Under the pieces are notes generated by a model. It was not told the origin of the DNA and did no database searches. It was given only the letters and a program-made list of their open reading frames with translations. From Micromonospora sp. CB01531 (GTDB taxonomy: Bacteria > Actinomycetota > Actinomycetes > Mycobacteriales > Micromonosporaceae), in the NCBI RefSeq assembly GCF_001905095.1, contig NZ_LWLS01000079.1, forward strand, positions 1 through 64,000: DNA of 64,000 nucleotides. The letters are read 5' to 3'. Made by a program: the position numbers and the translations under genes. Positions 1 through 64,000 of this stretch are shown here, piece by piece (the stretch's first letter is position 1; the number at the start of each line of letters is the position of its first letter).

Positions 1-49
1 GTCCTGAAGGGCCGAGCTTGCAGATCGTGCTCGGTGCTGGCTGCATCGG

Positions 50-1204
50 TCACGCCGCGTTTGGCAGGCTGGCGGCTGCCCAGTCCGTAGCACCGCGGGT
101 GGCGATGTTGCGGGCTGCGTTCACGTCGGCGTGCTCAGCGAAGCCGCACGACGTGCATCGGAAGGTGGATTGGTTGGGCCGGTTGGCCTTGGCGATGTGC
201 CCGCAGGCGGAGCAGCCCTGCGAGGTGTACGCCGGGTCCACGTGGACGAGGGCCAGCCCGGCCCGGGCGGCTTTGTAGGCGATGTACTGGCCGAGTTGGT
301 GGAATGCCCACGAGTGCAGGGTGACCCGCTGGGGCCGTCGGAGCCGTACCCGGTCGCGGATGCCCGTGAGGTTTTCCAGGGCGATGCCGCGGCCGGTGCG
401 TTCGGCCTCGGTCACGATCTGCTTGGCGATGCGATGGTTGGTGTCGGCCGCGAACCGGGCTTCCTTACGGCGGCGGGCCTTCAACAGCCGCTTGGCCGAT
501 TTGGTGCCGATGCGCTGGAGCTTGGCCCTCAGCCGCTGGTTGCGGTGCCTGACCCGGTTCAACCCCTTGCCGCTGTGCCGGGTCCCGTCGTTGGTGGTGG
601 CAATGTTTGCGAGGCCCAGGTCCACGCCGAGGAACCCGTCAGGCTCTTTCACCTCCATGTCAGGGATGTCGCAGGTGGCGTACAGGTACCACTTGCCGTC
701 GCGGTGCACCAGGTCGGACTCGCCCTTGCGGTGGGCGGCCAGCGTGGCGTACTGCTGCTCGGAGCAGCCGAAGCGGATGCCGGCCTGCCGCCCCGCGATG
801 GTCCAGATGGAGACCGTGCGGGTCTGCATCTGCCAGGACAAGCAGCGGTCGTCGAACGGCTGCCCGGCGTCCCGACGGAACCCGACCGGCTTCGCCTCGG
901 CGTTGCGGCGGCGTTTCGACCCGGGCTTGCCGAGGTTACCGGCACCGATGTTGGCCTTCAGGGTGGCGTACGCGCCAGCGACCTTGCGGGCGACATGGAT
1001 CGCAGGCTGAGCCGACAACCCCATCGCCTTCAGCCGACCGTAGGTGAGCCGCTGCAACGACTGCTTGCCGAACACCCGCGCCCGGTACGCCTCGCCGGAC
1101 ACCAGGTTCGCGGCCTCGTTGCACAAGCTCAGCGTGTCCCGCAACGCCGCCTCCTGGCCGGCGTCGGGGAACAGCCGCACCTGCACGACCAGCTTCACGT
1201 CCAC
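50..1204 (-). CDS. tnpB: TnpB, RNA-guided nuclease of an IS605-type element (copy A)
   Basis: 384 aa, full length for the family. The RuvC-like nuclease centre is visible: Asp195 in GVDLG, Glu277 in ALENLT and Asp360 in HADVNAARN. A four-cysteine zinc finger (CSACG at 331-335, CTSCG at 350-354) sits between the last two. TnpB proteins cut DNA using a guide RNA made from the element's right end and favour element retention; they do not perform transposition themselves. The start is GTG at 1204. A TATACT -10-like hexamer (1210-1205) abuts it, so GTG at 1198, six bases downstream of the hexamer, is an alternative leaderless start. tnpA is divergent 17 bases away. All catalytic residues are present, so it may be active. 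Confidence 0.95.
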   Translation of the reverse strand: MDVKLVVQVRLFPDAGQEAALRDTLSLCNEAANLVSGEAYRARVFGKQSLQRLTYGRLKAMGLSAQPAIHVARKVAGAYATLKANIGAGNLGKPGSKRRRNAEAKPVGFRRDAGQPFDDRCLSWQMQTRTVSIWTIAGRQAGIRFGCSEQQYATLAAHRKGESDLVHRDGKWYLYATCDIPDMEVKEPDGFLGVDLGLANIATTNDGTRHSGKGLNRVRHRNQRLRAKLQRIGTKSAKRLLKARRRKEARFAADTNHRIAKQIVTEAERTGRGIALENLTGIRDRVRLRRPQRVTLHSWAFHQLGQYIAYKAARAGLALVHVDPAYTSQGCSACGHIAKANRPNQSTFRCTSCGFAEHADVNAARNIATRGATDWAAASLPNAA

Positions 1205-1221
1205 AGTATACCGTCTGGCCT

Positions 1222-1653
1222 ATGTCACCCCGATGGACCCCAGACCCCGACGTCCGGCGAGGCCGCAGCGTCGTCTACAACCTGCACGTCCATCTTGTCT
1301 TCGTCACCAAGTCCCGGCGGGACGTGCTCAACGACGCCATGCTCACTCGGTGCGGGCAGATCATGGCTGACGTGTGCGCGAAGCTCGGCGCGGAACTGCG
1401 GGAGTTCAACGGCGACCACGACCACGTCCACCTGCTCGTCCACTACCCACCGAAACTACCGATCTCAACCCTGGTCAACCGGCTCAAGGGCGTCTCCGCG
1501 CACTACCTGCGGCAGGAGTTCACCGGCCGGATCAACCGGCACATCATGCACGGCCACCTGTGGTCGCCGTCGTACTTCGCCGGATCGTGCGGTGGAGCAC
1601 CCCTCGCCGTCATCCGTGAGTACATCGAAAACCAGAAACGTCCAGGCTCGTGA
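1222..1653 (+). CDS. tnpA: TnpA, Y1 HUH transposase (copy A)
   Basis: 143 aa, normal for IS200/IS605 TnpA. The HUH motif is HVH at residues 68-70 and the likely nucleophile is Tyr124 in REYIENQ. The family moves single-stranded DNA by cleaving next to subterminal hairpins. The ATG at 1222 follows the short divergent promoter shared with tnpB. Compared with copy B it lacks an 11-residue insert after VFVT, and its form (VTKSRRDV) looks like the usual family sequence. The protein looks intact, but the hairpin it would act on at this end is damaged. Confidence 0.93.
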   Translation: MSPRWTPDPDVRRGRSVVYNLHVHLVFVTKSRRDVLNDAMLTRCGQIMADVCAKLGAELREFNGDHDHVHLLVHYPPKLPISTLVNRLKGVSAHYLRQEFTGRINRHIMHGHLWSPSYFAGSCGGAPLAVIREYIENQKRPGS

Positions 1654-1689
1654 CGCGATTCGAAGGGACCGGGATTCCTCGCTAGGCCA

Positions 1690-1899
1690 GGTTGAACTCT
1701 TCTTCGACCTGGTGTTCGTCTTCGCGCTCGCCCGGATCGGGACCCGCGCCTTCGAGGACCTGGCGGTGGCGCCGGGACACGGAATCGTGTGGCGGGCGGT
1801 CACCGAGGGCGGCAAGACCCTGCTGCTGGGGCTCGCGCTCTGGGCGGTCTGGCAGGGCACCGCGTGGACGACCAGCCAGTACGACGCGTACCACACAGC
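1690..1899 (+). pseudogene. ltrA fragment, both ends lost
   Basis: One frame encodes about 70 residues (VELFFDLVFVFALARIG onward, to SQYDAYHT) nearly identical to the start of the intact LtrA at 2421. Homology begins at the IS copy A boundary and stops after YHT at about 1899, where the sequence changes to antisense of an LLM oxidoreductase gene. It is the remains of a third member of the tandem ltrA array. There is no start codon and most membrane segments are gone, so no function is expected. Confidence 0.9.
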
Positions 1900-2261
1900 G
1901 CGGCGCGCAGGAAGCGCAGCATGTCCCTGGTCCGCTGGTACGGCTCCTCAAACCGGCCGGCGTTCCAGTCACGGACGAGCACCGGCGAGGACGCGCCGAT
2001 GCCGAGGGCGAACCGGCCGGGGGCGGCCTCGGCGAGCGCGGCGGCGCTCATCGCGAGCAGCCCGGGCCCTCGGGTGAAGACCGGGGCGATCGCCGTGCCG
2101 AGGCGCAGCCGGGGTTGCCACGCGGCGGCGAGCGCCAGCGGCGTGAACGCGTCGGCCCCGGCCACCTCCGACGACCAGACGTCGGTGAAGCCGGCCCGGT
2201 CGAGGGCCGCGTAGACCGGGGCGTGGTCGGCGAGCGGGATGCCGCTCAGCGGAACCGTCAT
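1900..2261 (-). pseudogene. 5' fragment of an LLM-class (F420-dependent type) oxidoreductase gene
   Basis: Reading on the minus strand from ATG 2261 (or GTG 2279) gives about 120 residues typical of the luciferase-like F420-dependent family: MTVPLSGIPLADHAP, FTDVWSSEVAG, PRLRLGTAIAPVFTRG, GRFALGIGASSPVLV and QRTRDMLRFLRAAL. At about 1900 homology ends at the ltrA fragment junction, and the frame runs on into antisense ltrA. Family members are about 280-350 aa, so more than half is missing. The N-terminal part alone cannot complete the TIM barrel. Confidence 0.85.
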
Positions 2262-2375
2262 GCCCCATCTGATCGTCACTGGTCGATCGTGCCCGCTCGC
2301 CGTCCCCCTGAGCAAGATCCGGACCGGTCCCGACCCGATCGAAAAGCACGATAGACGCCAACAGAACCGGAAAGA

Positions 2376-2391
2376 GTGTTACGACTGCCAG
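2376..2391 (+). promoter_or_regulatory. Conserved 16-base leader block upstream of first intact ltrA
   Basis: GTGTTACGACTGCCAG occurs here and again at 3759-3774, 45-48 bases before each ltrA ATG. Both copies are preceded by accgga and, 11-12 bases before that, by cgata. The flanking DNA and the LtrA N-termini have diverged, so this block is better conserved than its surroundings. It is in frame with ltrA (GTG then TTA, a rare Leu codon here) and could instead be an N-terminal extension, but ATG 2421 has the better ribosome site. Confidence 0.55.
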
Positions 2392-2420
2392 ATGGGCTGG
2401 ACCGACGGGGGGAGGCGACC

Positions 2421-3635
2421 ATGACGGCCGCCGAACCGCCGGGTCGGCTGCAAAGCGAGGACGCCGCGAAACGGGCGACCTTCCTCGAACTCTTCTTCGA
2501 CCTGGTGTTCGTCTTCGTGCTCGCCCGAATCGGGACCCGCGCCTTCGAGGACCTGGCGGTGGCACCGGGACACGGAATCGTGTGGCGGGCGGTCACCGAC
2601 AGCGGCAAGACCCTGCTGCTGGGCCTCGCGCTCTGGGCGATCTGGCAGGGCACCGCATGGACGACCAGCCAGTACGACGCGTACCACACCTCGATCCAGG
2701 CCATCGTGATCATCGCCCTGGTGGGCAGCATGGTGATGGGGGTGGCGATCCCCCGGGCGTTCGCCCAGGCCGGGCTCGCCTTCGCCGTCGCGTACGTGGT
2801 GACGCAGGTGAGCCGGCCGGTGATCCTGCTGGCGGCGCTGGGCGGGCACCCGTACCGCCGGGTGAAACAACGCATGCTGATCACGTTCGGGGTGACCGGC
2901 GTGCTCTGGTTGACCGGGGCGTTCCTGCCCACCGTGCCGCGGGTGGCGCTCTGGGCGACCGCCCTCGCCCTGGAGGGTCTGGCGATGCGGACCGGCTGGC
3001 CGGTGCCCATGATGGGCCGCTCTGCCATCTCCCGCTGGGACATCGCCGGGGAGCACCTGGCCGAGCGGTACCAGCAGTTGTTCCTGGTCGCGCTCGCCGA
3101 GTCGATCCTCGTCGCCGGCCTGGAATTCAGCGAGCGGCCCCCCGGCCTGTACAGGGCCGCCGCCTTCGCCACAGCGCTCGTCACCTCGGTGCTGCTGTGG
3201 CGGATCTACGTGCAGCGGGCCGGGCAGATCCTGGCCGAGGCGGTGACGAAGGCCGCCCATCCCGCCACCATCGGCCGGTCTGCCGCCGACACCCACCTGG
3301 TGATGGTGATCGGCGTGGTCGCCACCGCGATCGGCTTCGAGCTGGTCGCCGACCATCCGGCAGGGCACAGCCACAGCGTGTGGGTCGCGATGACCCTCGG
3401 GGGCCCGGCGCTCTTCCTGGCCGGTCGGGCCCGCTTCGAGTACGAGGTCTTCGGCCGCGTGTCGCCGTCGCGCTGGGTGGCCATCCTGGTTCTCCTGGCG
3501 TCGGCGCCGCTGCTGCTGCACGTGGCGACCTTGGCGTCCGGGGTGGCTGCCGCCGTGGTGCTGTTCGGGGTGGCGGTGGCCGACGCCCGCCGGGCCCGGG
3601 GTCGCCCACCCGAGGAGGCCGCCCCACCGTTCTGA
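2421..3635 (+). CDS. ltrA: LtrA-family (low temperature requirement A) membrane protein 1
   Basis: 404 aa, PF06772-type. It opens with the hallmark FLELFFDLVFVFVLARIG near residue 20, followed by many hydrophobic segments (about 10-12 predicted by eye) and the conserved stretches TTSQYDAYH, SAISRWDIAGEHLAERY and GRARFEYEVFGRVSPSRW. The family is named from a Listeria cold-growth mutant; its biochemical role is unknown. ATG 2421 is chosen because GGGGGAGG lies 5-12 bases upstream; in-frame GTG 2376 would add 15 residues. It is followed at 3807 by a close paralogue and preceded by a third, broken copy. Confidence 0.9.
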   Translation: MTAAEPPGRLQSEDAAKRATFLELFFDLVFVFVLARIGTRAFEDLAVAPGHGIVWRAVTDSGKTLLLGLALWAIWQGTAWTTSQYDAYHTSIQAIVIIALVGSMVMGVAIPRAFAQAGLAFAVAYVVTQVSRPVILLAALGGHPYRRVKQRMLITFGVTGVLWLTGAFLPTVPRVALWATALALEGLAMRTGWPVPMMGRSAISRWDIAGEHLAERYQQLFLVALAESILVAGLEFSERPPGLYRAAAFATALVTSVLLWRIYVQRAGQILAEAVTKAAHPATIGRSAADTHLVMVIGVVATAIGFELVADHPAGHSHSVWVAMTLGGPALFLAGRARFEYEVFGRVSPSRWVAILVLLASAPLLLHVATLASGVAAAVVLFGVAVADARRARGRPPEEAAPPF

Positions 3636-3758
3636 GGAAGATGCCGCCCCCGACCGACGCCCCGACCACGCCGGGCGAGTGGACTGCGGCGTGCCGGCGA
3701 GCCGGCACCGCCCTGGTGACGGCAATCCAGGCGATACGGGCCGGAGCACCGGAGGCGC

Positions 3759-3774
3759 GTGTTACGACTGCCAG
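3759..3774 (+). promoter_or_regulatory. Conserved 16-base leader block upstream of second ltrA
   Basis: Exact second copy of GTGTTACGACTGCCAG (first at 2376). An upstream accggaggcg resembles a ribosome site but is only 3 bases from the GTG. The block continues with near identity (gtggcctgga versus atgggctgga). The distance to the ATG at 3807 is 48 bases. It is either a shared operator or untranslated leader element, or a recent duplication trace. Confidence 0.55.
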
Positions 3775-3806
3775 GTGGCCTGGAGCTACGGCGGGAACTG
3801 CCGACC

Positions 3807-5042
3807 ATGACGACCGGTGACGAGACCGGTGGGCAGGTCGATCGCGAAAAGCGCACAAGCGCCGCGGCGGTGTCGACCCGCGCCACGTTCCTGGAGCTCT
3901 TCTTCGACCTGGTGTTCGTCTTCGCGCTCACCCGCATCACCGCTCGTTCCTTCCAGGACCTGGCCCTGGAGCCGGGCGGGACCACGGGGTTCTCGCCGAT
4001 CACCGGCGGCGGCAAGACCCTGCTGCTGCTGTTGGCGCTGTACACGGTGTGGCAGGGCACCGCCTGGACCACCAGCCGGTACGACCCGTACCACACCTCG
4101 ATCCAGGCGATCGTGATCATCGCGTTGGTGGGCAGCATGGTGATGGGGGTGGCCATCCCCCGCGCGTTCAGGGTGACCGGCCTGGCGTTCGCGGTCGCGT
4201 ATGTGGTCACGCAGGTCTCCCGACCGCTGATCCTGATGATCACCCTGGGTCACCATCAGAACCGGCGGCTCAAGGTGCGGATGCTGATCACGTCCAGCGC
4301 GACCGGGGTGCTCTGGCTGGTCGGGGCGTTCGTGCCGACCAACCCTCGGATCGTGCTGTGGGCGGTGGCGTTGGGCATCGAGTACCTGGCGGGGCGCACG
4401 GGCTGGCCGGTGCCTGGACTGGGGCGGTCCGCCATCTCCCGCTGGGACATCGCCGGGGAGCACCTGGCCGAGCGCTACCGGCAGTTCTTCCTGGTCGCGC
4501 TCGGTGAGACGATCATCGTGGCCGGGTTCTCCTACAGCGCGCGTCCGTTCAGCGCCAACCCCACCATCGCCTTCGCCATCGCGCTGCTCACCTCGATCCT
4601 GCTCTGGCGGATCTACTTCCAGCGGGCCGGACAGATCCTCGGCGAGGCGGTCCTCAAGGCGCGATACCCCGCGACGATCGGCCGGTCCGCCGCCGACACC
4701 CACGGCGTCATGCTGGTCGGTATTGCCGCTATCGCCATCGGTTATCAGCTGACCATCGAGCATCCGCTGCATCGGACCGAGGCGGCCTGGGTCGTGTTGA
4801 TCATCCTCGGCCCGGCAGTCTTTCTGGCCGGTCGGGCCCGGTTCGAGTACGAGGTCTTCGGCCGGGTGTCGCCGTCCCGGTGGATCGCGATGCTGGTCCT
4901 GCTCGCCTCGGTGCCGCTGCTCCTGCGTTACCCGCCGCTGATCGCCTCGGCCGTGTCCGCCGTCGTGCTGGCTGCGGTGGCGTTGGCCGACGCCCGCCGG
5001 GCGCGGGGCAAGCCGCCGGAGGCGGCCAAGCCGCCCTTCTGA
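3807..5042 (+). CDS. ltrA: LtrA-family membrane protein 2
   Basis: 411 aa. Same architecture as the neighbour at 2421: FLELFFDLVFVFALTRI near residue 30, TTSRYDPYHTSIQ, SAISRWDIAGEHLAERYRQ, GRARFEYEVFGRVSPSRW, and about a dozen hydrophobic helices. The first 27 residues (MTTGDETGGQVDREKR onward) are unrelated to those of the first copy, while the membrane core is very similar, indicating tandem duplication followed by N-terminal drift. The ribosome site before ATG 3807 is weak (gcgggaactgccgacc). The gene lies 171 bases after the first copy, with its own copy of the leader block, so it may have its own promoter. Biochemical function is unknown. Confidence 0.9.
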   Translation: MTTGDETGGQVDREKRTSAAAVSTRATFLELFFDLVFVFALTRITARSFQDLALEPGGTTGFSPITGGGKTLLLLLALYTVWQGTAWTTSRYDPYHTSIQAIVIIALVGSMVMGVAIPRAFRVTGLAFAVAYVVTQVSRPLILMITLGHHQNRRLKVRMLITSSATGVLWLVGAFVPTNPRIVLWAVALGIEYLAGRTGWPVPGLGRSAISRWDIAGEHLAERYRQFFLVALGETIIVAGFSYSARPFSANPTIAFAIALLTSILLWRIYFQRAGQILGEAVLKARYPATIGRSAADTHGVMLVGIAAIAIGYQLTIEHPLHRTEAAWVVLIILGPAVFLAGRARFEYEVFGRVSPSRWIAMLVLLASVPLLLRYPPLIASAVSAVVLAAVALADARRARGKPPEAAKPPF

Positions 5043-5091
5043 ACCATCGCCCCGCGGCCTGCGCGGGATCGTCCGAACCTGCTGCCGGCGC

Positions 5092-5097
5092 TACCAT
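5092..5097 (+). promoter_or_regulatory. TACCAT -10 element of a leaderless start
   Basis: TACCAT fits TANNNT and ends six bases before the GTG at 5104, with no Shine-Dalgarno sequence between. This is the spacing expected when transcription starts at the start codon. Confidence 0.5.
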
Positions 5098-5103
5098 CCG
5101 CGC

Positions 5104-5949
5104 GTGACCTTCTCGATCGTGGCGCGCTCCGCCGACAGGCGCCTGCACGGCGTCGCCGTGGCCAGCAAGTTCCTCGCCGCCGGTGCGCTGGTCTCGGCCG
5201 CCGAGGCCGAGGTGGGCGCCGTGGCCACCCAGGCGCACGTCAACCTGGCCTACCGGTCGCAGGGGCTGGCGCTGCTGCGGACCGGCGTGGCCCCGGCGGA
5301 CGTGGTGGCCGGCCTGGTCGCCGCCGACCCGGGCCGGGACGACCGGCAGCTCGGCGTCGTCGGGACAACCGGCGACGGGGCCACCTGGACCGGGCCGCGC
5401 TGCCACCCGTGGTCCGGCGGCCAGGCCGGTGACGGCTGGGCGGCACAGGGCAACATCCTGGCCGGGCCGCAGGTCATCGACGCGATCCGGGACGCCTGGC
5501 TGGGCGGGGCCGAGCTGCCCTTCCCCCGGCGGCTGCTGGCCGCGCTGCAGGCCGGTGACCGGGCGGGCGGTGACCGGCGCGGCCGGCAGAGCGCCGGCCT
5601 GCTGGTGGTGCAGCACCGTGGCGGCTACGCCGGCACCGGCGACGAGCTGGTCGACCTGCGGGTGGACGACCACCCCGACCCGGTCACCGAGCTGGGCCGC
5701 CTGCTCGACACGCACACCATGCTCTTCGGCAAGCCCAATCCGGCCACCCTGCGGGACCTCGCCGGCCCGCTCGCCGACGAGGTGGCCGCGCGCCTGGCCG
5801 CCGCCGGCCACCCGGTCGGCCCGGCCGGCCTGGACGACGCGCTCGCCTCCTGGGCCGGGGTGGAGAACCTTGAGGAGCGCCTCGTTCCCGGCCGGATCGA
5901 CCCGATCGTCCTGGACCACCTGCGGCGCACCACCCCGGCCGACCGCTGA
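5104..5949 (+). CDS. DUF1028 family protein (Ntn-hydrolase-like)
   Basis: 281 aa. It begins TFSIVARSADRRLHGVAVASK and contains GAVATQAHVNLAYRSQGLALL, QLGVVGTTGDGATWTGPRC and GWAAQGNILAGPQVI, the characteristic DUF1028 (PF06267) pattern. Family members resemble N-terminal nucleophile hydrolases in fold, but their substrate is not established. The C-terminal part is a short helical region. The GTG start has a TACCAT element six bases upstream and no ribosome site, suggesting a leaderless message. It stands alone, convergent with the next gene. Confidence 0.88.
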   Translation: MTFSIVARSADRRLHGVAVASKFLAAGALVSAAEAEVGAVATQAHVNLAYRSQGLALLRTGVAPADVVAGLVAADPGRDDRQLGVVGTTGDGATWTGPRCHPWSGGQAGDGWAAQGNILAGPQVIDAIRDAWLGGAELPFPRRLLAALQAGDRAGGDRRGRQSAGLLVVQHRGGYAGTGDELVDLRVDDHPDPVTELGRLLDTHTMLFGKPNPATLRDLAGPLADEVAARLAAAGHPVGPAGLDDALASWAGVENLEERLVPGRIDPIVLDHLRRTTPADR

Positions 5950-5954
5950 CCCGC

Positions 5955-5973
5955 CGGCCGGCGACGCCGGCCG
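5955..5973. terminator. GC-rich hairpin between convergent genes
   Basis: CGGCCGGC and GCCGGCCG pair as 8 bp around a 3-base loop, just after the DUF1028 stop and 55 bases before the end of the minus-strand isomerase gene. There is no T-run, which is common in actinomycete terminators. Confidence 0.5.
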
Positions 5974-6027
5974 CCAGGCGAGCGCTCCCGCCTGTCGGCG
6001 CCCGGCGCGGCGGCCCCGCCGGAGCGG

Positions 6028-6699
6028 TCAGCCGCCGAAGGAGAGCCAGCGGAACCCGGACCGGTCGACCAGGGTCCGCTCCCGGTCGGTGAGCGGCGCC
6101 CGGCCGGTGGCCTTGCGGACCAGGGTCAGCGGGTCCCAGCCGAGCCCGTCCGGCACCGGCCGGCCGTTGGTCAGGAGGTCCGCCACCACCTGCGCCGCCG
6201 TCGGGGTCAGCCAGGGCCGCCGGTCCAGCGCGTCGGCCAGGTCCAGGCCGTGCACCCCGACCTCCACCACCCGGGTACGCAGGAACTCGGTGAGCGTCAT
6301 CGCATCGCCGTGCCGGGTGCGGACCAGCCGCCCCGGCGGCTGCGCGGCGACCGCCGCGTCGGCCGCCCGCCAGGCCCGCGCGAAGCCGTCCGCCACCTCG
6401 GCTACGCCGGCCAGCTGGCGCGCCTCCCGTCGGGCACTGTCGATCCGGGCGCTGTCCACCTCCGGGGTGAACTTGGCGGCCCCGAAGTAGCCGGCGGCAT
6501 CCACCTCCGCCCGCTCGGGCGCCGGGGCGGCGAGCATGTCAACGAGGCGTCCCGCGCCGGTCGACACGTGTGCCAGCAGGTCGCGGACCGCCCAGGGTGG
6601 GCAGGGCGTGGGCCGGTCCAGGTCCGCCTCGGCCAGGCCCCGCAGCACCTCCTCCAGCCGCCCGCACTCGTCCCGGAACGCCACTCGTACGGTCTCCAT
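6028..6699 (-). CDS. Maleylpyruvate isomerase-family mycothiol-dependent enzyme
   Basis: 223 aa. The N-terminal DinB-like/MDMPI fold is seen in FRDECGRLEEVLRGLAEADL and PTPCPPWAVRDLLAHV; the latter His is a usual metal ligand in this family. GVHGLDLADALDRRPWLTPTAA is the typical second helical part. These enzymes use mycothiol as cofactor for isomerisation or transfer, but the substrate here is unknown. ATG 6699 has GGGAGGGG eight bases upstream; upstream in-frame codons lack homology. It is divergent from the PEBP gene at 6805. Confidence 0.85.
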   Translation of the reverse strand: METVRVAFRDECGRLEEVLRGLAEADLDRPTPCPPWAVRDLLAHVSTGAGRLVDMLAAPAPERAEVDAAGYFGAAKFTPEVDSARIDSARREARQLAGVAEVADGFARAWRAADAAVAAQPPGRLVRTRHGDAMTLTEFLRTRVVEVGVHGLDLADALDRRPWLTPTAAQVVADLLTNGRPVPDGLGWDPLTLVRKATGRAPLTDRERTLVDRSGFRWLSFGG

Positions 6700-6804
6700 G
6701 GGCCCCTCCCGGTCGGCTGCCTGGCCTGCCAGCCTGCCACCCGCCGTTTCGTCGCCCACCCGCCGGGTACGCGCGGCGGGACGACGAGGAGGAGGCGCGG
6801 AAAG

Positions 6805-7257
6805 ATGGCCGGCATCATGCTGCGGAGCACCGCCTTCAACGACCACGACCTGCTACCGGGACGCTTCTCCCGCGAGGGCGGAAACGTCTCGCCGCCCCTG
6901 GAGTGGTCCCAGGTCCCCGACGCGGCCTGCGAGCTCGTGCTGTACGTCGAGGACCCGGACGCCGGAAAGACTCCTTTCCTGCACTGGCTGGTGACCGGGA
7001 TCTCGCCCCGGTCCGGCGGGGTCGCCGAGGGCGGCGTGCCGCTGGGCGGCCAGGAGTGGCCCAACGACTTCGGCAGCACCGGGTGGGGCGGCCCGCACCC
7101 GCCGGCGCACGAGGACCCGCACCGGTACTTCTTCCGGCTCTACGCCCTCGAGCGGCCGCTGGAACTGCCGGAGACACCCCAGGTCACCGACGTGCAGCGG
7201 GCGCTGACCGACAAGGAGATCGCCAGCGGCACCATGGTCGGCACCTACTACCGCTGA
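6805..7257 (+). CDS. YbhB/YbcL family PEBP-like protein
   Basis: 150 aa. Phosphatidylethanolamine-binding-protein fold: FSREGGNVSPPLEWSQVPD, LVLYVEDPDAGKTPFLHWLVTGI (the DPD-HW ligand pocket), GPHPPAHEDPHRYFFRLYAL (GPxPP-HRY), and TDKEIASGTMVGTYYR at the end. These are small cytosolic proteins of the Raf-kinase-inhibitor-like family; bacterial function is poorly defined. ATG 6805 follows GAGGAGGAGG. The stop (7255-7257) directly abuts the stop of the PAP2 gene on the other strand, leaving no terminator space. Confidence 0.93.
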   Translation: MAGIMLRSTAFNDHDLLPGRFSREGGNVSPPLEWSQVPDAACELVLYVEDPDAGKTPFLHWLVTGISPRSGGVAEGGVPLGGQEWPNDFGSTGWGGPHPPAHEDPHRYFFRLYALERPLELPETPQVTDVQRALTDKEIASGTMVGTYYR

Positions 7258-8145
7258 TCAACCCTTGTGACGGGGCACCAGGCGGTGCACCAGCGCGAGG
7301 ACCAGCGCGGCCACCACCGCGATCGTCCCGGCGATGCCAGCCGCGCTGCCCGCGTACCCGATGAAGAGGGGCCGGCGGGTGAGTTCGTCGGCGGGGGTGT
7401 CGGAGAGTCGGGCCAGCCAGAGTAGGGCCAGCGCGGACGCGACGAGCGCGAGCGCGCCGCCCAGGCCGAGCACGGCGGCGGCCTTCGGGTGTGCGTCGGC
7501 CGGGGAGATCTTCGCCCGTTCCCGCTGGAAGACGAGGAGCACCAGGCCGGCGACCGCCGCCCAGATCCCGACCAGGAGGTACGCGGCGACGGCGTCGCTG
7601 GGTCGGTGCCAGCCGGCGGAAAGGGTAGCCACCCCGGCGGCGGCGGCGTAGCCGGCGCCGAGGAACGCGCCCACCGCCCGCACCCTCGGCGGCAGCACTA
7701 GGATCAGCGCGACAGCCACCGAGGCGGCCACCGCGGTATGGCCGCTGGGCAGGCTGTTGCCGACGGCTGCCCGCGCCGGGTCGATGCCGAAGTCGGGGCG
7801 GGTCAGGCTGTGCTTGAGCAGTTGGGTGCTGACGTTGGCGCCGGCGATCAGCAGGGTGGCGGTGACGGCGAGGGCCTTGCGGCCGCGGATCAGCGCGATG
7901 AAGCCGATCACCGCGGTCGCGGCCAGCAGGGACACCACCGACATGGCGTTGAGGATCCGGTCCACCGGCCCGTCGATACGGCTCTGGCCGATCCGGTTGC
8001 CGGTCAACGCGACCGTGTCGATCCACTGGCCGGGCGTGGTATGCACGGCGACACGCCACACCAGCAGGAACGCGGCGGCCTGTGCCAGGGCCAGTACGAC
8101 CAACCAGACCGCCGTCCCGCCCCTCGCCGTCGTGCGCACCCGCAC
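7258..8145 (-). CDS. PAP2-family membrane phosphatase
   Basis: 295 aa with about 7-8 hydrophobic segments. The three phosphatase motifs are present: KHSLTRPD near residue 115, SLPSGHTA near 132, and GWHRPSDAVAAY near 178. Such enzymes dephosphorylate lipid phosphates (phosphatidate, undecaprenyl pyrophosphate) at the membrane outer face; the exact substrate is unresolved. The last third (after about residue 210) adds extra membrane helices common in actinobacterial members. It is convergent with PEBP and divergent (85 bases) from the DUF3159 gene. Confidence 0.92.
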   Translation of the reverse strand: MRVRTTARGGTAVWLVVLALAQAAAFLLVWRVAVHTTPGQWIDTVALTGNRIGQSRIDGPVDRILNAMSVVSLLAATAVIGFIALIRGRKALAVTATLLIAGANVSTQLLKHSLTRPDFGIDPARAAVGNSLPSGHTAVAASVAVALILVLPPRVRAVGAFLGAGYAAAAGVATLSAGWHRPSDAVAAYLLVGIWAAVAGLVLLVFQRERAKISPADAHPKAAAVLGLGGALALVASALALLWLARLSDTPADELTRRPLFIGYAGSAAGIAGTIAVVAALVLALVHRLVPRHKG

Positions 8146-8230
8146 AACTTAACGGCCGGCCGCCTCCGGCGCTCGTTGGGCGCCCGTCGCGCCTCTGGCT
8201 ATGTTGAGGATCGATCGGAGGAGGTGGCGA

Positions 8231-8914
8231 GTGACCAGCACACCGGAGCGGGAGCGGCCGACCCGGGAGCGGCCGGAGTCCCTGGCGGACCTGCTCGGAG
8301 GCCGGCGGGGAGCGCTCGACGCGACCCTGCCGCCGGCGGCGTTCGCGGTGGGCTGGCTGGCGGCTGGCCTGTGGGGCGGCGTGCTGGCGGCGCTGGTGGG
8401 CGGGGCGGCGGTGGCCGGCTGGCGGCTGCGCCGCGGGGACCGTCCGCGGTCGGTGTTGATCGGGCTGCTCGCCGTCTGCGTGGCCGCGCTGATCGCCCTG
8501 CGCACCGGGCGGGCCAGCGACTTCTTCCTGGTGCAGTTGGTGTCCAACGCGGCCAGCGCGCTGGCCTGGATGGTCAGCGTCGTGGTGCGCTGGCCGCTGC
8601 TCGGGGTGGTGGTGGGCGCGGCGCTCGGGCAGCGCGCCCGCTGGCGTCGCGATCCGGCGCTGCTGCGGGCGTACGGCCGGGCCAGCTGGGTGTGGGCGGC
8701 CACCTATCTGCTGCGGCTGGTGGTCTTCGTGCCGTTGTGGCTCGGCGGCCAGGTGGTCGCGCTGGTGGCGGCCCGGGTGGCGTTGACCTGGCCGCTGGTC
8801 GCGGCGGCATTGGCGGTGAGCTGGCTGGTGATCCGACGTTCGCTGCCGCCCGGTCATCCGGGGCTGCGGCACCCGGTCATGCCGTCCGATGGGGACGGCG
8901 GGCGGGAGCAATAA
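8231..8914 (+). CDS. DUF3159 family membrane protein
   Basis: 227 aa. A charged N-terminus containing ESLADLLGGRRGALDATLP precedes about five hydrophobic helices with GDRPRSVLIGLLAVCVAALI and RAYGRASWVWAATYLLRL, the DUF3159 signature found in actinobacteria. Function is unknown. GTG 8231 has GGAGGAGG 6-13 bases upstream. A promoter is likely: TTGGGC at 8176-8181 and TATGTT at 8200-8205, 18 bases apart. A strong hairpin follows the stop. Confidence 0.85.
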   Translation: MTSTPERERPTRERPESLADLLGGRRGALDATLPPAAFAVGWLAAGLWGGVLAALVGGAAVAGWRLRRGDRPRSVLIGLLAVCVAALIALRTGRASDFFLVQLVSNAASALAWMVSVVVRWPLLGVVVGAALGQRARWRRDPALLRAYGRASWVWAATYLLRLVVFVPLWLGGQVVALVAARVALTWPLVAAALAVSWLVIRRSLPPGHPGLRHPVMPSDGDGGREQ

Positions 8915-8916
8915 GA

Positions 8917-8946
8917 GAGAGGCCGCCACGGGGGGAGCGGCCTCTC
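8917..8946 (+). terminator. Terminator after DUF3159 gene
   Basis: Perfect 10-bp stem GAGAGGCCGC/GCGGCCTCTC with a 10-base loop, starting 3 bases after the stop codon. No T-run. Confidence 0.75.
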
Positions 8947-8949
8947 CGG

Positions 8950-9570
8950 TGATGTACGTTACTCCGTCCGCGGCCGTCGCGTGATCCCGTGACGGCTGGA
9001 TTTTCTCGGGCGTTTTCGCGGCAAGTTCGTCTTTGGGCGTGGTGGTGGGCCGGCCCGTCCGCTGCGTCGGCCGGACGGCCGGCCCACCCGGCCTGACCGT
9101 AGGGTGTCAGGCCGTTCGTCGACCGGGCGATGTGGTTCCTCTTGGGCCCGGTCGACCTCAGCCACGGGGTGGGCCTGGCCACCATGTGCGCGGTGTCTCC
9201 TCGGACCAGGCCGGAACCGTACGGCCCGGCGAGGCGCCTCCACGCGCCGTCGGGCGTGCGCGGGGGGACGGAGGCGCCCGGGAAGGTGGTCGACCCGGCC
9301 GTGTCAGGGATCGATAGCCGGGACCGTTCCTGCCCGGCACCCCGACCCAGGAGGCTCTCACCCACCGACACCGGCGGGAGGTGGAACCAGAGCCACTCGC
9401 GTGGCCCGGCTCCCGCGCGACACGCACGACCGGACGCCAATTCCACTCATGCGCGTGTGCATCACAGGTGGGGACGGGGGTTGCCCTTCCCCGTCCCCAC
9501 ACTAAACCTCCCTTGTCGACGGGAAAAGACCCGCGCGGTCCGCCCTCGGCACGCGGCCGGTCGCGCCTGG
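8950..9570. other. Non-coding, hairpin-rich interval
   Basis: No frame here shows protein-like composition or a credible start. Several strong inverted repeats are visible: GGCCGGCC-CGTCCG paired with CGGACGGCCGGCC (about 9050-9090), TCGACCGGGC paired with GCCCGGTCGA (9118-9154), and GTGGGGACGGGG paired with CCCCGTCCCCAC (about 9469-9500). Conserved motifs of RNase P RNA, tmRNA and SRP RNA were looked for and not found. It could hold an unrecognised structured RNA or stacked terminators and regulatory DNA for the GH1 gene. Confidence 0.4.
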
Positions 9571-9577
9571 CCTATGC

Positions 9578-9591
9578 TGGGAGCGCTCCCG
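9578..9591 (+). promoter_or_regulatory. CebR-like LacI-family operator
   Basis: TGGGAGCGCTCCCG differs by one base from the 14-base CebR box TGGGAGCGCTCCCA known from Streptomyces cellulose-utilisation genes. It begins inside a TATGCT -10 candidate (9573-9578) and ends 37 bases before the GH1 start, so a bound repressor would block initiation. CebR is released by cellobiose or cellotriose. No cebR or cebEFG gene is in the window. Confidence 0.8.
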
Positions 9592-9628
9592 GCCCGTAGG
9601 GCGGCCAGTCATCCCGAGGAGAACGCCC

Positions 9629-11122
9629 ATGTCGCTACTCACCCGACGGCGCCTGCTCCGGCGCGCCGCCCTCTCCGCGACCGCCGCCCGCGCGGTCCGG
9701 ACCGGGCTGGCCGGCGCCGCCGCGGCCGGGACCGTGGCATCCGCCGCCGTCGCCGGCTGCGACGACACACCCGGTCCCGCCCCGGAGGGGGGCGCCTCGT
9801 CCGGGGCGCTGCGCTTCCCGCCCGACTTCGGCTGGGGCGCGGCCACCTCGGCCTACCAGATCGAGGGGGCGGCCAAGGAGGACGGCCGGGGTGAGTCGGT
9901 CTGGGACACCTTCAGCCGCACCCCGGGACGGACCCGCAACGGCGACACCGGTGACGTCGCCGCCGACCACTACCACCGCTACGCCGAGGACCTGGACCTC
10001 ATGCGCGACCTCGGGCTGCGCAGCTACCGGTTCTCCATCTCCTGGTCACGCATCCAGGCCGACGGTTCCGGCCGACCCAACCAGCGCGGCCTCGACTTCT
10101 ACCGGCGGCTGGTGGACGGGCTGCACGAGCGCGGCATCGCCCCGATGGCCACCCTGTTCCACTGGGACCTGCCGCAGGCCCTGCAGGACGCCGGCGGCTG
10201 GGAGAACCGGGACACCGCCGAACGCTTCGGCGCGTACGCGGACATCGTCTTCCGCGCCCTCGGCGACCGGGTACCGGCCTGGCTGACCATCAACGAGCCG
10301 AAGACCGTGGTGCAGAACGGCTACCTGTCGGGGCACCACGCGCCCGGCCGGCAGGACCCGGCGGCCGCCTATCTGGTCGCCCACCACCTCCAGCTCGCCC
10401 ACGGCCTCGCCGTACGCGCGCTGCGCGCCGCTGGCGTCGAAGGGAGGATCGGCCCGGCGCTCAACCTGCACCCCTGCTACCCGGCCGACGACACCGCCGA
10501 GGCGGCGGCCGCGACCCGGCTCTACGACGGCTACGAGAATCGGCTCTACCTGGACTCGGTGTTCACGGGCGCCTACCCGCAGGACGTGCTGGCCGACCTG
10601 GGTGCGGACAGCCGGATGGTGCGCGGGATCCGCGACGGCGACCTCGCGGTGATCGCCAGCCCGGTGGACCTGCTCGCCGTGCAGTACTACACGCCCATCT
10701 ACGTCACCGGCCAGGGCACGACGGTGCGGAAGTGGCCGACCTCTGGGGCGGAGTGGCAGCAGATCTACCCGGAGGGGATGTACGACATCCTCACCCGGGT
10801 CACCCGTGACTACGGCCCGATCCCGCTCACTATTACCGAGAACGGGCTGCCCTGCCCGGACACGCTCGCCCCGGACGGCACGGTCGACGACACCGCCCGG
10901 ATCGACTTCCTCCGCGACCACTTCGCCGCCGCTCACCGGGCCATCCTCGACGGCGTGCCGCTGGAGAGCTACCACGTCTGGTCGCTGCTGGACAACTTCG
11001 AGTGGGCCGAGGGATACGACCAGCGCTGGGGACTGGTCTACGTGGACTACCCGACGCAGCGCCGGGTGCTCAAGCGCAGCGCCCACTGGTATCGCACGGT
11101 GATCCGCAACAACGGCCTCTAA
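9629..11122 (+). CDS. GH1 beta-glucosidase, exported Tat lipoprotein type
   Basis: 497 aa. A TIM-barrel GH1 domain runs from about residue 60 to the end: FGWGAATSAYQIEGA, acid/base Glu223 in TINEP, nucleophile Glu404 in TITENG, and WSLLDNFEWAEGYDQRWGL. The N-terminus is RRRLLRR plus a hydrophobic stretch, then VAGC with Cys44, i.e. a Tat-like signal with a lipobox. Most GH1 enzymes of the cellobiose pathway are cytoplasmic, so export is unusual. The ribosome site GAGGAG precedes ATG 9629. A CebR-like operator overlaps the promoter, implying cellobiose induction. A hairpin terminator follows. Confidence 0.93.
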   Translation: MSLLTRRRLLRRAALSATAARAVRTGLAGAAAAGTVASAAVAGCDDTPGPAPEGGASSGALRFPPDFGWGAATSAYQIEGAAKEDGRGESVWDTFSRTPGRTRNGDTGDVAADHYHRYAEDLDLMRDLGLRSYRFSISWSRIQADGSGRPNQRGLDFYRRLVDGLHERGIAPMATLFHWDLPQALQDAGGWENRDTAERFGAYADIVFRALGDRVPAWLTINEPKTVVQNGYLSGHHAPGRQDPAAAYLVAHHLQLAHGLAVRALRAAGVEGRIGPALNLHPCYPADDTAEAAAATRLYDGYENRLYLDSVFTGAYPQDVLADLGADSRMVRGIRDGDLAVIASPVDLLAVQYYTPIYVTGQGTTVRKWPTSGAEWQQIYPEGMYDILTRVTRDYGPIPLTITENGLPCPDTLAPDGTVDDTARIDFLRDHFAAAHRAILDGVPLESYHVWSLLDNFEWAEGYDQRWGLVYVDYPTQRRVLKRSAHWYRTVIRNNGL

Positions 11123-11131
11123 CCGGTTCGC

Positions 11132-11161
11132 GGCCCGGCCGGGCGCTCCGCCGGCCGGGCC
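11132..11161. terminator. Bidirectional terminator between GH1 and roadblock genes
   Basis: Perfect 11-bp stem GGCCCGGCCGG/CCGGCCGGGCC with an 8-base loop, placed between two convergent stops. Confidence 0.75.
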
Positions 11162-11169
11162 CGCCCCGC

Positions 11170-11592
11170 TCAGCGGGGCAGTGCCTGCTGCAGCTCCGCC
11201 CGCAGCGCCGGGGTGAGCATCTCACCGGCCTGCTTGGCCAGCCGCGCCATCTCGTAGCCGACCACACCGATGTCCGCGTCCGCGCCGGCCAGGGTGGCCA
11301 GGATGGAGCCGTCCCGGATCTGCATGACCAGGAAGTAGCCCCGTCCCATCTCGACTACGGTCTGCTTGACGACGTCTCCGTCGAACATCTGTGCCGCGCC
11401 GGCGGTGATGCTCATCAGCCCTGAGGTGACTGCGGCGAGCTTGTCCGCGTGGTCGCGGGGCAGGTGGGCGGAGATCGCCACCAGCAGCCCGTCGGAGGAC
11501 ACCACCACCGCGTGCGCCACCCCCGGGACCCGCTCGGCGAACGCGTTCACCAACCAGCTCAGGTCACGTGCCTCCTGGCTCAACGTGGTCAC
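11170..11592 (-). CDS. Roadblock/LC7 domain protein (CvnB-like)
   Basis: 140 aa. The roadblock fold is clear in [41 protein letters not shown] and [17 protein letters not shown]. In actinomycete conservons this protein pairs with a sensor kinase, a DUF742 protein and a Ras-like GTPase to form a membrane-linked, G-protein-like complex. GTG 11592 overlaps the kinase stop as GTGA, so the two genes are translationally coupled, with GGGGGA upstream. The usual next genes (DUF742, GTPase, P450) are absent: a terminator and the GH1 gene follow. Confidence 0.9.
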
Positions 11593-14219
11593 GGTCGTTG
11601 TCCCCCTTCGCTGCGTACGCCGGCGGGCGGCATGAACATCTGGATGGTTTCCTCGGCCTCCGCCCGCCGCACCCCGCCGTAGAAGCGGGACAGCATGCCG
11701 CCGACCGCGTCCGGGTCCGGCTCGTGGCGGGGCACCGGTTGCTGCGGGCGGGCGGGCTGGCTGATCGCGCCGAGCTGGGCCATTGGCACGCGTACCGGGA
11801 GGCCCTGCGCGTTGATCCCGGCCGTGACCGGGGTCGCGGCCGGCGGCGCTGTCACGCCGAGCACCGAGGAGGCCGGACCCTGGCGGGTGAACCAGCCGCC
11901 GCCGGGCGAGCCGGCCGCCGGGGTCAGCACGTCCTCGGCCCGGACCGGCACGGGGCGGGCCTGCCGCGGCACCGCCGGCGCGGCCGGGGCCGGCGGATCG
12001 GGGCGGATCCCCGCCGACGGCATCGCCGGGCGGCCGGCCACCGGCAGCTCGGCCGCGAAGTCGGGGAACCGGCCCGCCACCGGCAGCTCGGGCGCGGGCA
12101 TCTCCGGCCGGCGGCCCGCCAGCGGCAGGTCGGCCGGCGGGGCGGCGGCGTAAAGCCGGGACCGGGCGGCGAGCTGGTGGGTCAGCATCCGCGGCGCGGC
12201 GGGCTGGTCCAGCTCGGGCTCGGGTGCCGGGGCCAGCAGGTCGGCGGGGATCCGGATCCGGGCCACCAGTCCCTCGTGGTCGCTGCGCAACTTCACCTCG
12301 ACGCCGTGCCGGGCGCTGAGGTGGCTGACCACGAACAGGCCCATCCGCTCGGAGGCCGCCACGTCCGCGGCCGGTGGTTCGGCCAGCAGCGTGTTCGCCT
12401 CGACCAACGCGGTCGGGCTCATCCCGAGCCCCTGGTCGACGATCTGCACCACCGCGCCGGTCCCGTCGCTCCAGGCGACGACGTGGACGACGGTGTCCGG
12501 CCGGGAGAAGGCGGTGGCGTTCTCCAGCAGCTCGGCGAAGAGGTGCACCAGGTCTCCGACCGCGTGGCCGACGAGGTGCAGGGCGGCGCTGGACCGGTGG
12601 CGGACCCGCTGGTACTGCTCGATCTCGGCGCTCGCCGCGAGCAGCACCGCGCCTAGGCCGACCGGCCGGTTCCACCGCCGGGTGGACTCCATGCCGGCGA
12701 GCACCAGCAGGCTCTCGTCGTTGCGCCGCATGCGGGCGGCGAGGTGGTCGAGCTTGAACAGGTTCTCCAGCTGCTCCGGGTCGCTTTCCTCGCGTTCCAG
12801 CTCGTCGAGGAGTTCCAGCTGCCGCTCCACCAGCACCTGGCTGCGCCGGGCCAGGTTGACGAACATGGCGTTGACGTTGCGTCGCATCATCGCCTGCTCG
12901 AGCGCGACGTCGACGGCGCTGCGGTGCACCGCCACGAATGCCTCCGCCAGCTCGCCGATCTCGTCCCGGGAGTGGACCGCCGTGGGTGGCACCTCGATCG
13001 TCGCCACCGGGCGGTCCACCGCGCGCAGCCGGTGCAGGGTGTGTGGCAGCTCCACGTGTGCGATCCGCAGCGCCTCGCCGCGTAGCAGGCGCATCGACCG
13101 GGCGATGGACCGTCCGATGAGCAGGGAGATCAGCACGGCGACCAGCAGCACCGCGACGATGCCGCCCGCCACCAGCAGGGTGTCCCGCAGTTGCTGCGCG
13201 CGGGCGCCGTCGGCGTGGCGTACCGCGTCGTTGAGGACCTCGCCCTCGAGCTGGCGGAGCAGTTCCAGCCGCTGTTCGCTGGCCGCCCACCACTCTGGTG
13301 CGGAGAGCACCGCCGGCTCGGCGGTGCCGGTGGGCAGGGTCTGCTCTTCCAGCCGGGCGGCCGCCACGAACGCCGGATTCACCGACACCAGGTCATAGCG
13401 GCGGACCTGCTCGGTGCTCGCCGCCAGGCGGAACGCGCCCAGGGCGGTGAGCTGCTGGGCCCGCAGGTCGGTCAGGGTGGCCTGGTCGTCGACGTCGTAC
13501 CGGCCGGCCCGGGCGGCCGCGTAGAGCTCGGCCCGGATCCGGGAGGTGAACTCCTTGACCCGGGACAGCTGCACGTACCGCAGCACCGCGTCGGTGAGCG
13601 CCTGCTGGCCCTCCCCGGGCGACGGTTCGGCCAGCAGGTTGAGCAGGGCCCCGATGGCCCGGTGGTAGTTGCTCAGGATGGTGTCGCTGTTGAGCACCGC
13701 CGGCGGGATCGCGGCCCTGATGTAGACCACCTGGTCGTACGCCTCCAGGACCTCGGAGAACGCGACCCGCCAGGCGGCGTCGGCGCCGGCGAGCGGCTCA
13801 GCCGCCCGGCGTAGCTCGGACAGCGCCTGGTTGGCGGCCTCCTGCAACGGCTTCAGGGCGGCGATGGCCGCGTCCCGGTCTGCGCCGGCACCGGCGCGGC
13901 GCAGCGCGGCCAGTTCCCCGGCCGCGCGGTCCCGCTCCTGCTGGAGCCGGTCCACCACGGCGGTGATCTGCTGGCCGATGCCGACCTGCTCGGCGAAGGC
14001 GGTCAGCGCGCTGGTCTGTCCCGCAAGCCCTCGGGTCTGCACGCCGGCCAGCACCAGGAACGCCAACGAGGGGATGACCAGCACCGTCGCGAGCTTGGTG
14101 CCGATCCGCCAGTCCCGCAACCGGAACGCCGAGCGCCGTCGGTGGGGCACCACGCGGTCGCGCCGGCTCCGGCCCGGGCGGGCGGCCGTTCCGCGAGCCG
14201 GGTCGGGACCTGCGCCCAC
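11589..14219 (-). CDS. Nitrate/nitrite-sensor-type histidine kinase (CvnA-like)
   Basis: 876 aa. The first membrane helix is at [17 protein letters not shown]. An extracellular NIT-like helical region follows ([32 protein letters not shown]). A second helix ([20 protein letters not shown]) is followed by HAMP, a phosphoacceptor-like helical region ([24 protein letters not shown]) and a HATPase domain with N-box [14 protein letters not shown] and G-box DQGLGMS. The last ~220 residues are Pro/Ala-rich linker ending in a short conserved tail ([15 protein letters not shown]). GTG 14219 is preferred because GAGGAGG lies six bases upstream; ATG 14273 has no such site. Coupled to the roadblock gene downstream. 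Confidence 0.9.
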
Positions 14220-14324
14220 GCTTGCCTCCTCGGTCCCTCGACTCCCGTCGCACGGGGAGCGGAGTCCATCCAACCAGGCCGGTGGGCCCTGTCAACGGGA
14301 TGGCCGGCCGCACGATCAGGATGG

Positions 14325-15728
14325 TCAGTGCGGCCGGGCACCACCTACGGTGTTCGGCGCGGCCCCCTCGTCCGTCCGGCCGATACCGCCGACGCGCGCC
14401 GCCTCCGCGACCCGGCCGAGCGCCACCAGCGCGGCGCCGGTCGCCCCGACCTCCGGATTGTGCTGGAAGCGCACCGTACGCGGGGCTAGGGCATCGGCGA
14501 ACGCCCCGCGCCACCAGGCGGACGCGGCCATCGCACCACCGCCCAGCACCACCTCGACCGGATGATCCACATCGGACTCGAGCACGGCGAGGTCGTCGGC
14601 GACCAGCCGGCACAGGCCGGTCATCAGCCCGGCGAGGACATCGACGGCGGTGGTGCCGAAGCTGAGCCCGTGCAGCTCGCCGGAGCCGGCCGCGGCGAGG
14701 CCGGGCGGGCGGTCCCCACCGAAGCGGGGATTGGCCCGCACCCGCAGGTCCCGGGTGGAGCGGGCCAGCGCCGCCTCCAGTTCCGCGCCCTCGGGCAGCC
14801 GCAGCTCCCGGTTGGCCCACGCGTACAGGTTTCCGCCACTGGAGTAGGCGGCGCCGGTCACCACGTGCTCGTGGTCCACCCGGTAGCGCCAGAGCCGGTT
14901 GGGCAGCGGCGGCAGCGCCGTGTCGGCGGGGACGGCCCGGACGACGCGTACCGCGGCGGAGGTGCCGACGGTCACCGCGGCCCGGGACTCGTCGACGCAG
15001 CCGGAGCCGACGTTGGACGCCGCACCGTCGCCGACCGGGGCGGTCCACCGGGCCTCGGCCAGGTCCGGCCAGCGGCGGGCGCACTCGGGGCGGAGCCGCC
15101 CGCGCCACCGCTGCGGGGCCAGCGCCGGCAGCTCCGCGGGGCGTACGCCGGCCAGCGCGCACGCCTCGGCGTCCCACGCCAGCAGGCCCAGGTCGAGCAT
15201 CCCGGTGCCGGAAGCCATCGACACCGACATCGGCGCCTCGGTCAGCAACGCGTCGAGGACGTACTCGACCAGCCCGACGAACCGGGTCACCCGGCTGCCG
15301 GCCCGCTGCCGCAGCCAGGGCAGCCGTACCGTCCAGTAGCAGCGGTGCCACCATCCGCCGGTGCGCTGGTGGAATGCCGCGGGGTCGGTCGGGCCGGCGC
15401 TGCCGGCGACCGGCTCCGGCCGGGTGTCCAGCCAGGTCAGCACCGGGCCGAGCGGCTCCCCGTCGGCGCCCAGCGGCAGCACCGAGTGCCACTGCGCTGA
15501 GGCGGCGACCAGCTCGACGTCCCGCAGGTGGCCGCCCTCGGCCAGTTCGTCCAGGCACTCGAGCAGGCGGGCGAGGTAGCCGGCACCGTCCAGCGTGCCG
15601 GTGCCGTCCTCGCCGGTGGTCAGCCGCACCCGTCGCCGGGCCAGCGCGCCGGGGCGCGGGACGGCGTCGGCGTCCAGCACCAGCCCGCGTACGGAGGAGG
15701 TGCCCAGGTCGAGAGCGAGAATGGTCAT
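14325..15728 (-). CDS. FGGY-family carbohydrate kinase, gluconokinase-like
   Basis: 467 aa. N-terminal ATPase lobe: ILALDLGTSSVRGLVLDADA. Substrate-side motifs include SAQWHSVLPLGADG and TWLDTRP; the second lobe has VGDGAASNVGSGCVD (catalytic-Asp region), VTVGTSAAVRVV and VVLGGGAMAASAWW. The overall pattern best fits gluconate kinases within FGGY, but xylulose or another sugar is possible. ATG 15728 starts exactly at the LALDLGTSS strand. It is divergent from the trp-type leader and synthase gene, with no pathway partner adjacent. Confidence 0.82.
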   Translation of the reverse strand: MTILALDLGTSSVRGLVLDADAVPRPGALARRRVRLTTGEDGTGTLDGAGYLARLLECLDELAEGGHLRDVELVAASAQWHSVLPLGADGEPLGPVLTWLDTRPEPVAGSAGPTDPAAFHQRTGGWWHRCYWTVRLPWLRQRAGSRVTRFVGLVEYVLDALLTEAPMSVSMASGTGMLDLGLLAWDAEACALAGVRPAELPALAPQRWRGRLRPECARRWPDLAEARWTAPVGDGAASNVGSGCVDESRAAVTVGTSAAVRVVRAVPADTALPPLPNRLWRYRVDHEHVVTGAAYSSGGNLYAWANRELRLPEGAELEAALARSTRDLRVRANPRFGGDRPPGLAAAGSGELHGLSFGTTAVDVLAGLMTGLCRLVADDLAVLESDVDHPVEVVLGGGAMAASAWWRGAFADALAPRTVRFQHNPEVGATGAALVALGRVAEAARVGGIGRTDEGAAPNTVGGARPH

Positions 15729-15837
15729 CGCGGGACAACCTACCCGCCGGGGACGGCCGCGAAGCCAAGATCCGCGCGGCCGGTCCGCGGCGGCGATCGG
15801 CTTCCCGGGGGCCGCCCGGGCGCGTAGAGTGATCGCC

Positions 15838-15897
15838 ATGCCCGCGCTCCTGTCCTGCTGGTGGCCCGCCGACCCGGCGGCCCACCCCCGCGCGTAG
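15838..15897 (+). CDS. trp-type leader peptide with tandem Trp codons
   Basis: A 19-codon ORF reads MPALLSCWWPADPAAHPRA, with adjacent TGG codons at 15859-15864. It ends 94 bases before the TrpE-TrpG-like gene. Trp is the rarest residue, so two in a row in a short upstream ORF is the classic attenuation signature; a trp attenuator on trpE is known in Streptomyces venezuelae. Stalling of the ribosome at these codons would sense charged tRNA-Trp. The sequence just before the ATG (gtagagtgatcgcc) has only a weak GAG-type site. Confidence 0.75.
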   Translation: MPALLSCWWPADPAAHPRA

Positions 15898-15930
15898 CTT
15901 TCCCACGCGGCCGCCCGACGAGGCGGCCGC
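15860..15930 (+). promoter_or_regulatory. Transcription attenuator of the trp-type operon
   Basis: Two stems are visible. The first (15860-15871 with 15875-15886; 12 bp, one mismatch) overlaps the Trp codons. The second (GCGGCCGCC at 15907-15915 with GGCGGCCGC at 15922-15930, 6-base loop) is a terminator-like hairpin followed by cggtctctcc. Ribosome stalling at Trp codons would melt the first stem. Which segment forms the antiterminator cannot be fixed by eye. Confidence 0.65.
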
Positions 15931-15991
15931 CGGTCTCTCCCCGGCATCCCGGGTCGCCCCGCAGGCGGCCACCGGCCCACGAGGAGACCCG

Positions 15992-17929
15992 ATGATCCGC
16001 CCGCACGACCCGCTCGCCGCCGTCGCCGCCGGCCTCGACCCCGGCCCGTTCGCGCTCGTCCGCCGCGCGGGCGCCGACCATCTCGACCTGTTCACCGGCA
16101 TGGTACGCACCGCCGAGCGGCTCGCCGACATCCCGCTGCCCGACGGCGGTCCCGGACCGCGCACGCTGGCCCTGGTCCCCTACCGGCAGATCACCGAACG
16201 GGGGTTCGCCTGCGTCGACGACGGGATGCCGCTGGAGTGCCTGGTCATCGGGGAGCACCGGCAGATCTCCCTGGCCGACGCGCTGGCCGCGCTGCCGGAC
16301 GCCCCGGTGGTCACCACCGACGCCGGCTTCGACAGCTCCGATGCCGAGTACGCGGCCACGGTCGGCCGGGTGCTCGCCGAGGAGATCGGCCGCGGCGAGG
16401 GCGCGAACTTCGTCATCCACCGCACCCTGCGGGCCACCGTGCAGGGCGACGCCCGGGCGGCGGCCCTGGCCGCGCTGCGCCGGCTGTTGCTGCGCGAACG
16501 CGGCGCGTACTGGACGTTCGTCGTGCACACCGGCACCCGGACCCTGGTCGGGGCGAGCCCGGAACGGCACGTCAGCGTGGACGACGGTCTGGTCATGATG
16601 AACCCGATCAGCGGCACGTTCCGGCACACCGGCGCGGCGGCGGACCGGGAGGCCCTGCTGCGTTTCCTCCACGACCCGAAGGAGGTCGAGGAGCTGTACA
16701 TGGTGCTCGACGAGGAGCTGAAGATGATGGCCACCGTCGCCGAGCACGGCGGGCAGGTGGTCGGGCCGTACCTCAAGGAGATGGCTCACCTGGCACACAC
16801 CGAGTACCTGCTGGCCGGACGGGGTTCCCGCGACGTCCGGGAGGTGCTGCGGGAGACCATGTTTGCGCCCACGGTCACCGGCAGCCCGATGGAGAACGCG
16901 TGCCGGGTGATCGCCCGGCACGAGCGGACCGGCCGCCGCTACTACGCCGGGGTGCTCGCCCTGCTCGGCCGGGACGCCGCGGGCCGGCAGACCCTCGACG
17001 CGCCCATCCTGATCCGCACCGCGGAGCTCTCCCCCACCGGCGAGCTGCGGGTGCCGGTCGGCGCGACGCTGGTCCGGCACTCCACCGCCGCCGGTGAGGT
17101 GGCCGAGACCCACGCCAAGGCAGCTGGGGTGCTCGCCGCGCTCGGCCTCGGCCCCGACGCGCCGGCGGCCCGCCCGGCTCAGTCCGGCCCGGACGCGCCG
17201 GGCCGCGCGCTCGCCGACGACCCCGAGGTGCGCGCCGCCCTCGCCGCCCGCAACGCGCCGCTGGCCCGGTTCTGGCTGGACCAGCGGACCCCCGGGGCAA
17301 CGGTCCTGCCCGGGCTGGCCGGCCGGCGGGCGCTGATCGTGGACGGCGAGGACACCTTCACCGGCATGCTCGCCCACCAGCTCGGCGCCCTCGGCCTGGC
17401 CGTGGCGCGCCGCGGCTGGCAGCAACCCGGTCCGGTCGGGGAGTACGACCTGGTGGTGATGGGCCCGGGCCCGGGCGACCCGACCGACCTCGCCGAGCCG
17501 AAAATGGCGACGATGCGGGCGCTGCTGGCAGAGCTCCTGGCCGCGGGCCGGCCGACCCTCGCCGTCTGCCTCGGACACCAGCTCCTGGCCGGGCTGCTCG
17601 GGCTGCCGCTGCACCGGCGGGACGCGCCGTACCAGGGGGTGCCGCGGGACGTGCCGGTGTTCGGCGCCACCCGCCGGGTCGGCTTCTACTCCAGCTTCAC
17701 CGCCCGGGCCGGCGCGGACCGGGTCGCCACGCCGTACGGCCCCGTCGAGCTGTCCCGGGACCCGGCCGACGGAGCGGTACACGCGCTGCGCGGGCCCGGC
17801 TTCGCCGGCGTGCAGTTCCACCCGGAGTCGGTACTGAGCCGCGACGGCATGGTCATCCTCGCCGAACTGCTCGCGCATCTGCTCGACCATCGCGCGCTCG
17901 CCGGGCATGCGCCGGCCGACCGGGGGTAG
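15992..17929 (+). CDS. Fused anthranilate synthase-type enzyme (TrpE-TrpG / PhzE-like)
   Basis: 645 aa. The chorismate-binding domain spans about residues 1-400 (FVIHRTLRATVQGD, MMNPISGTFRHTG, HDPKEVEELYMVLDEELKMM, HTEYLLAG, RETMFAPTVTGSPMENACR). The glutamine amidotransferase domain spans about 440-640, with Cys526 in AVCLGHQLLAG and His610-Pro-Glu612 in FHPES. The fusion order and motifs match both bacterial TrpEG and PhzE (2-amino-2-deoxyisochorismate synthase). The Trp-Trp attenuator upstream argues for anthranilate and tryptophan. No phenazine or other trp genes are adjacent. A terminator follows the stop. Confidence 0.85.
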   Translation: MIRPHDPLAAVAAGLDPGPFALVRRAGADHLDLFTGMVRTAERLADIPLPDGGPGPRTLALVPYRQITERGFACVDDGMPLECLVIGEHRQISLADALAALPDAPVVTTDAGFDSSDAEYAATVGRVLAEEIGRGEGANFVIHRTLRATVQGDARAAALAALRRLLLRERGAYWTFVVHTGTRTLVGASPERHVSVDDGLVMMNPISGTFRHTGAAADREALLRFLHDPKEVEELYMVLDEELKMMATVAEHGGQVVGPYLKEMAHLAHTEYLLAGRGSRDVREVLRETMFAPTVTGSPMENACRVIARHERTGRRYYAGVLALLGRDAAGRQTLDAPILIRTAELSPTGELRVPVGATLVRHSTAAGEVAETHAKAAGVLAALGLGPDAPAARPAQSGPDAPGRALADDPEVRAALAARNAPLARFWLDQRTPGATVLPGLAGRRALIVDGEDTFTGMLAHQLGALGLAVARRGWQQPGPVGEYDLVVMGPGPGDPTDLAEPKMATMRALLAELLAAGRPTLAVCLGHQLLAGLLGLPLHRRDAPYQGVPRDVPVFGATRRVGFYSSFTARAGADRVATPYGPVELSRDPADGAVHALRGPGFAGVQFHPESVLSRDGMVILAELLAHLLDHRALAGHAPADRG

Positions 17930-17939
17930 GACTACAACA

Positions 17940-17981
17940 ACCGGTGGCCGGACGGGTCCGAACCCTCGCCCGGCCACCGGT
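17940..17981. terminator. Bidirectional terminator, trpEG-like and wrbA
   Basis: Perfect 12-bp stem ACCGGTGGCCGG/CCGGCCACCGGT with an 18-base loop between convergent stops. Confidence 0.75.
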
Positions 17982-17990
17982 CTCCCGTGC

Positions 17991-18608
17991 TCAGCCGGCC
18001 ATCCCCCGCTTCAGCGCGGCGCTGATCTGGATCGCCCGCTTGGCGGTCAGCGCTGTGGCCCCCAACGCGAGGTGGTCCGGCGCGATCTCGCCGTTGTTGC
18101 TGGTGTGCGAGGCGCCGTACGGGTTGCCCGCGACGAACTGGCTGGGGTCGGTGTAGCCGGGGGTCACCACCACCCCACCCCAGTGGTAGAACACGTTGAA
18201 GAGCGCCAGCAGCGTGGACTCCTGACCGCCGTGCGAGGTGGCCGTGGAGCAGAACGCCGAGTAGACCTTGTTGGCCAGGATGCCCTGGGCCCAGAGCGGG
18301 CCGGTGGTGTCGATGAACTGCTTGAGCTGGGCGGCCACCATCCCATAGCGGGTAGGCGAGCCGAAGATCACCACATCGGCCCAGGAAAGGTCGTCGAGCT
18401 GCGCCTCCATCACGTCCTGCGTCTCCAGGTGGTGCGCCTGCCACCCCGAGTTGGAGCGGATCGCCTCGTCGGGCGCCAGCTCACGCACCTTGCGCAGGCG
18501 GACCTCGGCACCGGCCTCGCCCGCGGCCTCGACCGCTGACTGCGCCATCTGGTAGGTGATGCCGGTCGCGCTGTAATAGATCACCGCGACGTTGACCTGG
18601 CCGTCCAT
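17991..18608 (-). CDS. wrbA: WrbA-type NAD(P)H:quinone oxidoreductase
   Basis: 205 aa flavodoxin-like protein. The FMN phosphate loop is YYSATGITYQMAQ near residue 12. The flavin-ring loops are GSPTRYGMVAAQLKQFID and TSHGGQESTLLALFN, both diagnostic of WrbA. It is expected to be a cytosolic tetramer that reduces quinones by two electrons and limits redox cycling. ATG 18608 lies downstream of GAGGAGGG (spacing about 10). A single gene, convergent with the synthase. Confidence 0.92.
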   Translation of the reverse strand: MDGQVNVAVIYYSATGITYQMAQSAVEAAGEAGAEVRLRKVRELAPDEAIRSNSGWQAHHLETQDVMEAQLDDLSWADVVIFGSPTRYGMVAAQLKQFIDTTGPLWAQGILANKVYSAFCSTATSHGGQESTLLALFNVFYHWGGVVVTPGYTDPSQFVAGNPYGASHTSNNGEIAPDHLALGATALTAKRAIQISAALKRGMAG

Positions 18609-18981
18609 CAGACGTTTCCCTCCTCGGTTCCGGGGCGAGCTCGGAGGACTACCCGTTGGTTGCGGCATCAAACGACTGCCGTGGCATACTCCGCGGCTTG
18701 ATCCACCCCTATCGATCGGTCAGCAAACCTCAATATTTGCGCAAGTTCGGACCGGAACGGCTGCCTGGAATCCGGACTCCGGGGATCCTGTTCGCACCGG
18801 TGCCGATCCGCGCCCCACCGCCCGGAGGCACCTGAACGGGGGATCGCGCTCCGCCGGCACGCCGGCTGGCGCAGCGCGATCAGGTGTTCTCCTCCTGCTC
18901 CTCCTATTCGTCCCGATTCCCCGGCATGCCGTCCCCGCCGACGGGGATCCTCTCGGTGACCCACGAGAGGGAGGACGAACC
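18609..18981. other. Divergent intergenic region, wrbA and PRC/DUF2382 gene
   Basis: About 370 bases with locally lower GC around 18700-18760. It must carry promoters for both flanking genes. No gene, strong palindrome or clear -35/-10 pair could be assigned. Confidence 0.3.
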
Positions 18982-19708
18982 ATGCGGCTCACCGAACCGC
19001 AGATCCGCTCGCTGTACGGGCAGGACGTCCAGGACCGCTCGGGCGCGACGATCGGCACCGTGGGCCAGGTCTGGGCAAACCCCGCAGGCGAGCCCACCTG
19101 GGCCAGCGTGCGCACCGCCGGCACGGGTCACCGCGAGTCGATGACTCCGCTGCACGCGGCCCAGTGGCAGGCGGGCCGACTGCGGGTGCCGTACGACCGG
19201 ACGACCGTCCGCACCGCCCCCGCCGTGGAGCCCGGCACCCGACCAGCCGCTCGGCGCGGACCAGCTGGCCCTGCTCCACCGGCACTACCAGCTGCCGCCC
19301 GAGGGCGCGGCCCGACGGCCGGAGCGGCCCGGGCCACCGGAGCTGACCCGGTTCGAGGAACAAGCCCGGTTCGACACCGAGACCGTACCGGCCGGCACGG
19401 CCCGGCTCCGCAAGCGCGTGGTGACCGAGAACGTGCACACCACCGTGCCGGTCGCCCACGAGGAGGCGACCCTCGTCCGGGAACCGATCGCGGAGGCGGA
19501 CCGGGGTACCGTGCCCGCGGGCACCGACATGGAGCAGCGCGAGATGGTGCTGCACGCCGAACGCCCGGTGGTGGTCAAGGAGCGGGTCCCGGTCGAACGG
19601 GTCCGGCTGGCCACCCACCAGGTCGTCGAGCAGCGGCCCGCCCATGCCCAGGTCCGCAGGGAAGTGGTCGAGGCGGACGTGCCCGAGGAGGCCCGGCCGG
19701 CGGAGTGA
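18982..19708 (+). pseudogene. PRC-barrel/DUF2382 (YsnF-like) gene with a +1 frameshift
   Basis: ATG 18982 (GGGAGG eight bases upstream) reads a PRC-barrel domain: LYGQDVQDRSGATIGTVGQV and GEPTWASVRT. At 19237-19241 (ggcacccgac) the reading frame must shift by one extra base to continue as DQPLGADQLALLHRHYQLPP and then the DUF2382 domain (RLRKRVVTENVHTTVPV, REPIAEADRG, ERVRLATHQVVEQRP), which ends at 19708. The unshifted frame runs into low-complexity Gly/Arg/Pro sequence. Both halves keep normal codon use, so this is a very recent mutation or a sequencing error. The family is linked to stress responses. Confidence 0.82.
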
Positions 19709-19720
19709 GGCGAGAGCAAC

Positions 19721-19751
19721 CCGGGCGGGTGGGCCTCTCCCACCCGCCCGG
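19721..19751 (+). terminator. Terminator after DUF2382 gene
   Basis: Perfect 13-bp stem CCGGGCGGGTGGG/CCCACCCGCCCGG with a 5-base loop. Confidence 0.8.
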
Positions 19752-19817
19752 TCGCGTCCGGCGGAAACGTCGGACCCGCCGCCTATGCTGACCGTCCACC
19801 ACTGACGGGAGGCACGC

Positions 19818-20915
19818 GTGCCAGCACGGCTCACCGGCGCCGAGGCGCTGGCGCTGCGGATGACCAGCCTGCTGCTGCGCCCGCACCCGGTGGCGCGCCC
19901 CGACGGGGTCGCCGGAGTGGTCGAGTGGTTCGGCGCGATGCAGGCCCAGGACAACGCGAGCGGCCTGTGGTCGCTCGGCGTACGGCTGCCGGGGCGCACC
20001 CTGGCCGACGTGCGGGCGGCGCTGGAGCGGCGGGAGGCGCTGCGGACCTGGCCGATGCGCGGCACGGTCCACCTGGTGCCGTCCCGTGACGCCCAGTGGA
20101 TGCTGGCGGTGACCGGCGTCCGCACCCTGGCCGGCGCCGCCACCCGCCGGGCACAGCTCGGGCTCACCGAGGCCGAGGCGGACCGGGCCGTGGACGTGCT
20201 GGGCGCGGCCCTGGCCGGCGGCCGCCGCCTCACCCGTGCGGAGTGCCTGGCCGCCCTCGGCGCCGCCGGCATCGACACCACCGGGCAGCGGGGCTACCAC
20301 CTGCTCTGGTACGCCGCCCAGCGCGGCGTCACCTGCATCGCCCCGCACGTCGGCACCGAGCAGACGTTCGCCCTGCTGGACGAGTGGGTGCCCGACCCGC
20401 ACCGGCCGGAGCGGGACGAGGCGCTCGGCATCCTCGCCCTACGGTACGTGCGTAGCCACGGCCCGGTCACCGGGCACGAGCTGGCCCGGTGGACCGGCCT
20501 GACGGTCACTGACGCACGGCGGGGCCTCGCGGTGGCCGGCGACGCCCTGGCCCCGGTAGTGGTGGACGGGGTCGAGGCGATGGTCGACGCCGCCCTCCTC
20601 GACGCGCCCCGCGAGCCGGTCGACGACGTGCACACGCTGCTCGGCTTCGACGAATACCTGCTCGGCTTCAAGGACCGCACGCTGATGCTCGACCCGGCGC
20701 ACGCCGCCGCCGTGGTCCCCGGCAACAACGGGGTGTTTCTGCCGACGGTGGTCCACGGCGGCCGGGTGATCGGCACCTGGAAGCGGACGGTCGGGAAGGC
20801 CTCGGTCTCGGTGACCGTGCAGCCGCTGGCGCCGTTCGACGCCGCGCTGCGCTCCCGCGTCGAGTCCGCCCTGGCCGACTACGCCCGCTACCTCAACCTG
20901 TCCCTGCGTACCTGA
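19818..20915 (+). CDS. Winged-helix DNA-binding domain protein (HTH_42 type)
   Basis: 365 aa. Start region LALRMTSLLLRPH and GVVEWFGAMQAQDNASGLWSLGVRL, then EALRTWPMRGTVHLVPSRDA and a C-terminal FDEYLLGFKDRTLML, are the typical blocks of the PF06224 family. Some relatives (YcaQ, AlkX) are DNA glycosylases acting on crosslinks or bulky alkyl adducts; whether this branch has that activity is unknown. GTG 19818 follows GGGAGG with five bases between. A TATGCT -10 candidate lies at about 19783. Single gene. Confidence 0.85.
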   Translation: MPARLTGAEALALRMTSLLLRPHPVARPDGVAGVVEWFGAMQAQDNASGLWSLGVRLPGRTLADVRAALERREALRTWPMRGTVHLVPSRDAQWMLAVTGVRTLAGAATRRAQLGLTEAEADRAVDVLGAALAGGRRLTRAECLAALGAAGIDTTGQRGYHLLWYAAQRGVTCIAPHVGTEQTFALLDEWVPDPHRPERDEALGILALRYVRSHGPVTGHELARWTGLTVTDARRGLAVAGDALAPVVVDGVEAMVDAALLDAPREPVDDVHTLLGFDEYLLGFKDRTLMLDPAHAAAVVPGNNGVFLPTVVHGGRVIGTWKRTVGKASVSVTVQPLAPFDAALRSRVESALADYARYLNLSLRT

Positions 20916-20969
20916 GGCACGAGCGTGGATCGGCAGAGGTTTGCGGAGTTGCTGGAGAGCATCCGGCGG

Positions 20970-21551
20970 TCAGGGAAGCGACGGCCGCGGATGCACTCGG
21001 GCCAGGTCAACCGGCGTGTCCACGTCGGCCGGTGACCCGTCGCACGGCACCACGGTCACCAGGTCGGCCCGAGCCCGCAGGAAGTCGCGGGCACCCCGGT
21101 CCCCCGTCGCGTACGGCGCGACCAGCGGCCAGGTGGCGCGGCTGAGCAGGACCGGATGGCCGGGCCGGCCGGCGTAGCCGGCGACGGCGACGACGGCACC
21201 GGCCGCGTACGCCGCGCGTACCCGGCGGACCGCGGCCGGGGTCAGCCAGGGCTGGTCGACGAGCACCACCACAACCGCGTCGGCGACGTCCGGCAGTGAG
21301 TCCAGGCCGCGCAGCAGCGAGCCGCCGAGGCCGTCGCGCCACCACGGGTTGACCACCGGGACCGCGCCGGGCAGTGCGGGAAGCCGGCCGGCACCCGCGC
21401 CGACCACCGCGTGCACCGGGTCGCAACCGCCGAGGTGCAACAGCCGGACCGCGCGCCGGAGCAGCGGCTCACCGTCCCAGTCGAGGAGTGCCTTCGGCCG
21501 GCCGAGCCGGCGTCCGGCCCCGGCGGCGAGCACCAGCCCGGCCACGGTCAC
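20970..21551 (-). CDS. MocA-like molybdenum cofactor cytidylyltransferase
   Basis: 193 aa. The nucleotidyltransferase signature VAGLVLAAGAGRRLGRPKAL is at the N-terminus. PWWRDGLGGSLLRGLDSL and VVVLVDQPWLTPAAV follow, and GRPGHPVLLSRATW fits the MocA/MobA-like CTP/GTP:molybdopterin group. It would convert Mo-molybdopterin to the dinucleotide form needed by the hydroxylase encoded divergently at 22730. GTG 21551 overlaps the xdhC stop as GTGA, showing coupling. Confidence 0.87.
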   Translation of the reverse strand: MTVAGLVLAAGAGRRLGRPKALLDWDGEPLLRRAVRLLHLGGCDPVHAVVGAGAGRLPALPGAVPVVNPWWRDGLGGSLLRGLDSLPDVADAVVVVLVDQPWLTPAAVRRVRAAYAAGAVVAVAGYAGRPGHPVLLSRATWPLVAPYATGDRGARDFLRARADLVTVVPCDGSPADVDTPVDLARVHPRPSLP

Positions 21552-22651
21552 CGCGCCGCCGCCGAGGTCAGGCCGGTCGGGTGGGCGGCGTGAATCGGGC
21601 CGGTCAGGCCGGACAGCGGCCGGCCGCTGCCGCCGTGGCGCCAGGCCACCACCTCCGCGGCGATCGCCAGCGCCGTCTCGGCCGGGCCGCGTCCGCCGAG
21701 GTCCAGCCCGGCCGGCGCGCGCAGCCGGGCCAGCTGTGCCTCGGCTACCCCGTCGGCGCGTAGGCGGATGAGGCGGGCCTCGTGCGCGGCGCGGCTGCCG
21801 AGCACGCCGAGGTAGCCGGCCGGGGTGGCCAGCGCCGCGCGCAGCAGCGGGAGCTCGTAGCGGGGGTCGTGACCGAGCAGGCAGAGCACCGTGTCCGGGG
21901 TGACCGGGGTGGCGGCCAGCAGGCGGTGCGGCCAGGCCCGGTGCACCTCGTGTGCGGCGGGCAGCCGGGCGACGGTGGCGAACGCGGGTCGCGGGTCGCA
22001 GGCGACGACCCGGTAGCCGAGGTCCGCGCCGATCCGGGCGAGCGCCGCGGCGACGGCGGTGGCACCGAACAGCAGCATCCGCGGTGCGGCCGGCATTGCC
22101 TGGAACAGCACCCGCACGCCGGGGCGCGCGCCGTAGCCCAGCACCACGGCGTCGGCCGGCAGCCCGGCGGCGCGGTCGACGGCCCAGTCGTCCAGGTCCG
22201 CGGTGCCGAGCGTGCCCTCGGTCCGGTCCGGTCGGACCACCAGCTCGGCGGCGAAGGGTGCCCGGCCGCCCACCACGGTTGCCACGGCGACCGGGTCGGG
22301 CCCGGCGAGCGCGGCGAGGGAGCGTGCCGTGGGGCAGTCCGCGGTCACCCGGCGCAGCAGCACCTCGACGGTGCCGGCGCAGCCGGGCCGGGCCGGCCAT
22401 GGGCCGTCCCCGCCCACCGGGTAGCGGGCGAGCCGGGTCCGGCCGGTGCGGAGGGTCTCCGCCGTCGCGTCGAGCACCGCAGACTCGACGCAGCCGGCCG
22501 GGATGCCGCCGCGCACGTCGCCGGTGGGGTCGACGGCGAGCAGGTCGCCCGGGCCGGTAACGGTGCCCGCGCTGCTGGCCACCACGGTCGCCAGGCCGAA
22601 AGGTATCCGTCGCCGCCGCCAGTCGTGGGCCGCGGCCAGGACCTCGCGCAT
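21548..22651 (-). CDS. XdhC/CoxI-family maturation protein
   Basis: 367 aa. The N-terminal XdhC domain shows IPFGLATVVASSAGTVTGPGD and GGIPAGCVESAVLD. The C-terminal Rossmann part has RMLLFGATAVAAALARIGADL, VLCLLGHDPRYELPLL, GYLGVLGSRAAHEAR and LDLGGRGPAETALAIAAEVV. The family sulfurates and inserts the molybdenum cofactor into xanthine-dehydrogenase-type enzymes. The Cys in AGCVES and in GCAGTVEVLL are candidate functional thiols. It runs divergently from the three subunit genes and is coupled to the MocA-like gene. Confidence 0.9.
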   Translation of the reverse strand: MREVLAAAHDWRRRRIPFGLATVVASSAGTVTGPGDLLAVDPTGDVRGGIPAGCVESAVLDATAETLRTGRTRLARYPVGGDGPWPARPGCAGTVEVLLRRVTADCPTARSLAALAGPDPVAVATVVGGRAPFAAELVVRPDRTEGTLGTADLDDWAVDRAAGLPADAVVLGYGARPGVRVLFQAMPAAPRMLLFGATAVAAALARIGADLGYRVVACDPRPAFATVARLPAAHEVHRAWPHRLLAATPVTPDTVLCLLGHDPRYELPLLRAALATPAGYLGVLGSRAAHEARLIRLRADGVAEAQLARLRAPAGLDLGGRGPAETALAIAAEVVAWRHGGSGRPLSGLTGPIHAAHPTGLTSAAAR

Positions 22652-22717
22652 GCCGCTCCACCGATCGCCAGTTTCGGGCTTCTGCCCGTATTTGTCATTA
22701 GATGTCGTAGTCAACGG

Positions 22718-22723
22718 TAGTCT
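22718..22723 (+). promoter_or_regulatory. TAGTCT -10 element, leaderless start of hydroxylase operon
   Basis: TAGTCT (TANNNT) is separated from GTG 22730 by six bases (ggcgcg), with no ribosome site. A TTGTCA at 22692-22697 is a possible but long-spaced -35. Confidence 0.5.
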
Positions 22724-22729
22724 GGCGCG

Positions 22730-23281
22730 GTGCGCAGCGGGCGGGAGAGCGGGAAACCGGCGGACGACGACCGGTCGTCCCGCATCACGCTCACCGTCAA
22801 CGGCGTCGACCACGACCTGACGCTGGACAACCGGACCACCCTGCTGGACGCCCTGCGCGAGCGGCTCACCCTGATCGGCAGCAAGAAGGGCTGCGACCAC
22901 GGGCAGTGCGGCTCGTGCACGGTCCGGCTCGACGGCCGGCGGGTGAAGAGCTGCCTGATCCTGGCGGTCACCCTGGACGGCCGGACGGTGGTCACCGTGG
23001 AGGGACTCGCCGGCCCGGCGGACCTGTCCCCGCTCCAGGCCGCGTTCGTCGCGCACGACGCCTTCCAGTGTGGCTACTGCACACCCGGGCAGCTCTGTTC
23101 CGCCCGCGGGATGCTCGACGAGGTGGCCCGGGACTGGCCCAGCGCGGTGACCGAGGACCTGACCGCACCGGTGGAGCTGACCGACGCGGAGGTACGGGAA
23201 CGGATGAGCGGCAACCTGTGCCGCTGCGCCGCGTACCCGCACATCGTGGCCGCGATCCGGGACGTGGCGGCGGCGCGGTGA
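22730..23281 (+). CDS. 2Fe-2S subunit of molybdenum hydroxylase (xanthine dehydrogenase type)
   Basis: 183 aa. A plant-type ferredoxin [2Fe-2S] site is in GCDHGQCGSCTVRLDG plus a later Cys (KSCLI). The second [2Fe-2S] domain has FQCGYCTPGQLCSARGM and SGNLCRCAAYPHIV. This is the small electron-transfer subunit of three-subunit hydroxylases (YagT/CoxS class). Start: GTG 22730, probably leaderless. The stop overlaps the next gene as GTGA. Confidence 0.94.
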   Translation: MRSGRESGKPADDDRSSRITLTVNGVDHDLTLDNRTTLLDALRERLTLIGSKKGCDHGQCGSCTVRLDGRRVKSCLILAVTLDGRTVVTVEGLAGPADLSPLQAAFVAHDAFQCGYCTPGQLCSARGMLDEVARDWPSAVTEDLTAPVELTDAEVRERMSGNLCRCAAYPHIVAAIRDVAAAR

Positions 23282-24270
23282 GGGCCTTCCGCTACCACCG
23301 GCCGGCCGACGTCACGGAGGCGGTCGCGCTGCTCGACGCCGAGCCGGAGGCGGCGTACCTCGGCGGCGGGACCAACCTGGTGGACCTGATGAAACTCGGG
23401 GTGCAGCGACCCGACCTGCTGGTCGACGTCACCGGCCTGCCCCTGGACACGGTGGAGGCCCTACCGCACGGCGGGCTGCGAATCGGGGCGACCGTGCGCA
23501 ACAGCGACCTCGCCGCGGACCCGATGGTCCGGCGGGACCACCCGTTGCTCTCCCGGGCGCTGCTCGCCGGCGCCTCCGGGCAGCTGCGCAACATGGCCAC
23601 CACCGCCGGGAACCTGCTGCAACGCACCCGCTGCGTCTACTTCCAGGACACCGGGAAGGCGTGCAACAAGCGGGAGCCCGGCACCGGCTGCGCGGCGCGC
23701 CACGGGCAGAACCGGGACCTGGCCATCCTCGGCTGGTCCGAACTGTGCGTGGCCACCCACCCGTCGGACCTGGCGGTCGCCCTGGTCGCCCTCGACGCGG
23801 TGGTGGAGGTGCACGACCCGGGCGGCGCGCGGGAGATCCCCCTGGTCGACCTGCACCGGACGCCCGGCGAGCATCCCGAGCGGGAGACCAGCCTCCCCCA
23901 CGGCGCACTGATCACCGGGGTACGGATCCCGCCGCTGCCATTCGCCCGCCACTGCACCTACCTCAAGGTGCGCGACCGGGCCAGCTTCGCGTTCGCGGTC
24001 GGCTCGGTGGCCGCGGCGCTGGACCTGGCCGAGGACACGGTCCGCGACGTCCGGCTGGCGTACGGGGCGGTCGCGCACAGGCCGTGGCGGGCCTACCGGG
24101 CGGAGGAGGCGTTGCGCGGCCGCCCGTTCACCGCCGAGCTGGCCGCCCAGGCCGCGGACGCCGAGCTCGCCGCCGCCCGTCCCCTGCCACACAACGGGTT
24201 CAAGGTGCCGCTGATCCGCAACCTCACCGTCCGGGCGTTGACCGCGCTGGCCGGGGCGGCACCCCGATGA
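23278..24270 (+). CDS. FAD-binding subunit of molybdenum hydroxylase
   Basis: 330 aa. The FAD pyrophosphate loops are YLGGGTNLVDLMKLGVQ near residue 25 and MATTAGNLLQRTRC near 110, as in the YagS/CoxM class. A Cys-rich stretch (RCVYFQDTGKACNKREPGTGC) is shared with the YagS subgroup, where it may hold an extra [4Fe-4S] cluster (family knowledge). The C-terminal CO_dehydrogenase-FAD domain is complete. It is coupled at both ends: GTGA with the 2Fe-2S gene and ATGA with the catalytic subunit. Confidence 0.93.
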   Translation: MRAFRYHRPADVTEAVALLDAEPEAAYLGGGTNLVDLMKLGVQRPDLLVDVTGLPLDTVEALPHGGLRIGATVRNSDLAADPMVRRDHPLLSRALLAGASGQLRNMATTAGNLLQRTRCVYFQDTGKACNKREPGTGCAARHGQNRDLAILGWSELCVATHPSDLAVALVALDAVVEVHDPGGAREIPLVDLHRTPGEHPERETSLPHGALITGVRIPPLPFARHCTYLKVRDRASFAFAVGSVAAALDLAEDTVRDVRLAYGAVAHRPWRAYRAEEALRGRPFTAELAAQAADAELAAARPLPHNGFKVPLIRNLTVRALTALAGAAPR

Positions 24271-26366
24271 GCGCGCCACCCGTCGGTGCGGTGGGCCGGG
24301 AACACCCCCGCCTGGAAGGCCGGGACAAGGTCACCGGGACGGCCCGGTACGCGGTGGAGTACCCGGTGGACGACGTCACGTACGGCTGGGCAGTGCCGGC
24401 GGCGGCCACCCGCGGGCGGATCAGCCGGATCGACACGGCCCAGACGCTGGCCGTGCCGGGCGTGCTGGACGTGCTGCACCACGGCAACGCGCCCCGGCTG
24501 GCGCCCGGCGTGGACGACACGCTGTTCCTGCTCCAAGAGCCGACCGTGCACTACCGAGGGGAGTTCGTCGCCGTGGTGGTGGCGGAGACCCTCGAGGCGG
24601 CGCGGGAGGGCGCACGGCTGGTCCGGATCGACTACGACACCGAGGCGCACAGCACCGTCCTCTCCCCACACCATCCGAGCCTGTACCGCCCGGACACGGT
24701 CAACCCGGGCTACCCCACGGACACCGCGGAGGGGGACTTCGACGCCGCCTTCGCCGCCGCGGAGGTCCAACTGGACACCACCTACCGCACCCCGGCCTAC
24801 CACAACAACCCGATGGAGCCGCACGCCACCACCGCCCGCTGGCGGGACGGGCGGCTGCTGGTGCACGACTCCACCCAGGGCTCGACGCCGGTGCAGGCCA
24901 CCCTGGCACAGCTGTTCGGGCTGCCCCCGGAGACGGTCCGGGTGATCGCCGAGCACGTCGGCGGCGGCTTCGGCAGCAAGGGGGCCCCGAAGGCGCCCGT
25001 GGTGCTCGCCGCGCTCGCCGCCCGGCAGGTCGACCGGCCCGTGCGGCTGGCGCTGACCCGGCAGCAGCTCTTCGGCCCGATCGGATACCGCACCCCCACC
25101 ATCCAGCGGGTCCGGCTCGGCGCGGACGCCGACGGGCGGATCGCCGCGGTCTGCCACGACGCGATCAGCCAGACCTCGAAGGTGCAGGAATTCGCCGAGC
25201 AGACCGCCGTCTACACCCGCAGCATGTACGCCGGGCGCCACCGGCGCACCACGCACCGGCTGGTCCGGCTGGACGTGCCGACCCCGTTCTGGATGCGCGC
25301 CCCCGGCGAGTGCCCAGGCGCGTACGCGCTGGAGTCGGCGCTGGACGAGCTGGCCACCGCGTGCGGCGTCGACCCGGTCGAGCTGCGGGTCCGCAACGAC
25401 GCGACCGTCGACCCGGACAGCGGGCAGCCCTTCAGCAGCCGCAACCTGGTCGCCTGCCTCCGCGAGGGAGCCCGCCGGTTCGACTGGGCCGACCGCGACC
25501 CGACGCCAGGTGCCCGGCGACTCGGGCGGTGGCTGATCGGCACCGGGGTGGCCGGCGCCAGCTACCCCGCCCGCTCCCGGGCCGCCACCGCGACGGCCGC
25601 CGCAGCACCCGACGGCACCTTCGAGGTACGGGTCAACGCGACCGACATCGGCACCGGCGCCCGGACGGCGCTGTGGCAGCTGGCCGCCGACGCCCTGGCG
25701 GTACCCGCCGACCGGGTCGCCATCCGGGTGGGCGACAGCGACCTGCCGCCGGCCCCGGTGGCCGGCGGTTCGATGGGCACCGCCTCGTGGGGCTGGGCGG
25801 TGATCCGGGCCTGCGAGCAGCTGCGGCAGCGGCTCCGCGACACCGCGGTGCCCGCCGAGGGGCTGACCGTCGAGGTGAGCACCGCCGACGAGGTCCGCGC
25901 CCAACGTCCGCTGGCCCGGTACGCGTACGGCGCCCACTTCGTGCAGGTGCGGGTGGACGCGGACACCGGCGAGGTCCGGGTGGACCGGATGCTCGGCGTG
26001 TTCGCCGTCGGCCGGGTGGTGAACCCGACCACCGCCCGCAGCCAGCTCATCGGCGGCATGACCATGGGCCTGTCGATGGCGCTGCACGAGGAGGGCCTGC
26101 TCGACGAGCGGTACGGCGACTGGGTCAACCACGACCTCGCCACCTACCACATCAGCGGCTGTGCGGACGTCGAGCGGATCGAGGCGTACTGGCTGCCGGA
26201 GGAGGACCCCGACCTGAACCCGGCCAGGGTGAAGGGGATCGGCGAGATCGGCATCGTGGGCAGCGCCGCCGCCGTCGCCAACGCGGTGCACCACGCCACC
26301 GGCGTACGGATCCGGGACCTGCCCATCCGGCTGGACAAGCTGCTGGACCGGCTGCCCGCAGGCTGA
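24267..26366 (+). CDS. Molybdopterin-binding catalytic subunit of molybdenum hydroxylase
   Basis: 699 aa. N-terminal aldehyde-oxidase hammerhead domain (HPRLEGRDKVTGTARYAVEY), then molybdopterin-binding domains with HVGGGFGSKGAPKAPVV, FWMRAPGECPGAYALESALD, GASYPARSRAATATAAA, VAGGSMGTASWG and a terminal GIGEIGIVGSAAAVANAV containing the conserved active-site Glu region. It belongs to the YagR/XdhB class; the substrate (purine, aldehyde or N-heterocycle) cannot be told from sequence. The ATG overlaps the upstream stop. It ends the operon, and the region beyond is IS-disrupted. Confidence 0.93.
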   Translation: MSAPPVGAVGREHPRLEGRDKVTGTARYAVEYPVDDVTYGWAVPAAATRGRISRIDTAQTLAVPGVLDVLHHGNAPRLAPGVDDTLFLLQEPTVHYRGEFVAVVVAETLEAAREGARLVRIDYDTEAHSTVLSPHHPSLYRPDTVNPGYPTDTAEGDFDAAFAAAEVQLDTTYRTPAYHNNPMEPHATTARWRDGRLLVHDSTQGSTPVQATLAQLFGLPPETVRVIAEHVGGGFGSKGAPKAPVVLAALAARQVDRPVRLALTRQQLFGPIGYRTPTIQRVRLGADADGRIAAVCHDAISQTSKVQEFAEQTAVYTRSMYAGRHRRTTHRLVRLDVPTPFWMRAPGECPGAYALESALDELATACGVDPVELRVRNDATVDPDSGQPFSSRNLVACLREGARRFDWADRDPTPGARRLGRWLIGTGVAGASYPARSRAATATAAAAPDGTFEVRVNATDIGTGARTALWQLAADALAVPADRVAIRVGDSDLPPAPVAGGSMGTASWGWAVIRACEQLRQRLRDTAVPAEGLTVEVSTADEVRAQRPLARYAYGAHFVQVRVDADTGEVRVDRMLGVFAVGRVVNPTTARSQLIGGMTMGLSMALHEEGLLDERYGDWVNHDLATYHISGCADVERIEAYWLPEEDPDLNPARVKGIGEIGIVGSAAAVANAVHHATGVRIRDLPIRLDKLLDRLPAG

Positions 26367-26439
26367 GGGGCCGGCAGTACACCACCAGCCCTGCCGTCCC
26401 GGTCGATCAGTCGGCAAGCGCCCCGCCCGACCAACCCTC

Positions 26440-26890
26440 GTGCAACGTCAGGTTCCGGCCCGTCGACGGGGTCGAAGAGGTGGATCTTCTCCAGGTTGAA
26501 CCAGACCCGCCGGTTCTCGCCCTTGCGCACCGGCGGCGACTCGGCCGACAACCGGGTGACCAGGCTCGACCCGGTTCCGGTGAAGTCGGACGAGCCCGCG
26601 TCGGCGGCCAACTCCTCCATCTAGGCGGCGCTGGCCCGCTCCCCCTCGACGGTCAGTTAAACGTACTTGTCCGAACCCATCGACTCGACGATCTCCACCG
26701 GCACCTCGAACTCCATGCCCCGGCAGCGGGTCTGCTCGTCAACCAGTTCGGCGTCCTCGAAGTGCTCGGGCCGGATGCCGAGGATCGGTTCCCGCGGCGC
26801 GTTGGCCCCGATCACCACGACGGCGGCGCAGATCACCTCGGTGGGGTCCCCGAACTGCGAGGTGCCAGTGAAGAACGACAGCCGTCTGCC
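26440..26890 (-). pseudogene. C-terminal remnant of an MsmK/UgpC-type ABC ATPase
   Basis: One minus frame encodes the regulatory OB-fold end of a sugar-ABC ATPase: ILGIRPEHFEDAELVDEQTR, EFEVPVEIVESMGSDKYV, then LTVEGERASAA, MEELAADAGSSDFTGTGSSL and ENRRVWFNLEKIHLFDPVDG. Two in-frame stops interrupt it (TAA 26659-26657, probably from Tyr TAC; TAG 26623-26621). The whole nucleotide-binding domain is missing, and IS copy B begins next to the break. The normal C-terminal stop is also lost. It is non-functional. Confidence 0.88.
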
Positions 26891-26993
26891 CCTGGGTGGC
26901 GCCATCCAGCTTCGCCTTCCCAAGGGATCTGCGTCAGCTTCTCGGCCTTGCAGGGCTGAGGTTGCAGATCGTGCTCGATGCTGGCTGCATCGG

Positions 26994-28148
26994 TCACGCC
27001 GCGTTCGGCAGGCTGACGGCTGCCCAGTCCGCAGCACCGCGTATGGCGATGTTGCGGGCTGCGTTCACGTCGGCGTGCTCAGCGAAGCCGCACGACGTGC
27101 ATCGGAAGGTGGATTGGTTGGGCCGGTTGGCTTTGGCGATGTACCCGCAGATAGAGCAGCCCTGCGAGGTGTACGCCGGGTCCACGTGGACGAGGGCCAG
27201 ACCGGCCCGGGCGGCTTTGTAGGAGATGAACTGGCCGAGTTGGTGGAACGCCCACGAGTGCAGAGTGACCCGCTGGGGCCGTCGGAGCCGTACCCGGTCG
27301 CGGATGCCCGTGAGGTTCTCCAGGGCAATCCCGCGGCCGGTGCGTTCGGCCTCGGTCACGATCTGCTTGGCAATGCGATGGTTGGTGTCAGCCGCGAACC
27401 GGGCCTCCTTACGCCGGCGGGCCTTCAACAACCGCTTGGCCGACTTGGTGCCGATACGCTGAAGCTTGGCCCGCAACCGCTGATTACGGTGACGCACCCG
27501 ATTCAAACCCTTGCCGCTGTGCCGGGTGCCGTCGTTGGTGGCGGCAATATTTGCGATTCCCAGATCGACGCCAAGGAACCCGTCAGGCTCCTTCACCTCC
27601 ACATCAGGGATGTCGCAGGTGGCGTACAGAAACCACTTGCCGTCACGGCACACCAGGTCAGACTCGCCCCTGCGGTGGGCGGACAGCACCGCGAACTGCT
27701 GCTCGGAACAGCCGAATCGGATGCCGCTCTGTCGACCCGCCGTCGTCCAGATCGAGACCGTGCGGGAGCGCATCTGCCAGGACAGGCAACGGTCGTCGAA
27801 CGGCTGCGCGGCGTCCCGCCGGAACACGATCGGCTTCCCCTCGGCCTTGCGGCGGCGCTTCGACCCCGCTTTGCCGAGGTTACCGGCACGGATGTTGGCC
27901 GCCAGGGTGGCGTACGCGCCGGCGACCTTGCGGGCGACGTGGATCGCCGGCTGAGCCGACAATCCCATGCCTTTCAGCCGTCCGTAGGTGAGCCGCTGCA
28001 ACGCCTGCTTGCGGAACACCCGCGCCCGATATGCCTCGCCGGCGACGACGCTTGCGGCCTCGTTGCACAGGATCAGCGTGTCCCGCAACGCCGCCTCCTG
28101 GCTGGCGTCAGGGAACAACCGCACCTGTACGACGATTTTCACGTCCAC
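26994..28148 (-). CDS. tnpB: TnpB, RNA-guided nuclease (copy B)
   Basis: 384 aa, closely similar to copy A over its whole length. It has the same RuvC residues (GVDLG Asp, LENLT Glu, HADVNAARN Asp) and zinc finger (CSICG, CTSCG). Differences are scattered substitutions, such as VVAGEAYRARVFRKQ for LVSGEAYRARVFGKQ, with no stops. The start is GTG 28148, again directly after a TATACT (minus strand), with GTG two codons later as the leaderless alternative. Divergent from tnpA at 28166. Expected to be active with an omega-RNA encoded at its 3' end and RE. Confidence 0.95.
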   Translation of the reverse strand: MDVKIVVQVRLFPDASQEAALRDTLILCNEAASVVAGEAYRARVFRKQALQRLTYGRLKGMGLSAQPAIHVARKVAGAYATLAANIRAGNLGKAGSKRRRKAEGKPIVFRRDAAQPFDDRCLSWQMRSRTVSIWTTAGRQSGIRFGCSEQQFAVLSAHRRGESDLVCRDGKWFLYATCDIPDVEVKEPDGFLGVDLGIANIAATNDGTRHSGKGLNRVRHRNQRLRAKLQRIGTKSAKRLLKARRRKEARFAADTNHRIAKQIVTEAERTGRGIALENLTGIRDRVRLRRPQRVTLHSWAFHQLGQFISYKAARAGLALVHVDPAYTSQGCSICGYIAKANRPNQSTFRCTSCGFAEHADVNAARNIAIRGAADWAAVSLPNAA

Positions 28149-28165
28149 AGTATACGGTCTGGTCT

Positions 28166-28627
28166 ATGTCACCACGATGGACCCTAGACCCCGACGTCCG
28201 ACGCGGACGTAGCGTCGTTCATGACCTGCACGCGCATCTGGTCTTCGTCACCCGGACCGCGCTCGGTGTGGTCGAGGAGCTGCGCAGATACCGCCGGAAT
28301 GCACTTAACGGCGCGATGCTCACGCGGTGCGAGCAGATCATTACCGACGTGTGTGCTGGGTTGGGAGCCGAGCTGGCCGAGTTCAACGGCGAGGACGAGC
28401 ACGTGCACCTGCTCGTGCGCTACCCGCCGAAGCTGGCGATCTCCACGCTGGTCAACTCCCTCAAAGGCGTGTCCGCTCACTACCTGCGCAAGGACTTCAC
28501 CGAACGAATCAACCGACACCTCATGCACGGCCATCTGTGGTCACCGTCGTATTTCGCCGCGTCCTGCGGCGGCGCGCCCTTGGCTGTGGTCGAGGAGTAC
28601 ATCGACCGGCAGAAACATCCCCACTGA
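28166..28627 (+). CDS. tnpA: TnpA, Y1 HUH transposase (copy B) with internal insertion
   Basis: 153 aa. HUH motif in EDEHVHLLVRYPPK, nucleophile Tyr in EEYIDRQ. ATG 28166 corresponds exactly to the copy A start. Compared with copy A it carries an 11-residue insert (TALGVVEELRR) after VFVTR, 33 bases, so the frame is kept. The insert lies in the first beta-strand/helix turn, close to the position that contacts end hairpins in this family. Whether it abolishes activity is unknown. Confidence 0.92.
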   Translation: MSPRWTLDPDVRRGRSVVHDLHAHLVFVTRTALGVVEELRRYRRNALNGAMLTRCEQIITDVCAGLGAELAEFNGEDEHVHLLVRYPPKLAISTLVNSLKGVSAHYLRKDFTERINRHLMHGHLWSPSYFAASCGGAPLAVVEEYIDRQKHPH

Positions 28628-28640
28628 ATCGCTATTCCTC

Positions 28641-28660
28641 CCCGGCCTTGGACAGCCGGG
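28641..28660. repeat. Subterminal hairpin at LE of IS copy B
   Basis: CCCGGC and GCCGGG pair around an 8-base loop, 14 bases after the tnpA stop. Such hairpins are the TnpA binding sites at IS200/IS605 ends. The left arm is absent in copy A. Confidence 0.65.
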
Positions 28661-28686
28661 ATTCCTGGCGATCACATGTTGATCAA

Positions 28687-28998
28687 CGGCGTACCGCCCG
28701 TCACCGCCGGACCCGCAGGCCGCCAACGGGGGCCACCAACGCCAGCGCCGCCGCCCATCCGCGACGTCGCCGGGGTCTGTCGTTATCGCCCTCCCCCTCT
28801 CTTCGACGAAGGGCGGGGAAGTCACCCGTGCCCCGGCGCACGCGAGACGGTCGGGGCGGGCGAGCGGCGGAGCCACCCGGGCCCCGGACGTTTCGTGCCC
28901 CCCAACATTGCCCCGACCTGCCCCGTTACGAAACCTGACAGTCGCGAGACGCGCACCGCGGGCCAGCCGCTGTCCGGGCCGGGCGGCATAGTGGGAGC
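28687..28998. other. Non-coding gap before VOC gene
   Basis: About 310 bases without a credible gene. A GTTTCGT/ACGAAAC inverted repeat (28890-28896 and 28928-28934) lies about 65 bases before the VOC start and could be an operator. A lower-GC cgttatcg stretch near 28780 is unexplained. Confidence 0.3.
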
Positions 28999-29703
28999 AT
29001 GATCGCGCGCTTCAAGGACCTCTGCATCGACGCCGCGGACGCCCACCGGCTCGGTGCCTTCTGGGCCGCCAACCTCGACGCGGACCTGGTCGACACCGGC
29101 GACGGCGACACCCGGATCGATCCCCGGGCAACCGCCACCAAGGCCGAGTCGATCTGGGTCAACACGGTGCCCGAGCCGCGTACCGGCAAGACCCGGGTCC
29201 ACCTGGACCTGCGGCTCGCCGAGCCGGAGCCGGCGGCGCTGCTGGCCGCCAGCGCGCGGCTGGTCCGCGAGCCGGACGCCGAGATCAACTGGTGGGTGCT
29301 GGCCGACCCGGAGGGCAACCAGTTCTGTGCCTTCCCGCCGCGCGAGGGCACCCGGCCCGGCGTCTTCGAACTGGTGGTCGACAGCGCCGACCCGGCGGCC
29401 CAGGCCGGTTGGTGGGCCGGGGTGGTCGGCGGCCGGGTGGCCACCACCGAGGAGGGCGCCGCCTCGGTGGTGGGTGCGGCCGGCTTCCCCTGGGACCACT
29501 GGGTCTTCGACCCGGTGCCCGAGCGCAAGACGGTGAAGAACCGAATGCACTGGGACGTCGACCTGACCGGCCCGGTCCCCACTGCGCTGATCGCGGCCGG
29601 CGCCACCCTGCTGCGCGAACCCACCGACACCACCCGCTGGTGGGTCCTGGCGGACCCGGAGGGAAACGAGTTCTGCGCCTTCCCCTCGCGTCCCAACCAG
29701 TGA
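28999..29703 (+). CDS. Two-domain VOC (glyoxalase-like) protein
   Basis: 234 aa, an internal duplication of a glyoxalase_6-type module. Both halves end with the same block: INWWVLADPEGNQFCAFPPR near residue 95 and TRWWVLADPEGNEFCAFPSR near 212. Both contain a related strand: KTRVHLDLRL and KNRMHWDVDL. The paired modules would form one vicinal-oxygen-chelate barrel, with His and Glu as likely metal ligands. The substrate is unknown; relatives include hydrolases, dioxygenases and resistance proteins. ATG 28999 has a short leader with only a weak GGGAG. Confidence 0.88.
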   Translation: MIARFKDLCIDAADAHRLGAFWAANLDADLVDTGDGDTRIDPRATATKAESIWVNTVPEPRTGKTRVHLDLRLAEPEPAALLAASARLVREPDAEINWWVLADPEGNQFCAFPPREGTRPGVFELVVDSADPAAQAGWWAGVVGGRVATTEEGAASVVGAAGFPWDHWVFDPVPERKTVKNRMHWDVDLTGPVPTALIAAGATLLREPTDTTRWWVLADPEGNEFCAFPSRPNQ

Positions 29704-29889
29704 ACGGCGAGGCTACCCAGGGTCCGCCCGGTCGGCTAGCGTTCTCGTAGCTCCGCAGCCAGCGCGTTCGCCGTCGACGTCGATACGCCTCCGGCCGACC
29801 CCAGCCCGCCCTTTCGGTTGGTTCTCGCGCGAACTCGCCTCTGCGGCACCACCGGTTGGGCAGGATCGTCCCAACCGAGGAGGTCCGTC

Positions 29890-30324
29890 GTGCAGGACAC
29901 CACCCGCGCTCTCGCCTTGACGTTCGAGGTGAGCGGCCTGCCCCCGGTCAAGACCGAGGCCCTGTCCATCTTCGCCGCCGGGCACCGGCAGGCGGCGAGA
30001 GTCCGCGCCCTGCTCCAGGCCGCCTGCGAGGCGGCCCAGCACACCGGTTGGACCCCGCTCGCCGGCCCGATCGAGGTGGACCTGACCCTGCGCTGCCCGC
30101 CCGGGCACCGCACCTCTGACGCCAGCACGCTGTTGGGTGGGGTCTGCGCGGTGCTGCAGGACAAGAAGCGGGTGGCGAACATCGGCCTGGCCCACCTCGG
30201 GGTGCTGGTCGACGTGGCCCTCTACGCCGACGACCGGCAGATCCGCCGGCTGTCGTACGCGGAGGAGCCGGCCGAGGACTTCTCGTACCAGGTCCGGGTG
30301 GCCGCCGTACCTGCGGTGGTTTGA
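29890..30324 (+). CDS. RusA-like small protein, possibly inactive
   Basis: 144 aa. It opens LALTFEVSGLPPVKTEALSI and contains LAGPIEVDLTLRCPPGHRTSDAS, then TLLGGVCAVLQDKK and VALYADDRQIRRLSYAEEP. The order GLPPxK, beta-strand, R-x-D-x-x-x-LL and DDxQIxxL matches RusA Holliday-junction resolvases. However, two Asp of the usual DxDN...LD pair are replaced (TSDAST, GVCAV), so nuclease activity is doubtful. Recognition is by motif only. GTG 29890 has GAGGAGG eight bases upstream. The next gene begins 46 bases later and may be co-transcribed. Confidence 0.6.
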   Translation: MQDTTRALALTFEVSGLPPVKTEALSIFAAGHRQAARVRALLQAACEAAQHTGWTPLAGPIEVDLTLRCPPGHRTSDASTLLGGVCAVLQDKKRVANIGLAHLGVLVDVALYADDRQIRRLSYAEEPAEDFSYQVRVAAVPAVV

Positions 30325-30370
30325 CCGACGGCCGCGGCCGGGTACCGCGGACGCCGACGAAGGGAGCAGC

Positions 30371-30643
30371 ATGTCGGAGCCACACGTCACGCTCGACCCG
30401 AGCGGGCTCGACCCGGTGCAGCAGAAGCTGCGTGGCCCGCTGGAGGATCAGCTGACCTCGGCCCTGCAGGCGGCCACCGAGCGGGTCCGCGCCGGCTACG
30501 CGGGCGAACCCGTCGAGGAGGTGTGCCGCCGGCTGCTCGACGAGACCCGCGCCGGCCTGCACCCGGACATCGCCGCCGGCTTCCAGCCCGACATGGACGA
30601 GTTCTGCCGGGTGGCCGTGGCCATCGTCCGCGGCGCGGCCTGA
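30371..30643 (+). CDS. Small conserved-type hypothetical protein
   Basis: 90 aa, not recognised. It is mostly alpha-helical and acidic: GLDPVQQKLRGPLEDQLTSA, VRAGYAGEPVEEVCRRLLDE, FQPDMDEFCRVAVAIVRGAA. No signal or membrane segment. ATG 30371 follows AGGGAG. It lies 46 bases after the RusA-like gene on the same strand, suggesting a two-gene unit, and is followed by a hairpin. Confidence 0.7.
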   Translation: MSEPHVTLDPSGLDPVQQKLRGPLEDQLTSALQAATERVRAGYAGEPVEEVCRRLLDETRAGLHPDIAAGFQPDMDEFCRVAVAIVRGAA

Positions 30644-30663
30644 GGCACCCGTCATCCGACCGG

Positions 30664-30688
30664 GCCGCCCGCCGGCCCGCGCGGGCGG
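30664..30688. terminator. Hairpin between convergent genes
   Basis: CCGCCCGC (30665-30672) pairs with GCGGGCGG (30681-30688) around an 8-base loop, between the 90-aa gene and the lipoprotein gene. Confidence 0.55.
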
Positions 30689-30703
30689 TGCCGGCCACCG
30701 CGG

Positions 30704-31387
30704 TCAGCCGCGCCGCACGTCCACGGAGACGACGTGGGTGCCGTCGGGCCGGGTCGACTCGCCCAGTCGCACCGGCAGCGGCTCGCCCGAGGTCCGGACT
30801 CCGAGGCCGAAGCTCAGGTGCCCCTCGAAGTCTCCGGCGGCCGCCCAGCCGCGCAGCGTCGGGTAGCCGATGGCCGGCGGCGGCGCGTGCACCGTGCTCC
30901 GGCCACTACGGTCATGTGCCTGGGCCGGGTCGAAGCGCACGGTGAGGAAGGCGTCGCCGGGCAGACTCACCGGTGTGCCGCTGCCGTCGGACTCCACCTG
31001 TGCGACGTATCCGACCTGGTAGGACGGCGTGGGGCCGCGGAAGGCGAAGCTGATCCGGCTGAACCCTTCGGCCGGGTGGTCACCGACCTGGATCTGCACC
31101 AGCACGGGCAGCGGCTCTCCCGGCGCGGGGGTGATCGGCACCTTGACGGTGTGTGCCACCCGGGCCGGCGCGGAGGGCACCGCCCACCCGTACGTCACCC
31201 GCCAATCCCCGGCTGCGGATGGCGCGGCGGTGGCGGGGGCCGTCGTGGCCGGCGTGGTGCCGGCGGTCGCGCTGGGCGCGGGGGCCGTCGAGGTCGGCGG
31301 GGCCGCGCCGTCGTGGTCGGTCGTCGAGCAGGCCGCCGCGAGCAGCACGACCACACTGGCAAGCAGTGGTACGCGCTGAAGTCTCAT
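30704..31387 (-). CDS. Lipoprotein with AMIN-like domain
   Basis: 227 aa. Signal peptide with lipobox VVLLAAACSTTD (lipidated Cys at about 20), then a Thr/Pro/Ala-rich linker (about 25-60). A beta-rich domain follows: ISFAFRGPTPSYQVGYVAQV and DAFLTVRFDPAQAHDRSGRS resemble the AMIN-like domain of actinobacterial lipoproteins, an assignment made by pattern. It is likely anchored to the outer face of the membrane, possibly interacting with the cell wall. Function is unknown. Confidence 0.78.
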   Translation of the reverse strand: MRLQRVPLLASVVVLLAAACSTTDHDGAAPPTSTAPAPSATAGTTPATTAPATAAPSAAGDWRVTYGWAVPSAPARVAHTVKVPITPAPGEPLPVLVQIQVGDHPAEGFSRISFAFRGPTPSYQVGYVAQVESDGSGTPVSLPGDAFLTVRFDPAQAHDRSGRSTVHAPPPAIGYPTLRGWAAAGDFEGHLSFGLGVRTSGEPLPVRLGESTRPDGTHVVSVDVRRG

Positions 31388-31456
31388 GGCTCAGTGTCAC
31401 TCCGTCCGGCGGTGTCCCACCAGAGCCGATCGCCCTGACCTCAGCCCGAGCTGCGG

Positions 31457-32389
31457 TCAGGTGGTGAGGGCGAGCGACTTGATGACGACCAGCGCGACGA
31501 GCAGCACGGCGAGCCCGACAATCACCGACACCTGCACGATGGTTCGCCGCTTCGCCGGCGCGTACGCCAGCCCGACGGCGGCGACCCCGCCGGCCAGGAG
31601 GCCACCAAGGTGCCCCTCCCAGGAGGTCCAGCCGGCGGAGACCACCATCCAGATCAGGAACGGGATGATCACCCGGTTGGGGTCGATCGGGTGGTGGTGC
31701 AGCCGCCGGGTCAGGACGAAGTAGCAGCCGGCCAGCCCGTACACCGCGCCGGAGGCGCCGATGGCGGCCTGGTGCGGGGAGACCAGGAAGCCCAGGACCG
31801 ATCCGCCGAGCGCGGCGAGCAGGTAGACGGCGAGGAAGCGCACGGCGCCCAGCCGCTCCTCGATGACCCGGCCGAGCACCCAGAGCCAGTACATGTTGAA
31901 CAGGATGTGCAGGATGCCGAGGATGCCCTGGGTGGGCAGCTGGTGCAGGAAGGCGGAGGTGATCAGGCGGTACCACTCACCGTGTGCGATGCCGATCAGC
32001 TGGTATCCGTCGTAGGCGCCGCCGTCGTCGACGTACCGCTGGCCGGCGTCGTCGACCAGCCCGGTGCCCAGGCTGTCGAACTGGTCAAGGATCGCCGGGC
32101 GGACCAGCTCGGCCAGGTAGGCCAGCACGTTGAGGCCGATGAGCACGTACGTCACCACGGGTCGGGCGGCCACCCGGCCACCGAAGACCGTGCGGGCCTG
32201 GCGGACGGTGCGGTTCTCGTCGCGTACGCACTCCGGGCAGCGGTGCCCCACCGGCGCCTCGCGCAGGCAGCCGGGGCAGATGGGGCGGTCGCAGCGGGTG
32301 CAGCTCAGCAGCGTCTCCCGCTTGGGGTGCCGGTAGCAGGTGGTGGTCGCCTCGCCGCCGGAGGGCTGGCCGGTGCTGATCGTGTCCAT
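31457..32389 (-). CDS. Rhomboid intramembrane serine protease with N-terminal B-box-like zinc finger
   Basis: 310 aa. The first ~50 residues hold a zinc-finger-like pattern: CYRHPKRETLLSCTRCDRPI, then CPGCLREAPVGHRCPEC. The rhomboid domain follows: ILHILFNMYWLWVLGRVIEE, catalytic Ser in IGASGAVYGLAG, and catalytic His in SWEGHLGGLLAGG, with six or seven helices. It cleaves membrane proteins within the bilayer; the substrate is unknown. The zinc finger faces the cytosol and may recruit substrate. ATG 32389 starts the finger. This layout is common in actinomycetes. Confidence 0.93.
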   Translation of the reverse strand: MDTISTGQPSGGEATTTCYRHPKRETLLSCTRCDRPICPGCLREAPVGHRCPECVRDENRTVRQARTVFGGRVAARPVVTYVLIGLNVLAYLAELVRPAILDQFDSLGTGLVDDAGQRYVDDGGAYDGYQLIGIAHGEWYRLITSAFLHQLPTQGILGILHILFNMYWLWVLGRVIEERLGAVRFLAVYLLAALGGSVLGFLVSPHQAAIGASGAVYGLAGCYFVLTRRLHHHPIDPNRVIIPFLIWMVVSAGWTSWEGHLGGLLAGGVAAVGLAYAPAKRRTIVQVSVIVGLAVLLVALVVIKSLALTT

Positions 32390-32523
32390 GAGGTGGCTGG
32401 TCCCAGGGTCGTTGGTGGGCCGAGGTGCCGCAGCGCCGCCGGCCGGTGCCGCAGAGCCCCCGGCCGGGGTGCGGCCGACGGCTCTGCGGCGGACGGTCAG
32501 CGTAGCCGTCCGTGGGGCCTGGT

Positions 32524-33327
32524 TCAGTAGCGGCTGAGGTTCTGCGCGGGGCAGAGCACGATGCGGGGCATGAGTTCGGGCTTCAACCAGGTGAGCACAC
32601 TCACCAGGTCGCCGTGTGAGAGGCTGACGCAGCCGGCGGTGGGGCCGGACGGTGTCCGGCTGAACTCGTGCAGGAAGATCCCGCTGCCGGCGCCGGGCAC
32701 CGGTGTGGCGACGTTCGGGGCCATGTTGTACGTGATCACGGCGAAGTGCGTGTAGGCCGGCGTTTCCCGCCAGAGGGCCTCGCTGTAGCCGCCGGGGTTG
32801 GTGGCCGTGTGCTGGAAGCTGTTGTAGGCCGGCGAATCCGGGTTCTCGTTCCACCAGTCGTTGGTCACCAGCCGGTGGTAGGGGTAGCTGACGCCCGGGT
32901 TGGCCGCGATGCCGTACATCGTCGGGCCGATGGAGTAGACGCCGGTCGGCGTGTTGGGGACGCCCTCGAGGTGGTTGTCGCTGAAGCCGTTGCTGCCGAT
33001 CCGGGCGGCCAGCGGCGCGGAGATCGGGGTCCAGACGCCGCGGATCCGCTGGAACGTCTCCAACGTGGCATAGGTGGTGGTGTAGCTGTTCCCCGTGACG
33101 ATGATGACCTGCTGTGTTGTCGGCGGCAGGGTGGTCAGGCGGGCGGCCTTGTTGTCCGGGGCGACCGGCCACTTGCGCTTGGGACCGGGCAGGACGGTGT
33201 CACTGGTGGCCGTGGCGCCCCTGGGTCGGGCCGCTGCGGGGGTCGGGCCGGAGGCGAGGACGGGCGCCGCCAGGCCGGCCGCTGCCGCACCGATGAACAG
33301 AGATCTCCGCTTCATTCGGGGGATCAT
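32524..33327 (-). CDS. Exported L,D-transpeptidase (YkuD-type) family protein
   Basis: 267 aa. A Tat- or Sec-type signal (MKRRSLFIGAAAAGLAAPVL) is followed by a Pro/Lys-rich linker. The catalytic domain ends with LHEFSRTPSGPTAGCVSLSH, where His and the Cys in AGCVSL match the YkuD active site, although the usual HGC is AGC here. It would crosslink or modify peptidoglycan on the outer face. ATG 33327 and ATG 33315 are both possible starts; neither has a strong ribosome site. A hairpin (33334-33366) lies just upstream. Confidence 0.82.
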   Translation of the reverse strand: MIPRMKRRSLFIGAAAAGLAAPVLASGPTPAAARPRGATATSDTVLPGPKRKWPVAPDNKAARLTTLPPTTQQVIIVTGNSYTTTYATLETFQRIRGVWTPISAPLAARIGSNGFSDNHLEGVPNTPTGVYSIGPTMYGIAANPGVSYPYHRLVTNDWWNENPDSPAYNSFQHTATNPGGYSEALWRETPAYTHFAVITYNMAPNVATPVPGAGSGIFLHEFSRTPSGPTAGCVSLSHGDLVSVLTWLKPELMPRIVLCPAQNLSRY

Positions 33328-33428
33328 CGCACTTCGCGCTTATCCGCACAGTCCCGCGAAGCGCGACTTTTCGCACAATCTGCCAGTGGGGCGCCGGAGA
33401 CGGGAGACGAGCGGGAGACGCCGGGGTG

Positions 33429-33464
33429 GGTCAGGACCGGGTCCGCAACTCCCCGGTCCTGACC
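33429..33464. terminator. Strong inverted repeat, terminator-like
   Basis: Perfect 13-bp stem GGTCAGGACCGGG/CCCGGTCCTGACC with a 10-base loop. It overlaps the stop codon of the candidate 47-aa frame on the minus strand. Confidence 0.5.
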
Positions 33465-33574
33465 TCCAGCCGTCCGGCGTGGTAGCGGAATTCGCCGTTG
33501 CGAGCGCGGCGGGCGTGGCACGCGCCCACGCCGGGCTCAACACGGCGAGCCGGCCCGCCTGCACTCAGCTCCAC
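33431..33574 (-). CDS. Doubtful 47-aa small protein
   Basis: GTG 33574 to TGA 33433-33431 reads VELSAGGPARRVEPG, then a basic middle, ending EFRYHAGRLEVRTGELRTRS. A TAGTTG hexamer lies six bases before the GTG, the same arrangement as other likely leaderless genes here. No family is recognised. The frame is short, and its end forms one arm of the 33429-33464 hairpin, so it may be chance or a gene remnant. Confidence 0.2.
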   Translation of the reverse strand: MELSAGGPARRVEPGVGACHARRARNGEFRYHAGRLEVRTGELRTRS

Positions 33575-33735
33575 GGTGCCCAACTACCGGACTTCGGTGC
33601 GTCCCCGGCTCACCCCGAAGAGTCGTGAACGCGGGCTCAGGTTAGGCACCTTCTCGCAGGGCGAACAAGCTTCCCCAGCGCCGGCAGAATGTGATTGATG
33701 CCAATGTCGAAATACGGCATGTTCGTGTAACAGGG

Positions 33736-34527
33736 TCAGCTGGGCTGGCGCTGTTTGTCCACGAGGTGTCCGTCGTGCGTCGCGGGCGGCGGGACCGGAC
33801 GTAGGCCGCCGGCCGCGGCGGCTCCGGCGATCAACGCGAGCGCCCCCAGGTGCAGCAGCCGCACCCCGGCCGGCGCCGGTACGGCGGCCGCGGGCAGGCC
33901 GGGCAGCAGCAACGCCCCGAGCGCGGCCACCGGCAGCGCGACCGCCCAGAACCGGCCGGGCCGGGCCGGCGGCGCGGGTGGTCGTACGCCGTCGAAGATC
34001 TCCTGCCGGCGGGCGACCCGCACCGCCAGAGCGACCACGACGACGGCGCCCGCCACCGTGCCGAGCACATCGGAGAACTGCCACCAGTAGAGCCCGGTCA
34101 GGGCGTGGAAGTCCGCGATGCCCAGCAGCCGCGGCCAGCGGTCACTGTGGGTCACCCGGTCCCAGCCGACGTGGCTGAACGCACCGATCAGCGCCGAGCA
34201 GACGGTGACCTGCCAGGGATGCCGGACCCCGCCCAGCGCGGCGTAATCCCGCCAGGCGAAGAGACGCTCGCCGGGCAGGTGCACCGCGATGCCGGCGATC
34301 ACCCGGCGGACGATCCAGGCGTACGCGAGCGCGACCGGCAGGCACCACCACAGCAGCCCGCCGAGGGTGTGCGTACGCTGACCGAGCTCGAACCGGGTGC
34401 CGGTGAACAGGTAGCCGACGTCCGGCGCGACGGCGCCGGTGGCCAGGGCGACCCCGTCGAACCAGCGCGGTCGCCACAGCTTCAGCGGCAGCACGGGCGC
34501 CAGATGCGAGGGAAAGGTCAACGGCAC
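33736..34527 (-). CDS. DUF4184 family membrane protein
   Basis: 263 aa. The N-terminus MPLTFPSHLAPVLPLKLWRP and ALATGAVAPDVGYLF are diagnostic of DUF4184. GAFSHVGWDRVTHSDRWPR is the second conserved block, with His/Asp residues reminiscent of metal-dependent membrane hydrolases. About six to seven hydrophobic segments. Function is unknown. It ends at 33736, and the HAD gene stops 21 bases upstream of its start, so the two may be co-transcribed on the minus strand. Confidence 0.87.
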   Translation of the reverse strand: MPLTFPSHLAPVLPLKLWRPRWFDGVALATGAVAPDVGYLFTGTRFELGQRTHTLGGLLWWCLPVALAYAWIVRRVIAGIAVHLPGERLFAWRDYAALGGVRHPWQVTVCSALIGAFSHVGWDRVTHSDRWPRLLGIADFHALTGLYWWQFSDVLGTVAGAVVVVALAVRVARRQEIFDGVRPPAPPARPGRFWAVALPVAALGALLLPGLPAAAVPAPAGVRLLHLGALALIAGAAAAGGLRPVPPPATHDGHLVDKQRQPS

Positions 34528-34548
34528 AGGCGGGACGTTACCCGCCGA

Positions 34549-35247
34549 TCAGAAGTGCTGGCGCAGGTCGGGGAAAGCGGCCAACCGGATCACCCCATGG
34601 TCGCCCGGGTCGAGCTCGTCGTGCTCCAGCACCCAGGTGTTCTCGTTCGGGATGAAGACCGCGTTCATGCCGGCGGCCCGAGCGGGCAGGATGTCCGAGC
34701 GCGGGGAGTTGCCGATCATCCACGCGCCGGCCGGGTCGAAGCCGTGCTCGCGGGCCAACCAGCGATAGGTGTCCGCGTCCTTCTCCCGCACGATGTGCGC
34801 GGCCCGGAAGTGGTGCAGCAGCCCGGAGGCGTCGAGCTTGCGCTGCTGCTCCTCCCGCTCCCCCTTGGTGAGCAGCAGCAGCTCGTGCCGGGTGGCCAGG
34901 TCGTCCAGGGTCTCCGCCACGCCGGGCATCAGCTCCACCTGGTGACCCACCAGCGCCGCCGCGAGCCCCTCGATCTCGGCGCGCTCCCGCTCCGTCGCCG
35001 GGCGCTCGCGCAGCTTCTCCAGGCACTCGCCCAGGCTGTGCAGGAAGACCTTGCTGCCGTAGCCGTGCGCGACGGCGTTCGCCCGCTCGATGTCGTCGAG
35101 GACGGCCCGGATCTCCGCCCGGTCCAGCGTCGGGTGGTCCAGCCAGGCGAGGAAGTCGTCGATCACCCGCTCGAAGAGGACGTTGTTCTCCCAGAGCGTG
35201 TCGTCGGCGTCGAAGACGAGCACCTTGGCCTCCCGGCGCTGTCGCAT
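34549..35247 (-). CDS. HAD-superfamily hydrolase
   Basis: 232 aa. HAD motif I is VLVFDADDTLWENN (nucleophile and acid Asp), motif II is ELLLLTKGE, and motifs III/IV are in REKDADTYRWLAREHG and WMIGNSPRSDILPARAAGM. The cap is helical and inserted after motif I, as in class I phosphatases. Likely a small-molecule phosphatase; the substrate is unknown. ATG 35247 has GGGGAAGGGG about eight bases upstream and starts just before motif I. Confidence 0.9.
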   Translation of the reverse strand: MRQRREAKVLVFDADDTLWENNVLFERVIDDFLAWLDHPTLDRAEIRAVLDDIERANAVAHGYGSKVFLHSLGECLEKLRERPATERERAEIEGLAAALVGHQVELMPGVAETLDDLATRHELLLLTKGEREEQQRKLDASGLLHHFRAAHIVREKDADTYRWLAREHGFDPAGAWMIGNSPRSDILPARAAGMNAVFIPNENTWVLEHDELDPGDHGVIRLAAFPDLRQHF

Positions 35248-35332
35248 CGCGTACCCCTTCCCCTGACCGGACCGGGACACGCTACTGCGCGAGGACAGCC
35301 GCGACATCCGGGTTTCCGACCGCGGCGGCGCG

Positions 35333-38020
<2,688 letters not shown>

Positions 38021-38107
38021 TTGCACATCTTCGACGCCGCCTGGGTACTTCACCACAGCGGCCATTGTCGTCGTGGCGTGTAGCACCTCGCCGCCGGTGG
38101 AGGAAAG

Positions 38108-40045
38108 TTGATCGAGATTCGCTTCGGCCCGCAGGTCTGCGGCGACCTCGCCGCCGGGTCGGCCCGGGAGTGGCTGGTCACCGACGGCCGGGGCGGCTAC
38201 GCCATGGGTACGGTCAGCGGCCTGCGCACCCGCCGCTACCACGGACTGCTCGTGGTGGCCGGGGAAACCCCCGCCTCCCGGAAGGTGGGCCTGGTCAGCC
38301 TGGACCCGGTGGTGACCCTCCCCTCCGGGCAGCGGGTCCGGCTGGGCGCCCACGAGTGGTCCTCCGGGGTGGTCGACCCGCGCGGCTACGAACTGCTCGA
38401 GCGGTTCGACCTGGTCGACGGGGTGCCGCGCTGGCGGTGGCGGATCGGCGACGTGGTGATCGAGCGGGAGATCGCCATGGCCTACGGCCGGCCCTGCGTG
38501 GCGGTGGTGCACCGGCTGGTCTCCGGCGGCCCGGTGCGGCTGGACCTGGCGGCGGCCTGCACCTGGCGGGACGCGCACGGGGAGCGCCGGGCGGACGGGC
38601 CGACCCCACGGCTGGAGCCGGCGGCCGGCGGGGCGGTGGTCGAGCGCGCCTTCCGGCTGGCCGGGCCGGACTGGGCGCCCGAGGGGCAGTGGTGGCTCGG
38701 CATACGCCACCGGGAGGAGGCGGCCCGCGGCCTCAACCCGGACGAGGACCTCTGGTACGCGGGCCGCTTCTCCGGCACCCTGGACGCCCCCGGCGACACC
38801 GTCCCAGTGCTGGCCTGGGCGGACGACCTAGCCGAGGAGCCGCCGCCGGCGACCACGCTGGTCGAGGCGGCGCGACGGCGCAACCGGGCGGTGGTGGCCA
38901 CGGCGAAACCGGACGACCCGGTGGCGGCGACCCTGGCCCTGGCGGCCGACGCGTTCGTGGTCAGCACCAGCACCGGGCCCGACGTGGTGGCCGGCTACCC
39001 GTGGTTCGGCGCCTGGTCACGGGACACCATGACCTCCTACGAGGGCCTGTTCCTGGCCACCAACCGGGCGGACGAGGGGCGGGCGCTGCTGCGCGCGTAC
39101 GCGGCGACGCTGTCGGAGGGGATGCTGTCCAACACCGCCGACACGGGGCGGGTGGAGTACAACACGGTCGACGCGACGCTGTGGTTCCTGCACGCGGTGA
39201 CCCGGCACGTCACCGTCACCGGCGACACCGACCTCGGCGACGAGCTGCTGCCCGCGCTGCACGAGGTGGTGCAGGCACACCTGGCCGGCACCCGCTACGG
39301 CATCCGCGCCGACCCGACGGACGGACTGATCACCCAGGGCGGCACTCCCGGCACCGCGCTGACCTGGATGGATGCCCGGGTGCACGGAGTGCCGGTGACG
39401 CCGCGTACCGGCAAGCCGGTGGAGGTCAACGCGCTCTGGGTCAACGGACTGGCCGGGGTCGCCGAGCTGACCGAGCTGGTCGGGCGGGACGCCAGCGCGC
39501 TGTGGGGACTGCACACCCGGGCGTCGGCCGCGTTCCGGGCGCGGTTCCCCGCGCCGGTGGGCTGGCTGCACGACGCGGTGGACGCGCCCGCCCCGGCGTA
39601 CCCCCTCGGTGGGGCGGCGCACCACGACGACGACCTGCTCCGCCCCAACCAACTGCTCGCCTGGTCGCTGCCGTACGCCCCCCTCGAACCGGACCCGGCG
39701 GCGCTGCGCCGCATCGCCGAGGCGCTGCTCACCCCGCTCGGCCCGCGCAGCCTCGCCCCCGACTCCCCCGGCTACATGGGCCGGCACCGGGGCGGGCCGG
39801 CGGAGCGGGACGCCGCCTACCACCAGGGGACCGTCTGGCCGTGGCTGATCGGGCCGTTCGCCGACGCGTACCGCCGGGCGGGCCTGCCCACCGACGACCT
39901 GTTCGTGGGGCTTGACGGGCATCTGACGGAGTTCGGCCTGGGCTCGGTGAGCGAGACCGCCGACGGCGACCCGCCGCACACCGCCACCGGCTGCCCGTTC
40001 CAGGCCTGGTCGGTCGCCGAGTTGCTCCGCGTCCGCCGGCGCTGA
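38108..40045 (+). CDS. Amylo-alpha-1,6-glucosidase (glycogen debranching type)
   Basis: 645 aa. The N-terminal GDE_N domain shows REWLVTDGRGGYAMGTVSGL and TRRYHGLLVVAGETPA. The catalytic (alpha/alpha)6 domain has AGYPWFGAWSRDTMTSYEGL, NTADTGRVEYNTVDATLWF, TPGTALTWMDARVHGVPVTP, KPVEVNALWVNGLA and YHQGTVWPWLIGPFADAY. It hydrolyses alpha-1,6 branch stubs in glycogen-like glucans. The start is TTG 38108 with GGAGGAAAG just before it. It is followed by a GT4 gene (147-base gap), and a GH63-like gene is divergent. Confidence 0.92.
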   Translation: MIEIRFGPQVCGDLAAGSAREWLVTDGRGGYAMGTVSGLRTRRYHGLLVVAGETPASRKVGLVSLDPVVTLPSGQRVRLGAHEWSSGVVDPRGYELLERFDLVDGVPRWRWRIGDVVIEREIAMAYGRPCVAVVHRLVSGGPVRLDLAAACTWRDAHGERRADGPTPRLEPAAGGAVVERAFRLAGPDWAPEGQWWLGIRHREEAARGLNPDEDLWYAGRFSGTLDAPGDTVPVLAWADDLAEEPPPATTLVEAARRRNRAVVATAKPDDPVAATLALAADAFVVSTSTGPDVVAGYPWFGAWSRDTMTSYEGLFLATNRADEGRALLRAYAATLSEGMLSNTADTGRVEYNTVDATLWFLHAVTRHVTVTGDTDLGDELLPALHEVVQAHLAGTRYGIRADPTDGLITQGGTPGTALTWMDARVHGVPVTPRTGKPVEVNALWVNGLAGVAELTELVGRDASALWGLHTRASAAFRARFPAPVGWLHDAVDAPAPAYPLGGAAHHDDDLLRPNQLLAWSLPYAPLEPDPAALRRIAEALLTPLGPRSLAPDSPGYMGRHRGGPAERDAAYHQGTVWPWLIGPFADAYRRAGLPTDDLFVGLDGHLTEFGLGSVSETADGDPPHTATGCPFQAWSVAELLRVRRR

Positions 40046-40192
40046 CCACGCGTTACATCCCGGCAATCAGCGCGTCTCCGCCGGTTATCGACCGCTCGGC
40101 AGGATGGGCTGCGACCCCGGGCGCGGACGGCGGGCCCCCGGTGCGGTGGGCGGCCGTGGCGTGGCGCGGGAGACACAACTCAAGGGGGCCGC

Positions 40193-41518
40193 ATGTCCGC
40201 TGACGCCGAAGTGATCGACCTCCAGCCCGCCCGGCACCTGCGGGTGCTGATGCTCTCCTGGGAATACCCGCCCGTGCTGGTCGGTGGACTCGGCCGCCAC
40301 GTGCACGCCCTCTCCGTCGCGCTGGCCGCCGCCGGACACGACGTCACCGTCGTCACCCGGCACGCCGAGGGCGCACCCCTGGAGGAGTACGCCGACGGGG
40401 TGCGGATCCTGCGAGCGGCCGAGGACCCGGTCCGGTTCCCACTCGCCACCGACTCGCTGCTGGCCTGGACCATGGCGTTCAACCACACCCTCACCCGGGC
40501 CGCGCTGCGCGCCGCCGAGTCCGGCGGGTACGACGTCATCCACGCCCACGACTGGCTGGTCGCGCACACCGCGGTCACCCTGGCCGAGCACCTCGACCTA
40601 CCCCTGGTCACCACGATCCACGCCACCGAGGCCGGCCGGCACCAGGGCTGGCTGCCCGAGGAGATGAACCGCACCATCCACGGCGTCGAGCACTGGCTGA
40701 GCAACGCCTCGGCCCGAGTGATCGCCTGCTCCGGCTACATGCGCGACCAGGTGACGCGGCTGTTCGACGTGCCGATCGGGTCGATCGACGTGGTGCCCAA
40801 CGGGGTCGACGACCGCGCCTGGCGGGCCCGCCCCCGGGCGGTCGCCTCCGCCCGCGCCCGCTTCGCCGACACCGGTCCCCTGGTCGGGTACGCGGGCCGA
40901 CTGGTCTACGAGAAGGGCGTGCAGCACCTGATGCACGCGGTGCCGTACCTGCGGGACCGGCACCCGGGGCTGCGCGTGGTGATCGCCGGCGACGGGCCGT
41001 ACCGGGAGGAGCTGGTCGACCAGGCGCGACAACTGCACCTCGGGGAGACCGTCCGGTTCGCCGGCTTCATGGACACCACCCAACTGCCCGCGGTGCTCGC
41101 CGCCACCGACGCCACCGTCGTCCCGAGCCTCTACGAGCCGTTCGGCATGGTCGCCCTGGAGGCGGCCGCCGCCGGAGCACCGCTCGCGGTGGCGCACACC
41201 GGCGGACTCGCCGAGATCGTCGAGCCCGGCATCACCGGGCTCACCTTCCCGCACAGCGACCCGGACGCCCTGGCCGGCGCCGTCGACCGGCTCCTCGGCG
41301 ACGAGGTCTTCGCCCGCCGGGTGGCCCGCCGCGCCCGCACCATGGTCGCCGAGCGGTACGGCTGGGCCACCGTCGCCGCCCGGACCGCCGGCAGCTACGC
41401 CGCAGCCCGCCGCGAGCACGACACGTTCCGGGCCAGCCGGGCGGCCGCGCTGCTGACCGGCGGTCGAGCCGCCATCACCATCCCGGACGGAAATCTGCTG
41501 GCCGAGGCCGCGAGCTGA
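40193..41518 (+). CDS. GT4 glycosyltransferase, glycogen-synthase-like
   Basis: 441 aa GT-B fold. LRVLMLSWEYPPVLVGGLGRH is the N-terminal Rossmann start typical of starch/glycogen synthase relatives. DVIHAHDWLVAHTAVTLAEH and IDVVPNGVD follow. The donor-binding domain has GYAGRLVYEKGVQHLMHAVP and SLYEPFGMVALEAAAAGAPL (E-x7-E). It probably transfers glucose from a nucleotide sugar, and context with debranching enzymes supports glucan synthesis. ATG 40193 follows AAGGGGG. It may share a transcript with the debranching gene. Confidence 0.9.
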   Translation: MSADAEVIDLQPARHLRVLMLSWEYPPVLVGGLGRHVHALSVALAAAGHDVTVVTRHAEGAPLEEYADGVRILRAAEDPVRFPLATDSLLAWTMAFNHTLTRAALRAAESGGYDVIHAHDWLVAHTAVTLAEHLDLPLVTTIHATEAGRHQGWLPEEMNRTIHGVEHWLSNASARVIACSGYMRDQVTRLFDVPIGSIDVVPNGVDDRAWRARPRAVASARARFADTGPLVGYAGRLVYEKGVQHLMHAVPYLRDRHPGLRVVIAGDGPYREELVDQARQLHLGETVRFAGFMDTTQLPAVLAATDATVVPSLYEPFGMVALEAAAAGAPLAVAHTGGLAEIVEPGITGLTFPHSDPDALAGAVDRLLGDEVFARRVARRARTMVAERYGWATVAARTAGSYAAARREHDTFRASRAAALLTGGRAAITIPDGNLLAEAAS

Positions 41519-41651
41519 CGCGCGTCGCATCGCCGACAGATCCGCCCGGCACGCGGCGGCATACTGCCTGGTGATCCGACTGGTCCGCCGGGCCGGTCCC
41601 GCCCCTCTCCTCAGTGGACCGTCCGGGTGATGCCCCTCCACCCGGCGCCTT

Positions 41652-41669
41652 AACTACAGTGACGTAGTT
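41652..41669. promoter_or_regulatory. Palindromic operator candidate AACTAC-N6-GTAGTT
   Basis: Perfect 6-bp arms with an agtgac centre, 37 bases before the DUF457-type gene. The TACnnnnnnGTA core resembles sites bound by TetR- or BlaI-like dimers. It overlaps a TAGTTT hexamer that could be a -10. No regulator gene is adjacent. Confidence 0.5.
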
Positions 41670-41705
41670 TTGTCGATCAAGACCTCTGGGGAAGGGCGAA
41701 CCGAG

Positions 41706-42515
41706 ATGATGGGACCGTCCCACGCGCTGTCCGGCGCGGCGGTGTGGCTGACCGGCTCCTGGGCGCTGGACCAGTTCGCCGACTACCACCAGACACCGCT
41801 GGCGCTCGCGGTGGGCACGGCGGTCTGCGCGGGCGGAGCGCTCTTCCCCGACCTCGACCTCTCCGGCAAGGTGACCCGCAACCAGGGCGGCGCCACCGTG
41901 GCCCGCACCTTCGGCGTGGTCAGCCTGTTCATCGCCGAGGTGGTGGAGAAGCTCTCGCTGGGCGTCTACTACGCCACGAAGCTCAGCAAGGATCCGAAGC
42001 GCAACAACGGGCACCGGACGTTGACCCACACCATCCCGTTCACTGTGCTGGTCGGCTGGGGCACCACCGCACTCTGCGCCCACTACGGCAAGTGGGCGGT
42101 GGTCAGCATCCTCTTCTTCATGATCGGGCTGGCGCTGCGCGGCCTCTTCGACGGGTGGGCCGAGCGGGCCGGCTGGGTGATCGTCACCCTCGTGTCGGCC
42201 GGGGCCGCCTGGTTCACCTTCGCCAACCTCCCCGGCGACCGGGGCTATCCGCTCATCGGCACGGCGGTCGGCGTGGGCTGCTTCGTGCATATCCTCGGCG
42301 ACATGATCACCCGGGCCGGGGTGCCGATCCTCTGGCCGATCCCGATCAAGCGGCGGATGTGGACGATGATCGGCCTGCCCAACAGCATCGCGCTGCGGAC
42401 CGGGAGCAAGGCCGAGACCATCGTGCTGCGGGCGGCGATGACCATCCTCGCGGTGCTCGCCGCGGTGGGGCTGGTCGCCCCGTCGGTGCTGCAACGGTTC
42501 AACATCCAGGTGTGA
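41706..42515 (+). CDS. Membrane-bound metal-dependent hydrolase (DUF457/YdjM-like)
   Basis: 269 aa. N-terminal MMGPSHALSGAAVWLTGSWA with the His of PSH, then CAGGALFPDLDLSGKV, RNNGHRTLTHTIPFTV and a later HILGDMITRAGVPIL: the His/Asp motif set of the LexA-regulated, membrane-bound DUF457 hydrolases. About seven hydrophobic helices. The substrate is unknown. ATG 41706 (tandem ATGATG) follows GGGGAAGGG by about ten bases. An inverted-repeat operator lies upstream. The stop overlaps the amidohydrolase start (GTGA). Confidence 0.87.
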   Translation: MMGPSHALSGAAVWLTGSWALDQFADYHQTPLALAVGTAVCAGGALFPDLDLSGKVTRNQGGATVARTFGVVSLFIAEVVEKLSLGVYYATKLSKDPKRNNGHRTLTHTIPFTVLVGWGTTALCAHYGKWAVVSILFFMIGLALRGLFDGWAERAGWVIVTLVSAGAAWFTFANLPGDRGYPLIGTAVGVGCFVHILGDMITRAGVPILWPIPIKRRMWTMIGLPNSIALRTGSKAETIVLRAAMTILAVLAAVGLVAPSVLQRFNIQV

Positions 42516-43474
42516 CCTCATTCGACGGGCCGGCCGCCGCGTCGCCGGCGGCGGCCGGGCCGGCGGACCACGCCCGCCCGCCGGCCGAGGACGCCGCGGT
42601 GCCGGCGTTCTGGCGGCGGCTGGGCCTGCCCGGGCTCGCCGACGTGCACACCCACTTCCTGCCGCCCCGGCTGCTGCGGAAGGTGTGGGCGTACTTCGAC
42701 GCGGCCGGCCCGCTGGTCGGCACCGAGTGGCCGATCCGGTACCGGTGGAGCGACACCGAGCGGGTGGCCCACCTGCGCCGGCTCGGCGTCCGGGCGTTCA
42801 CCGCGCTGGCGTACCCGCACCGGCCCGGGATGGCGGAGTCGCTGAACCGGTGGACGCTCGCCTTCGCCGCCCGCACCCCCGGCTGCCTCCCCTCGGCCAC
42901 CGTCTTCCCGGAACCCGGCGCGGTCCGCTACGTCGCGGAGGCGCTGCATGCCGGAGCGCGGGTGTTCAAGGTGCACATCCAGGTGGGTGCGTTCCGGCCC
43001 ACGGACCCGGCGCTCGATCCCGTATGGGGGTTGCTGGCCGAGGCCGGGGTGCCGGTGGTGGTGCACGCCGGGCACGCGCCGGTCGGCACCGCCCACACCG
43101 GACCGGAACCGTTCGCGGCGGTGCTCGCCCGGCATCCCCGGCTGGCCGCGATCGTGGCGCACCTGGGTGCGCCGGACTACGCCGCCTTCCTGGATCTCGC
43201 GGAGCGGTATGAGCGGGTGTGCCTGGACACCACCATGGCGTTCACCTCGTTCTTCGACCGCTTCGAGCCGTTCCCGGCGGCGGACCTGCCCCGGCTGCGT
43301 GAGCTGGGGCTGGCCGGGAAGGTGCTGCTGGGCACCGACTTCCCGAACATCCCCTACCCGTACGCGGAGCAGCTCGCCGGGCTGGAACGGCTCGACCTCG
43401 GGGACGACTGGCTGCGGGCTGTCTGCTGGGGCAACGCCGCCGCCCTGTTTGCGCTGCGCTGGCCTCGGAGTTAG
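42512..43474 (+). CDS. Amidohydrolase family protein (Amidohydro_2 type)
   Basis: 320 aa. TIM-barrel metal hydrolase motifs: LADVHTHFLPPRLLRKV near residue 45 (HxH), ARVFKVHIQVGAFRPTDP, VVVHAGHAPVG, AIVAHLGAPDYAAFLDLA and KVLLGTDFPNIPYPY (the final metal Asp). It belongs with the PF04909 decarboxylases and hydrolases; the substrate is unknown. GTG 42512 overlaps the upstream stop, so the two are coupled. Its own stop overlaps the convergent epimerase stop by four bases. Confidence 0.87.
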   Translation: MTSFDGPAAASPAAAGPADHARPPAEDAAVPAFWRRLGLPGLADVHTHFLPPRLLRKVWAYFDAAGPLVGTEWPIRYRWSDTERVAHLRRLGVRAFTALAYPHRPGMAESLNRWTLAFAARTPGCLPSATVFPEPGAVRYVAEALHAGARVFKVHIQVGAFRPTDPALDPVWGLLAEAGVPVVVHAGHAPVGTAHTGPEPFAAVLARHPRLAAIVAHLGAPDYAAFLDLAERYERVCLDTTMAFTSFFDRFEPFPAADLPRLRELGLAGKVLLGTDFPNIPYPYAEQLAGLERLDLGDDWLRAVCWGNAAALFALRWPRS

Positions 43475-45111
43475 CCCTGCTTGAGGGCGGAGAAGGCGAC
43501 CCAACGTCCCGCGTACGGGCCCGAGGCCAACCGGAGGTGCTCCACGCCGTTGAGCACCGCCCGCATGTCGTAGCTGACCGGCTCACCGGCATGGTGGTCG
43601 GTGACGACTGATGCCATCATTCCGTTCGGGTCGATGGTGTAGGCCGTGAGCGACGCGGGGACGACCGTGGCCGCCCGGGGCACGAGGTACGACATGGCGG
43701 CGTTGGATCCGACCGCGTACCGCGCTCCCCGGGTCTCCAGCACGTGGTAGCCGGAGAAGCTGCCCGCGTTGATCAGATACCAGATGCCGGTTCGGTTCCG
43801 GATCTTCTGCCGCTGCACGCAGGGCGCGTTGCTGGCGCGGCTGAGCTTGAGGGTCCGGCTGGCCAGGACGGTGCCGGTGCTGGAGAACCGGTAGCCGGTG
43901 TGCGTACCGGCCATCAGGCGCACTTTGGCGCGTACCGAGTGTGGCGGGAAGTCCGAGTAGAACAGGTCGGCGATGCGGGCGAAGTACTCGTCGCCGGTGA
44001 TGGCGAAGAGCTGCGCGTGCTGGATGCTGTGCGTCGTGTGGTACAGGTTCGAGTCCTTGCCGTGGAGCAGGCAGTACTTGCTGCGCCAGCCCCGGGTGCG
44101 AATGGCCGCGTATGCGTCACGGGCGGTGGTCAGGGCACCCTGGAGCAGCAGCTTGGCGTTTGAATTCCGGGTCAGGATCCAGTAGTCCCACAGCCCGTAC
44201 GCGGAGAACATGTGCCCGTTGTAGGTGCGGTCGCCCCGCACCTGGAGCGGGTGCGGGTACTCGTCGAGCCAGAGCAGCCCGTCCTGGACGTGGATCCCCC
44301 AGGGCTTCCCGGCGACCGGCGGCAGCAGGAACGAGGCGAAGGTGGCGTCGGCGGCGGTGCGCCAGGAGGAGTTGCCGGTCACCTCGTACAGTCGGGTGAA
44401 GAGGCTGAGCGCCTGCCCCTGCGCCATCATCGAGTACCACGGCGGCCGGAACAGGTCGTAGGTGGCGTGCAGCATGTAGTCGAAGTCATGCGGGAAGAAC
44501 CAGGCCCCCTCGCGCAGCACCCGCCGGTCCGCGAGCCGCTGCGCCTGCTTGATCGCCCGGTTCAGATACTCCACCGTGCCGGTGAGCCGGTGGCTCTCCA
44601 ACAGTGCCAGGCCGTACTGCGCCTGGCCGACCGGGAAATCGTGCAGCTTGCCTCCGGTGAGGATCATCCGCACGCCCTGCGCGTCGTGCGTCCCGGTGTC
44701 GACCAGCGGCATCGTGGTGCTGCGGTAGTACGGCCGCAGCTCGACCGGCAGCTCCCGGATCTCGAAGTCGTCGTACCGGAACTGGAACGGGAGGGCCGCG
44801 GTCGCGGCGAGCGTCCGCCCATCGCCTGGCTCGGACGACCGGCGGGTCGGGGCCAGCTTGCGTAGGTCGGCGGCCTTCGCGCGGGGCGACCTGCCGATCA
44901 TGTCGCCCGGCAGGGGTGGGCTCAGCTCGGCGGCGGGGTCGATCAGGTCCGGGGTCGCCCCGGCCGGTGTCACCCACTGTGGACCCGGGTCTGCCGCCTC
45001 GACCGGGCCACCCAGCAGTGGCAGGGTGCCCGCGGCCAGACCCGCGCCGAGGACCGTACGGCGGGACCAGGCCGGCGACCGGCGGAAGAGATCGGTGGGC
45101 TCGTGCGCCAT
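43471..45111 (-). CDS. Exported D-glucuronyl C5-epimerase-family protein
   Basis: 546 aa. Tat signal: WSRRTVLGAGLAAGTLPLLG. The central-to-C-terminal domain fits the heparosan glucuronyl C5-epimerase family (PF06662): KLHDFPVGQAQYGLALLESH, GAWFFPHDFDYMLHATYDLF, PPWYSMMAQGQALSLFTRLY, GLLWLDEYPHPLQVRGDRTY and NGHMFSAYGLWDYW. Bacterial members may act on polysaccharides outside the cell or be lyases/epimerases of unknown target. The last ~130 residues are an extra beta-type domain not recognised. A TATACA -10-like hexamer lies about 45 bases upstream. No uronate-polymer genes are nearby. Confidence 0.82.
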   Translation of the reverse strand: MAHEPTDLFRRSPAWSRRTVLGAGLAAGTLPLLGGPVEAADPGPQWVTPAGATPDLIDPAAELSPPLPGDMIGRSPRAKAADLRKLAPTRRSSEPGDGRTLAATAALPFQFRYDDFEIRELPVELRPYYRSTTMPLVDTGTHDAQGVRMILTGGKLHDFPVGQAQYGLALLESHRLTGTVEYLNRAIKQAQRLADRRVLREGAWFFPHDFDYMLHATYDLFRPPWYSMMAQGQALSLFTRLYEVTGNSSWRTAADATFASFLLPPVAGKPWGIHVQDGLLWLDEYPHPLQVRGDRTYNGHMFSAYGLWDYWILTRNSNAKLLLQGALTTARDAYAAIRTRGWRSKYCLLHGKDSNLYHTTHSIQHAQLFAITGDEYFARIADLFYSDFPPHSVRAKVRLMAGTHTGYRFSSTGTVLASRTLKLSRASNAPCVQRQKIRNRTGIWYLINAGSFSGYHVLETRGARYAVGSNAAMSYLVPRAATVVPASLTAYTIDPNGMMASVVTDHHAGEPVSYDMRAVLNGVEHLRLASGPYAGRWVAFSALKQG

Positions 45112-45214
45112 GTTTTCCCCTTCCCGTGGTGACGCCGCGCCTGTCGGCTGGCCCTGTATATCAGGAGCGACGACTTCGGAACGGCCCCGGTCACAGCAGG
45201 TAGGGGAGCACTGA

Positions 45215-45230
45215 CTGTCCGGTCGGACAG
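45215..45230. promoter_or_regulatory. TetR-type palindrome
   Basis: CTGTCCG-GT-CGGACAG has perfect 7-bp arms, typical of TetR-family operators. It lies 104 bases upstream of the epimerase gene, above its likely promoter. No TetR gene is seen nearby. Confidence 0.55.
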
Positions 45231-45310
45231 AACCGGCGGATTGGCGGCCACCGGGACGGGCAGCTTGCCGGAACGGGTGCCGGGCGGCTTTCCACCGGCC
45301 GGTCTCCGAC

Positions 45311-45904
45311 TCAGACGCCGACCCGCTGTTCCGGGATGCTGAGGCCGTAGAGGGCCATCAGTTCGGGGCTGTCGATCCGGCTGCCGTCGGCCACCGAGTC
45401 GCAGGAGATGTCGACGATCTGGTCCTTGTGCGCCAGTAGGTACGGCCGGGCCCCGACGTCGGCGCTGGCCAGGGTCGCGATCCCGGACCAGTGCCGGCGA
45501 CCGAACACCATCGGGTAGCCGCGCAGTCCGTCGTAGGTGGCGCAGACCAGCACGTCCGGGTACGGCAGGGCGGCCACCCGGCGGACCGCGCCGGTGGTGA
45601 GCCCGGGCATGTCCACCGGCACCACCACGACCGCCTCGATCCCCTCGTCGGTGAGCGCGGCCAGCCCGGCCCGGATCGAGGAGCCGACTCCGGTCCCCCA
45701 GGCCCGGTTGACCACCACGGTGGCCGCGGTCAGGTCCGCCGTCTCGCGGACCTGGTCGGCCGCCGCGCCCAGCACGACCACGACCTGCTCGCAGCCCGCC
45801 TCGCGCATCGTGTCGACCAGCTGGCTCAGCAGGGGTTTCTCCCCCTGGTGCAGCAACGCCTCAGGTCCGCCGATTCGACGGCCCCCACCAGCGGCGATGA
45901 TCAT
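45311..45904 (-). CDS. MobA-like NTP transferase (molybdopterin cytidylyltransferase family)
   Basis: About 197 aa. The signature MIIAAGGGRRIGGPEALLHQ is at the N-terminus, followed by VVNRAWGTGVGSSIRAGLAA, AVVVVPVDMPGLTTGAVRR and GLRGYPMVFGRRHW. The usual Lys after GGP is Glu (GGPEAL instead of GGPKAL), a change in the nucleotide-binding loop. ATG 45904 is a minimal start: it omits RIAG of the first strand, and CTG 45922, just after GAGGGGG, may be the real one. There is no molybdoenzyme nearby, unlike the paralogue at 20970. It might act on another nucleotide-sugar precursor. Confidence 0.75.
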   Translation of the reverse strand: MIIAAGGGRRIGGPEALLHQGEKPLLSQLVDTMREAGCEQVVVVLGAAADQVRETADLTAATVVVNRAWGTGVGSSIRAGLAALTDEGIEAVVVVPVDMPGLTTGAVRRVAALPYPDVLVCATYDGLRGYPMVFGRRHWSGIATLASADVGARPYLLAHKDQIVDISCDSVADGSRIDSPELMALYGLSIPEQRVGV

Positions 45905-46046
45905 TCCTGCGATCCGGTTCAGCGGTGCCCCCTCGACCAGGGGGACGGACCGGGGGCAGCCGCGCCCGGTCCGTCCCGTCGTACGCACACCGGACCAACG
46001 AGCGCCACCGGGAGCGGGTAGCGGGGCAAAACGGAAATTTGTGCGA

Positions 46047-47720
46047 CTATGCCGCGTCGGCGTAGCAGTCGACGATGGACAGGTCGAGCGGAAACCGGAC
46101 CGGAGTGTCTCCGAAGAGCAGCCCGGCGGCCCGGGCGCCCGAGGCGGTGACCGCCGCCGCCACCGTCTCGGCCTGCTCGGCCGGGCAGTGCACCATCACC
46201 TCGTCGTGCTGGAAGAACACCAGCTCGGCCCCGGTGCCGGCCAGCGCGGTGCGCAGGGTGGCCAGCAACGTGGCGGCCCACTCGGCGGCGGTGGCCTGGA
46301 TGACGAAGTTGCGGGTGAACCGGCCCCGGGACCGGGCCGCCCGGGCCCGAGGACCCTGCGGGTCCGCCCCGGCGTCCGGGTCCGCCTCCTCCCCGTCGCC
46401 GAAGCCCACCGACCCAGGCGGGCAGGTACGCCCCAACCACGACCGCACCAGCCCGCCCGCCTCACCGGTGCGGGCGGCCGCCTCGACGTACCCGAACGCC
46501 GTCGGATAGTTGCGCTTGAGTACCGCGAGCGCGGGCAGCGCCGCGCCACCGGTCTGCCCGTACATGGCGCCGAGCAGGGCCACCTTGGCGCGGGCCCGGT
46601 CACCGGCAAACGCGTCCCGGGCCAGGGCGGCGTAGAGGTCCCCGGCGCCACCGGCGGCGGCCAGCCGGTCGTCCCCGGAGACCGCGGCGAGCACCCGGGG
46701 TTCGAGCTGCCCGGCGTCGGCCACCACGAACGCCCAGCCCGGGTTGGCCACCACCGCACGCCGGATCACCTTCGGGATCTGCAGCGCGCCGCCGCCCCGG
46801 GTGGCCCAGCGGCCGGAGACCACCCCGCCGGGCACGTACTCGGGATGAAACCGGCCGCCGGAGACCCAGGCGTCCCGCCACGCCCAGCCGTGCGCCGTCC
46901 AGATCCGGTAGAGCTCCTTGTATTCGAGCACCAGCGGCACCGCCGGGTGCTCCACCCCGCGCAGCACCCAGGCCCGGGTGTTCGGCAGCTCCACGCCGGC
47001 CCGGGCGAACGCCTTCAGCAGCTCGGCCGGGGAGTCGGCGTGCAACTGGCGGACGCCGAACGCGTCGGCGATCCGGGCGGCCAGCTCGGCCAGCCGGCGG
47101 GGCGGCCCGCCGACCGGCGACGCCTCGCCGAGCAGGTCGGCGAGGATCGCGTCGTGCACGTCGGCGCGCCACGGCAGGCCGGCCGCCCCCATCTCGGCGG
47201 CGATCAGCGCACCGGCCGACTCGGCGGCGACCAGCAGCCGGAACCGGCCGGGCTGCGCGGTCGCGGCGATGCGGTCGAGCTGGTCCGCGTACACCCGGGT
47301 CAACGCCTCGATGCCCGGGCCGGGCGGGCCGGACGGCGGGTCGAAGAGTGCGCCCTGGCCGTGACCGGGGGGTTCCGCCGGGCGGGGCGCCGGGTCGGGC
47401 GGCACCGGCGCGCCGGTGAGCCGGGCCCAGGCGGCGGCGAGCGACCGGGGCTCGCCCCAGCGGCCCGCGTAACCGAGCAGCAGCGCCTCGGTGAGCTCGA
47501 CGTCGTGGCAGCGGTCCAGCCGTACGCCGGCGCGCAGCAGCGCCGGGTAGAGCGGGGCGCCGGTGGCCCAGACCCAGCGGGGGCGGTCGGCGGCCTCCCG
47601 GGCGGCCACCGCGGCGGCGAGGTCGGCGACCGGCTCGGCCGGGCCGGCGGGTCGGCCGGCGGGGTCGAGGGGTTGCAGCACTCCCCCGCCCCGCTCGTCC
47701 GACACCACCGCCACCAGCAC
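46047..47720 (-). CDS. Family A DNA polymerase (PolA-like, without 5' nuclease)
   Basis: 557 aa, much shorter than PolA. Polymerase motifs: A, FVVADAGQLEPRVLAAVSGD; B, DRARAKVALLGAMYGQTGG; C, FFQHDEVMVHC. The N-terminal ~170 residues are a divergent exonuclease-like region where the usual DxE motif is not evident. Actinobacterial relatives are annotated as bifunctional 3'-5' exonuclease/DNA polymerase. It may serve in repair, and lacks a flap endonuclease domain. GTG 47720 begins the recognisable strand (VLVAVVSDERGGG); ATG 47759 is also possible. Stand-alone gene. Confidence 0.85.
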   Translation of the reverse strand: MLVAVVSDERGGGVLQPLDPAGRPAGPAEPVADLAAAVAAREAADRPRWVWATGAPLYPALLRAGVRLDRCHDVELTEALLLGYAGRWGEPRSLAAAWARLTGAPVPPDPAPRPAEPPGHGQGALFDPPSGPPGPGIEALTRVYADQLDRIAATAQPGRFRLLVAAESAGALIAAEMGAAGLPWRADVHDAILADLLGEASPVGGPPRRLAELAARIADAFGVRQLHADSPAELLKAFARAGVELPNTRAWVLRGVEHPAVPLVLEYKELYRIWTAHGWAWRDAWVSGGRFHPEYVPGGVVSGRWATRGGGALQIPKVIRRAVVANPGWAFVVADAGQLEPRVLAAVSGDDRLAAAGGAGDLYAALARDAFAGDRARAKVALLGAMYGQTGGAALPALAVLKRNYPTAFGYVEAAARTGEAGGLVRSWLGRTCPPGSVGFGDGEEADPDAGADPQGPRARAARSRGRFTRNFVIQATAAEWAATLLATLRTALAGTGAELVFFQHDEVMVHCPAEQAETVAAAVTASGARAAGLLFGDTPVRFPLDLSIVDCYADAA

Positions 47721-47865
47721 GGACGCGATTCTGCCTCGCCCCTCCGACACTCGCCGCATCCCGCTCGGCCCCGGGCGCGGCGCGCCGCATGAATGGCCGC
47801 CGGACGCGTCCCACCGCCGCGGGTCGCCGCCGGAGAGCGCCGCCAGCCCGAGGGGGCTCCGTCAT

Positions 47866-47905
47866 GGAAAGGGTGGCCATCCGACGCGGAATGGCCACTC
47901 TTTCC
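47866..47905. repeat. 15-bp inverted repeat, REP-like or second terminator
   Basis: GGAAAGGGTGGCCAT pairs with ATGGCCACTCTTTCC (one G-T mismatch) around a 10-base loop. It lies downstream of the first importer operon, beyond the GC hairpin. The arms are AT-richer than a typical local terminator. Confidence 0.6.
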
Positions 47906-47914
47906 GTGCAGCTG

Positions 47915-47945
47915 CCCCTCGCCCGGCGGGACGCCCGGCGAGGGG
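47915..47945 (-). terminator. Terminator of the first amino-sugar importer operon
   Basis: CCCCTCGCCCGGCG pairs with CGCCCGGCGAGGGG (14 bp, one mismatch) around a 3-base loop, ending ten bases from the permease stop. Confidence 0.75.
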
Positions 47946-47954
47946 GCGGGGGGC

Positions 47955-48908
47955 CTACTTGCCGACGCCGGCGGTGAGGCCGGACTGGACCTGGCGCTGG
48001 AAGACGATGTACACGATCAGGACCGGCAGCATGGCCATGGTGACCCCGGCGAAGAGGCCGGACCAGTCGGACTTGTAGCCCTGGTTGACGGAGAGTTCGA
48101 TCAGTCCCTGGGAGAGCACCTGATGCTTCGGTTCGCCGGCCACCGACTGCATGAGCAGGGTCGGCAGGTACCACTGGTTCCACTGACCGAGCACGTTGAA
48201 GATGCCGATGCTGATCAGGCCCGGCTTGGCCATCGGCAGCATCACGCTGAAGAAGGTCCGGGTGTGCGAGGCCCCGTCGACCATGGCCGCCTCGGCGATC
48301 GAGTCGGGCAGCGTCCGGAAGAACGAGTGCATGAAGAAGATCGTGAACGACAGCGACCAGGCGACGTAGACGACGATCAGCATGAGGTGCTTGTTCGGGC
48401 CGAGCAGCGGGAAGGTGATGCCCATGTTGTAGACGCCCTTGAACAGCGGCACCGCGGCCAGATAGATCGGCAGGGTCAGGCCGGAGAGGAACATGTAGTA
48501 GATCAGCCGGTTGCCGCGGAACTCGTAGCGCGCCAGGGCGTAGGCGGCCATCGAGCCGAGCAGCATGGTCAGCGTGACGCTGCCGGCCAGCACCAGCACC
48601 GTGTTGAGGAAGAACGACCCGAGGTGCCCCTCGGTCCAGGCGCGGGCGAAGTTGTCCCAGTGCAGCTTGCTCGGGATCAGCGAGAGCGGCTCGCGGATGA
48701 CCTCCGAGTCGTTCTTGAGTGCCGACATCACCACCCACACCAGCGGGTAGACCACCATCAGGGCCCAGACCACCAGGAACAGGTGGGAGAAGCCGTTGAA
48801 GATCCGGGCACCCACTCCGGCCCGGCGGGCGTCGGCCCGCCGTACGGGCGCCGGGCGGGACGGGCTGGCCTGGTCGGCCCGGCCGAGACCATGCGTCGCC
48901 GTGCTCAT
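47955..48908 (-). CDS. Carbohydrate ABC transporter permease, NgcG-like (system 1)
   Basis: 317 aa. About six membrane helices after a basic N-terminus: HLFLVVWALMVVYPLVWVV, NTVLVLAGSVTLTMLLGSMA. The ATPase-coupling EAA loop is SIAEAAMVDGASHTRTFFSV followed by LPMAKPGLIS. It is the second permease of a CUT1 sugar importer. ATG 48908 follows GGAGG. It lies 14 bases after the other permease and ends the operon, with terminator hairpins beyond. No ATPase gene is present. Confidence 0.92.
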   Translation of the reverse strand: MSTATHGLGRADQASPSRPAPVRRADARRAGVGARIFNGFSHLFLVVWALMVVYPLVWVVMSALKNDSEVIREPLSLIPSKLHWDNFARAWTEGHLGSFFLNTVLVLAGSVTLTMLLGSMAAYALARYEFRGNRLIYYMFLSGLTLPIYLAAVPLFKGVYNMGITFPLLGPNKHLMLIVVYVAWSLSFTIFFMHSFFRTLPDSIAEAAMVDGASHTRTFFSVMLPMAKPGLISIGIFNVLGQWNQWYLPTLLMQSVAGEPKHQVLSQGLIELSVNQGYKSDWSGLFAGVTMAMLPVLIVYIVFQRQVQSGLTAGVGK

Positions 48909-48921
48909 CGTCGCGCCTCCT

Positions 48922-49863
48922 TCAGTACTCGATGCGGTCACGACGGGTGATCCTCAGCTGCAGCGCGGCGAGCAGGATCGTGAAGATGGCCAGCGCGACA
49001 CCCATCGCGCAGGCGTAGCCGTACTGGCCCTTCTGGAACGCGGTGAAGTTGAGCACCGACGCGAAGATCTCGCTGGCGTGGTTAGGGCCGCCCTGGCTCG
49101 GGGTCATGACGAAGACCAGGGCGTACATGTCCAGCGCGATGAAGCCCAGGTAGACCCAGGCGACCGAGATGGTGTCCCGCAGCAGCGGCAGGGTGACCCG
49201 GAAGAAGGTGTGGAACCGGTTCGCCCCGTCCAGGATCGCCGCCTCAAAGATGTCCTTCGGGATCGACTGCATCGCCGCGGAGAAGAGCACCATGTAGAAA
49301 CCGGCCCCGCTCCACACCGCGATGAGCAGCAGCCACCACAGCACCGCCGGTACGCCGAGGAAGGGCTCCGGATCGGCGGTGAACGCGATCGGGTTGTCCG
49401 CGTCGACCAGCCCGATCTTGATGAGCATCCCGTTGATCAGGCCCTGACCGTCGGTCCGGTAGATCTGCTGCCACATGACGGCGATGACCACCAGCGACAG
49501 CACCTGCGGGAAGAAGAAGATGATTTTGTAGAGGCCGGAGCCGAACACCCCGCGGATGCCGGCCCTGTCCTCGCGTCCGCCCACATTGAGCAGGAACGCG
49601 AGGAACAGGGCCAGCGCGATGGTGAACAGCGGCACGGTGACCAGGAAGAAGACGTTGTGCCAGAACGCCTTCCGGATCAGCTCGTCGGAGAGCAGCCGGA
49701 CGTAGTTGTCCAGCCCGACGAAGTTCTGGGAGCCCGAGAACCCACCCCAGTCGGTCAGCGAGTATCCCGCCGCCTGCACGAACGGCCACACCACGTAGAG
49801 CAGGTACAGCGCGACAGGCAGGGCCAGGAAGCCCGTGACGAAACGCGCGACTCCGTGCCGCAT
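48922..49863 (-). CDS. Carbohydrate ABC transporter permease, NgcF-like (system 1)
   Basis: 313 aa. Membrane segments LALPVALYLLYVVWPFVQAA, NVFFLVTVPLFTIALALFLA and IIFFFPQVLSLVVIAVMWQQ. The EAA loop is DIFEAAILDGANRFHTFFRV plus LPLLRDTISVAWVYLG. It is the first permease of a CUT1 importer, partnered with the gene at 47955, and lies 22 bases downstream of the binding-protein gene in the same operon. Confidence 0.92.
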   Translation of the reverse strand: MRHGVARFVTGFLALPVALYLLYVVWPFVQAAGYSLTDWGGFSGSQNFVGLDNYVRLLSDELIRKAFWHNVFFLVTVPLFTIALALFLAFLLNVGGREDRAGIRGVFGSGLYKIIFFFPQVLSLVVIAVMWQQIYRTDGQGLINGMLIKIGLVDADNPIAFTADPEPFLGVPAVLWWLLLIAVWSGAGFYMVLFSAAMQSIPKDIFEAAILDGANRFHTFFRVTLPLLRDTISVAWVYLGFIALDMYALVFVMTPSQGGPNHASEIFASVLNFTAFQKGQYGYACAMGVALAIFTILLAALQLRITRRDRIEY

Positions 49864-49885
49864 TGGACTGCCTCTCTCGAACGGA

Positions 49886-51298
49886 TCAGGCGGTGCGGGT
49901 CTGCTTCTTGATCGACGAGTCCTTGGCGACCTTGTCGGCGGCCGTCTGCATCTTGTCGATGAACTGCTGCGCGGTGAGCCGGCCGGCCATCAGTTCCTCG
50001 GAGAGGTTCTGGCTCTCCTTGTCCAGGTCGGCGTAGAAGTCCTGGAACTTGACCGAGATGAGCTCGCTGCCGCCGTTCTTCATCAGGGCGTTCGCGCTGG
50101 ACAGTGCCGAGTCCTGCACGTTGTCGCCGGAGCCCTTGGTGGAGGCCAGCGACTTGGTCAGCTCGGCGAACTTGGCCGAGCCCTCCTTCGACAGGATCGC
50201 CCGCAGGAACTCCTTGGCGGCGGCCTTGTTGGGGGCCTTGCTCGGCACGACGAAGCCCTCGCCGGAGGCGGCGAACACGTCCTTCGGCGCCTTGTCGCCC
50301 GCGTTGGACCAGTAGTCGGAGATCGTGAGCTCGAAGCCCGGCGGGATGGTGGCCGACATCTCGTTCTTCAGCCAGGTGCCGACCTGGATGAACGCCGCCT
50401 TGCCGTCGAGCCAGGCCTGCTGCGACTGGGTGTGGTCGAGCTTGCCCGGCAGCAGCAGCTTGTCCTTGACGAGCTTCTCCCACGGCTCCAGCGCCTTGAG
50501 GACGCCGTCGGCCTTCCACGCGTTGTCCTTGAGGTTGTCGATGTCGACGACAACCTGCTTGCCCGCGGACTTCCAGATGCTCGCCATCAGCGCCCATCGG
50601 GGGTAGTAACCGTGGACCGCGTCGTGGACGTACGGCGCCATGCCCTTGGCCTTGATCTTCGGAGCGAGCGCGAAGAACTCGTCCCAGGTCGTGGGCGGCT
50701 GCCAACCCTCCTTCTTGAACAAGGCCGCGTTGTACCAGTTGCCCCAAACCGTGAACGCGACGTTGACGACGTAGAACTTGCCGTTCTGCGTGCCGTCGGA
50801 CACCGTGCCGGGCAACAGGGTGTCGGCGACCGTGCCCTCGCCGTCCCACGCGGGGGCGGCGAGCAGGTCGTCGAGCGGCTCGATGGCACCCTCGTTGATC
50901 AGCGTGCTGCGGTCCATCATGTCCGCACCCGAGTTCATCACCAGGTCACTCGGCTGCGTCGCCATCTTCGGCTGCTCTTCGGTCTTGATCTTCTGAGTCG
51001 AGCTCATGTTGACCGTGACGTTGGCGTGCTTGGCGTTGAAGATGACCTTGTCTTCCTTCGCCCACTGGTCACCGAGGCCACCGTTGAAGATGACCACCTT
51101 GACCGCGCTGCCGTCCTTGACGCCGAACGGGTTGTCCTTGCTCTTCGCGCCGCCGGTGTCGTCGGACTTCTTCGGCTCGCTGCCGGCGCAGGCGCTGAGC
51201 AGGCCCATCGCCGGGGTCGCGAGCAGGCCGGCCGCGGCGGCCCGCCGCAGCAGCGTCCGCCGGCTGAGGTCGCCGAGGTTCTCGGGAGTAACCGACAT
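49886..51298 (-). CDS. Sugar-binding lipoprotein, NgcE-like (system 1)
   Basis: 470 aa. Tat signal with lipobox: RRTLLRRAAAAGLLATPAMG, then LLSAC (lipidated Cys about 34). Type 1 extracellular solute-binding fold: VKVVIFNGGLGDQWAKEDKV, TQPSDLVMNSGADMMDRSTL, TVWGNWYNAALFKKEGWQPP, AFIQVGTWLKNEMSATIPPG and the terminal AADKVAKDSSIKKQTRTA. Resemblance to N-acetylglucosamine/chitobiose-binding NgcE proteins and the adjacent SIS, RpiR and GlcNAc-kinase genes support amino-sugar uptake. AAGGAGAG precedes ATG 51298. Confidence 0.9.
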   Translation of the reverse strand: MSVTPENLGDLSRRTLLRRAAAAGLLATPAMGLLSACAGSEPKKSDDTGGAKSKDNPFGVKDGSAVKVVIFNGGLGDQWAKEDKVIFNAKHANVTVNMSSTQKIKTEEQPKMATQPSDLVMNSGADMMDRSTLINEGAIEPLDDLLAAPAWDGEGTVADTLLPGTVSDGTQNGKFYVVNVAFTVWGNWYNAALFKKEGWQPPTTWDEFFALAPKIKAKGMAPYVHDAVHGYYPRWALMASIWKSAGKQVVVDIDNLKDNAWKADGVLKALEPWEKLVKDKLLLPGKLDHTQSQQAWLDGKAAFIQVGTWLKNEMSATIPPGFELTISDYWSNAGDKAPKDVFAASGEGFVVPSKAPNKAAAKEFLRAILSKEGSAKFAELTKSLASTKGSGDNVQDSALSSANALMKNGGSELISVKFQDFYADLDKESQNLSEELMAGRLTAQQFIDKMQTAADKVAKDSSIKKQTRTA

Positions 51299-51323
51299 GT
51301 TCGTCTCTCCTTGTGGTGTCGGG

Positions 51324-52073
51324 TCAGGCGGTGCGCCGGAGGCGCCCGGCGTACCGCGACTCGAGGGCGAGGTTGTGCTCGTCCCCACCGGGGACGTTGG
51401 CGGAGAGGTAGATAGGGGGTACCTCTCCGGCCTGGTGGAACCGTCGTACGACCTCGGCGGTCAGCAGCTGCGCCAGCAGCGCCGCGGTGACCGACGAGAC
51501 CGCACAGACCGCGCCGCCGCCCTCGAGCGGCAGCAGTGCGTCGCCGTATGGCGCGCCGTTGTCCAGCACGACGTCGGCGAGGTCGGCGAGCCGGTGCCCG
51601 GACGGGTGCCGCGGGGCGACCCGTGCCGTGTGCTCGACCGAGGTGACCGCGATCAACGGGTGGCCGTGCGTCCGGACCAGCGCCGCCAGCTCGACCACCG
51701 AGCCGTTGATGCCAGACTGGGAGGCGACCACGAACACGTCCTCGGGCTGCGGCGCCGCGAGGGCGTAGAGCTGGTGCGCCACGGCCGGGTCGCGTTCCAG
51801 CTTGGGGTCGGCGAGCACGTCGCGGGGCGCGTCACCGTGCAGCACGAGGTCGTGCAGGGAGAGTCGGTTGGTGGGCACCAGCCCGCCGGCCCGGGCCACC
51901 AGCTCGGCGGCGAACGCCTCGGAGTGGCCGGCGCCGAAGGCCTGGAGCACCCCACCGGCACGCAGCCCGGCGGCGATCAGGTCGGCGGCCCGGTCCACCG
52001 CCGCCGCCTGCGTATCGACCAGCCGGTCGAGCACCGGCCGGACGGCGTCCGCGTACCGCTGGGCGCTGATCAT
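51324..52073 (-). CDS. SIS-domain phosphosugar-binding protein (UPF0309-like)
   Basis: 249 aa. The sugar-phosphate fold shows GGVLQAFGAGHSEAFAAELV near residue 40, EDVFVVASQSGINGSVVELA, HPLIAVTSVEHTARVAPRHP and LADVVLDNGAPYGDALLPLE, as in the UPF0309/SIS_2 group. It probably isomerises or senses an amino-sugar phosphate produced after import. ATG 52073 overlaps the rpiR stop as ATGA. The binding-protein gene starts 25 bases after its end, so regulator, SIS protein and transporter form one operon. Confidence 0.88.
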   Translation of the reverse strand: MISAQRYADAVRPVLDRLVDTQAAAVDRAADLIAAGLRAGGVLQAFGAGHSEAFAAELVARAGGLVPTNRLSLHDLVLHGDAPRDVLADPKLERDPAVAHQLYALAAPQPEDVFVVASQSGINGSVVELAALVRTHGHPLIAVTSVEHTARVAPRHPSGHRLADLADVVLDNGAPYGDALLPLEGGGAVCAVSSVTAALLAQLLTAEVVRRFHQAGEVPPIYLSANVPGGDEHNLALESRYAGRLRRTA

Positions 52074-53032
52074 GAGGTGGCCCCCTTCGCGGCCTTGTGT
52101 CCGTCGACGGCCTGGGCGGTACGCCGGAAGGCCGCGTGGGCGCGGTCGTGGGTGCGCTGCGCCACGGCGATGTAGAGCAGGTCGAGCACGACAAGCTGAG
52201 GGTGCCGGGCGGAGAGCGCGTCGGGCCGGAAGGTGGTGGCCTGGCTGGCGGTGACCAGCACGATGTCGGCAAGCTCGGCCAGCGGCGAGCGGGGGAAGCC
52301 AGTCAGCGCGACCGTGGTGGCCCCCCGGCTGCCCGCCTCCGCGAGCAACTCGATGGTCTCCCGGGTCTGCCCGGTGTGCGAGATGCCCAACGCCACGTCG
52401 CCGACACCGAGCAGGGCCGCGCTGGCCAGCCCCTCGTGCACGTCGCTCCAGGCCCAGGCGGCCACCCCGATGCGGTGCAGGCTGAACTGCATCTCCTCGC
52501 CCACCAGCGCGCTGCCGCTGGCGCCGAAGATGTTCACCCGGCTCGCGCCGGCGATGGCCACCGCTGCCTTTTCCACCTCGGCGAGGTCGAGCAGCGCGGC
52601 GGTGTCGTGCATGGCGCGGGTGTCGGCGGCCATGATCTGGTCGAGGACCCGGGACAGCGGGTCACTGGGCTGGATCTCCCGGCCGATGTCGACGGTCCAG
52701 CCCGCCGAGCGCGCCCGGCCCGTCTCCGCGGCGATGCCGAGCCGCAGGTCGGCGTAGCCCTCGAAGCCCATCGCCCGGCAGAACCGGGTGATGGTCGCCG
52801 GTGACGTGCCGCTGCGCTCGGCCAGCTCCACGATGGTGGCCCGGGCCGCCGCCTCCGGGTCGCTGAGCACGTGCTCAGCGACCCGGCGCAACGCCCCCGT
52901 CAGCTCTCCAGCCCCGGCCCGGACCCTGGCCAGCACTCCGTCGGAGGAAACCGCCACCGCACCCCGCCGGTCGACCGCGTCGGCGTCGACCACCGCGGTC
53001 CCCGCGGGGGTGTCCACCTCGTGATCAACCAT
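52070..53032 (-). CDS. MurR/RpiR-family transcriptional regulator
   Basis: 320 aa. The N-terminal RpiR helix-turn-helix (about 38-115) has ELTGALRRVAEHVLSDPEAA and VELAERSGTSPATITRFCRAMGF split by the turn. The C-terminal SIS effector domain (about 160-290) has RVNIFGASGSALVGEEMQFS and DVALGISHTGQTRETIELLA. It would bind an amino-sugar phosphate and control this operon and, before the IS insertion, probably the divergent nagK. It is first in the operon, with an AAAGG ribosome site and operator-like repeats upstream. Confidence 0.92.
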   Translation of the reverse strand: MVDHEVDTPAGTAVVDADAVDRRGAVAVSSDGVLARVRAGAGELTGALRRVAEHVLSDPEAAARATIVELAERSGTSPATITRFCRAMGFEGYADLRLGIAAETGRARSAGWTVDIGREIQPSDPLSRVLDQIMAADTRAMHDTAALLDLAEVEKAAVAIAGASRVNIFGASGSALVGEEMQFSLHRIGVAAWAWSDVHEGLASAALLGVGDVALGISHTGQTRETIELLAEAGSRGATTVALTGFPRSPLAELADIVLVTASQATTFRPDALSARHPQLVVLDLLYIAVAQRTHDRAHAAFRRTAQAVDGHKAAKGATS

Positions 53033-53054
53033 GGGACGCCTTTCGGAAAAGAGT

Positions 53055-53126
53055 GTTAACTGTTAGTGGTAAAAGTTCTTACTGACGCCCCCTCCGTGTC
53101 AAGGGCATGGGCGAAGTTTTCAAACT
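53055..53126. promoter_or_regulatory. rpiR promoter/operator region
   Basis: A minus-strand TTGACA (53102-53097) is a perfect -35, with TAAGAACT 15 bases on as a possible -10. Overlapping it are GTAAAAGTTCTTAC (53069-53082, imperfect palindrome) and GTTAAC (53055-53060). A second palindrome, AGTTT-TC-AAACT, lies at 53115-53126 on the far side. These are good candidates for RpiR sites serving both directions. Confidence 0.55.
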
Positions 53127-53220
53127 GTTACCTCGCGCAAAGCCACCGACCGGACCGTGGATCTTGCCTCGGCGACCCGGGCAGACCAGCATGAAGGGCC
53201 ACAACGCCCGCGGGGGAACT

Positions 53221-54360
53221 GTGACCTGGTTGTCGATATTGTCAGCACGTCTATCTACGGCCGAACTCAAGCGGACGTTCACCACGTTGAAGGCCGACCT
53301 GTGGGCCAGTGACCCGTTCCTGGCTCGCCAACTGCGCAAGCACTGGAAGCGAGGCCGCAACCACACACACGATCAGATCGTCGTCCGCGCCGACAAGCAC
53401 AACATCATCGTCGACGGGCGGGGCCGGTTGTGGCTGGTCGTACCCGGTCTGCAACGCCGCAAGATGGTCAAGATCCCGCTGTCCACGACTGTCGCGCCGA
53501 CGAGCACGCTGAACCTGATCCTGCGCCGCGGCCGAGTCGAGGTCCACTACCAGATCGACGCGTCGCAGATGTGGTCGTCACAGCGGCCGTGCGGCGATGC
53601 AACGGTCAATGTGGACAAGTGCTACACCGAAGCCCTCACCGACTCCGACAGCGGCCGGCACGGTAGGCGCCTCGGCGCACTGCTGACGGCCGAGGCGGAC
53701 CGCCTGAAGGAACGCAACCGGCGCTGGGCGAAGCTCCCTTCGATCGCCAACACAGCCGCCCTGCGCGGCGACCACGCGAAAGCGCAACGGATCAAGACCA
53801 ACAACCTCGGGACGGTAAAGCGGGACCGGCAGGCCGCCCACCACCGGGCGCGGGTGCGCACGGAGAACTTCACCGCCGTGCACGAGGTCGTCGACAAGGC
53901 CCCCACCGTGATCGCCGAAGACCTCACCAAACGCTTCACCAGCCGCAAGAAGCTACCTAAGAACATCAACCGGCATCTCGCCGCGGGGACCAAAGGAGTC
54001 ACCACCGAGGCCCTGAAAAGCGTGTCGGAGCGCAGAGGTTCTGCGCACGTTCCCGTCAACGCCGCCCACACCTCACAAACCTGCCACCACTGCGGCGACT
54101 TCGGCCGCCGCAGCGGAGACTGGTTTCACTGCACCCGCTGCCCAGTGGTGTGGCAAGCAGACGTGAACGCCGCGATCAACATCCTGCAAAGAGCCGGCGC
54201 CCCCGACATCGCCCTACACACCCCACACCAGCGGGTGAAGCAGATCCTGCAGGACCGGACCGATCGCCACCGGACCAGACTGCCGGTCCAGGACTCCAGC
54301 CCGGCGCCAGCCGAACGGAGAGCGAACCATCCCAACAGCTCAACAACGAGCAACCAGTAG
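53221..54360 (+). CDS. tnpB: TnpB-family RNA-guided nuclease, solitary, N-terminally short
   Basis: 379 aa from GTG 53221 (GGGGG nearby); an in-frame ATG at 53107 would give 417 aa but would translate the operator region. Numbering from 53107: RuvC residues Asp170 (VNVDKCYTEALTDSDS), Glu271 (VIAEDLTKRF) and Asp352 (QADVNAAINIL); zinc finger Cys326/329/342/345. It is a different TnpB lineage from copies A and B, and no tnpA is present. The part before RuvC is shorter than the roughly 190 residues usual in TnpB, so the wedge/REC region may be truncated. It lies between rpiR and nagK, 16 bases before nagK. Confidence 0.85.
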   Translation: MTWLSILSARLSTAELKRTFTTLKADLWASDPFLARQLRKHWKRGRNHTHDQIVVRADKHNIIVDGRGRLWLVVPGLQRRKMVKIPLSTTVAPTSTLNLILRRGRVEVHYQIDASQMWSSQRPCGDATVNVDKCYTEALTDSDSGRHGRRLGALLTAEADRLKERNRRWAKLPSIANTAALRGDHAKAQRIKTNNLGTVKRDRQAAHHRARVRTENFTAVHEVVDKAPTVIAEDLTKRFTSRKKLPKNINRHLAAGTKGVTTEALKSVSERRGSAHVPVNAAHTSQTCHHCGDFGRRSGDWFHCTRCPVVWQADVNAAINILQRAGAPDIALHTPHQRVKQILQDRTDRHRTRLPVQDSSPAPAERRANHPNSSTTSNQ

Positions 54361-54376
54361 GAAGCAGGCCCAGCGG

Positions 54377-55366
54377 ATGTCCGACATGATCGTGGTCGGC
54401 CTCGACATCGGGGGTACGTCCACCCGCGCCGCCGCCGTCAGCCTCGACGGCGTACGGCTCGGCACGGGCCGGGCCGGCGGCGGCAACCCGACCAGCCACG
54501 GCGCCGAGCGGGCCGCCGTCGAGCTGCTCGCCGCGCTGCGCGCCGCGCTCGCCGACGTCGACCCGACCCGGGTACGCGCCGGCGTGATCGGGCTGGCCGG
54601 GGCCGGCCGGCTCCTCGCCGACCCGCAGGGGCGGGCCGCCTTCGACCGGGCCTGGTCCGACGCGGGTCTGCGCTGCCCGTACGCGGTGCACGGCGACGCC
54701 CTGGTGGCGTACGCCGCGGGCACCGCGGCCCCGGACGGCACCGTGCTCATCGCGGGCACCGGCGCGATCGCCGCCCAGGTACGCGACCTGCGTCTGGACC
54801 GTACCGCGGACGGGCACGGCTGGCTGCTCGGCGACACCGGCTCGGGGTTCTGGCTCGGCAGGGAGGCGGTCCGCCGGCTGCTGTCCGACCTGGACCGCGC
54901 CGACCCGCCGGGCGTGCTGGCCGGCCGGGTGCTCGCCGAGCTGACCGGCTCGGCCGAGGTGGCGGCCCGGCCGCGGGCGACCGCCGAGGCGGTCGTGCAG
55001 GCGGTGACCCGGCGACCGCCGGTGGAGCTGGCCCGGCTCGCGCCGCTGGTGGTGACCGCGGCCCGGGCGGGCGAGCCGACCGCCCGGGCGCTGATCGGCG
55101 AGGCCGCCGTGCTGCTCGCGGAGAACGTGACCCGGATCCGGCGGCCCGGCGCGGCCGACCCGGTGGTGCTCGGCGGCGGGCTGCTCACCGGGGACACCCC
55201 GCTCGGCGCCGCGGTCCACGCCGAGCTGGCCCGCCGGTGGCCGGACGCGCCGCTGCACACGGCCGGCGACGGGGCCGCGGCGGCCGCCTGGCTCGCCGCC
55301 CGCGACCTGCCCGAGGTCACCGACCCGGCAGCCCTGCACGCCCTCCTGGTTTCGACGACCGCCTGA
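54377..55366 (+). CDS. N-acetylglucosamine kinase (BadF/BadG ATPase family)
   Basis: 329 aa. The ATP-binding phosphate-1 loop is VVGLDIGGTSTRAAAVSLDG. GVIGLAGAGRLLADPQGRAA, AVHGDALVAYAAGT, VLIAGTGAIAAQV, DGHGWLLGDTGSGFWLGREA and DPVVLGGGLLTGDTPLGAAV match GlcNAc kinases of this fold. It phosphorylates GlcNAc or MurNAc-type sugars imported by the neighbours. The ribosome site is weak (aggaagcaggcccagcgg). The tnpB ends 16 bases upstream, so its original promoter next to rpiR appears displaced. Confidence 0.9.
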   Translation: MSDMIVVGLDIGGTSTRAAAVSLDGVRLGTGRAGGGNPTSHGAERAAVELLAALRAALADVDPTRVRAGVIGLAGAGRLLADPQGRAAFDRAWSDAGLRCPYAVHGDALVAYAAGTAAPDGTVLIAGTGAIAAQVRDLRLDRTADGHGWLLGDTGSGFWLGREAVRRLLSDLDRADPPGVLAGRVLAELTGSAEVAARPRATAEAVVQAVTRRPPVELARLAPLVVTAARAGEPTARALIGEAAVLLAENVTRIRRPGAADPVVLGGGLLTGDTPLGAAVHAELARRWPDAPLHTAGDGAAAAAWLAARDLPEVTDPAALHALLVSTTA

Positions 55367-55512
55367 CCTCCGCGCCCCGCGCCGACGGCGGACCATAACC
55401 GCAGTCAGTTCTGGACCTGCCATCACCGCCCTCGGCGCGTGGAGGCCTGGAGCGCGGGAAGGCCCGGAAGGCTCAATGGACGATAAGCCTCGACGGGCGG
55501 GAAGGCGCGGGG

Positions 55513-55944
55513 TCAGGGCAGGGCGGTGAGGGTCTGCTCGAGGCGGCGCCAGACGTGACTGCGCCAGCCGCCGTCGAGGAGCGTGAAGGTGCCCCGCTGC
55601 ACCGGGTCGTCCGGGTCGAAGCCGGAGTGCTCCAGGAACAGCCGGGTGCCCCGTCCCTCGGGCACCAGCGTCCAGCTGACCACGGTGTCCAGCCGGCCGC
55701 CCCGCCAGGCCCACCGCAACCGGCGCGGCTCGTCCAACTCCAGCACCTCGCAGTGGACCAGTCCGTCGAAGCCCTGACCGGGTCGCGGGGTGGTGCGGAA
55801 GCTGAACCGGTGCCCGAGCACGGGCCGGAAGTTGTTCGGCATGAGCCAGCGGGCCAGCAGATCAGAATCGGTCAGCGCCCGCCAGACCTTGGCCGGCGGG
55901 TGGGGCAGGAACTGGTCGAGGGCGATCGCCGTCGACTCAGTCAT
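55513..55944 (-). CDS. SRPBCC (AHSA1/START-like) protein
   Basis: 143 aa. The helix-grip fold is visible from IALDQFLPHPPAKVWRALTD, LLARWLMPNNFRPVLGHRF, EVLELDEPRRLRWAWRGGRL, VVSWTLVPEGRGTRLFLEHS and GGWRSHVWRRLEQTL. Such proteins have a hydrophobic ligand pocket and are often encoded with ArsR regulators, as here. The start overlaps the ArsR gene by eight bases. The ligand is unknown. Confidence 0.9.
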   Translation of the reverse strand: MTESTAIALDQFLPHPPAKVWRALTDSDLLARWLMPNNFRPVLGHRFSFRTTPRPGQGFDGLVHCEVLELDEPRRLRWAWRGGRLDTVVSWTLVPEGRGTRLFLEHSGFDPDDPVQRGTFTLLDGGWRSHVWRRLEQTLTALP

Positions 55945-56257
55945 CGGGCAGCCCGTCCAGCACCTCGCGCAGGTCGGCCAGGCGGGCCCGCCAGAACTGC
56001 TCGTACGGGCCGAGCCAGTCGGCCACCTGGCGCAACGGCTCGGGGCGCAGTGAATAAAACCGCTGCCGGCCGACCGGCTGTTCGGTCACCAGCCCGGCGT
56101 CCTTGAGCACCCGCAGGTGCTCGGAGAGGCTTGGCCGGCGCATCTCGAAATGGTCGGCGAGCCGCTGCACCGGCTGTTCGCCCCGTTCGAGCAGCAGCCG
56201 GAGCACCTCCCGCCGGGTGGGGTTGGCCAGCGCCGCGAAGACGTCCCCCTCAGACAC
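55937..56257 (-). CDS. ArsR-family transcriptional regulator
   Basis: 106 aa. Winged helix: VFAALANPTRREVLRLLLER, PVQRLADHFEMRRPSLSEHL (recognition helix), RVLKDAGLVTEQPVGRQRFY. No metal-binding Cys pair is present, so it belongs with the non-metal ArsR regulators paired with SRPBCC proteins. It overlaps the VOC gene upstream and the SRPBCC gene downstream by eight bases each, giving one tight operon. A GTAGG-N6-CCTAC repeat upstream of the operon is a candidate self-regulatory site. Confidence 0.93.
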   Translation of the reverse strand: MSEGDVFAALANPTRREVLRLLLERGEQPVQRLADHFEMRRPSLSEHLRVLKDAGLVTEQPVGRQRFYSLRPEPLRQVADWLGPYEQFWRARLADLREVLDGLPDD

Positions 56258-56624
56258 GGGTGGCCTGGAGCACGATGCCGTTGCCGTCCGGGTCGTCGAA
56301 GGTGACGTACCGGCCCCAGGGGGCGGTCTGGATGCCGTCGTCGGCGAAGACCACGCCCCGCTCCCGCAGCCGTGCCACGTCGGCGTCGAGGTCGTCGGTC
56401 TCCAGCACCAGGCCCTTGAGCGAGCCGGGTGCCATGGTCGGGAACCAGGTGACCAGGGTCAGCGCCGTCGCGGCGCCCTTCGGGGCGACCTGGACCCAGC
56501 GACCGCCGGGCCCCATCGGGTTGTCCCAGACGAGGTCGAAGCCGAGGACGTCGACGTAGAAGTCGCGGGCCCGGTCCTGGTCGCTGACGGGCACGGAGAG
56601 GAGCTGCACATGGGTCACGGTCAT
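56250..56624 (-). CDS. VOC-family protein (glyoxalase/bleomycin-resistance type)
   Basis: 124 aa, one VOC chain. HVQLLSVPVSDQDRARDFYV, LGFDLVWDNPMGPGGRWVQV, GSLKGLVLETDDLDADVARL and GRYVTFDDPDGNGIVLQATR. The His near residue 5, the strand LVLETDD and the terminal NGIVLQA give the metal-site pattern. First gene of the VOC-ArsR-SRPBCC operon. ATG 56624 has a TATTGT element six bases upstream and no ribosome site, suggesting a leaderless start. Confidence 0.9.
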   Translation of the reverse strand: MTVTHVQLLSVPVSDQDRARDFYVDVLGFDLVWDNPMGPGGRWVQVAPKGAATALTLVTWFPTMAPGSLKGLVLETDDLDADVARLRERGVVFADDGIQTAPWGRYVTFDDPDGNGIVLQATRV

Positions 56625-56630
56625 GCCGCC

Positions 56631-56653
56631 ACAATAGGTAGGGGATTTCCTAC
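56631..56653 (-). promoter_or_regulatory. Promoter and operator of the VOC-ArsR-SRPBCC operon
   Basis: Minus-strand TATTGT (56636-56631) is a -10 six bases before ATG 56624. Directly upstream lies the inverted repeat GTAGG-ggattt-CCTAC (56638-56653), positioned where a bound ArsR dimer would cover the -35/-10 spacer. Confidence 0.6.
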
Positions 56654-56683
56654 TGGTCAAGCCGGGCCGCAGCCGACCGGCAC

Positions 56684-57589
56684 CTATTTGAGCTGGCCAG
56701 CGGTGAGGCCCGCCTGGATCTGCCGCTGGAACGCCGCGTAGACCACCAGCACCGGCAGTGTGGCGATGGTCAGACCGGCGAACAGGCCGCTGAAGTCGCC
56801 CTGATAGCCCTGGCTGACCGCGAGCGCCGTGAGCCCCTGGGCCAGGACGTACTTCGAGTCGTCGCCCTGCATGAGCACCTGCGGCAGGATGAACTGGTTC
56901 CAGTGGCTCAGGAAGTTGAAGATCGCCACGCTGATCAGTCCCGGACGCGCCATCGGCAGCATCACCCGGAAGAACAGCCGGAAATGGCCGCACCCGTCGA
57001 TCAGGGCCGCCTCCGCGACCGCGGTCGGCAGGGTGCGGAAGAACGCGGTAAGGAAGAACACCGTGAACGGCAGTGAGTACGCCGCGTACACCAGCATGAG
57101 GCCGGGCCAGGTGCCAAGCAGACCGGCGTTGCGGACCACAAAGAAGAGCGGGACGAGGGCGAGGAAGACCGGGAACATCATGCCGCCGACGAACAGGTAG
57201 TAGACGACCTGACGGCCCCGGAACTCGTAGCGCGCGAAGACGTACGCCGCGGTCGCGCCAAGCAGCATCGTCAGCGTGAGCGAACCGGCCACCACGATCG
57301 CGCTGTTGAGGAAATACCGGCCGATGTGCGCCTCGGTCCAGGCCCGGGCCCAGTTCTCCAGCCGCAGCGCGCCGGGCAGCCCCCACGGGTCGGAGAGGAT
57401 CTCACCGTCGCTCTTGAACGAGCTGAGGAACATCCACAACAACGGCAGCATGGTCAGCGCGCCCCAGACCACCAGGAAGCCGTGCGACGCGACGTTCACC
57501 ACGCCCCGCTCGCGGCGGGCCGGCCCCAGGTCGCGGCGGGTCGGGCCCAGCTCCGCGTCCGTCGCGGTGGACCTGTCCAGGGTGGTCAT
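56684..57589 (-). CDS. Carbohydrate ABC transporter permease, NgcG-like (system 2)
   Basis: 301 aa. Helices HGFLVVWGALTMLPLLWMFL, NSAIVVAGSLTLTMLLGATA. EAA loop AVAEAALIDGCGHFRLFFRV then LPMARPGLIS, and C-terminal FQRQIQAGLTAGQLK. It is clearly paralogous to the system 1 permease at 47955, which shares the GLTAG ending. ATG 57589 overlaps the preceding permease stop (ATGA). Last gene of the second importer operon; no ATPase gene follows. Confidence 0.92.
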   Translation of the reverse strand: MTTLDRSTATDAELGPTRRDLGPARRERGVVNVASHGFLVVWGALTMLPLLWMFLSSFKSDGEILSDPWGLPGALRLENWARAWTEAHIGRYFLNSAIVVAGSLTLTMLLGATAAYVFARYEFRGRQVVYYLFVGGMMFPVFLALVPLFFVVRNAGLLGTWPGLMLVYAAYSLPFTVFFLTAFFRTLPTAVAEAALIDGCGHFRLFFRVMLPMARPGLISVAIFNFLSHWNQFILPQVLMQGDDSKYVLAQGLTALAVSQGYQGDFSGLFAGLTIATLPVLVVYAAFQRQIQAGLTAGQLK

Positions 57590-58494
57590 GAGTGCTCGAT
57601 CCTCTCGCGCCGGGCGGCCCGCAACGCCAGCACCGCCACCGTGAGGGTCAGGAAGAACATCACCACGCCGATTGCCGAGGCGTACCCGAACTTACTCTCG
57701 CTGCCGAACGCGGTCTCGTACATCCGCAGCCCGATGACGTCGGAGGAGAAGTTCGGCCCCCCGTTCGTCATCAGCTGGACGAGGATGAAGCCGTCCAGCG
57801 CCGCGATGGCCAGATAGATCCAGGCGACCTGCACGGTGTCCCAGAGCAGCGGGATGGTGATCCGGCGCAGCGTGACCCACCGGGACGCGCCGTCGAGCAG
57901 CACCGCCTCGTAGATGTCCCGCGGGATGGCGGACATCGCGGCGCCGAAGAGCACCACGTAGAAGCCGACGTTGCTCCACACCATCACGGCGAGCACGCAC
58001 CAGAAGGCGGTGCGCGGATCGCCGAGCCAGGTCGGCGCGGGCAGGCCGACAGCGCGCAGCAAACCGTTGAGCAGGCCGTTGTTCGGGTGGTAGATCTCCC
58101 GCCAGAGCAGCGCGATGATCACCACCGGGAGCACCTGTGGGAAGAAGTAGACCAGCCGGTAGAAGGCTGACCCGCGGACTCCGGTGACGCCGGCCCGGTC
58201 GCCGCGCCCACCCATCGACAGCATGGTGGCGAAGAACAGGCCGAGGCTGATGGTCAGCACCGGCACCACGGCGAGCAGGATGGCGTTGTTGCCGATCGCG
58301 TTCCACACCCGGTCGTCGTGCAGCATCGTCCGGAAGTTGGCGAGACCGACCGGGTCGGCTTGCGCCGAGTAGCCCAGCCAGCTCGTGGTCGAGATCTGGA
58401 ACGCCTGCAGATAAGGCGAGATCACGAACAGGACGTAGAGCGCCAACGGCGGCAGCAGGAACGTGATGATCAGCGGGTACTTGCCATGTCGCAC
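57586..58494 (-). CDS. Carbohydrate ABC transporter permease, NgcF-like (system 2)
   Basis: 302 aa. Helices YPLIITFLLPPLALYVLFVI, NNAILLAVVPVLTISLGLFF and LVYFFPQVLPVVIIALLWRE. EAA loop DIYEAVLLDGASRWVTLRRI plus IPLLWDTVQVAWIYLA. GTG 58494 is preferred because GGAGGAGG lies about eight bases upstream. It forms a heterodimeric CUT1 channel with the next gene. Confidence 0.92.
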   Translation of the reverse strand: MRHGKYPLIITFLLPPLALYVLFVISPYLQAFQISTTSWLGYSAQADPVGLANFRTMLHDDRVWNAIGNNAILLAVVPVLTISLGLFFATMLSMGGRGDRAGVTGVRGSAFYRLVYFFPQVLPVVIIALLWREIYHPNNGLLNGLLRAVGLPAPTWLGDPRTAFWCVLAVMVWSNVGFYVVLFGAAMSAIPRDIYEAVLLDGASRWVTLRRITIPLLWDTVQVAWIYLAIAALDGFILVQLMTNGGPNFSSDVIGLRMYETAFGSESKFGYASAIGVVMFFLTLTVAVLALRAARRERIEHS

Positions 58495-58559
58495 GGGGCG
58501 ATCCTCCTCCAACCGGCCAGGGCGGTGGGGGCGGGCCGACGCCCACCCCCACCGGCTGG

Positions 58560-59975
58560 CTACGCGGCCCGCTTGTACTTCTTGATCGAGCTGTCCTGGG
58601 CGATCGAGTCGGCGCCCTTCTGGCACTGGTCGAGGAACTCGGCCGGGCCGATCCGCCCGCTGAAGAACTCGCCGCACGCGGCGTCGACGAGCTCGCGCTC
58701 CAGCTTGCGGTAGTAGTTGTTGTAGACCCAGTTGAAGCCGTTGCTGCCGGACGCGTCCAGCGCCTTCGCCACGGTGCTCAGGCCGAACGGCAGCTCGACG
58801 CCCTCGGTGGCGCCGGCGACCACGGGCAGGCTGGAGACCTTCTTGGTGAAGTCCTGGGCGCCCTTCTTGGAGAGCATCACCCGCAGGTACTCCAGGCCGC
58901 CGGCGAGGTTCTTGGCCTTGGCCGGGACGATGAACGGCTCGCCCGCGGTGCCCCGGATCGCCTCGAAGGGCAGCTTGTCGCCGCTGCCCAGGCTGGGCGT
59001 GGGCACGACGGTCATGTTGAAGCCGGCCGGGGTGACCTTCGCCTGCTCGTTCTCCAGCCAGGAGCCGCAGGATATGAAGGCGGCCTTGCCCTGGCACCAG
59101 GCCGTCTGCGACTGGATGTGGTCCAGACCCGGCGAGCCGTCCAGGATGTACTTGTCCTTGACGATCTGGTGCCACGCGTCGGCGGCCGCCTTCATCGCGT
59201 CGGACTTCCACGCGTTCGGCTCGAGGTTGTCGATCGCCATCGCCACCGACGGTCCGCCGAGCTTGATCGCGGTGGAGATTAGCGGCCAGCTCATGTAGCG
59301 GGGGTGCTTGCCCGCGTACGTCCACGGCGCGATGCCGGCGGCCTTGATCTGCTTGCAGAGTGCGATGTGCTCGTCCCAGGTCTTCGCGTACTGCCAGTTG
59401 CGTTCAGTGAAGAGTTTGGTGGAGTACCAGATGCCGTAGGCGGTGTAGGTGTAGTTGAGGACGAGGAACTTCCCGTCGTATGAGCCGACCTCGACGGTGC
59501 CGGGCAGCAGCGTGTCGCGCACCTTCTTGCCGGGGATGTCGAGGCTCGGGGCGTCGAGCAGTTCGCTCAGGTCGGCGACCGCGTTCTGGCTGACCAGGCC
59601 GTTGAAGTCGATCTGGCCGGCACCGGAGTTGTTCACCACGTCCGGCGGGTTGCCGTCGACGAAGCGCGGCTGCAGGGTCTTGTTGATCTCCTGGGTGGCG
59701 GCGTGCTTGATCTCCGCCTTGGGGTACTTCTCCTTGTACAGGGCCTCGTGGGCCTTGGCGTACTCCTCACCGAAGCCGCCGTTGAAGATCACCACCTCGA
59801 GCGGGGCGTCCTCCTTGACGCCGAGCGGGTTCTGCTCGCTCTTGGTGCCCTTGTAGGTGTCGGTGTCCTTCTTGTCGTCGCCGCCGGAGGTGGCGCAGCC
59901 GGCAAGCAGGCCGGCGGCGGGGGTGGCCAGCAGGCTGGCGGCGGCGGTGCGCCGCAGGATCTCACGCCTGTTCAT
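58560..59975 (-). CDS. N-acetylglucosamine/chitobiose-type binding lipoprotein, NgcE-like (system 2)
   Basis: 471 aa. Tat signal MNRREILRRTAAASLLATPA and lipobox LLAGC (Cys about 28). Binding fold: EVVIFNGGFGEEYAKAHEAL, DVVNNSGAGQIDFNGLVSQN, DGKFLVLNYTYTAYGIWYST, SQTAWCQGKAAFISCGSWLE, TAGEPFIVPAKAKNLAGGLE and terminal SIAQDSSIKKYKRAA. It is the closest of the two binding proteins to known NgcE (by remembered pattern), which binds GlcNAc and chitobiose in Streptomyces. GAGGAG precedes ATG 59975. It leads the operon with the two permeases. Confidence 0.9.
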   Translation of the reverse strand: MNRREILRRTAAASLLATPAAGLLAGCATSGGDDKKDTDTYKGTKSEQNPLGVKEDAPLEVVIFNGGFGEEYAKAHEALYKEKYPKAEIKHAATQEINKTLQPRFVDGNPPDVVNNSGAGQIDFNGLVSQNAVADLSELLDAPSLDIPGKKVRDTLLPGTVEVGSYDGKFLVLNYTYTAYGIWYSTKLFTERNWQYAKTWDEHIALCKQIKAAGIAPWTYAGKHPRYMSWPLISTAIKLGGPSVAMAIDNLEPNAWKSDAMKAAADAWHQIVKDKYILDGSPGLDHIQSQTAWCQGKAAFISCGSWLENEQAKVTPAGFNMTVVPTPSLGSGDKLPFEAIRGTAGEPFIVPAKAKNLAGGLEYLRVMLSKKGAQDFTKKVSSLPVVAGATEGVELPFGLSTVAKALDASGSNGFNWVYNNYYRKLERELVDAACGEFFSGRIGPAEFLDQCQKGADSIAQDSSIKKYKRAA

Positions 59976-60065
59976 CGCATCTCCTCGGTTCGGGTACGGG
60001 CGGCCCGCCGAGGGTGGGGTACGGCGGCCGCAGCGTCGAGGCACGGTGGGGTTACGCGTTGCTTG

Positions 60066-60093
60066 TCTTCATTTCATTCCGTATTGCTGAAGA
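60066..60093. promoter_or_regulatory. Inverted repeat in the system 2 / acyltransferase divergent region
   Basis: TCTTCA and TGAAGA are separated by 16 AT-richer bases, about 90 bases upstream of the binding-protein gene. This is the lowest-GC stretch of the divergent region and a likely promoter/operator for the importer. Confidence 0.4.
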
Positions 60094-60170
60094 ATTTCTA
60101 CGACAGGAGGGCGCGGACCACAAGACCCGACGACCGAACCGTTATCACCACGGACAAACACCGGCTGGCA

Positions 60171-60176
60171 TACCCT
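60171..60176 (+). promoter_or_regulatory. TACCCT -10 element, leaderless start of acyltransferase
   Basis: TACCCT (TANNNT) ends six bases before ATG 60183, with no ribosome site in between. Confidence 0.5.
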
Positions 60177-60182
60177 GGCGCC

Positions 60183-61559
60183 ATGCGCCGCCTGCGGCAG
60201 CTCGCCGAGCGCACACCGCCCAGCCGGGAGCGCTACGCCGACCTGCTCCGGGCGCTCGCCATCACCCTGGTCGTCCTCGGCCACTGGATCATCAGCGTGA
60301 TCGGGCGTGACCAGGCCGGACACCCCACCGGACACTCCGCGCTGGGCGACCTCCCCTGGGCCTGGCCGCTGACCTGGGGGGTCCAGGTGATGCCGGTCTT
60401 CTTCCTGGTCGGGGGTTACGCCAACGCCGCCGCGCTGACATCCTGGCGAGCCCGAGGCGGCGACGCCACCGGCTGGCTGATCGACCGCAGCAGCCGGTTG
60501 ATCCGTCCCACCACCGCGCTGCTGGTGGTGCTGGCGGCCGGCGCGGCGGTGGCCTGGCTGCGCGGCGTCGACGCCGCCGAGATCCGCGCGGTGGTCTGGT
60601 TCGCCACCATCCCGCTCTGGTTCCTCGTCGCCTACCTGGTGGTGGCCCCGCTGACCCCCGTCATGTACGCGCTGCACCGCCGCGCCGGCCTGGTCGTACC
60701 GCTGGTGCTAGTCGGGCTGGTCGCGCTCGGCGACCTGGGCCGGATCCTCGGCCCGGACAGGCTGGCCACCGGGAACTACCTGTTCGGCTGGCTGGCCGTC
60801 CACCAGCTCGGCTTCGCCTGGTACGACGCCCGGCGCGCGAGCCAGGCATCGGGCCGGGGCGACGGCGACCGTCCCGGACTGCGCCGGCGACGGCTGCCCA
60901 GCTCGCGGCACGCCGGGGCGGTGCTGCTGCTCGTGGGGCTGGTCGCGCTGGTGCTGTTGACCCGCGTCGGGCCGTACCCGGTGGCGATGCTGAACGTGCC
61001 GGGCGAGCGCCTGGACAACACCGCCCCGCCGAGCCTGGCGCTGCTCGCGGCGGCCACCGCGCAGCTCGGGCTCATCCTGCTGTTGCAGAATCCGGCGCGA
61101 CGGTGGCTGCGCCGCCGCGGCCCCTGGCAGGTGGTGATCGCGGTGAACGCGGTGGTGCTGACCGTCTTCCTCTGGCACCTGACCGCCGCCATCCTGCTGG
61201 TCGGCCTGCTGGACGCCCTGGGGGTGCTGCCCACCCCGCAGGGCGCCACGGCGGCCTGGTGGGCCTGGCGGGTGCCCTGGCTGCTCACCCTGGCCGTGGT
61301 GCTGGCCGCGCTGGTCGCCGTGTTCGGCCCGATCGAGGCCCGCACCCGCCGGCACGCCCCGGCGAGCACCGCCGGCCCGGTCCGGACCGCACTGGTCGCG
61401 ATCGGCTACGCGGGCCCGGTCGCCGGGCTGCTGATGAACAGCCTCACCGGCAAGACCGCGCCGGAGCCGCTGGGGCTGCCCGCCCCGGCGCTGGTGGCAT
61501 ACCTGGCCGGGGCGGGGGTGCTGCGACTGCTCAGGTCTGGGTGGGGAAGCCGAGGTTGA
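60183..61559 (+). CDS. Acyltransferase 3 family membrane protein
   Basis: 458 aa with about ten membrane helices. The acyltransferase 3 hallmark is ERYADLLRALAITLVVLGHW near residue 17 (catalytic His in GHW), followed by VQVMPVFFLVGGYANAAAL and SSRLIRPTTALLVVLA. A charged cytosolic loop is near 220-240. Such proteins acylate sugars or other surface molecules; the target is unknown. ATG 60183 follows a TACCCT element by six bases (leaderless). The 3' end overlaps mmsA on the other strand by 29 bases. Confidence 0.88.
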   Translation: MRRLRQLAERTPPSRERYADLLRALAITLVVLGHWIISVIGRDQAGHPTGHSALGDLPWAWPLTWGVQVMPVFFLVGGYANAAALTSWRARGGDATGWLIDRSSRLIRPTTALLVVLAAGAAVAWLRGVDAAEIRAVVWFATIPLWFLVAYLVVAPLTPVMYALHRRAGLVVPLVLVGLVALGDLGRILGPDRLATGNYLFGWLAVHQLGFAWYDARRASQASGRGDGDRPGLRRRRLPSSRHAGAVLLLVGLVALVLLTRVGPYPVAMLNVPGERLDNTAPPSLALLAAATAQLGLILLLQNPARRWLRRRGPWQVVIAVNAVVLTVFLWHLTAAILLVGLLDALGVLPTPQGATAAWWAWRVPWLLTLAVVLAALVAVFGPIEARTRRHAPASTAGPVRTALVAIGYAGPVAGLLMNSLTGKTAPEPLGLPAPALVAYLAGAGVLRLLRSGWGSRG

Positions 61560-63027
61560 CCCCGCCGTGCCGGGGGTCGAGCCAGCGACTGGTGACCACC
61601 TTGCCGCGGGTGAAGAAGGCCACCCCCTCGGCGCCGTGCGCGTGCAGGTCACCGAAGAGCGACGCCTTCCAGCCACCGAACGAGTAGTACGCCATCGGCA
61701 CCGGGATCGGCACGTTGATGCCGACCATGCCGACCTCCACCTCGTGCTGGTACCGCCGGGCGGCCCCGCCGTCGTTGGTGAAGATCGCCGTGCCGTTGCC
61801 GTACGGGTTGGCGTTCACGAGGTCAACCGCCTCGTCGTACGAGCCCACCCGCACGACGCTGAGCACCGGACCGAAGATCTCGTCGGTGTAGATCGACATC
61901 TCCGGGGTGACGTGGTCGAAGAGGGTCGGGCCGAGCCAGAACCCCTCGCCGTCCCCGTCCGGGGTGACGTCCCGCCCGTCCACCACCGGCACCGCGCCGG
62001 CCGCGATCCCGGACTCCACGTAGCTGCGGACCCGCTCGGCGTGCGCGGCGGTGACCAGCGGACCCATGTCGCAGCCCCGCCGGCCGTCCCCGGTACGCAG
62101 CTGGGCCATCCGCTCGGCGATCTTCGCGACCAGGGCGTCGGCGACGGGCTCCACCGCGACCAGCGCGGAGATCGCCATGCACCGCTCCCCCGCCGAGCCG
62201 AAGCCGGCGTTGACCGCCGCGTCGGCGGCCAGGTCGAGATCGGCGTCGGGGAGCACCACCATGTGGTTCTTCGCCCCGCCCAGCGCCTGCACCCGCTTGC
62301 CGGTCAGCGCGGCGCGCTGGTGCACGTACCGGGCGACCGGGGTGGACCCGACGAACGACACCGCCTTGACCCCGGGGTGGTCGAGCAGGGCGTCGACCGC
62401 CTCCTTGTCGCCGTTGACCACGTTGAGCACGCCGTCCGGCAGGCCCGCCTCGCTGAACCACTCGGCCAGCAGCAGCGCCGCGCTCGGGTCCTTCTCGCTG
62501 GGCTTGAGCACCACCGCGTTGCCGCAGGCGACGGCTACCGGCACGAACCAGAGCGGCACCATCGCCGGGAAGTTGAACGGCGAGATCACCGCCACCACCC
62601 CCAGCGGCTGGCGCAGGCTGTACGAGTCGACCTCGGTGGAGACGTTCTCGCTGAAGCCGCCGCGCAGGGCGGACGGGATGCCGCAGGCGTACTCGATCAC
62701 CTCCAGGCCCCGCTGCACCTCGCCGGCGGCGTCCGCGAGCACCTTGCCGTGCTCGGCGGTGATCGCCTCGGCGAGCCGGCCGCGTCGGGCGTGGACCAGC
62801 TCGCGGAAGGCGAACAGCACCGCCGTCCGCTTCGGCAGAGAGGCGTCCCGCCAGGCCCGCACGGCCCGCTCGGCGGCCTCCACCGCGCCCGCCACGTCCG
62901 AGGCGGAAGCCAGCGCCACCAGCCCGGTACGCCGGCCGGTGGCCGGGTCGAAGACGTCCCCGCGCCGCTCCGAGTCGCCGACCACCCGCTTGCCGTCGAC
63001 GAAGTGCCCGATGACCGTCGTGCTCAT
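61531..63027 (-). CDS. mmsA: CoA-acylating methylmalonate-semialdehyde dehydrogenase
   Basis: 498 aa aldehyde dehydrogenase. IGHFVDGKRVVGDSERRGDV at the start, VAVISPFNFPAMVPLWFVPV, VSFVGSTPVARYVHQRA and catalytic Cys in GSAGERCMAISALV. The absence of the usual general-base Glu (LGGAKNHMVVLPDAD) is diagnostic of the CoA-acylating MmsA branch. It converts methylmalonate or malonate semialdehyde to propionyl- or acetyl-CoA in valine, beta-alanine or inositol breakdown. ATG 63027 overlaps the aminotransferase stop and has GGAGG upstream. Confidence 0.92.
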   Translation of the reverse strand: MSTTVIGHFVDGKRVVGDSERRGDVFDPATGRRTGLVALASASDVAGAVEAAERAVRAWRDASLPKRTAVLFAFRELVHARRGRLAEAITAEHGKVLADAAGEVQRGLEVIEYACGIPSALRGGFSENVSTEVDSYSLRQPLGVVAVISPFNFPAMVPLWFVPVAVACGNAVVLKPSEKDPSAALLLAEWFSEAGLPDGVLNVVNGDKEAVDALLDHPGVKAVSFVGSTPVARYVHQRAALTGKRVQALGGAKNHMVVLPDADLDLAADAAVNAGFGSAGERCMAISALVAVEPVADALVAKIAERMAQLRTGDGRRGCDMGPLVTAAHAERVRSYVESGIAAGAVPVVDGRDVTPDGDGEGFWLGPTLFDHVTPEMSIYTDEIFGPVLSVVRVGSYDEAVDLVNANPYGNGTAIFTNDGGAARRYQHEVEVGMVGINVPIPVPMAYYSFGGWKASLFGDLHAHGAEGVAFFTRGKVVTSRWLDPRHGGVNLGFPTQT

Positions 63028-64000
63028 GCCGCCACCTCCGCCGCCGCGCAGCCACGGATCGCGTCGACCAGGATGGCCAGGCCCTCCCGGGCCTCGTCCT
63101 CGGTCAGCGTCAGCGGCGGACCCATCCGTACCACGTTGCCGTAGAGGCCGCCCTTGCCGACCAGCAGACCGCCGGCCCGGCACGCCTCGAAGACCCGGGC
63201 GGTGAGCGCCGGGTCGGGCTCGCTGGTGCCCGGCCGGACGAACTCGACGCCGAGCATCAGGCCCTTGCCGCGGACCTCGGCGACGCAGTCGAGGTCGGCC
63301 AGCGCGGTCCGCAGGCCGTCACCGAGGATCGCGCCCACCCGCTCGGCGTTCGCCTGCAGGTCGTGCTCGAGCAGGTAGTCGAGGACCGCGTTGCCGGCCG
63401 CCGTGGAGATCGGGTTGCCGCCGAAGGTGGAGAAGCTGATCGCCGGCACCGCCTCCAGCACGTCGGCCCGACCGACCACGCCGGCCAGGGCGAAGCCGTT
63501 GCCGATGCCCTTGGCGAAGGTGAGCAGGTCCGGGGTGACGCCGTGCGCCTGGTAGCCCCAGAAGTGCTCGCCGGTCCGCCCCCAGCCGGTCTGCACCTCG
63601 TCGCTGATCAGCAGGATGCCGTGCTCGTCGAGCACCTTCTTCCAGCCCGCGAAGAGTCCGTCCGGGCCGTGCACGAACCCGCCCACGCCCTGGATCGGCT
63701 CGGCGATCAGGCAGGCCACGTCGCCGGCGGTCTGGGTGGCGAGCACCTCGCGCAGGTCCTCCACCGCCGCGTCGATCCGGTCCGCCTCGTCCAGCCGGGC
63801 CAGCAGGCCGCGCAGCCGCTCGCCGGAGTGCAGCCAGGCCACCTGGAGCGGGTTGAGCGCGCTCGCCGACCAGCTGCGGTTGCCGGTCACGCCCATCGCC
63901 GCGTACGACCGGCCGTGGTAGCTGTTGCGCACCGCGAGGATCTGGTGCGAGCGGCGGTAGTTGGTGGCCACCAGCAGCGCCGCCTCGTTCGCCTCCGTAC
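63024..64000 (-). CDS. Class III aminotransferase (aspartate aminotransferase family), 5' end outside window
   Basis: Partial: about 325 residues, with the start beyond base 64000. At the window edge it reads TEANEAALLVATNYRRSHQI, then NSYHGRSYAAMGVTG, LIAEPIQGVGGFVHGPDGLF, LLISDEVQTGWGRTGEHFWG and TFAKGIGNGFALAGVVGRAD, with the PLP Lys in FAKG. The pattern fits omega-aminotransferases (beta-alanine, GABA or aminoisobutyrate). Coupling to mmsA by an ATGA overlap suggests an omega-amino acid to semialdehyde to acyl-CoA route. Confidence 0.9.
   Translation of the reverse strand, partial: TEANEAALLVATNYRRSHQILAVRNSYHGRSYAAMGVTGNRSWSASALNPLQVAWLHSGERLRGLLARLDEADRIDAAVEDLREVLATQTAGDVACLIAEPIQGVGGFVHGPDGLFAGWKKVLDEHGILLISDEVQTGWGRTGEHFWGYQAHGVTPDLLTFAKGIGNGFALAGVVGRADVLEAVPAISFSTFGGNPISTAAGNAVLDYLLEHDLQANAERVGAILGDGLRTALADLDCVAEVRGKGLMLGVEFVRPGTSEPDPALTARVFEACRAGGLLVGKGGLYGNVVRMGPPLTLTEDEAREGLAILVDAIRGCAAAEVAA

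Follow-up and report, generated by a model that had tools for sequence, protein, structure and literature searches.

A candidate ribosome-mediated tryptophan attenuator, of a type known from Streptomyces, precedes a fused trpEG gene in Micromonospora

The 64,000-nucleotide stretch of Micromonospora sp. CB01531 DNA analysed here (the window) carries, at 15992..17929 of the forward strand, a gene for a 645-residue protein that fuses a PhzE-like chorismate-binding part to a glutamine amidotransferase. The locus raises two linked questions: which product this enzyme makes, and whether a small tryptophan-containing open reading frame upstream controls its expression. The protein itself is ambiguous. 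Pfam recognizes chorismate-binding and class-I glutamine amidotransferase domains, and among solved structures it lies closest to 3r74 (E 3.5e-178), tabulated as anthranilate/para-aminobenzoate synthase component I and presumably a Burkholderia PhzE; no curated NCBIfam cut-off was reached among the matches listed (25 families). According to PMC5958127, protein sequence alone does not tell TrpEG from phenazine-type PhzE. The neighbouring genes encode an FGGY sugar kinase and a flavodoxin-like/NADPH-dependent FMN reductase, in agreement with the initial annotation, which had remarked that no trp genes lie close by. The nearest relatives of the gene are from Micromonospora, and its product, which is roughly 55-60% identical to Streptomyces copies, groups with those of leader-bearing genes.

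The leader open reading frame, trpL, occupies 15838..15897 on the same strand, as read from the window sequence and from relatives: the ATG lies at 15838, the 19 codons specify MPALLSCWWPADPAAHPRA, and the TAG stop is at 15895-15897. Tandem Trp codons, TGG TGG, at 15859..15864 form segment 1 of the putative attenuator and are invariant in 52 aligned leaders, while both the number of Trp codons (two or three) and the position of the stop vary among leaders at large. The promoter is represented by a -10 box, TAGAGT, at 15825..15830 (+), 7 nt from the first base of the leader ATG. All 121 leaders have a TANNNT box, and the gap from its end to the start codon is 6-8 nt (7 nt in 73, 6 nt in 47 and 8 nt in one); an earlier, smaller set gave a spacing of 6-7 nt in 74 of 74. 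The leader search itself demanded a TANNNT box within 16 nt and gave preference to the spacing observed; small tandem-Trp reading frames elsewhere in the same loci were therefore used as a reverse check, and just 1 of 214 has a box at 6-7 nt. Given this spacing, the control, and the mapped start of the Streptomyces lividans trpL1 leader MFAHSTRNWWWTAHPAAH, which is leaderless according to PMC8079986, the trpL transcript very probably starts at or beside the leader ATG and would itself be leaderless.

Downstream of the Trp codons lie the segments expected of competing RNA helices. The 1:2 hairpin, GGUGG-C-CCGCCG/CGGCGG-C-CCACC at 15860..15886 (+), folds at about -20.6 kcal/mol within 36 nt and takes in the Trp codons; the initial annotation had described a leader, with adjacent Trp codons, that overlaps one stem. 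Across the 121 leaders the mean energy is -17.1 kcal/mol against -13.3 for shuffles, a modest gap, and 82.6% of shuffled 36-nt 1:2 stretches fold below -10 kcal/mol. Segment 2 (GGCGGCC, 15876..15882, +) can pair with the flank of segment 1 or with segment 3 (GCGGCCGCC, 15907..15915, +), of which 15909-15915 is the antiterminator partner. Segment 3 also forms the 5' arm of the terminator hairpin, GCGGCCGCC-CGACGA-GGCGGCCGC (15907-15930), and segment 4 (GGCGGCCGC, 15922..15930, +) forms its 3' arm, followed by the weak tail CGGTCTCTC. The terminator is a perfect 9-bp GC stem; the antiterminator pairs GGCGGCC with GGCCGCC and competes with both 1:2 and 3:4. Of the perfect terminator-like hairpin noted at the outset, the stem thus stands, and what it lacks is a real U-run. 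The antiterminator, with segment 2 pairing either to segment 1 or to segment 3, was absent from that description. A plain fold of the 155-nt leader returns one long structure (z -2.7), which is misleading because it ignores the ribosome, and the tests were accordingly made segment by segment. Of the 121 leaders, 96.7% have a terminator stem of at least 7 bp, compared with 19.3% of dinucleotide shuffles, and 99 have such a stem together with an antiterminator of at least 7 bp, compared with 1.4% of shuffles; in four leaders of family f7 a strict scan finds no terminator of this kind. The window leader thus contains an antiterminator (2:3) and a terminator (3:4) that exclude one another, as is characteristic of a ribosome-mediated trp attenuator.

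The helix alignment comprised 52 of the 117 terminator-bearing leaders, picked by hand for diversity, and its shuffle controls do not correct for kinship among loci. In the 3:4 helix 97.0% of cells are paired, with 40 double-changed cells against 8.5 in shuffles; in the 2:3 helix 94.2% are paired, with 7 double-changed cells against 2.1. Co-variation support for 2:3 is thin because that helix is almost invariant. One position changes across segments 2, 3 and 4 together, reading C-G-C in 88 leaders and T-A-T in 6, and this three-segment change is the best single evidence for competing helices. The same position reads C-A-T in 11 of the 117 leaders, where the 2:3 helix is shortened by one pair or more to 6 bp or less, and C-G-T in 6; there are five odd cases, and one locus (L161) was skipped. 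The stop codon precedes segment 2 in 30 of 117 leaders, and these keep the segment all the same, so that its conservation is that of RNA and not of peptide.

The spacer between segments 2 and 3 holds a further conserved element, at 15892..15908 (+). CGCG, often as CGCGCGTA, occurs in 114 of 117 such spacers against 23% of shuffles. In the window GCGU (15892-15895) can pair with ACGC (15905-15908), lengthening the 2:3 antiterminator; this extension does not fully account for the degree of CGCG conservation. The spacer CGCG (15889-15895 and 15905-15908 in the window) is kept whether it is translated or not.

Taken as a combined pattern (TGGTGG, then GGCGGCC, then GGCCGCC-loop-GGCGGCC), the element is specific. 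It matches once in the strain's own 9.24-Mb genome, where the reversed control gives 0, and 12 times, in 11 genomes, among 396 genomes of the phylum, for which the reversed controls give 0 among the matches listed. Eleven of the 12 matches precede TrpEG-type genes. The remaining one lies before a tryptophanyl-tRNA synthetase gene, trpS, named from its sequence and by comparison with S. lividans trpL2-trpS, and its leader ends in LWWAA. General-purpose searches were less informative: an Rfam search of the region gave three matches, all far below the gathering score, and a consensus promoter/terminator scan found nothing there, since actinobacterial promoters and U-less terminators lie outside its models.

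The initial annotation had proposed conservation of the leader in relatives as a check, and the survey bears it out. A small upstream reading frame with at least two Trp codons precedes the gene in 73 of 80 relatives, and a tandem-Trp leader in 74 of 81 when the window is included. To the 80 relatives were added 90 loci, 30 best matches and 60 picked by hand (second copies and thinly sampled families), and the removal of four duplicates (L100, L101, L102 and L107) took 170 loci to 166. Among these 166 distinct TrpEG/PhzE loci, 121 have the leader, 32 adjoin phzD and lack the leader, and 13 have neither, proportions that are not population frequencies, the added loci not being a random draw. 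Leader-bearing loci span Micromonosporaceae, Frankia-type and other actinomycetes. In a FastTree tree of the 166 proteins the phzD-adjacent copies form one group, reached by one label change, and the window gene falls in sets made solely of leader-bearing genes.

Several loci depart from the common arrangement. In Dactylosporangium vinaceum (L046) a further leader was found farther upstream of TrpEG because the gene has an N-terminal extension, long and repetitive, which places some 130 codons between the attenuator and the conserved TrpEG start. L030/L100 and L163 carry degenerate leaders (VIARMSSWRPATVAAHFFRA, MFARRGLWRAVILAAVSTRA), with an Arg codon where the second Trp codon stood and the terminator still visible. 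The 13 loci with neither feature comprise L030, L163, the long-branched L133 and L157, eight of family f7, and L141, whose 142 nt of upstream sequence are too little to judge by. The eight f7 loci (L168, L169, L171, L172, L173, L174, L177 and L178) show by eye a TANNNT box ahead of TrpEG itself, at about 6-8 nt from its start codon, as if the gene had become leaderless when the attenuator was lost. With about eight TrpEG genes of this family lacking it, the leader is dispensable in some lineages.

This distribution bears directly on the choice between anthranilate and phenazine. No locus among the 166 has both the leader and an adjoining PhzD-like isochorismatase gene: the leader is found at 0 of the 32 phzD-adjacent loci and phzD at 0 of the 121 leader-bearing ones, a split whose Fisher value is not an independent-sample probability, the loci being related. 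Ashenafi 2008, by its title (as cited in PMC3111181), reports the Streptomyces venezuelae relative to be "an anthranilate synthase, not an ... ADIC synthase". From these two lines of evidence the earlier suggestion that the leader helps to decide for anthranilate holds up, and the leader would mark the window gene as an anthranilate-type TrpEG and not a phenazine PhzE. That the gene instead encodes a phenazine-type ADIC synthase of a secondary pathway, preceded by a chance reading frame, is very unlikely. The match to 3r74 and the lack of any NCBIfam assignment among the matches listed are what such an enzyme might give; yet the leader is missing from every one of the 32 phzD-adjacent copies, and these group apart from the window gene, which keeps company with leader-bearing Micromonospora genes, and the leader is far beyond chance by the genome pattern, by its recurrence at 121 of 166 loci and by the 1-in-214 control. 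No PhzD match was found within 2.5 kb on either side of the window gene, and for want of such a neighbour a phenazine role, though considered, was rejected.

The genome, in which the window lies on contig 79, also encodes a canonical TrpE with an LLES stretch, which we take to be the Trp-feedback motif, as well as a PabB-like gene. The canonical TrpE lies on contig 46 (L001 2997-1444, minus strand), and its ATG overlaps an upstream hisI-like reading frame. A leader was looked for before this gene and none was found, so that, of the two enzymes, the one subject to attenuation would be the orphan TrpEG instead of the TrpE adjoining hisI. A leaderless-W scan of the genome's two trpS genes likewise found no leader.

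The classical parts are thus present and conserved: leader reading frame, tandem Trp codons, 1:2 hairpin, 2:3 antiterminator and 3:4 terminator. The tryptophan-controlled attenuation first predicted for this locus gains support from this full set, and in all likelihood the element acts by ribosome-mediated transcription attenuation, monitoring charged tRNA-Trp to control the monocistronic fused anthranilate synthase gene trpEG. RNA polymerase would begin at the leader AUG or right beside it, and the leaderless 5' end would take up a ribosome. When charged tRNA-Trp is scarce, the ribosome would stall on the tandem UGG codons and mask segment 1, leaving segment 2 free to pair with segment 3, a pairing that the CGCG spacer helix would assist; with 2:3 formed there would be no terminator and trpEG would be transcribed. 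When tRNA-Trp is charged, the ribosome would proceed over segment 2, or release and let 1:2 form; the 3:4 helix would form and transcription end. For this strain we infer stalling, termination and anthranilate as the product from sequence. The E. coli trp attenuator follows the same 1:2, 2:3, 3:4 logic with tandem UGG codons, and its leader has the stop codon between segments 1 and 2; the window leader differs in its probably leaderless start and in a stop codon 3' of segment 2, as in 87 of 117 leaders.

The point at which the window departs from the textbook is the U-run. None of 27 Micromonospora/Salinispora leaders has four or more T residues in the 8 nt after the stem, against 52 of 90 others, and the window hairpin, with its tail CGGTCTCTC, has none to speak of. 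The U-run was not treated as essential, as it varies among otherwise alike leaders of Streptomyces and other genera; because of its absence, what is claimed is a variant that would work like a ribosome-mediated trp attenuator, and the release step in Micromonospora and Salinispora may need help or be partly translational. A candidate for such help is a helix between GGUCUCU (15932..15938, +) and GGAGACC, the Shine-Dalgarno stretch of trpEG (15983..15989, +). Tail:Shine-Dalgarno helices of at least 6 Watson-Crick pairs occur in 41 of 100 leaders against 14% of shuffled tails, the 17 of 117 leaders with no detected Shine-Dalgarno site having been left out of these tests. By statistics that ignore kinship of the loci, matched pairs exceed swapped ones in Micromonospora/Salinispora (26 loci, p 0.007) and in Frankia types (9 loci, p 0.010) and do not exceed them in the Streptomyces type (30 loci, p 0.49). 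As an extra element the Shine-Dalgarno-covering helix is therefore suggestive only, weakly and partly supported by these comparisons.

Given a hairpin without a U-run, the leader could be translated and Trp-sensing and yet act mainly at translation, with 15932-15938 covering 15983-15989, or through Rho-dependent termination. The weak post-stem tails of Micromonospora and Salinispora would suit either route, and the excess of tail:Shine-Dalgarno helices, with its matched pairs in these genera and in Frankia types, would suit the first. We nevertheless think these routes unlikely as the main mode of action, since the 3:4 stem is perfect and co-varies strongly, beyond the needs of a Shine-Dalgarno lid, and the matched-pair excess, uncontrolled for kinship, does not extend to the Streptomyces type. 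A compound scheme is conceivable though improbable, in which the Micromonosporaceae and Frankia types use a two-layer switch: a leaderless leader started by 70S ribosomes, a U-less terminator and a tail lid on the trpEG ribosome-binding site would together place a second anthranilate synthase, a backup for the canonical TrpE, under Trp control at the levels of transcription and translation alike. There is hardly any likelihood that the short reading frame goes untranslated and that the hairpins are ordinary GC-rich structure or a riboswitch bound by a protein or small molecule. High GC does make strong folds common, as the shuffled 1:2 stretches attest; against this reading, TGGTGG and an in-frame start with its -10 box are kept while flanking codons vary, Trp codon number and stop position shift as in a reading frame, and 121 of 166 loci have a small Trp-rich leader in this position.

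The preferred reading, transcription attenuation by a translating ribosome, has close precedents. The trpL1-trpE locus of S. lividans TK24 has, according to PMC8079986, a leaderless leader peptide, hairpins and a monocistronic anthranilate synthase gene, as well as a uridine-enriched stretch that the window hairpin lacks. The window locus likewise has a leader reading frame that is leaderless by its -10 spacing and a fused TrpEG orthologue downstream, although its leader has two Trp codons in a 19-residue peptide of different sequence; leaders of the S. lividans type, WWWTAHPAAH, also precede TrpEG genes among the relatives examined. Also in Streptomyces, a genus other than that of the window, the trpEG gene of S. 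venezuelae is cited as an anthranilate synthase gene whose Trp attenuator was studied by experiment (Lin, Paradkar & Vining 1998, as cited in PMC1262725 and PMC4833913). The trp attenuators that Seliverstov et al. 2005 (PMC1262725) described in actinobacteria share with the window double or triple UGG codons and a complementary triple, gGCC-rGCy-GGCC, common to antiterminator and terminator; as far as the sections available show, they come from Corynebacterium and Streptomyces trp operons and have poly-U tails, unlike the window, and the Micromonosporaceae, Frankia and Kutzneria types fall outside that coverage. A search by title and abstract, with most subscription papers outside its coverage, found no description of a Trp leader or attenuator in Micromonospora or Salinispora.

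The window element represents, in Micromonospora, a switch previously described in Streptomyces; it is classical in type and well conserved. Its recognition extends the known range of a sparsely sampled regulatory element to many actinomycetes that produce antibiotics, and the set of leaders is well suited to define a new Rfam family and provides natural material for the study of attenuation started by leaderless translation. The leader also offers a simple sequence test that would separate primary-metabolism TrpEG from phenazine-type PhzE, and TrpEG released from Trp control would feed anthranilate-derived products.

What the first reader, a model, noticed from the sequence alone, without database searches (positions are those of the whole stretch)
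53033..54376. tnpB inserted between divergent rpiR and nagK
The regulator, SIS and importer operon and the GlcNAc kinase are a typical divergent unit. Here a solitary tnpB occupies the space between them: the operator palindromes remain on the rpiR side and nagK is 16 bases after the tnpB stop. nagK may now be driven by tnpB transcription, linking amino-sugar use to an RNA-guided nuclease gene.
Basis: partly seen in the sequence, partly recalled or inferred. Interest (0 to 1): 0.65.

Follow-up and report, generated by a model that had tools for sequence, protein, structure and literature searches.

The report
Decayed tnpB transposon in nagK's ribosome-binding site
A broken copy of a small transposon carrying an RNA-guided nuclease gene sits in the ribosome-binding site of a sugar-kinase gene; most of its relatives lie in the same position in front of other genes, because the sequence they insert behind (AGGAG) is the bacterial ribosome-binding sequence.

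Summary
ORF 53107-54360 is a TnpB remnant filling the rpiR-nagK gap, 16 bp before nagK. It is not a regulatory innovation. It is an internally deleted IS607-family element (about 53217-54367): tnpA and the first ~104 residues of TnpB are gone, and it has changes at 19 of 224 otherwise invariant residues, the most of 32 copies. Closely related Micromonospora genomes lack it; there rpiR and nagK lie ~153-206 bp apart.
The RpiR-side sites and a conserved putative nagK promoter remain intact left of the insert. So the tnpB remnant probably rides on nagK's promoter, not the reverse.
The insertion lies inside nagK's Shine-Dalgarno: CAGGGAG|GCCCAGCGGATG. This is a family pattern. Of 46 insertion sites, 35 (26 of 37 independent genes) have a start codon of an ORF of at least 150 aa, same strand, 4-12 nt after the right end; random expectation is 10%, and 17% after any AGGAG. 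Target genes include ruvA and single-copy ribF. The right end (TAGGAAGCAG) supplies a replacement Shine-Dalgarno. AGGAG is the published TAM of related IS607 TnpBs; I found no paper linking it to ribosome-binding sites. Expression is inferred, not measured.

The parts
52070..53032 (-). rpiR/murR-family regulator gene, first gene of the leftward SIS and ABC importer operon
   Evidence: Pfam HTH_6 and SIS; 93-99% identical in 29 relatives
53053..53085 (.). conserved candidate operator block 1 (GTGTTAACTGTTAGTGGTAAAAGTTCTTACTGA)
   Evidence: nearly invariant in the alignment of 16 relatives; operator role inferred
53096..53103 (-). conserved CTTGACAC on the minus strand, candidate -35 of the rpiR operon
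   Evidence: conserved in the alignment of 16 relatives; role inferred
53109..53131 (.). conserved candidate operator block 2 (GGGCGAAGTTTTCAAACTGTTAC)
   Evidence: invariant in 16 relatives; role inferred
53164..53192 (+). putative native nagK promoter, TTGCCT-N17-CAGCAT, left of the insertion
   Evidence: TTGC and CAGCAT and their spacing conserved in relatives; in short-gap relatives it lies 6 nt from the nagK ATG. The generic sigma-70 scan did not flag it
53211..53217 (+). remnant of the native flank (CGGGGGA, for CGCAGGGAG in relatives), the TAM-like left flank
   Evidence: comparison with L019, L020, L021 and L023
53217..53257 (+). left end of the IS607-family element; exact first base uncertain by about 2 nt
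   Evidence: about 80% identity over 46 bp to the left end of tnpA-less copy L055, also L088 and L107; 0 of 100 shuffles as good
53258..54360 (+). truncated tnpB: residues ~105-472 of the full-length protein, fused in frame to the left end and native DNA
   Evidence: 86-87% nucleotide identity to copies L015 and L016 starting exactly at 53258; relaxed constraint
54040..54340 (+). likely omega/reRNA scaffold region overlapping the tnpB 3' end
   Evidence: third-codon-position conservation rises from ~0.80 to ~0.92; no Rfam match at threshold
54358..54367 (+). right end TAGGAAGCAG; contains the tnpB stop and an AGGAAG Shine-Dalgarno substitute
   Evidence: right-end motif shared by the copies, with flanks diverging immediately after it; SD pairing energy -8.8 versus about -5.0 kcal/mol for random upstream DNA
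54368..54376 (+). native remainder of the nagK ribosome-binding site spacer (GCCCAGCGG)
   Evidence: identical in empty sites L020 and L023
54377..55366 (+). nagK-like BadF/BadG-family sugar kinase, intact
   Evidence: Pfam PF01869; dN/dS about 0.24-0.33, similar to uninterrupted relatives

Best explanation
An IS607-family transposon (TnpA serine recombinase plus TnpB) inserted just 3' of the GGGAG core of the nagK Shine-Dalgarno, in the same orientation as nagK. It then lost tnpA and the TnpB N-terminus by internal deletion and is decaying. The native nagK promoter and the RpiR-side sites are intact upstream, so nagK is most likely still transcribed from its own promoter, now as a ~1.2-kb-longer message carrying the dead tnpB remnant. 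The element's right end (TAGGAAGCAG, overlapping the tnpB stop codon) replaces the lost Shine-Dalgarno so that nagK is still translated. This is the usual position for the family: its target/TAM is (A)GGAG, which is the Shine-Dalgarno core. Copies therefore often sit between a ribosome-binding site and a start codon, and such copies, once stripped of tnpA, persist there. Shown: element identity, truncation, empty sites, SD position, family-wide enrichment, sequence of the replacement SD. Inferred: transcription from the native promoter, translation from the right-end SD, and survivorship as part of the cause.
For: Copies with tnpA (208 aa serine recombinase) and tnpB (472 aa, frameshifted in L016) lie elsewhere in the same genome; window homology starts at TnpB codon ~105. 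Left and right ends are both present. Relatives have a 153-206 bp gap and an uninterrupted CAGGGAG|GCCCAGCGGATG. 35 of 46 sites (26 of 37 independent genes) have a start codon 4-12 nt downstream, versus 10.3% random (p ~6e-18 on the 37) and 17% after any AGGAG (p ~2e-12). Downstream ORFs are real genes (RuvA, RibF, SbcC-like, LacI, DeoR and others). The methyltransferase empty site CCGAAGGAG|GGGACACAGTG matches the left and right flanks of L015 closely, without duplication. ribF is single-copy in both genomes carrying the insertion, so the insertion is tolerated. SD energy after insertion at nagK is -8.8 kcal/mol versus -10.9 native and -5.0 for random upstream DNA. The TAM of related IS607 TnpBs is AGGAG in 18 of 22 strains (PMC11061315). 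An out-of-order copy, L162, also has ATG 12 nt after its right end.
Against: No transcript or protein data. Copies with intact tnpA show the start-codon position in only 4 of 9 cases, versus 31 of 37 for copies without it (Fisher p 0.025), so targeting alone does not explain the pattern and selection is probably involved. The window's own left flank has drifted (CGGGGGA), so its target sequence is read from relatives. The putative nagK promoter is a conservation-based call that the generic scan did not report. Start codons were called by ORF length, not by annotation.
Confidence: 0.82

Rival explanations
1. One reading: nagK has come under tnpB transcription, so amino-sugar use is coupled to an RNA-guided nuclease gene.
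For: tnpB and nagK are co-directional with 16 bp between them, so co-transcription is likely.
Against: The conserved putative nagK promoter is upstream of the insert; tnpA and the tnpB start are deleted here; TnpB lacks ~104 N-terminal residues and is decaying.
Confidence: 0.08
2. Domesticated regulator: the truncated TnpB and its guide RNA act as a TldR-like RNA-guided repressor or sensor at nagK.
For: The frame is open; the RuvC Asp and Glu residues, the zinc-finger cysteines and the 3' RNA region are retained; the default guide would match nagK's 5' end.
Against: Unique to this genome; highest rate of change at invariant residues among 32 copies; the N-terminal part is missing; the nuclease motif is not specifically inactivated as in TldRs.
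Confidence: 0.03
3. The insertion silenced nagK, which is on its way to becoming a pseudogene.
For: The native SD AGGGAGG was split, and the promoter is now ~1.2 kb from the start codon.
Against: nagK is intact with dN/dS similar to uninterrupted relatives; the right end supplies an SD-like sequence; the same element class is tolerated in front of single-copy ribF.
Confidence: 0.1
4. The SD association in the family is purely survivorship: insertion occurs at any AGGAG and only copies in front of genes persist.
For: tnpA-intact (presumably younger) copies are at start codons in 4 of 9 cases, tnpA-less copies in 31 of 37.
Against: Even 4 of 9 exceeds the 10-17% background, though the numbers are small; the target motif itself is the SD core.
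Confidence: 0.4

Closest known systems
IS607-family insertion sequences (TnpA serine recombinase + TnpB)
   Same: TnpA/TnpB order with a short overlap; no target duplication at the one closely reconstructed site; G-rich target; tnpA often lost leaving solitary tnpB.
   Different: H. pylori IS607 inserts at (G)GG with no other preference (PMC6188088); this family inserts behind (A)GGAG and is found mostly at Shine-Dalgarno sites.
RAGATH-18-associated IS607 TnpBs (ISFba1; PMC11061315)
   Same: TAM 5'-AGGAG in 18 of 22 strains matches the left-flank motif seen here; reRNA at the tnpB 3' end.
   Different: These proteins are longer (472 versus 387 aa) and no Rfam match was found for the RNA; the paper does not mention Shine-Dalgarno or start codons in its main text.
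TldR (TnpB-derived dead repressors)
   Same: Solitary TnpB-like gene next to a host gene.
   Different: Here the copy is truncated, unique to one genome and under relaxed constraint; no sign of selection for a regulatory role.
IStrons
   Same: Elements that limit damage at the insertion site; group B IStrons are IS607-type and use GG targets (PMC4227781).
   Different: IStrons splice out of RNA; here the right end appears to supply a replacement ribosome-binding site instead.

Membership tests
IS607-family element | Serine-recombinase TnpA upstream of TnpB | tested here: not met
   tnpA is absent from the window copy (deleted), but close relatives in the same genome have it (L015, L016). The window copy is filed as a deleted derivative, not as a complete member.
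IS607-family element | Left and right ends homologous to other copies | tested here: met
   Left end: 0 of 100 shuffles; right end TAGGAAGCAG.
IS607-family element | Insertion at a G-rich target without target-site duplication | tested here: met
   L015 empty site; nagK empty site in relatives, though the window's left flank has drifted.
Active RNA-guided TnpB nuclease | Full-length protein including the N-terminal region | tested here: not met
   Starts at residue ~105 of 472.
Active RNA-guided TnpB nuclease | RuvC D-E-D and zinc-finger cysteines | tested here: met
   VDKCYTEA, IAEDLT, QADVNAA and CHHC...CTRC motifs present in the translation; neighbouring invariant residues changed.
Active RNA-guided TnpB nuclease | Guide RNA expressed from the right end | not testable with these tools
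   Only raised third-position conservation at the 3' end; no Rfam match at threshold.
TldR-type repressor | Inactivated RuvC with conserved genomic association | tested here: not met
   RuvC residues retained; association not conserved in relatives.

The most novel reading that the evidence does not exclude
A lineage of IS607 TnpB transposons uses the Shine-Dalgarno core (AGGAG) as both its integration target and its TnpB TAM. It lands between ribosome-binding site and start codon in the gene's own orientation, brings a replacement Shine-Dalgarno in its right end, takes its transcription from the host gene's promoter, and becomes locked in place because the host gene then depends on the element's end for translation.
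Probability: 0.5. Interest if true: 0.7.

Novelty: new variant of a known kind. Interest (0 to 1): 0.48.

Why it matters
The window locus alone is ordinary transposon debris. The family pattern behind it gives a biological reading of the puzzling AGGAG TAM of IS607 TnpBs: it is the one short motif found in front of a large share of bacterial genes. It suggests how a transposon can sit in front of genes as important as ruvA and ribF without killing the cell, and why solitary tnpB genes of this family so often lie immediately upstream of host genes. It is directly testable with reporter fusions and transposition assays.

Tried and rejected
(1) Unknown filler DNA at 53211-53257: first looked foreign (one match in the genome); resolved as the element's left end. 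(2) The 53107 start as the real TnpB start: rejected, since those codons are native intergenic DNA. (3) Known RNA families for the guide scaffold: none at threshold. (4) Generic promoter and terminator scan of the gap: no promoter and nothing above shuffles; conservation was used instead. (6) Class-wide TnpB search: apart from G410 (65% identical) the hits were distant TnpBs whose ends were not mapped. (7) A ruvA empty-site search failed on a parameter error and was not repeated; ribF and the methyltransferase were used. (8) A literature search for RpiR with NagK in actinobacteria gave nothing evident on this operon, so its substrate remains inferred from family names.

Full report
What is there. 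The rpiR-nagK gap of the window (53033-54376) holds a TnpB-like ORF, 53107-54360, ending 16 bp before nagK. The same genome carries fuller IS607-type copies: on contig C93 (L015), a 208-aa serine recombinase tnpA overlapping a 472-aa tnpB, and on C75 (L016), the same with a frameshifted tnpB. Aligned to these, the window copy begins at TnpB codon ~105 (53258) and ends at the shared right end TAGGAAGCAG (54367). The 47 bp before 53258 look foreign but match the left end of tnpA-less copies in other Micromonospora (about 80% over 46 bp for the best, 0 of 100 shuffles as good). So the insert has both transposon ends and an internal deletion that removed tnpA and the TnpB N-terminus. It is decaying: 19 of 224 residues that are otherwise at least 95% invariant are changed, the highest of 32 copies (next highest 9 of 223).

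The empty site. A nagK search of 121 genus genomes gave 30 loci (the window's own and 29 relatives); all 29 relatives have rpiR and nagK ~153-206 bp apart without tnpB. In the nearest relatives the uninterrupted sequence is CAGGGAG|GCCCAGCGGATG or differs from it by one to a few bases, so the element entered inside nagK's Shine-Dalgarno (AGGGAGG). No other genome of 160 in the genus shares the window's junction. The palindrome-rich blocks at 53053-53085 and 53109-53131, a minus-strand CTTGACAC, and a TTGCCT-N17-CAGCAT element just left of the insertion are conserved in 16 relatives. In relatives with a short gap this last element lies six bases from the nagK ATG, as expected for a promoter of a leaderless message; calling it the nagK promoter is an inference.

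Consequence for nagK. The putative native promoter lies upstream of the insert and points into it, so the likely transcript runs through the dead tnpB into nagK. nagK is intact and evolves at a dN/dS similar to that of uninterrupted relatives (about 0.24-0.33 versus 0.19-0.30). The lost Shine-Dalgarno (-10.9 kcal/mol with the 16S tail) is replaced by the element's AGGAAGCAGG (-8.8); random upstream DNA gives about -5.0.

The family pattern. Mapping the right end of related copies gave 45 further distinct sites. Counting the window, 35 of 46 have an ATG or GTG starting an ORF of at least 150 aa on the same strand 4-12 nt after the element; random positions give 10.3%, and with ATG alone it is 20 of 46 versus 2.2%. 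Collapsing sites at the same gene leaves 26 of 37 (p ~6e-18 against random; ~2e-12 against the 17% of AGGAG sequences that precede such starts). The downstream proteins are real genes with proper N-termini, including RuvA, RibF, an SbcC-like ATPase, LacI, DeoR and LuxR-type regulators. Two more empty sites were read: the methyltransferase next to L015 (CCGAAGGAG|GGGACACAGTG in a relative, matching L015's left and right flanks) and ribF (GGGGAG|GAGCGGCATG). ribF is single-copy in both genomes where the element precedes it. In one of these tnpB is wrecked but the right end is intact (L072). A copy outside the order (L162, 65% identical) shows the same layout.

Mechanism and limits. Published biochemistry gives AGGAG as the TAM of 18 of 22 IS607 TnpB strains tested (PMC11061315), while H. 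pylori IS607 needs only GG (PMC6188088). Left flanks here read GGAG, or a close form of it, in most copies whose left end could be found. Target choice and later selection cannot be separated fully: copies with intact tnpA are at start codons in 4 of 9 cases, copies without it in 31 of 37 (Fisher p 0.025). I read this as insertion behind AGGAG, enriched at Shine-Dalgarno sites, followed by preferential survival there because coding insertions are lost and the host gene comes to depend on the element's end. No paper found in the held library links this TAM to ribosome-binding sites; most subscription papers are not held, so novelty is provisional.

Verdict. The locus itself is ordinary: a dead transposon in a sugar-use gene pair. 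The positional rule of the element family is the interesting part.

Noticed in passing
window 77-529 (-) and 26994-28148 (-): Two further TnpB-like ORFs in the same window, from a different TnpB family (34-37% identity to this one); the second is an apparently intact 384-aa frame.
   Followed up: no
L022, L024, L026, L029 and other short-gap relatives: In a subset of Micromonospora the rpiR-nagK gap is shorter and the conserved CAGCAT lies 6 nt before the nagK ATG, suggesting leaderless nagK mRNA in one clade and an SD-led mRNA in the other.
   Followed up: partly
L058, L064, L085 (sbcC-like gene); L056, L083 (ruvA); L072, L075 (ribF); L057, L063, L091 (eccC-like): Different genomes carry the element in front of the same gene, either inherited or inserted repeatedly; L072 and L075 carry well-diverged elements.
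   Followed up: partly
window 54040-54340 and right ends of related copies: Third codon positions of tnpB become nearly as conserved as first and second positions in the last ~300 nt, consistent with an overlapping guide-RNA scaffold not matched by Rfam.
   Followed up: partly
window 47955-51388 (-) and 56684-60044 (-): Two similar-looking ABC sugar importers (binding protein plus two permeases) flank the rpiR/nagK region.
   Followed up: no
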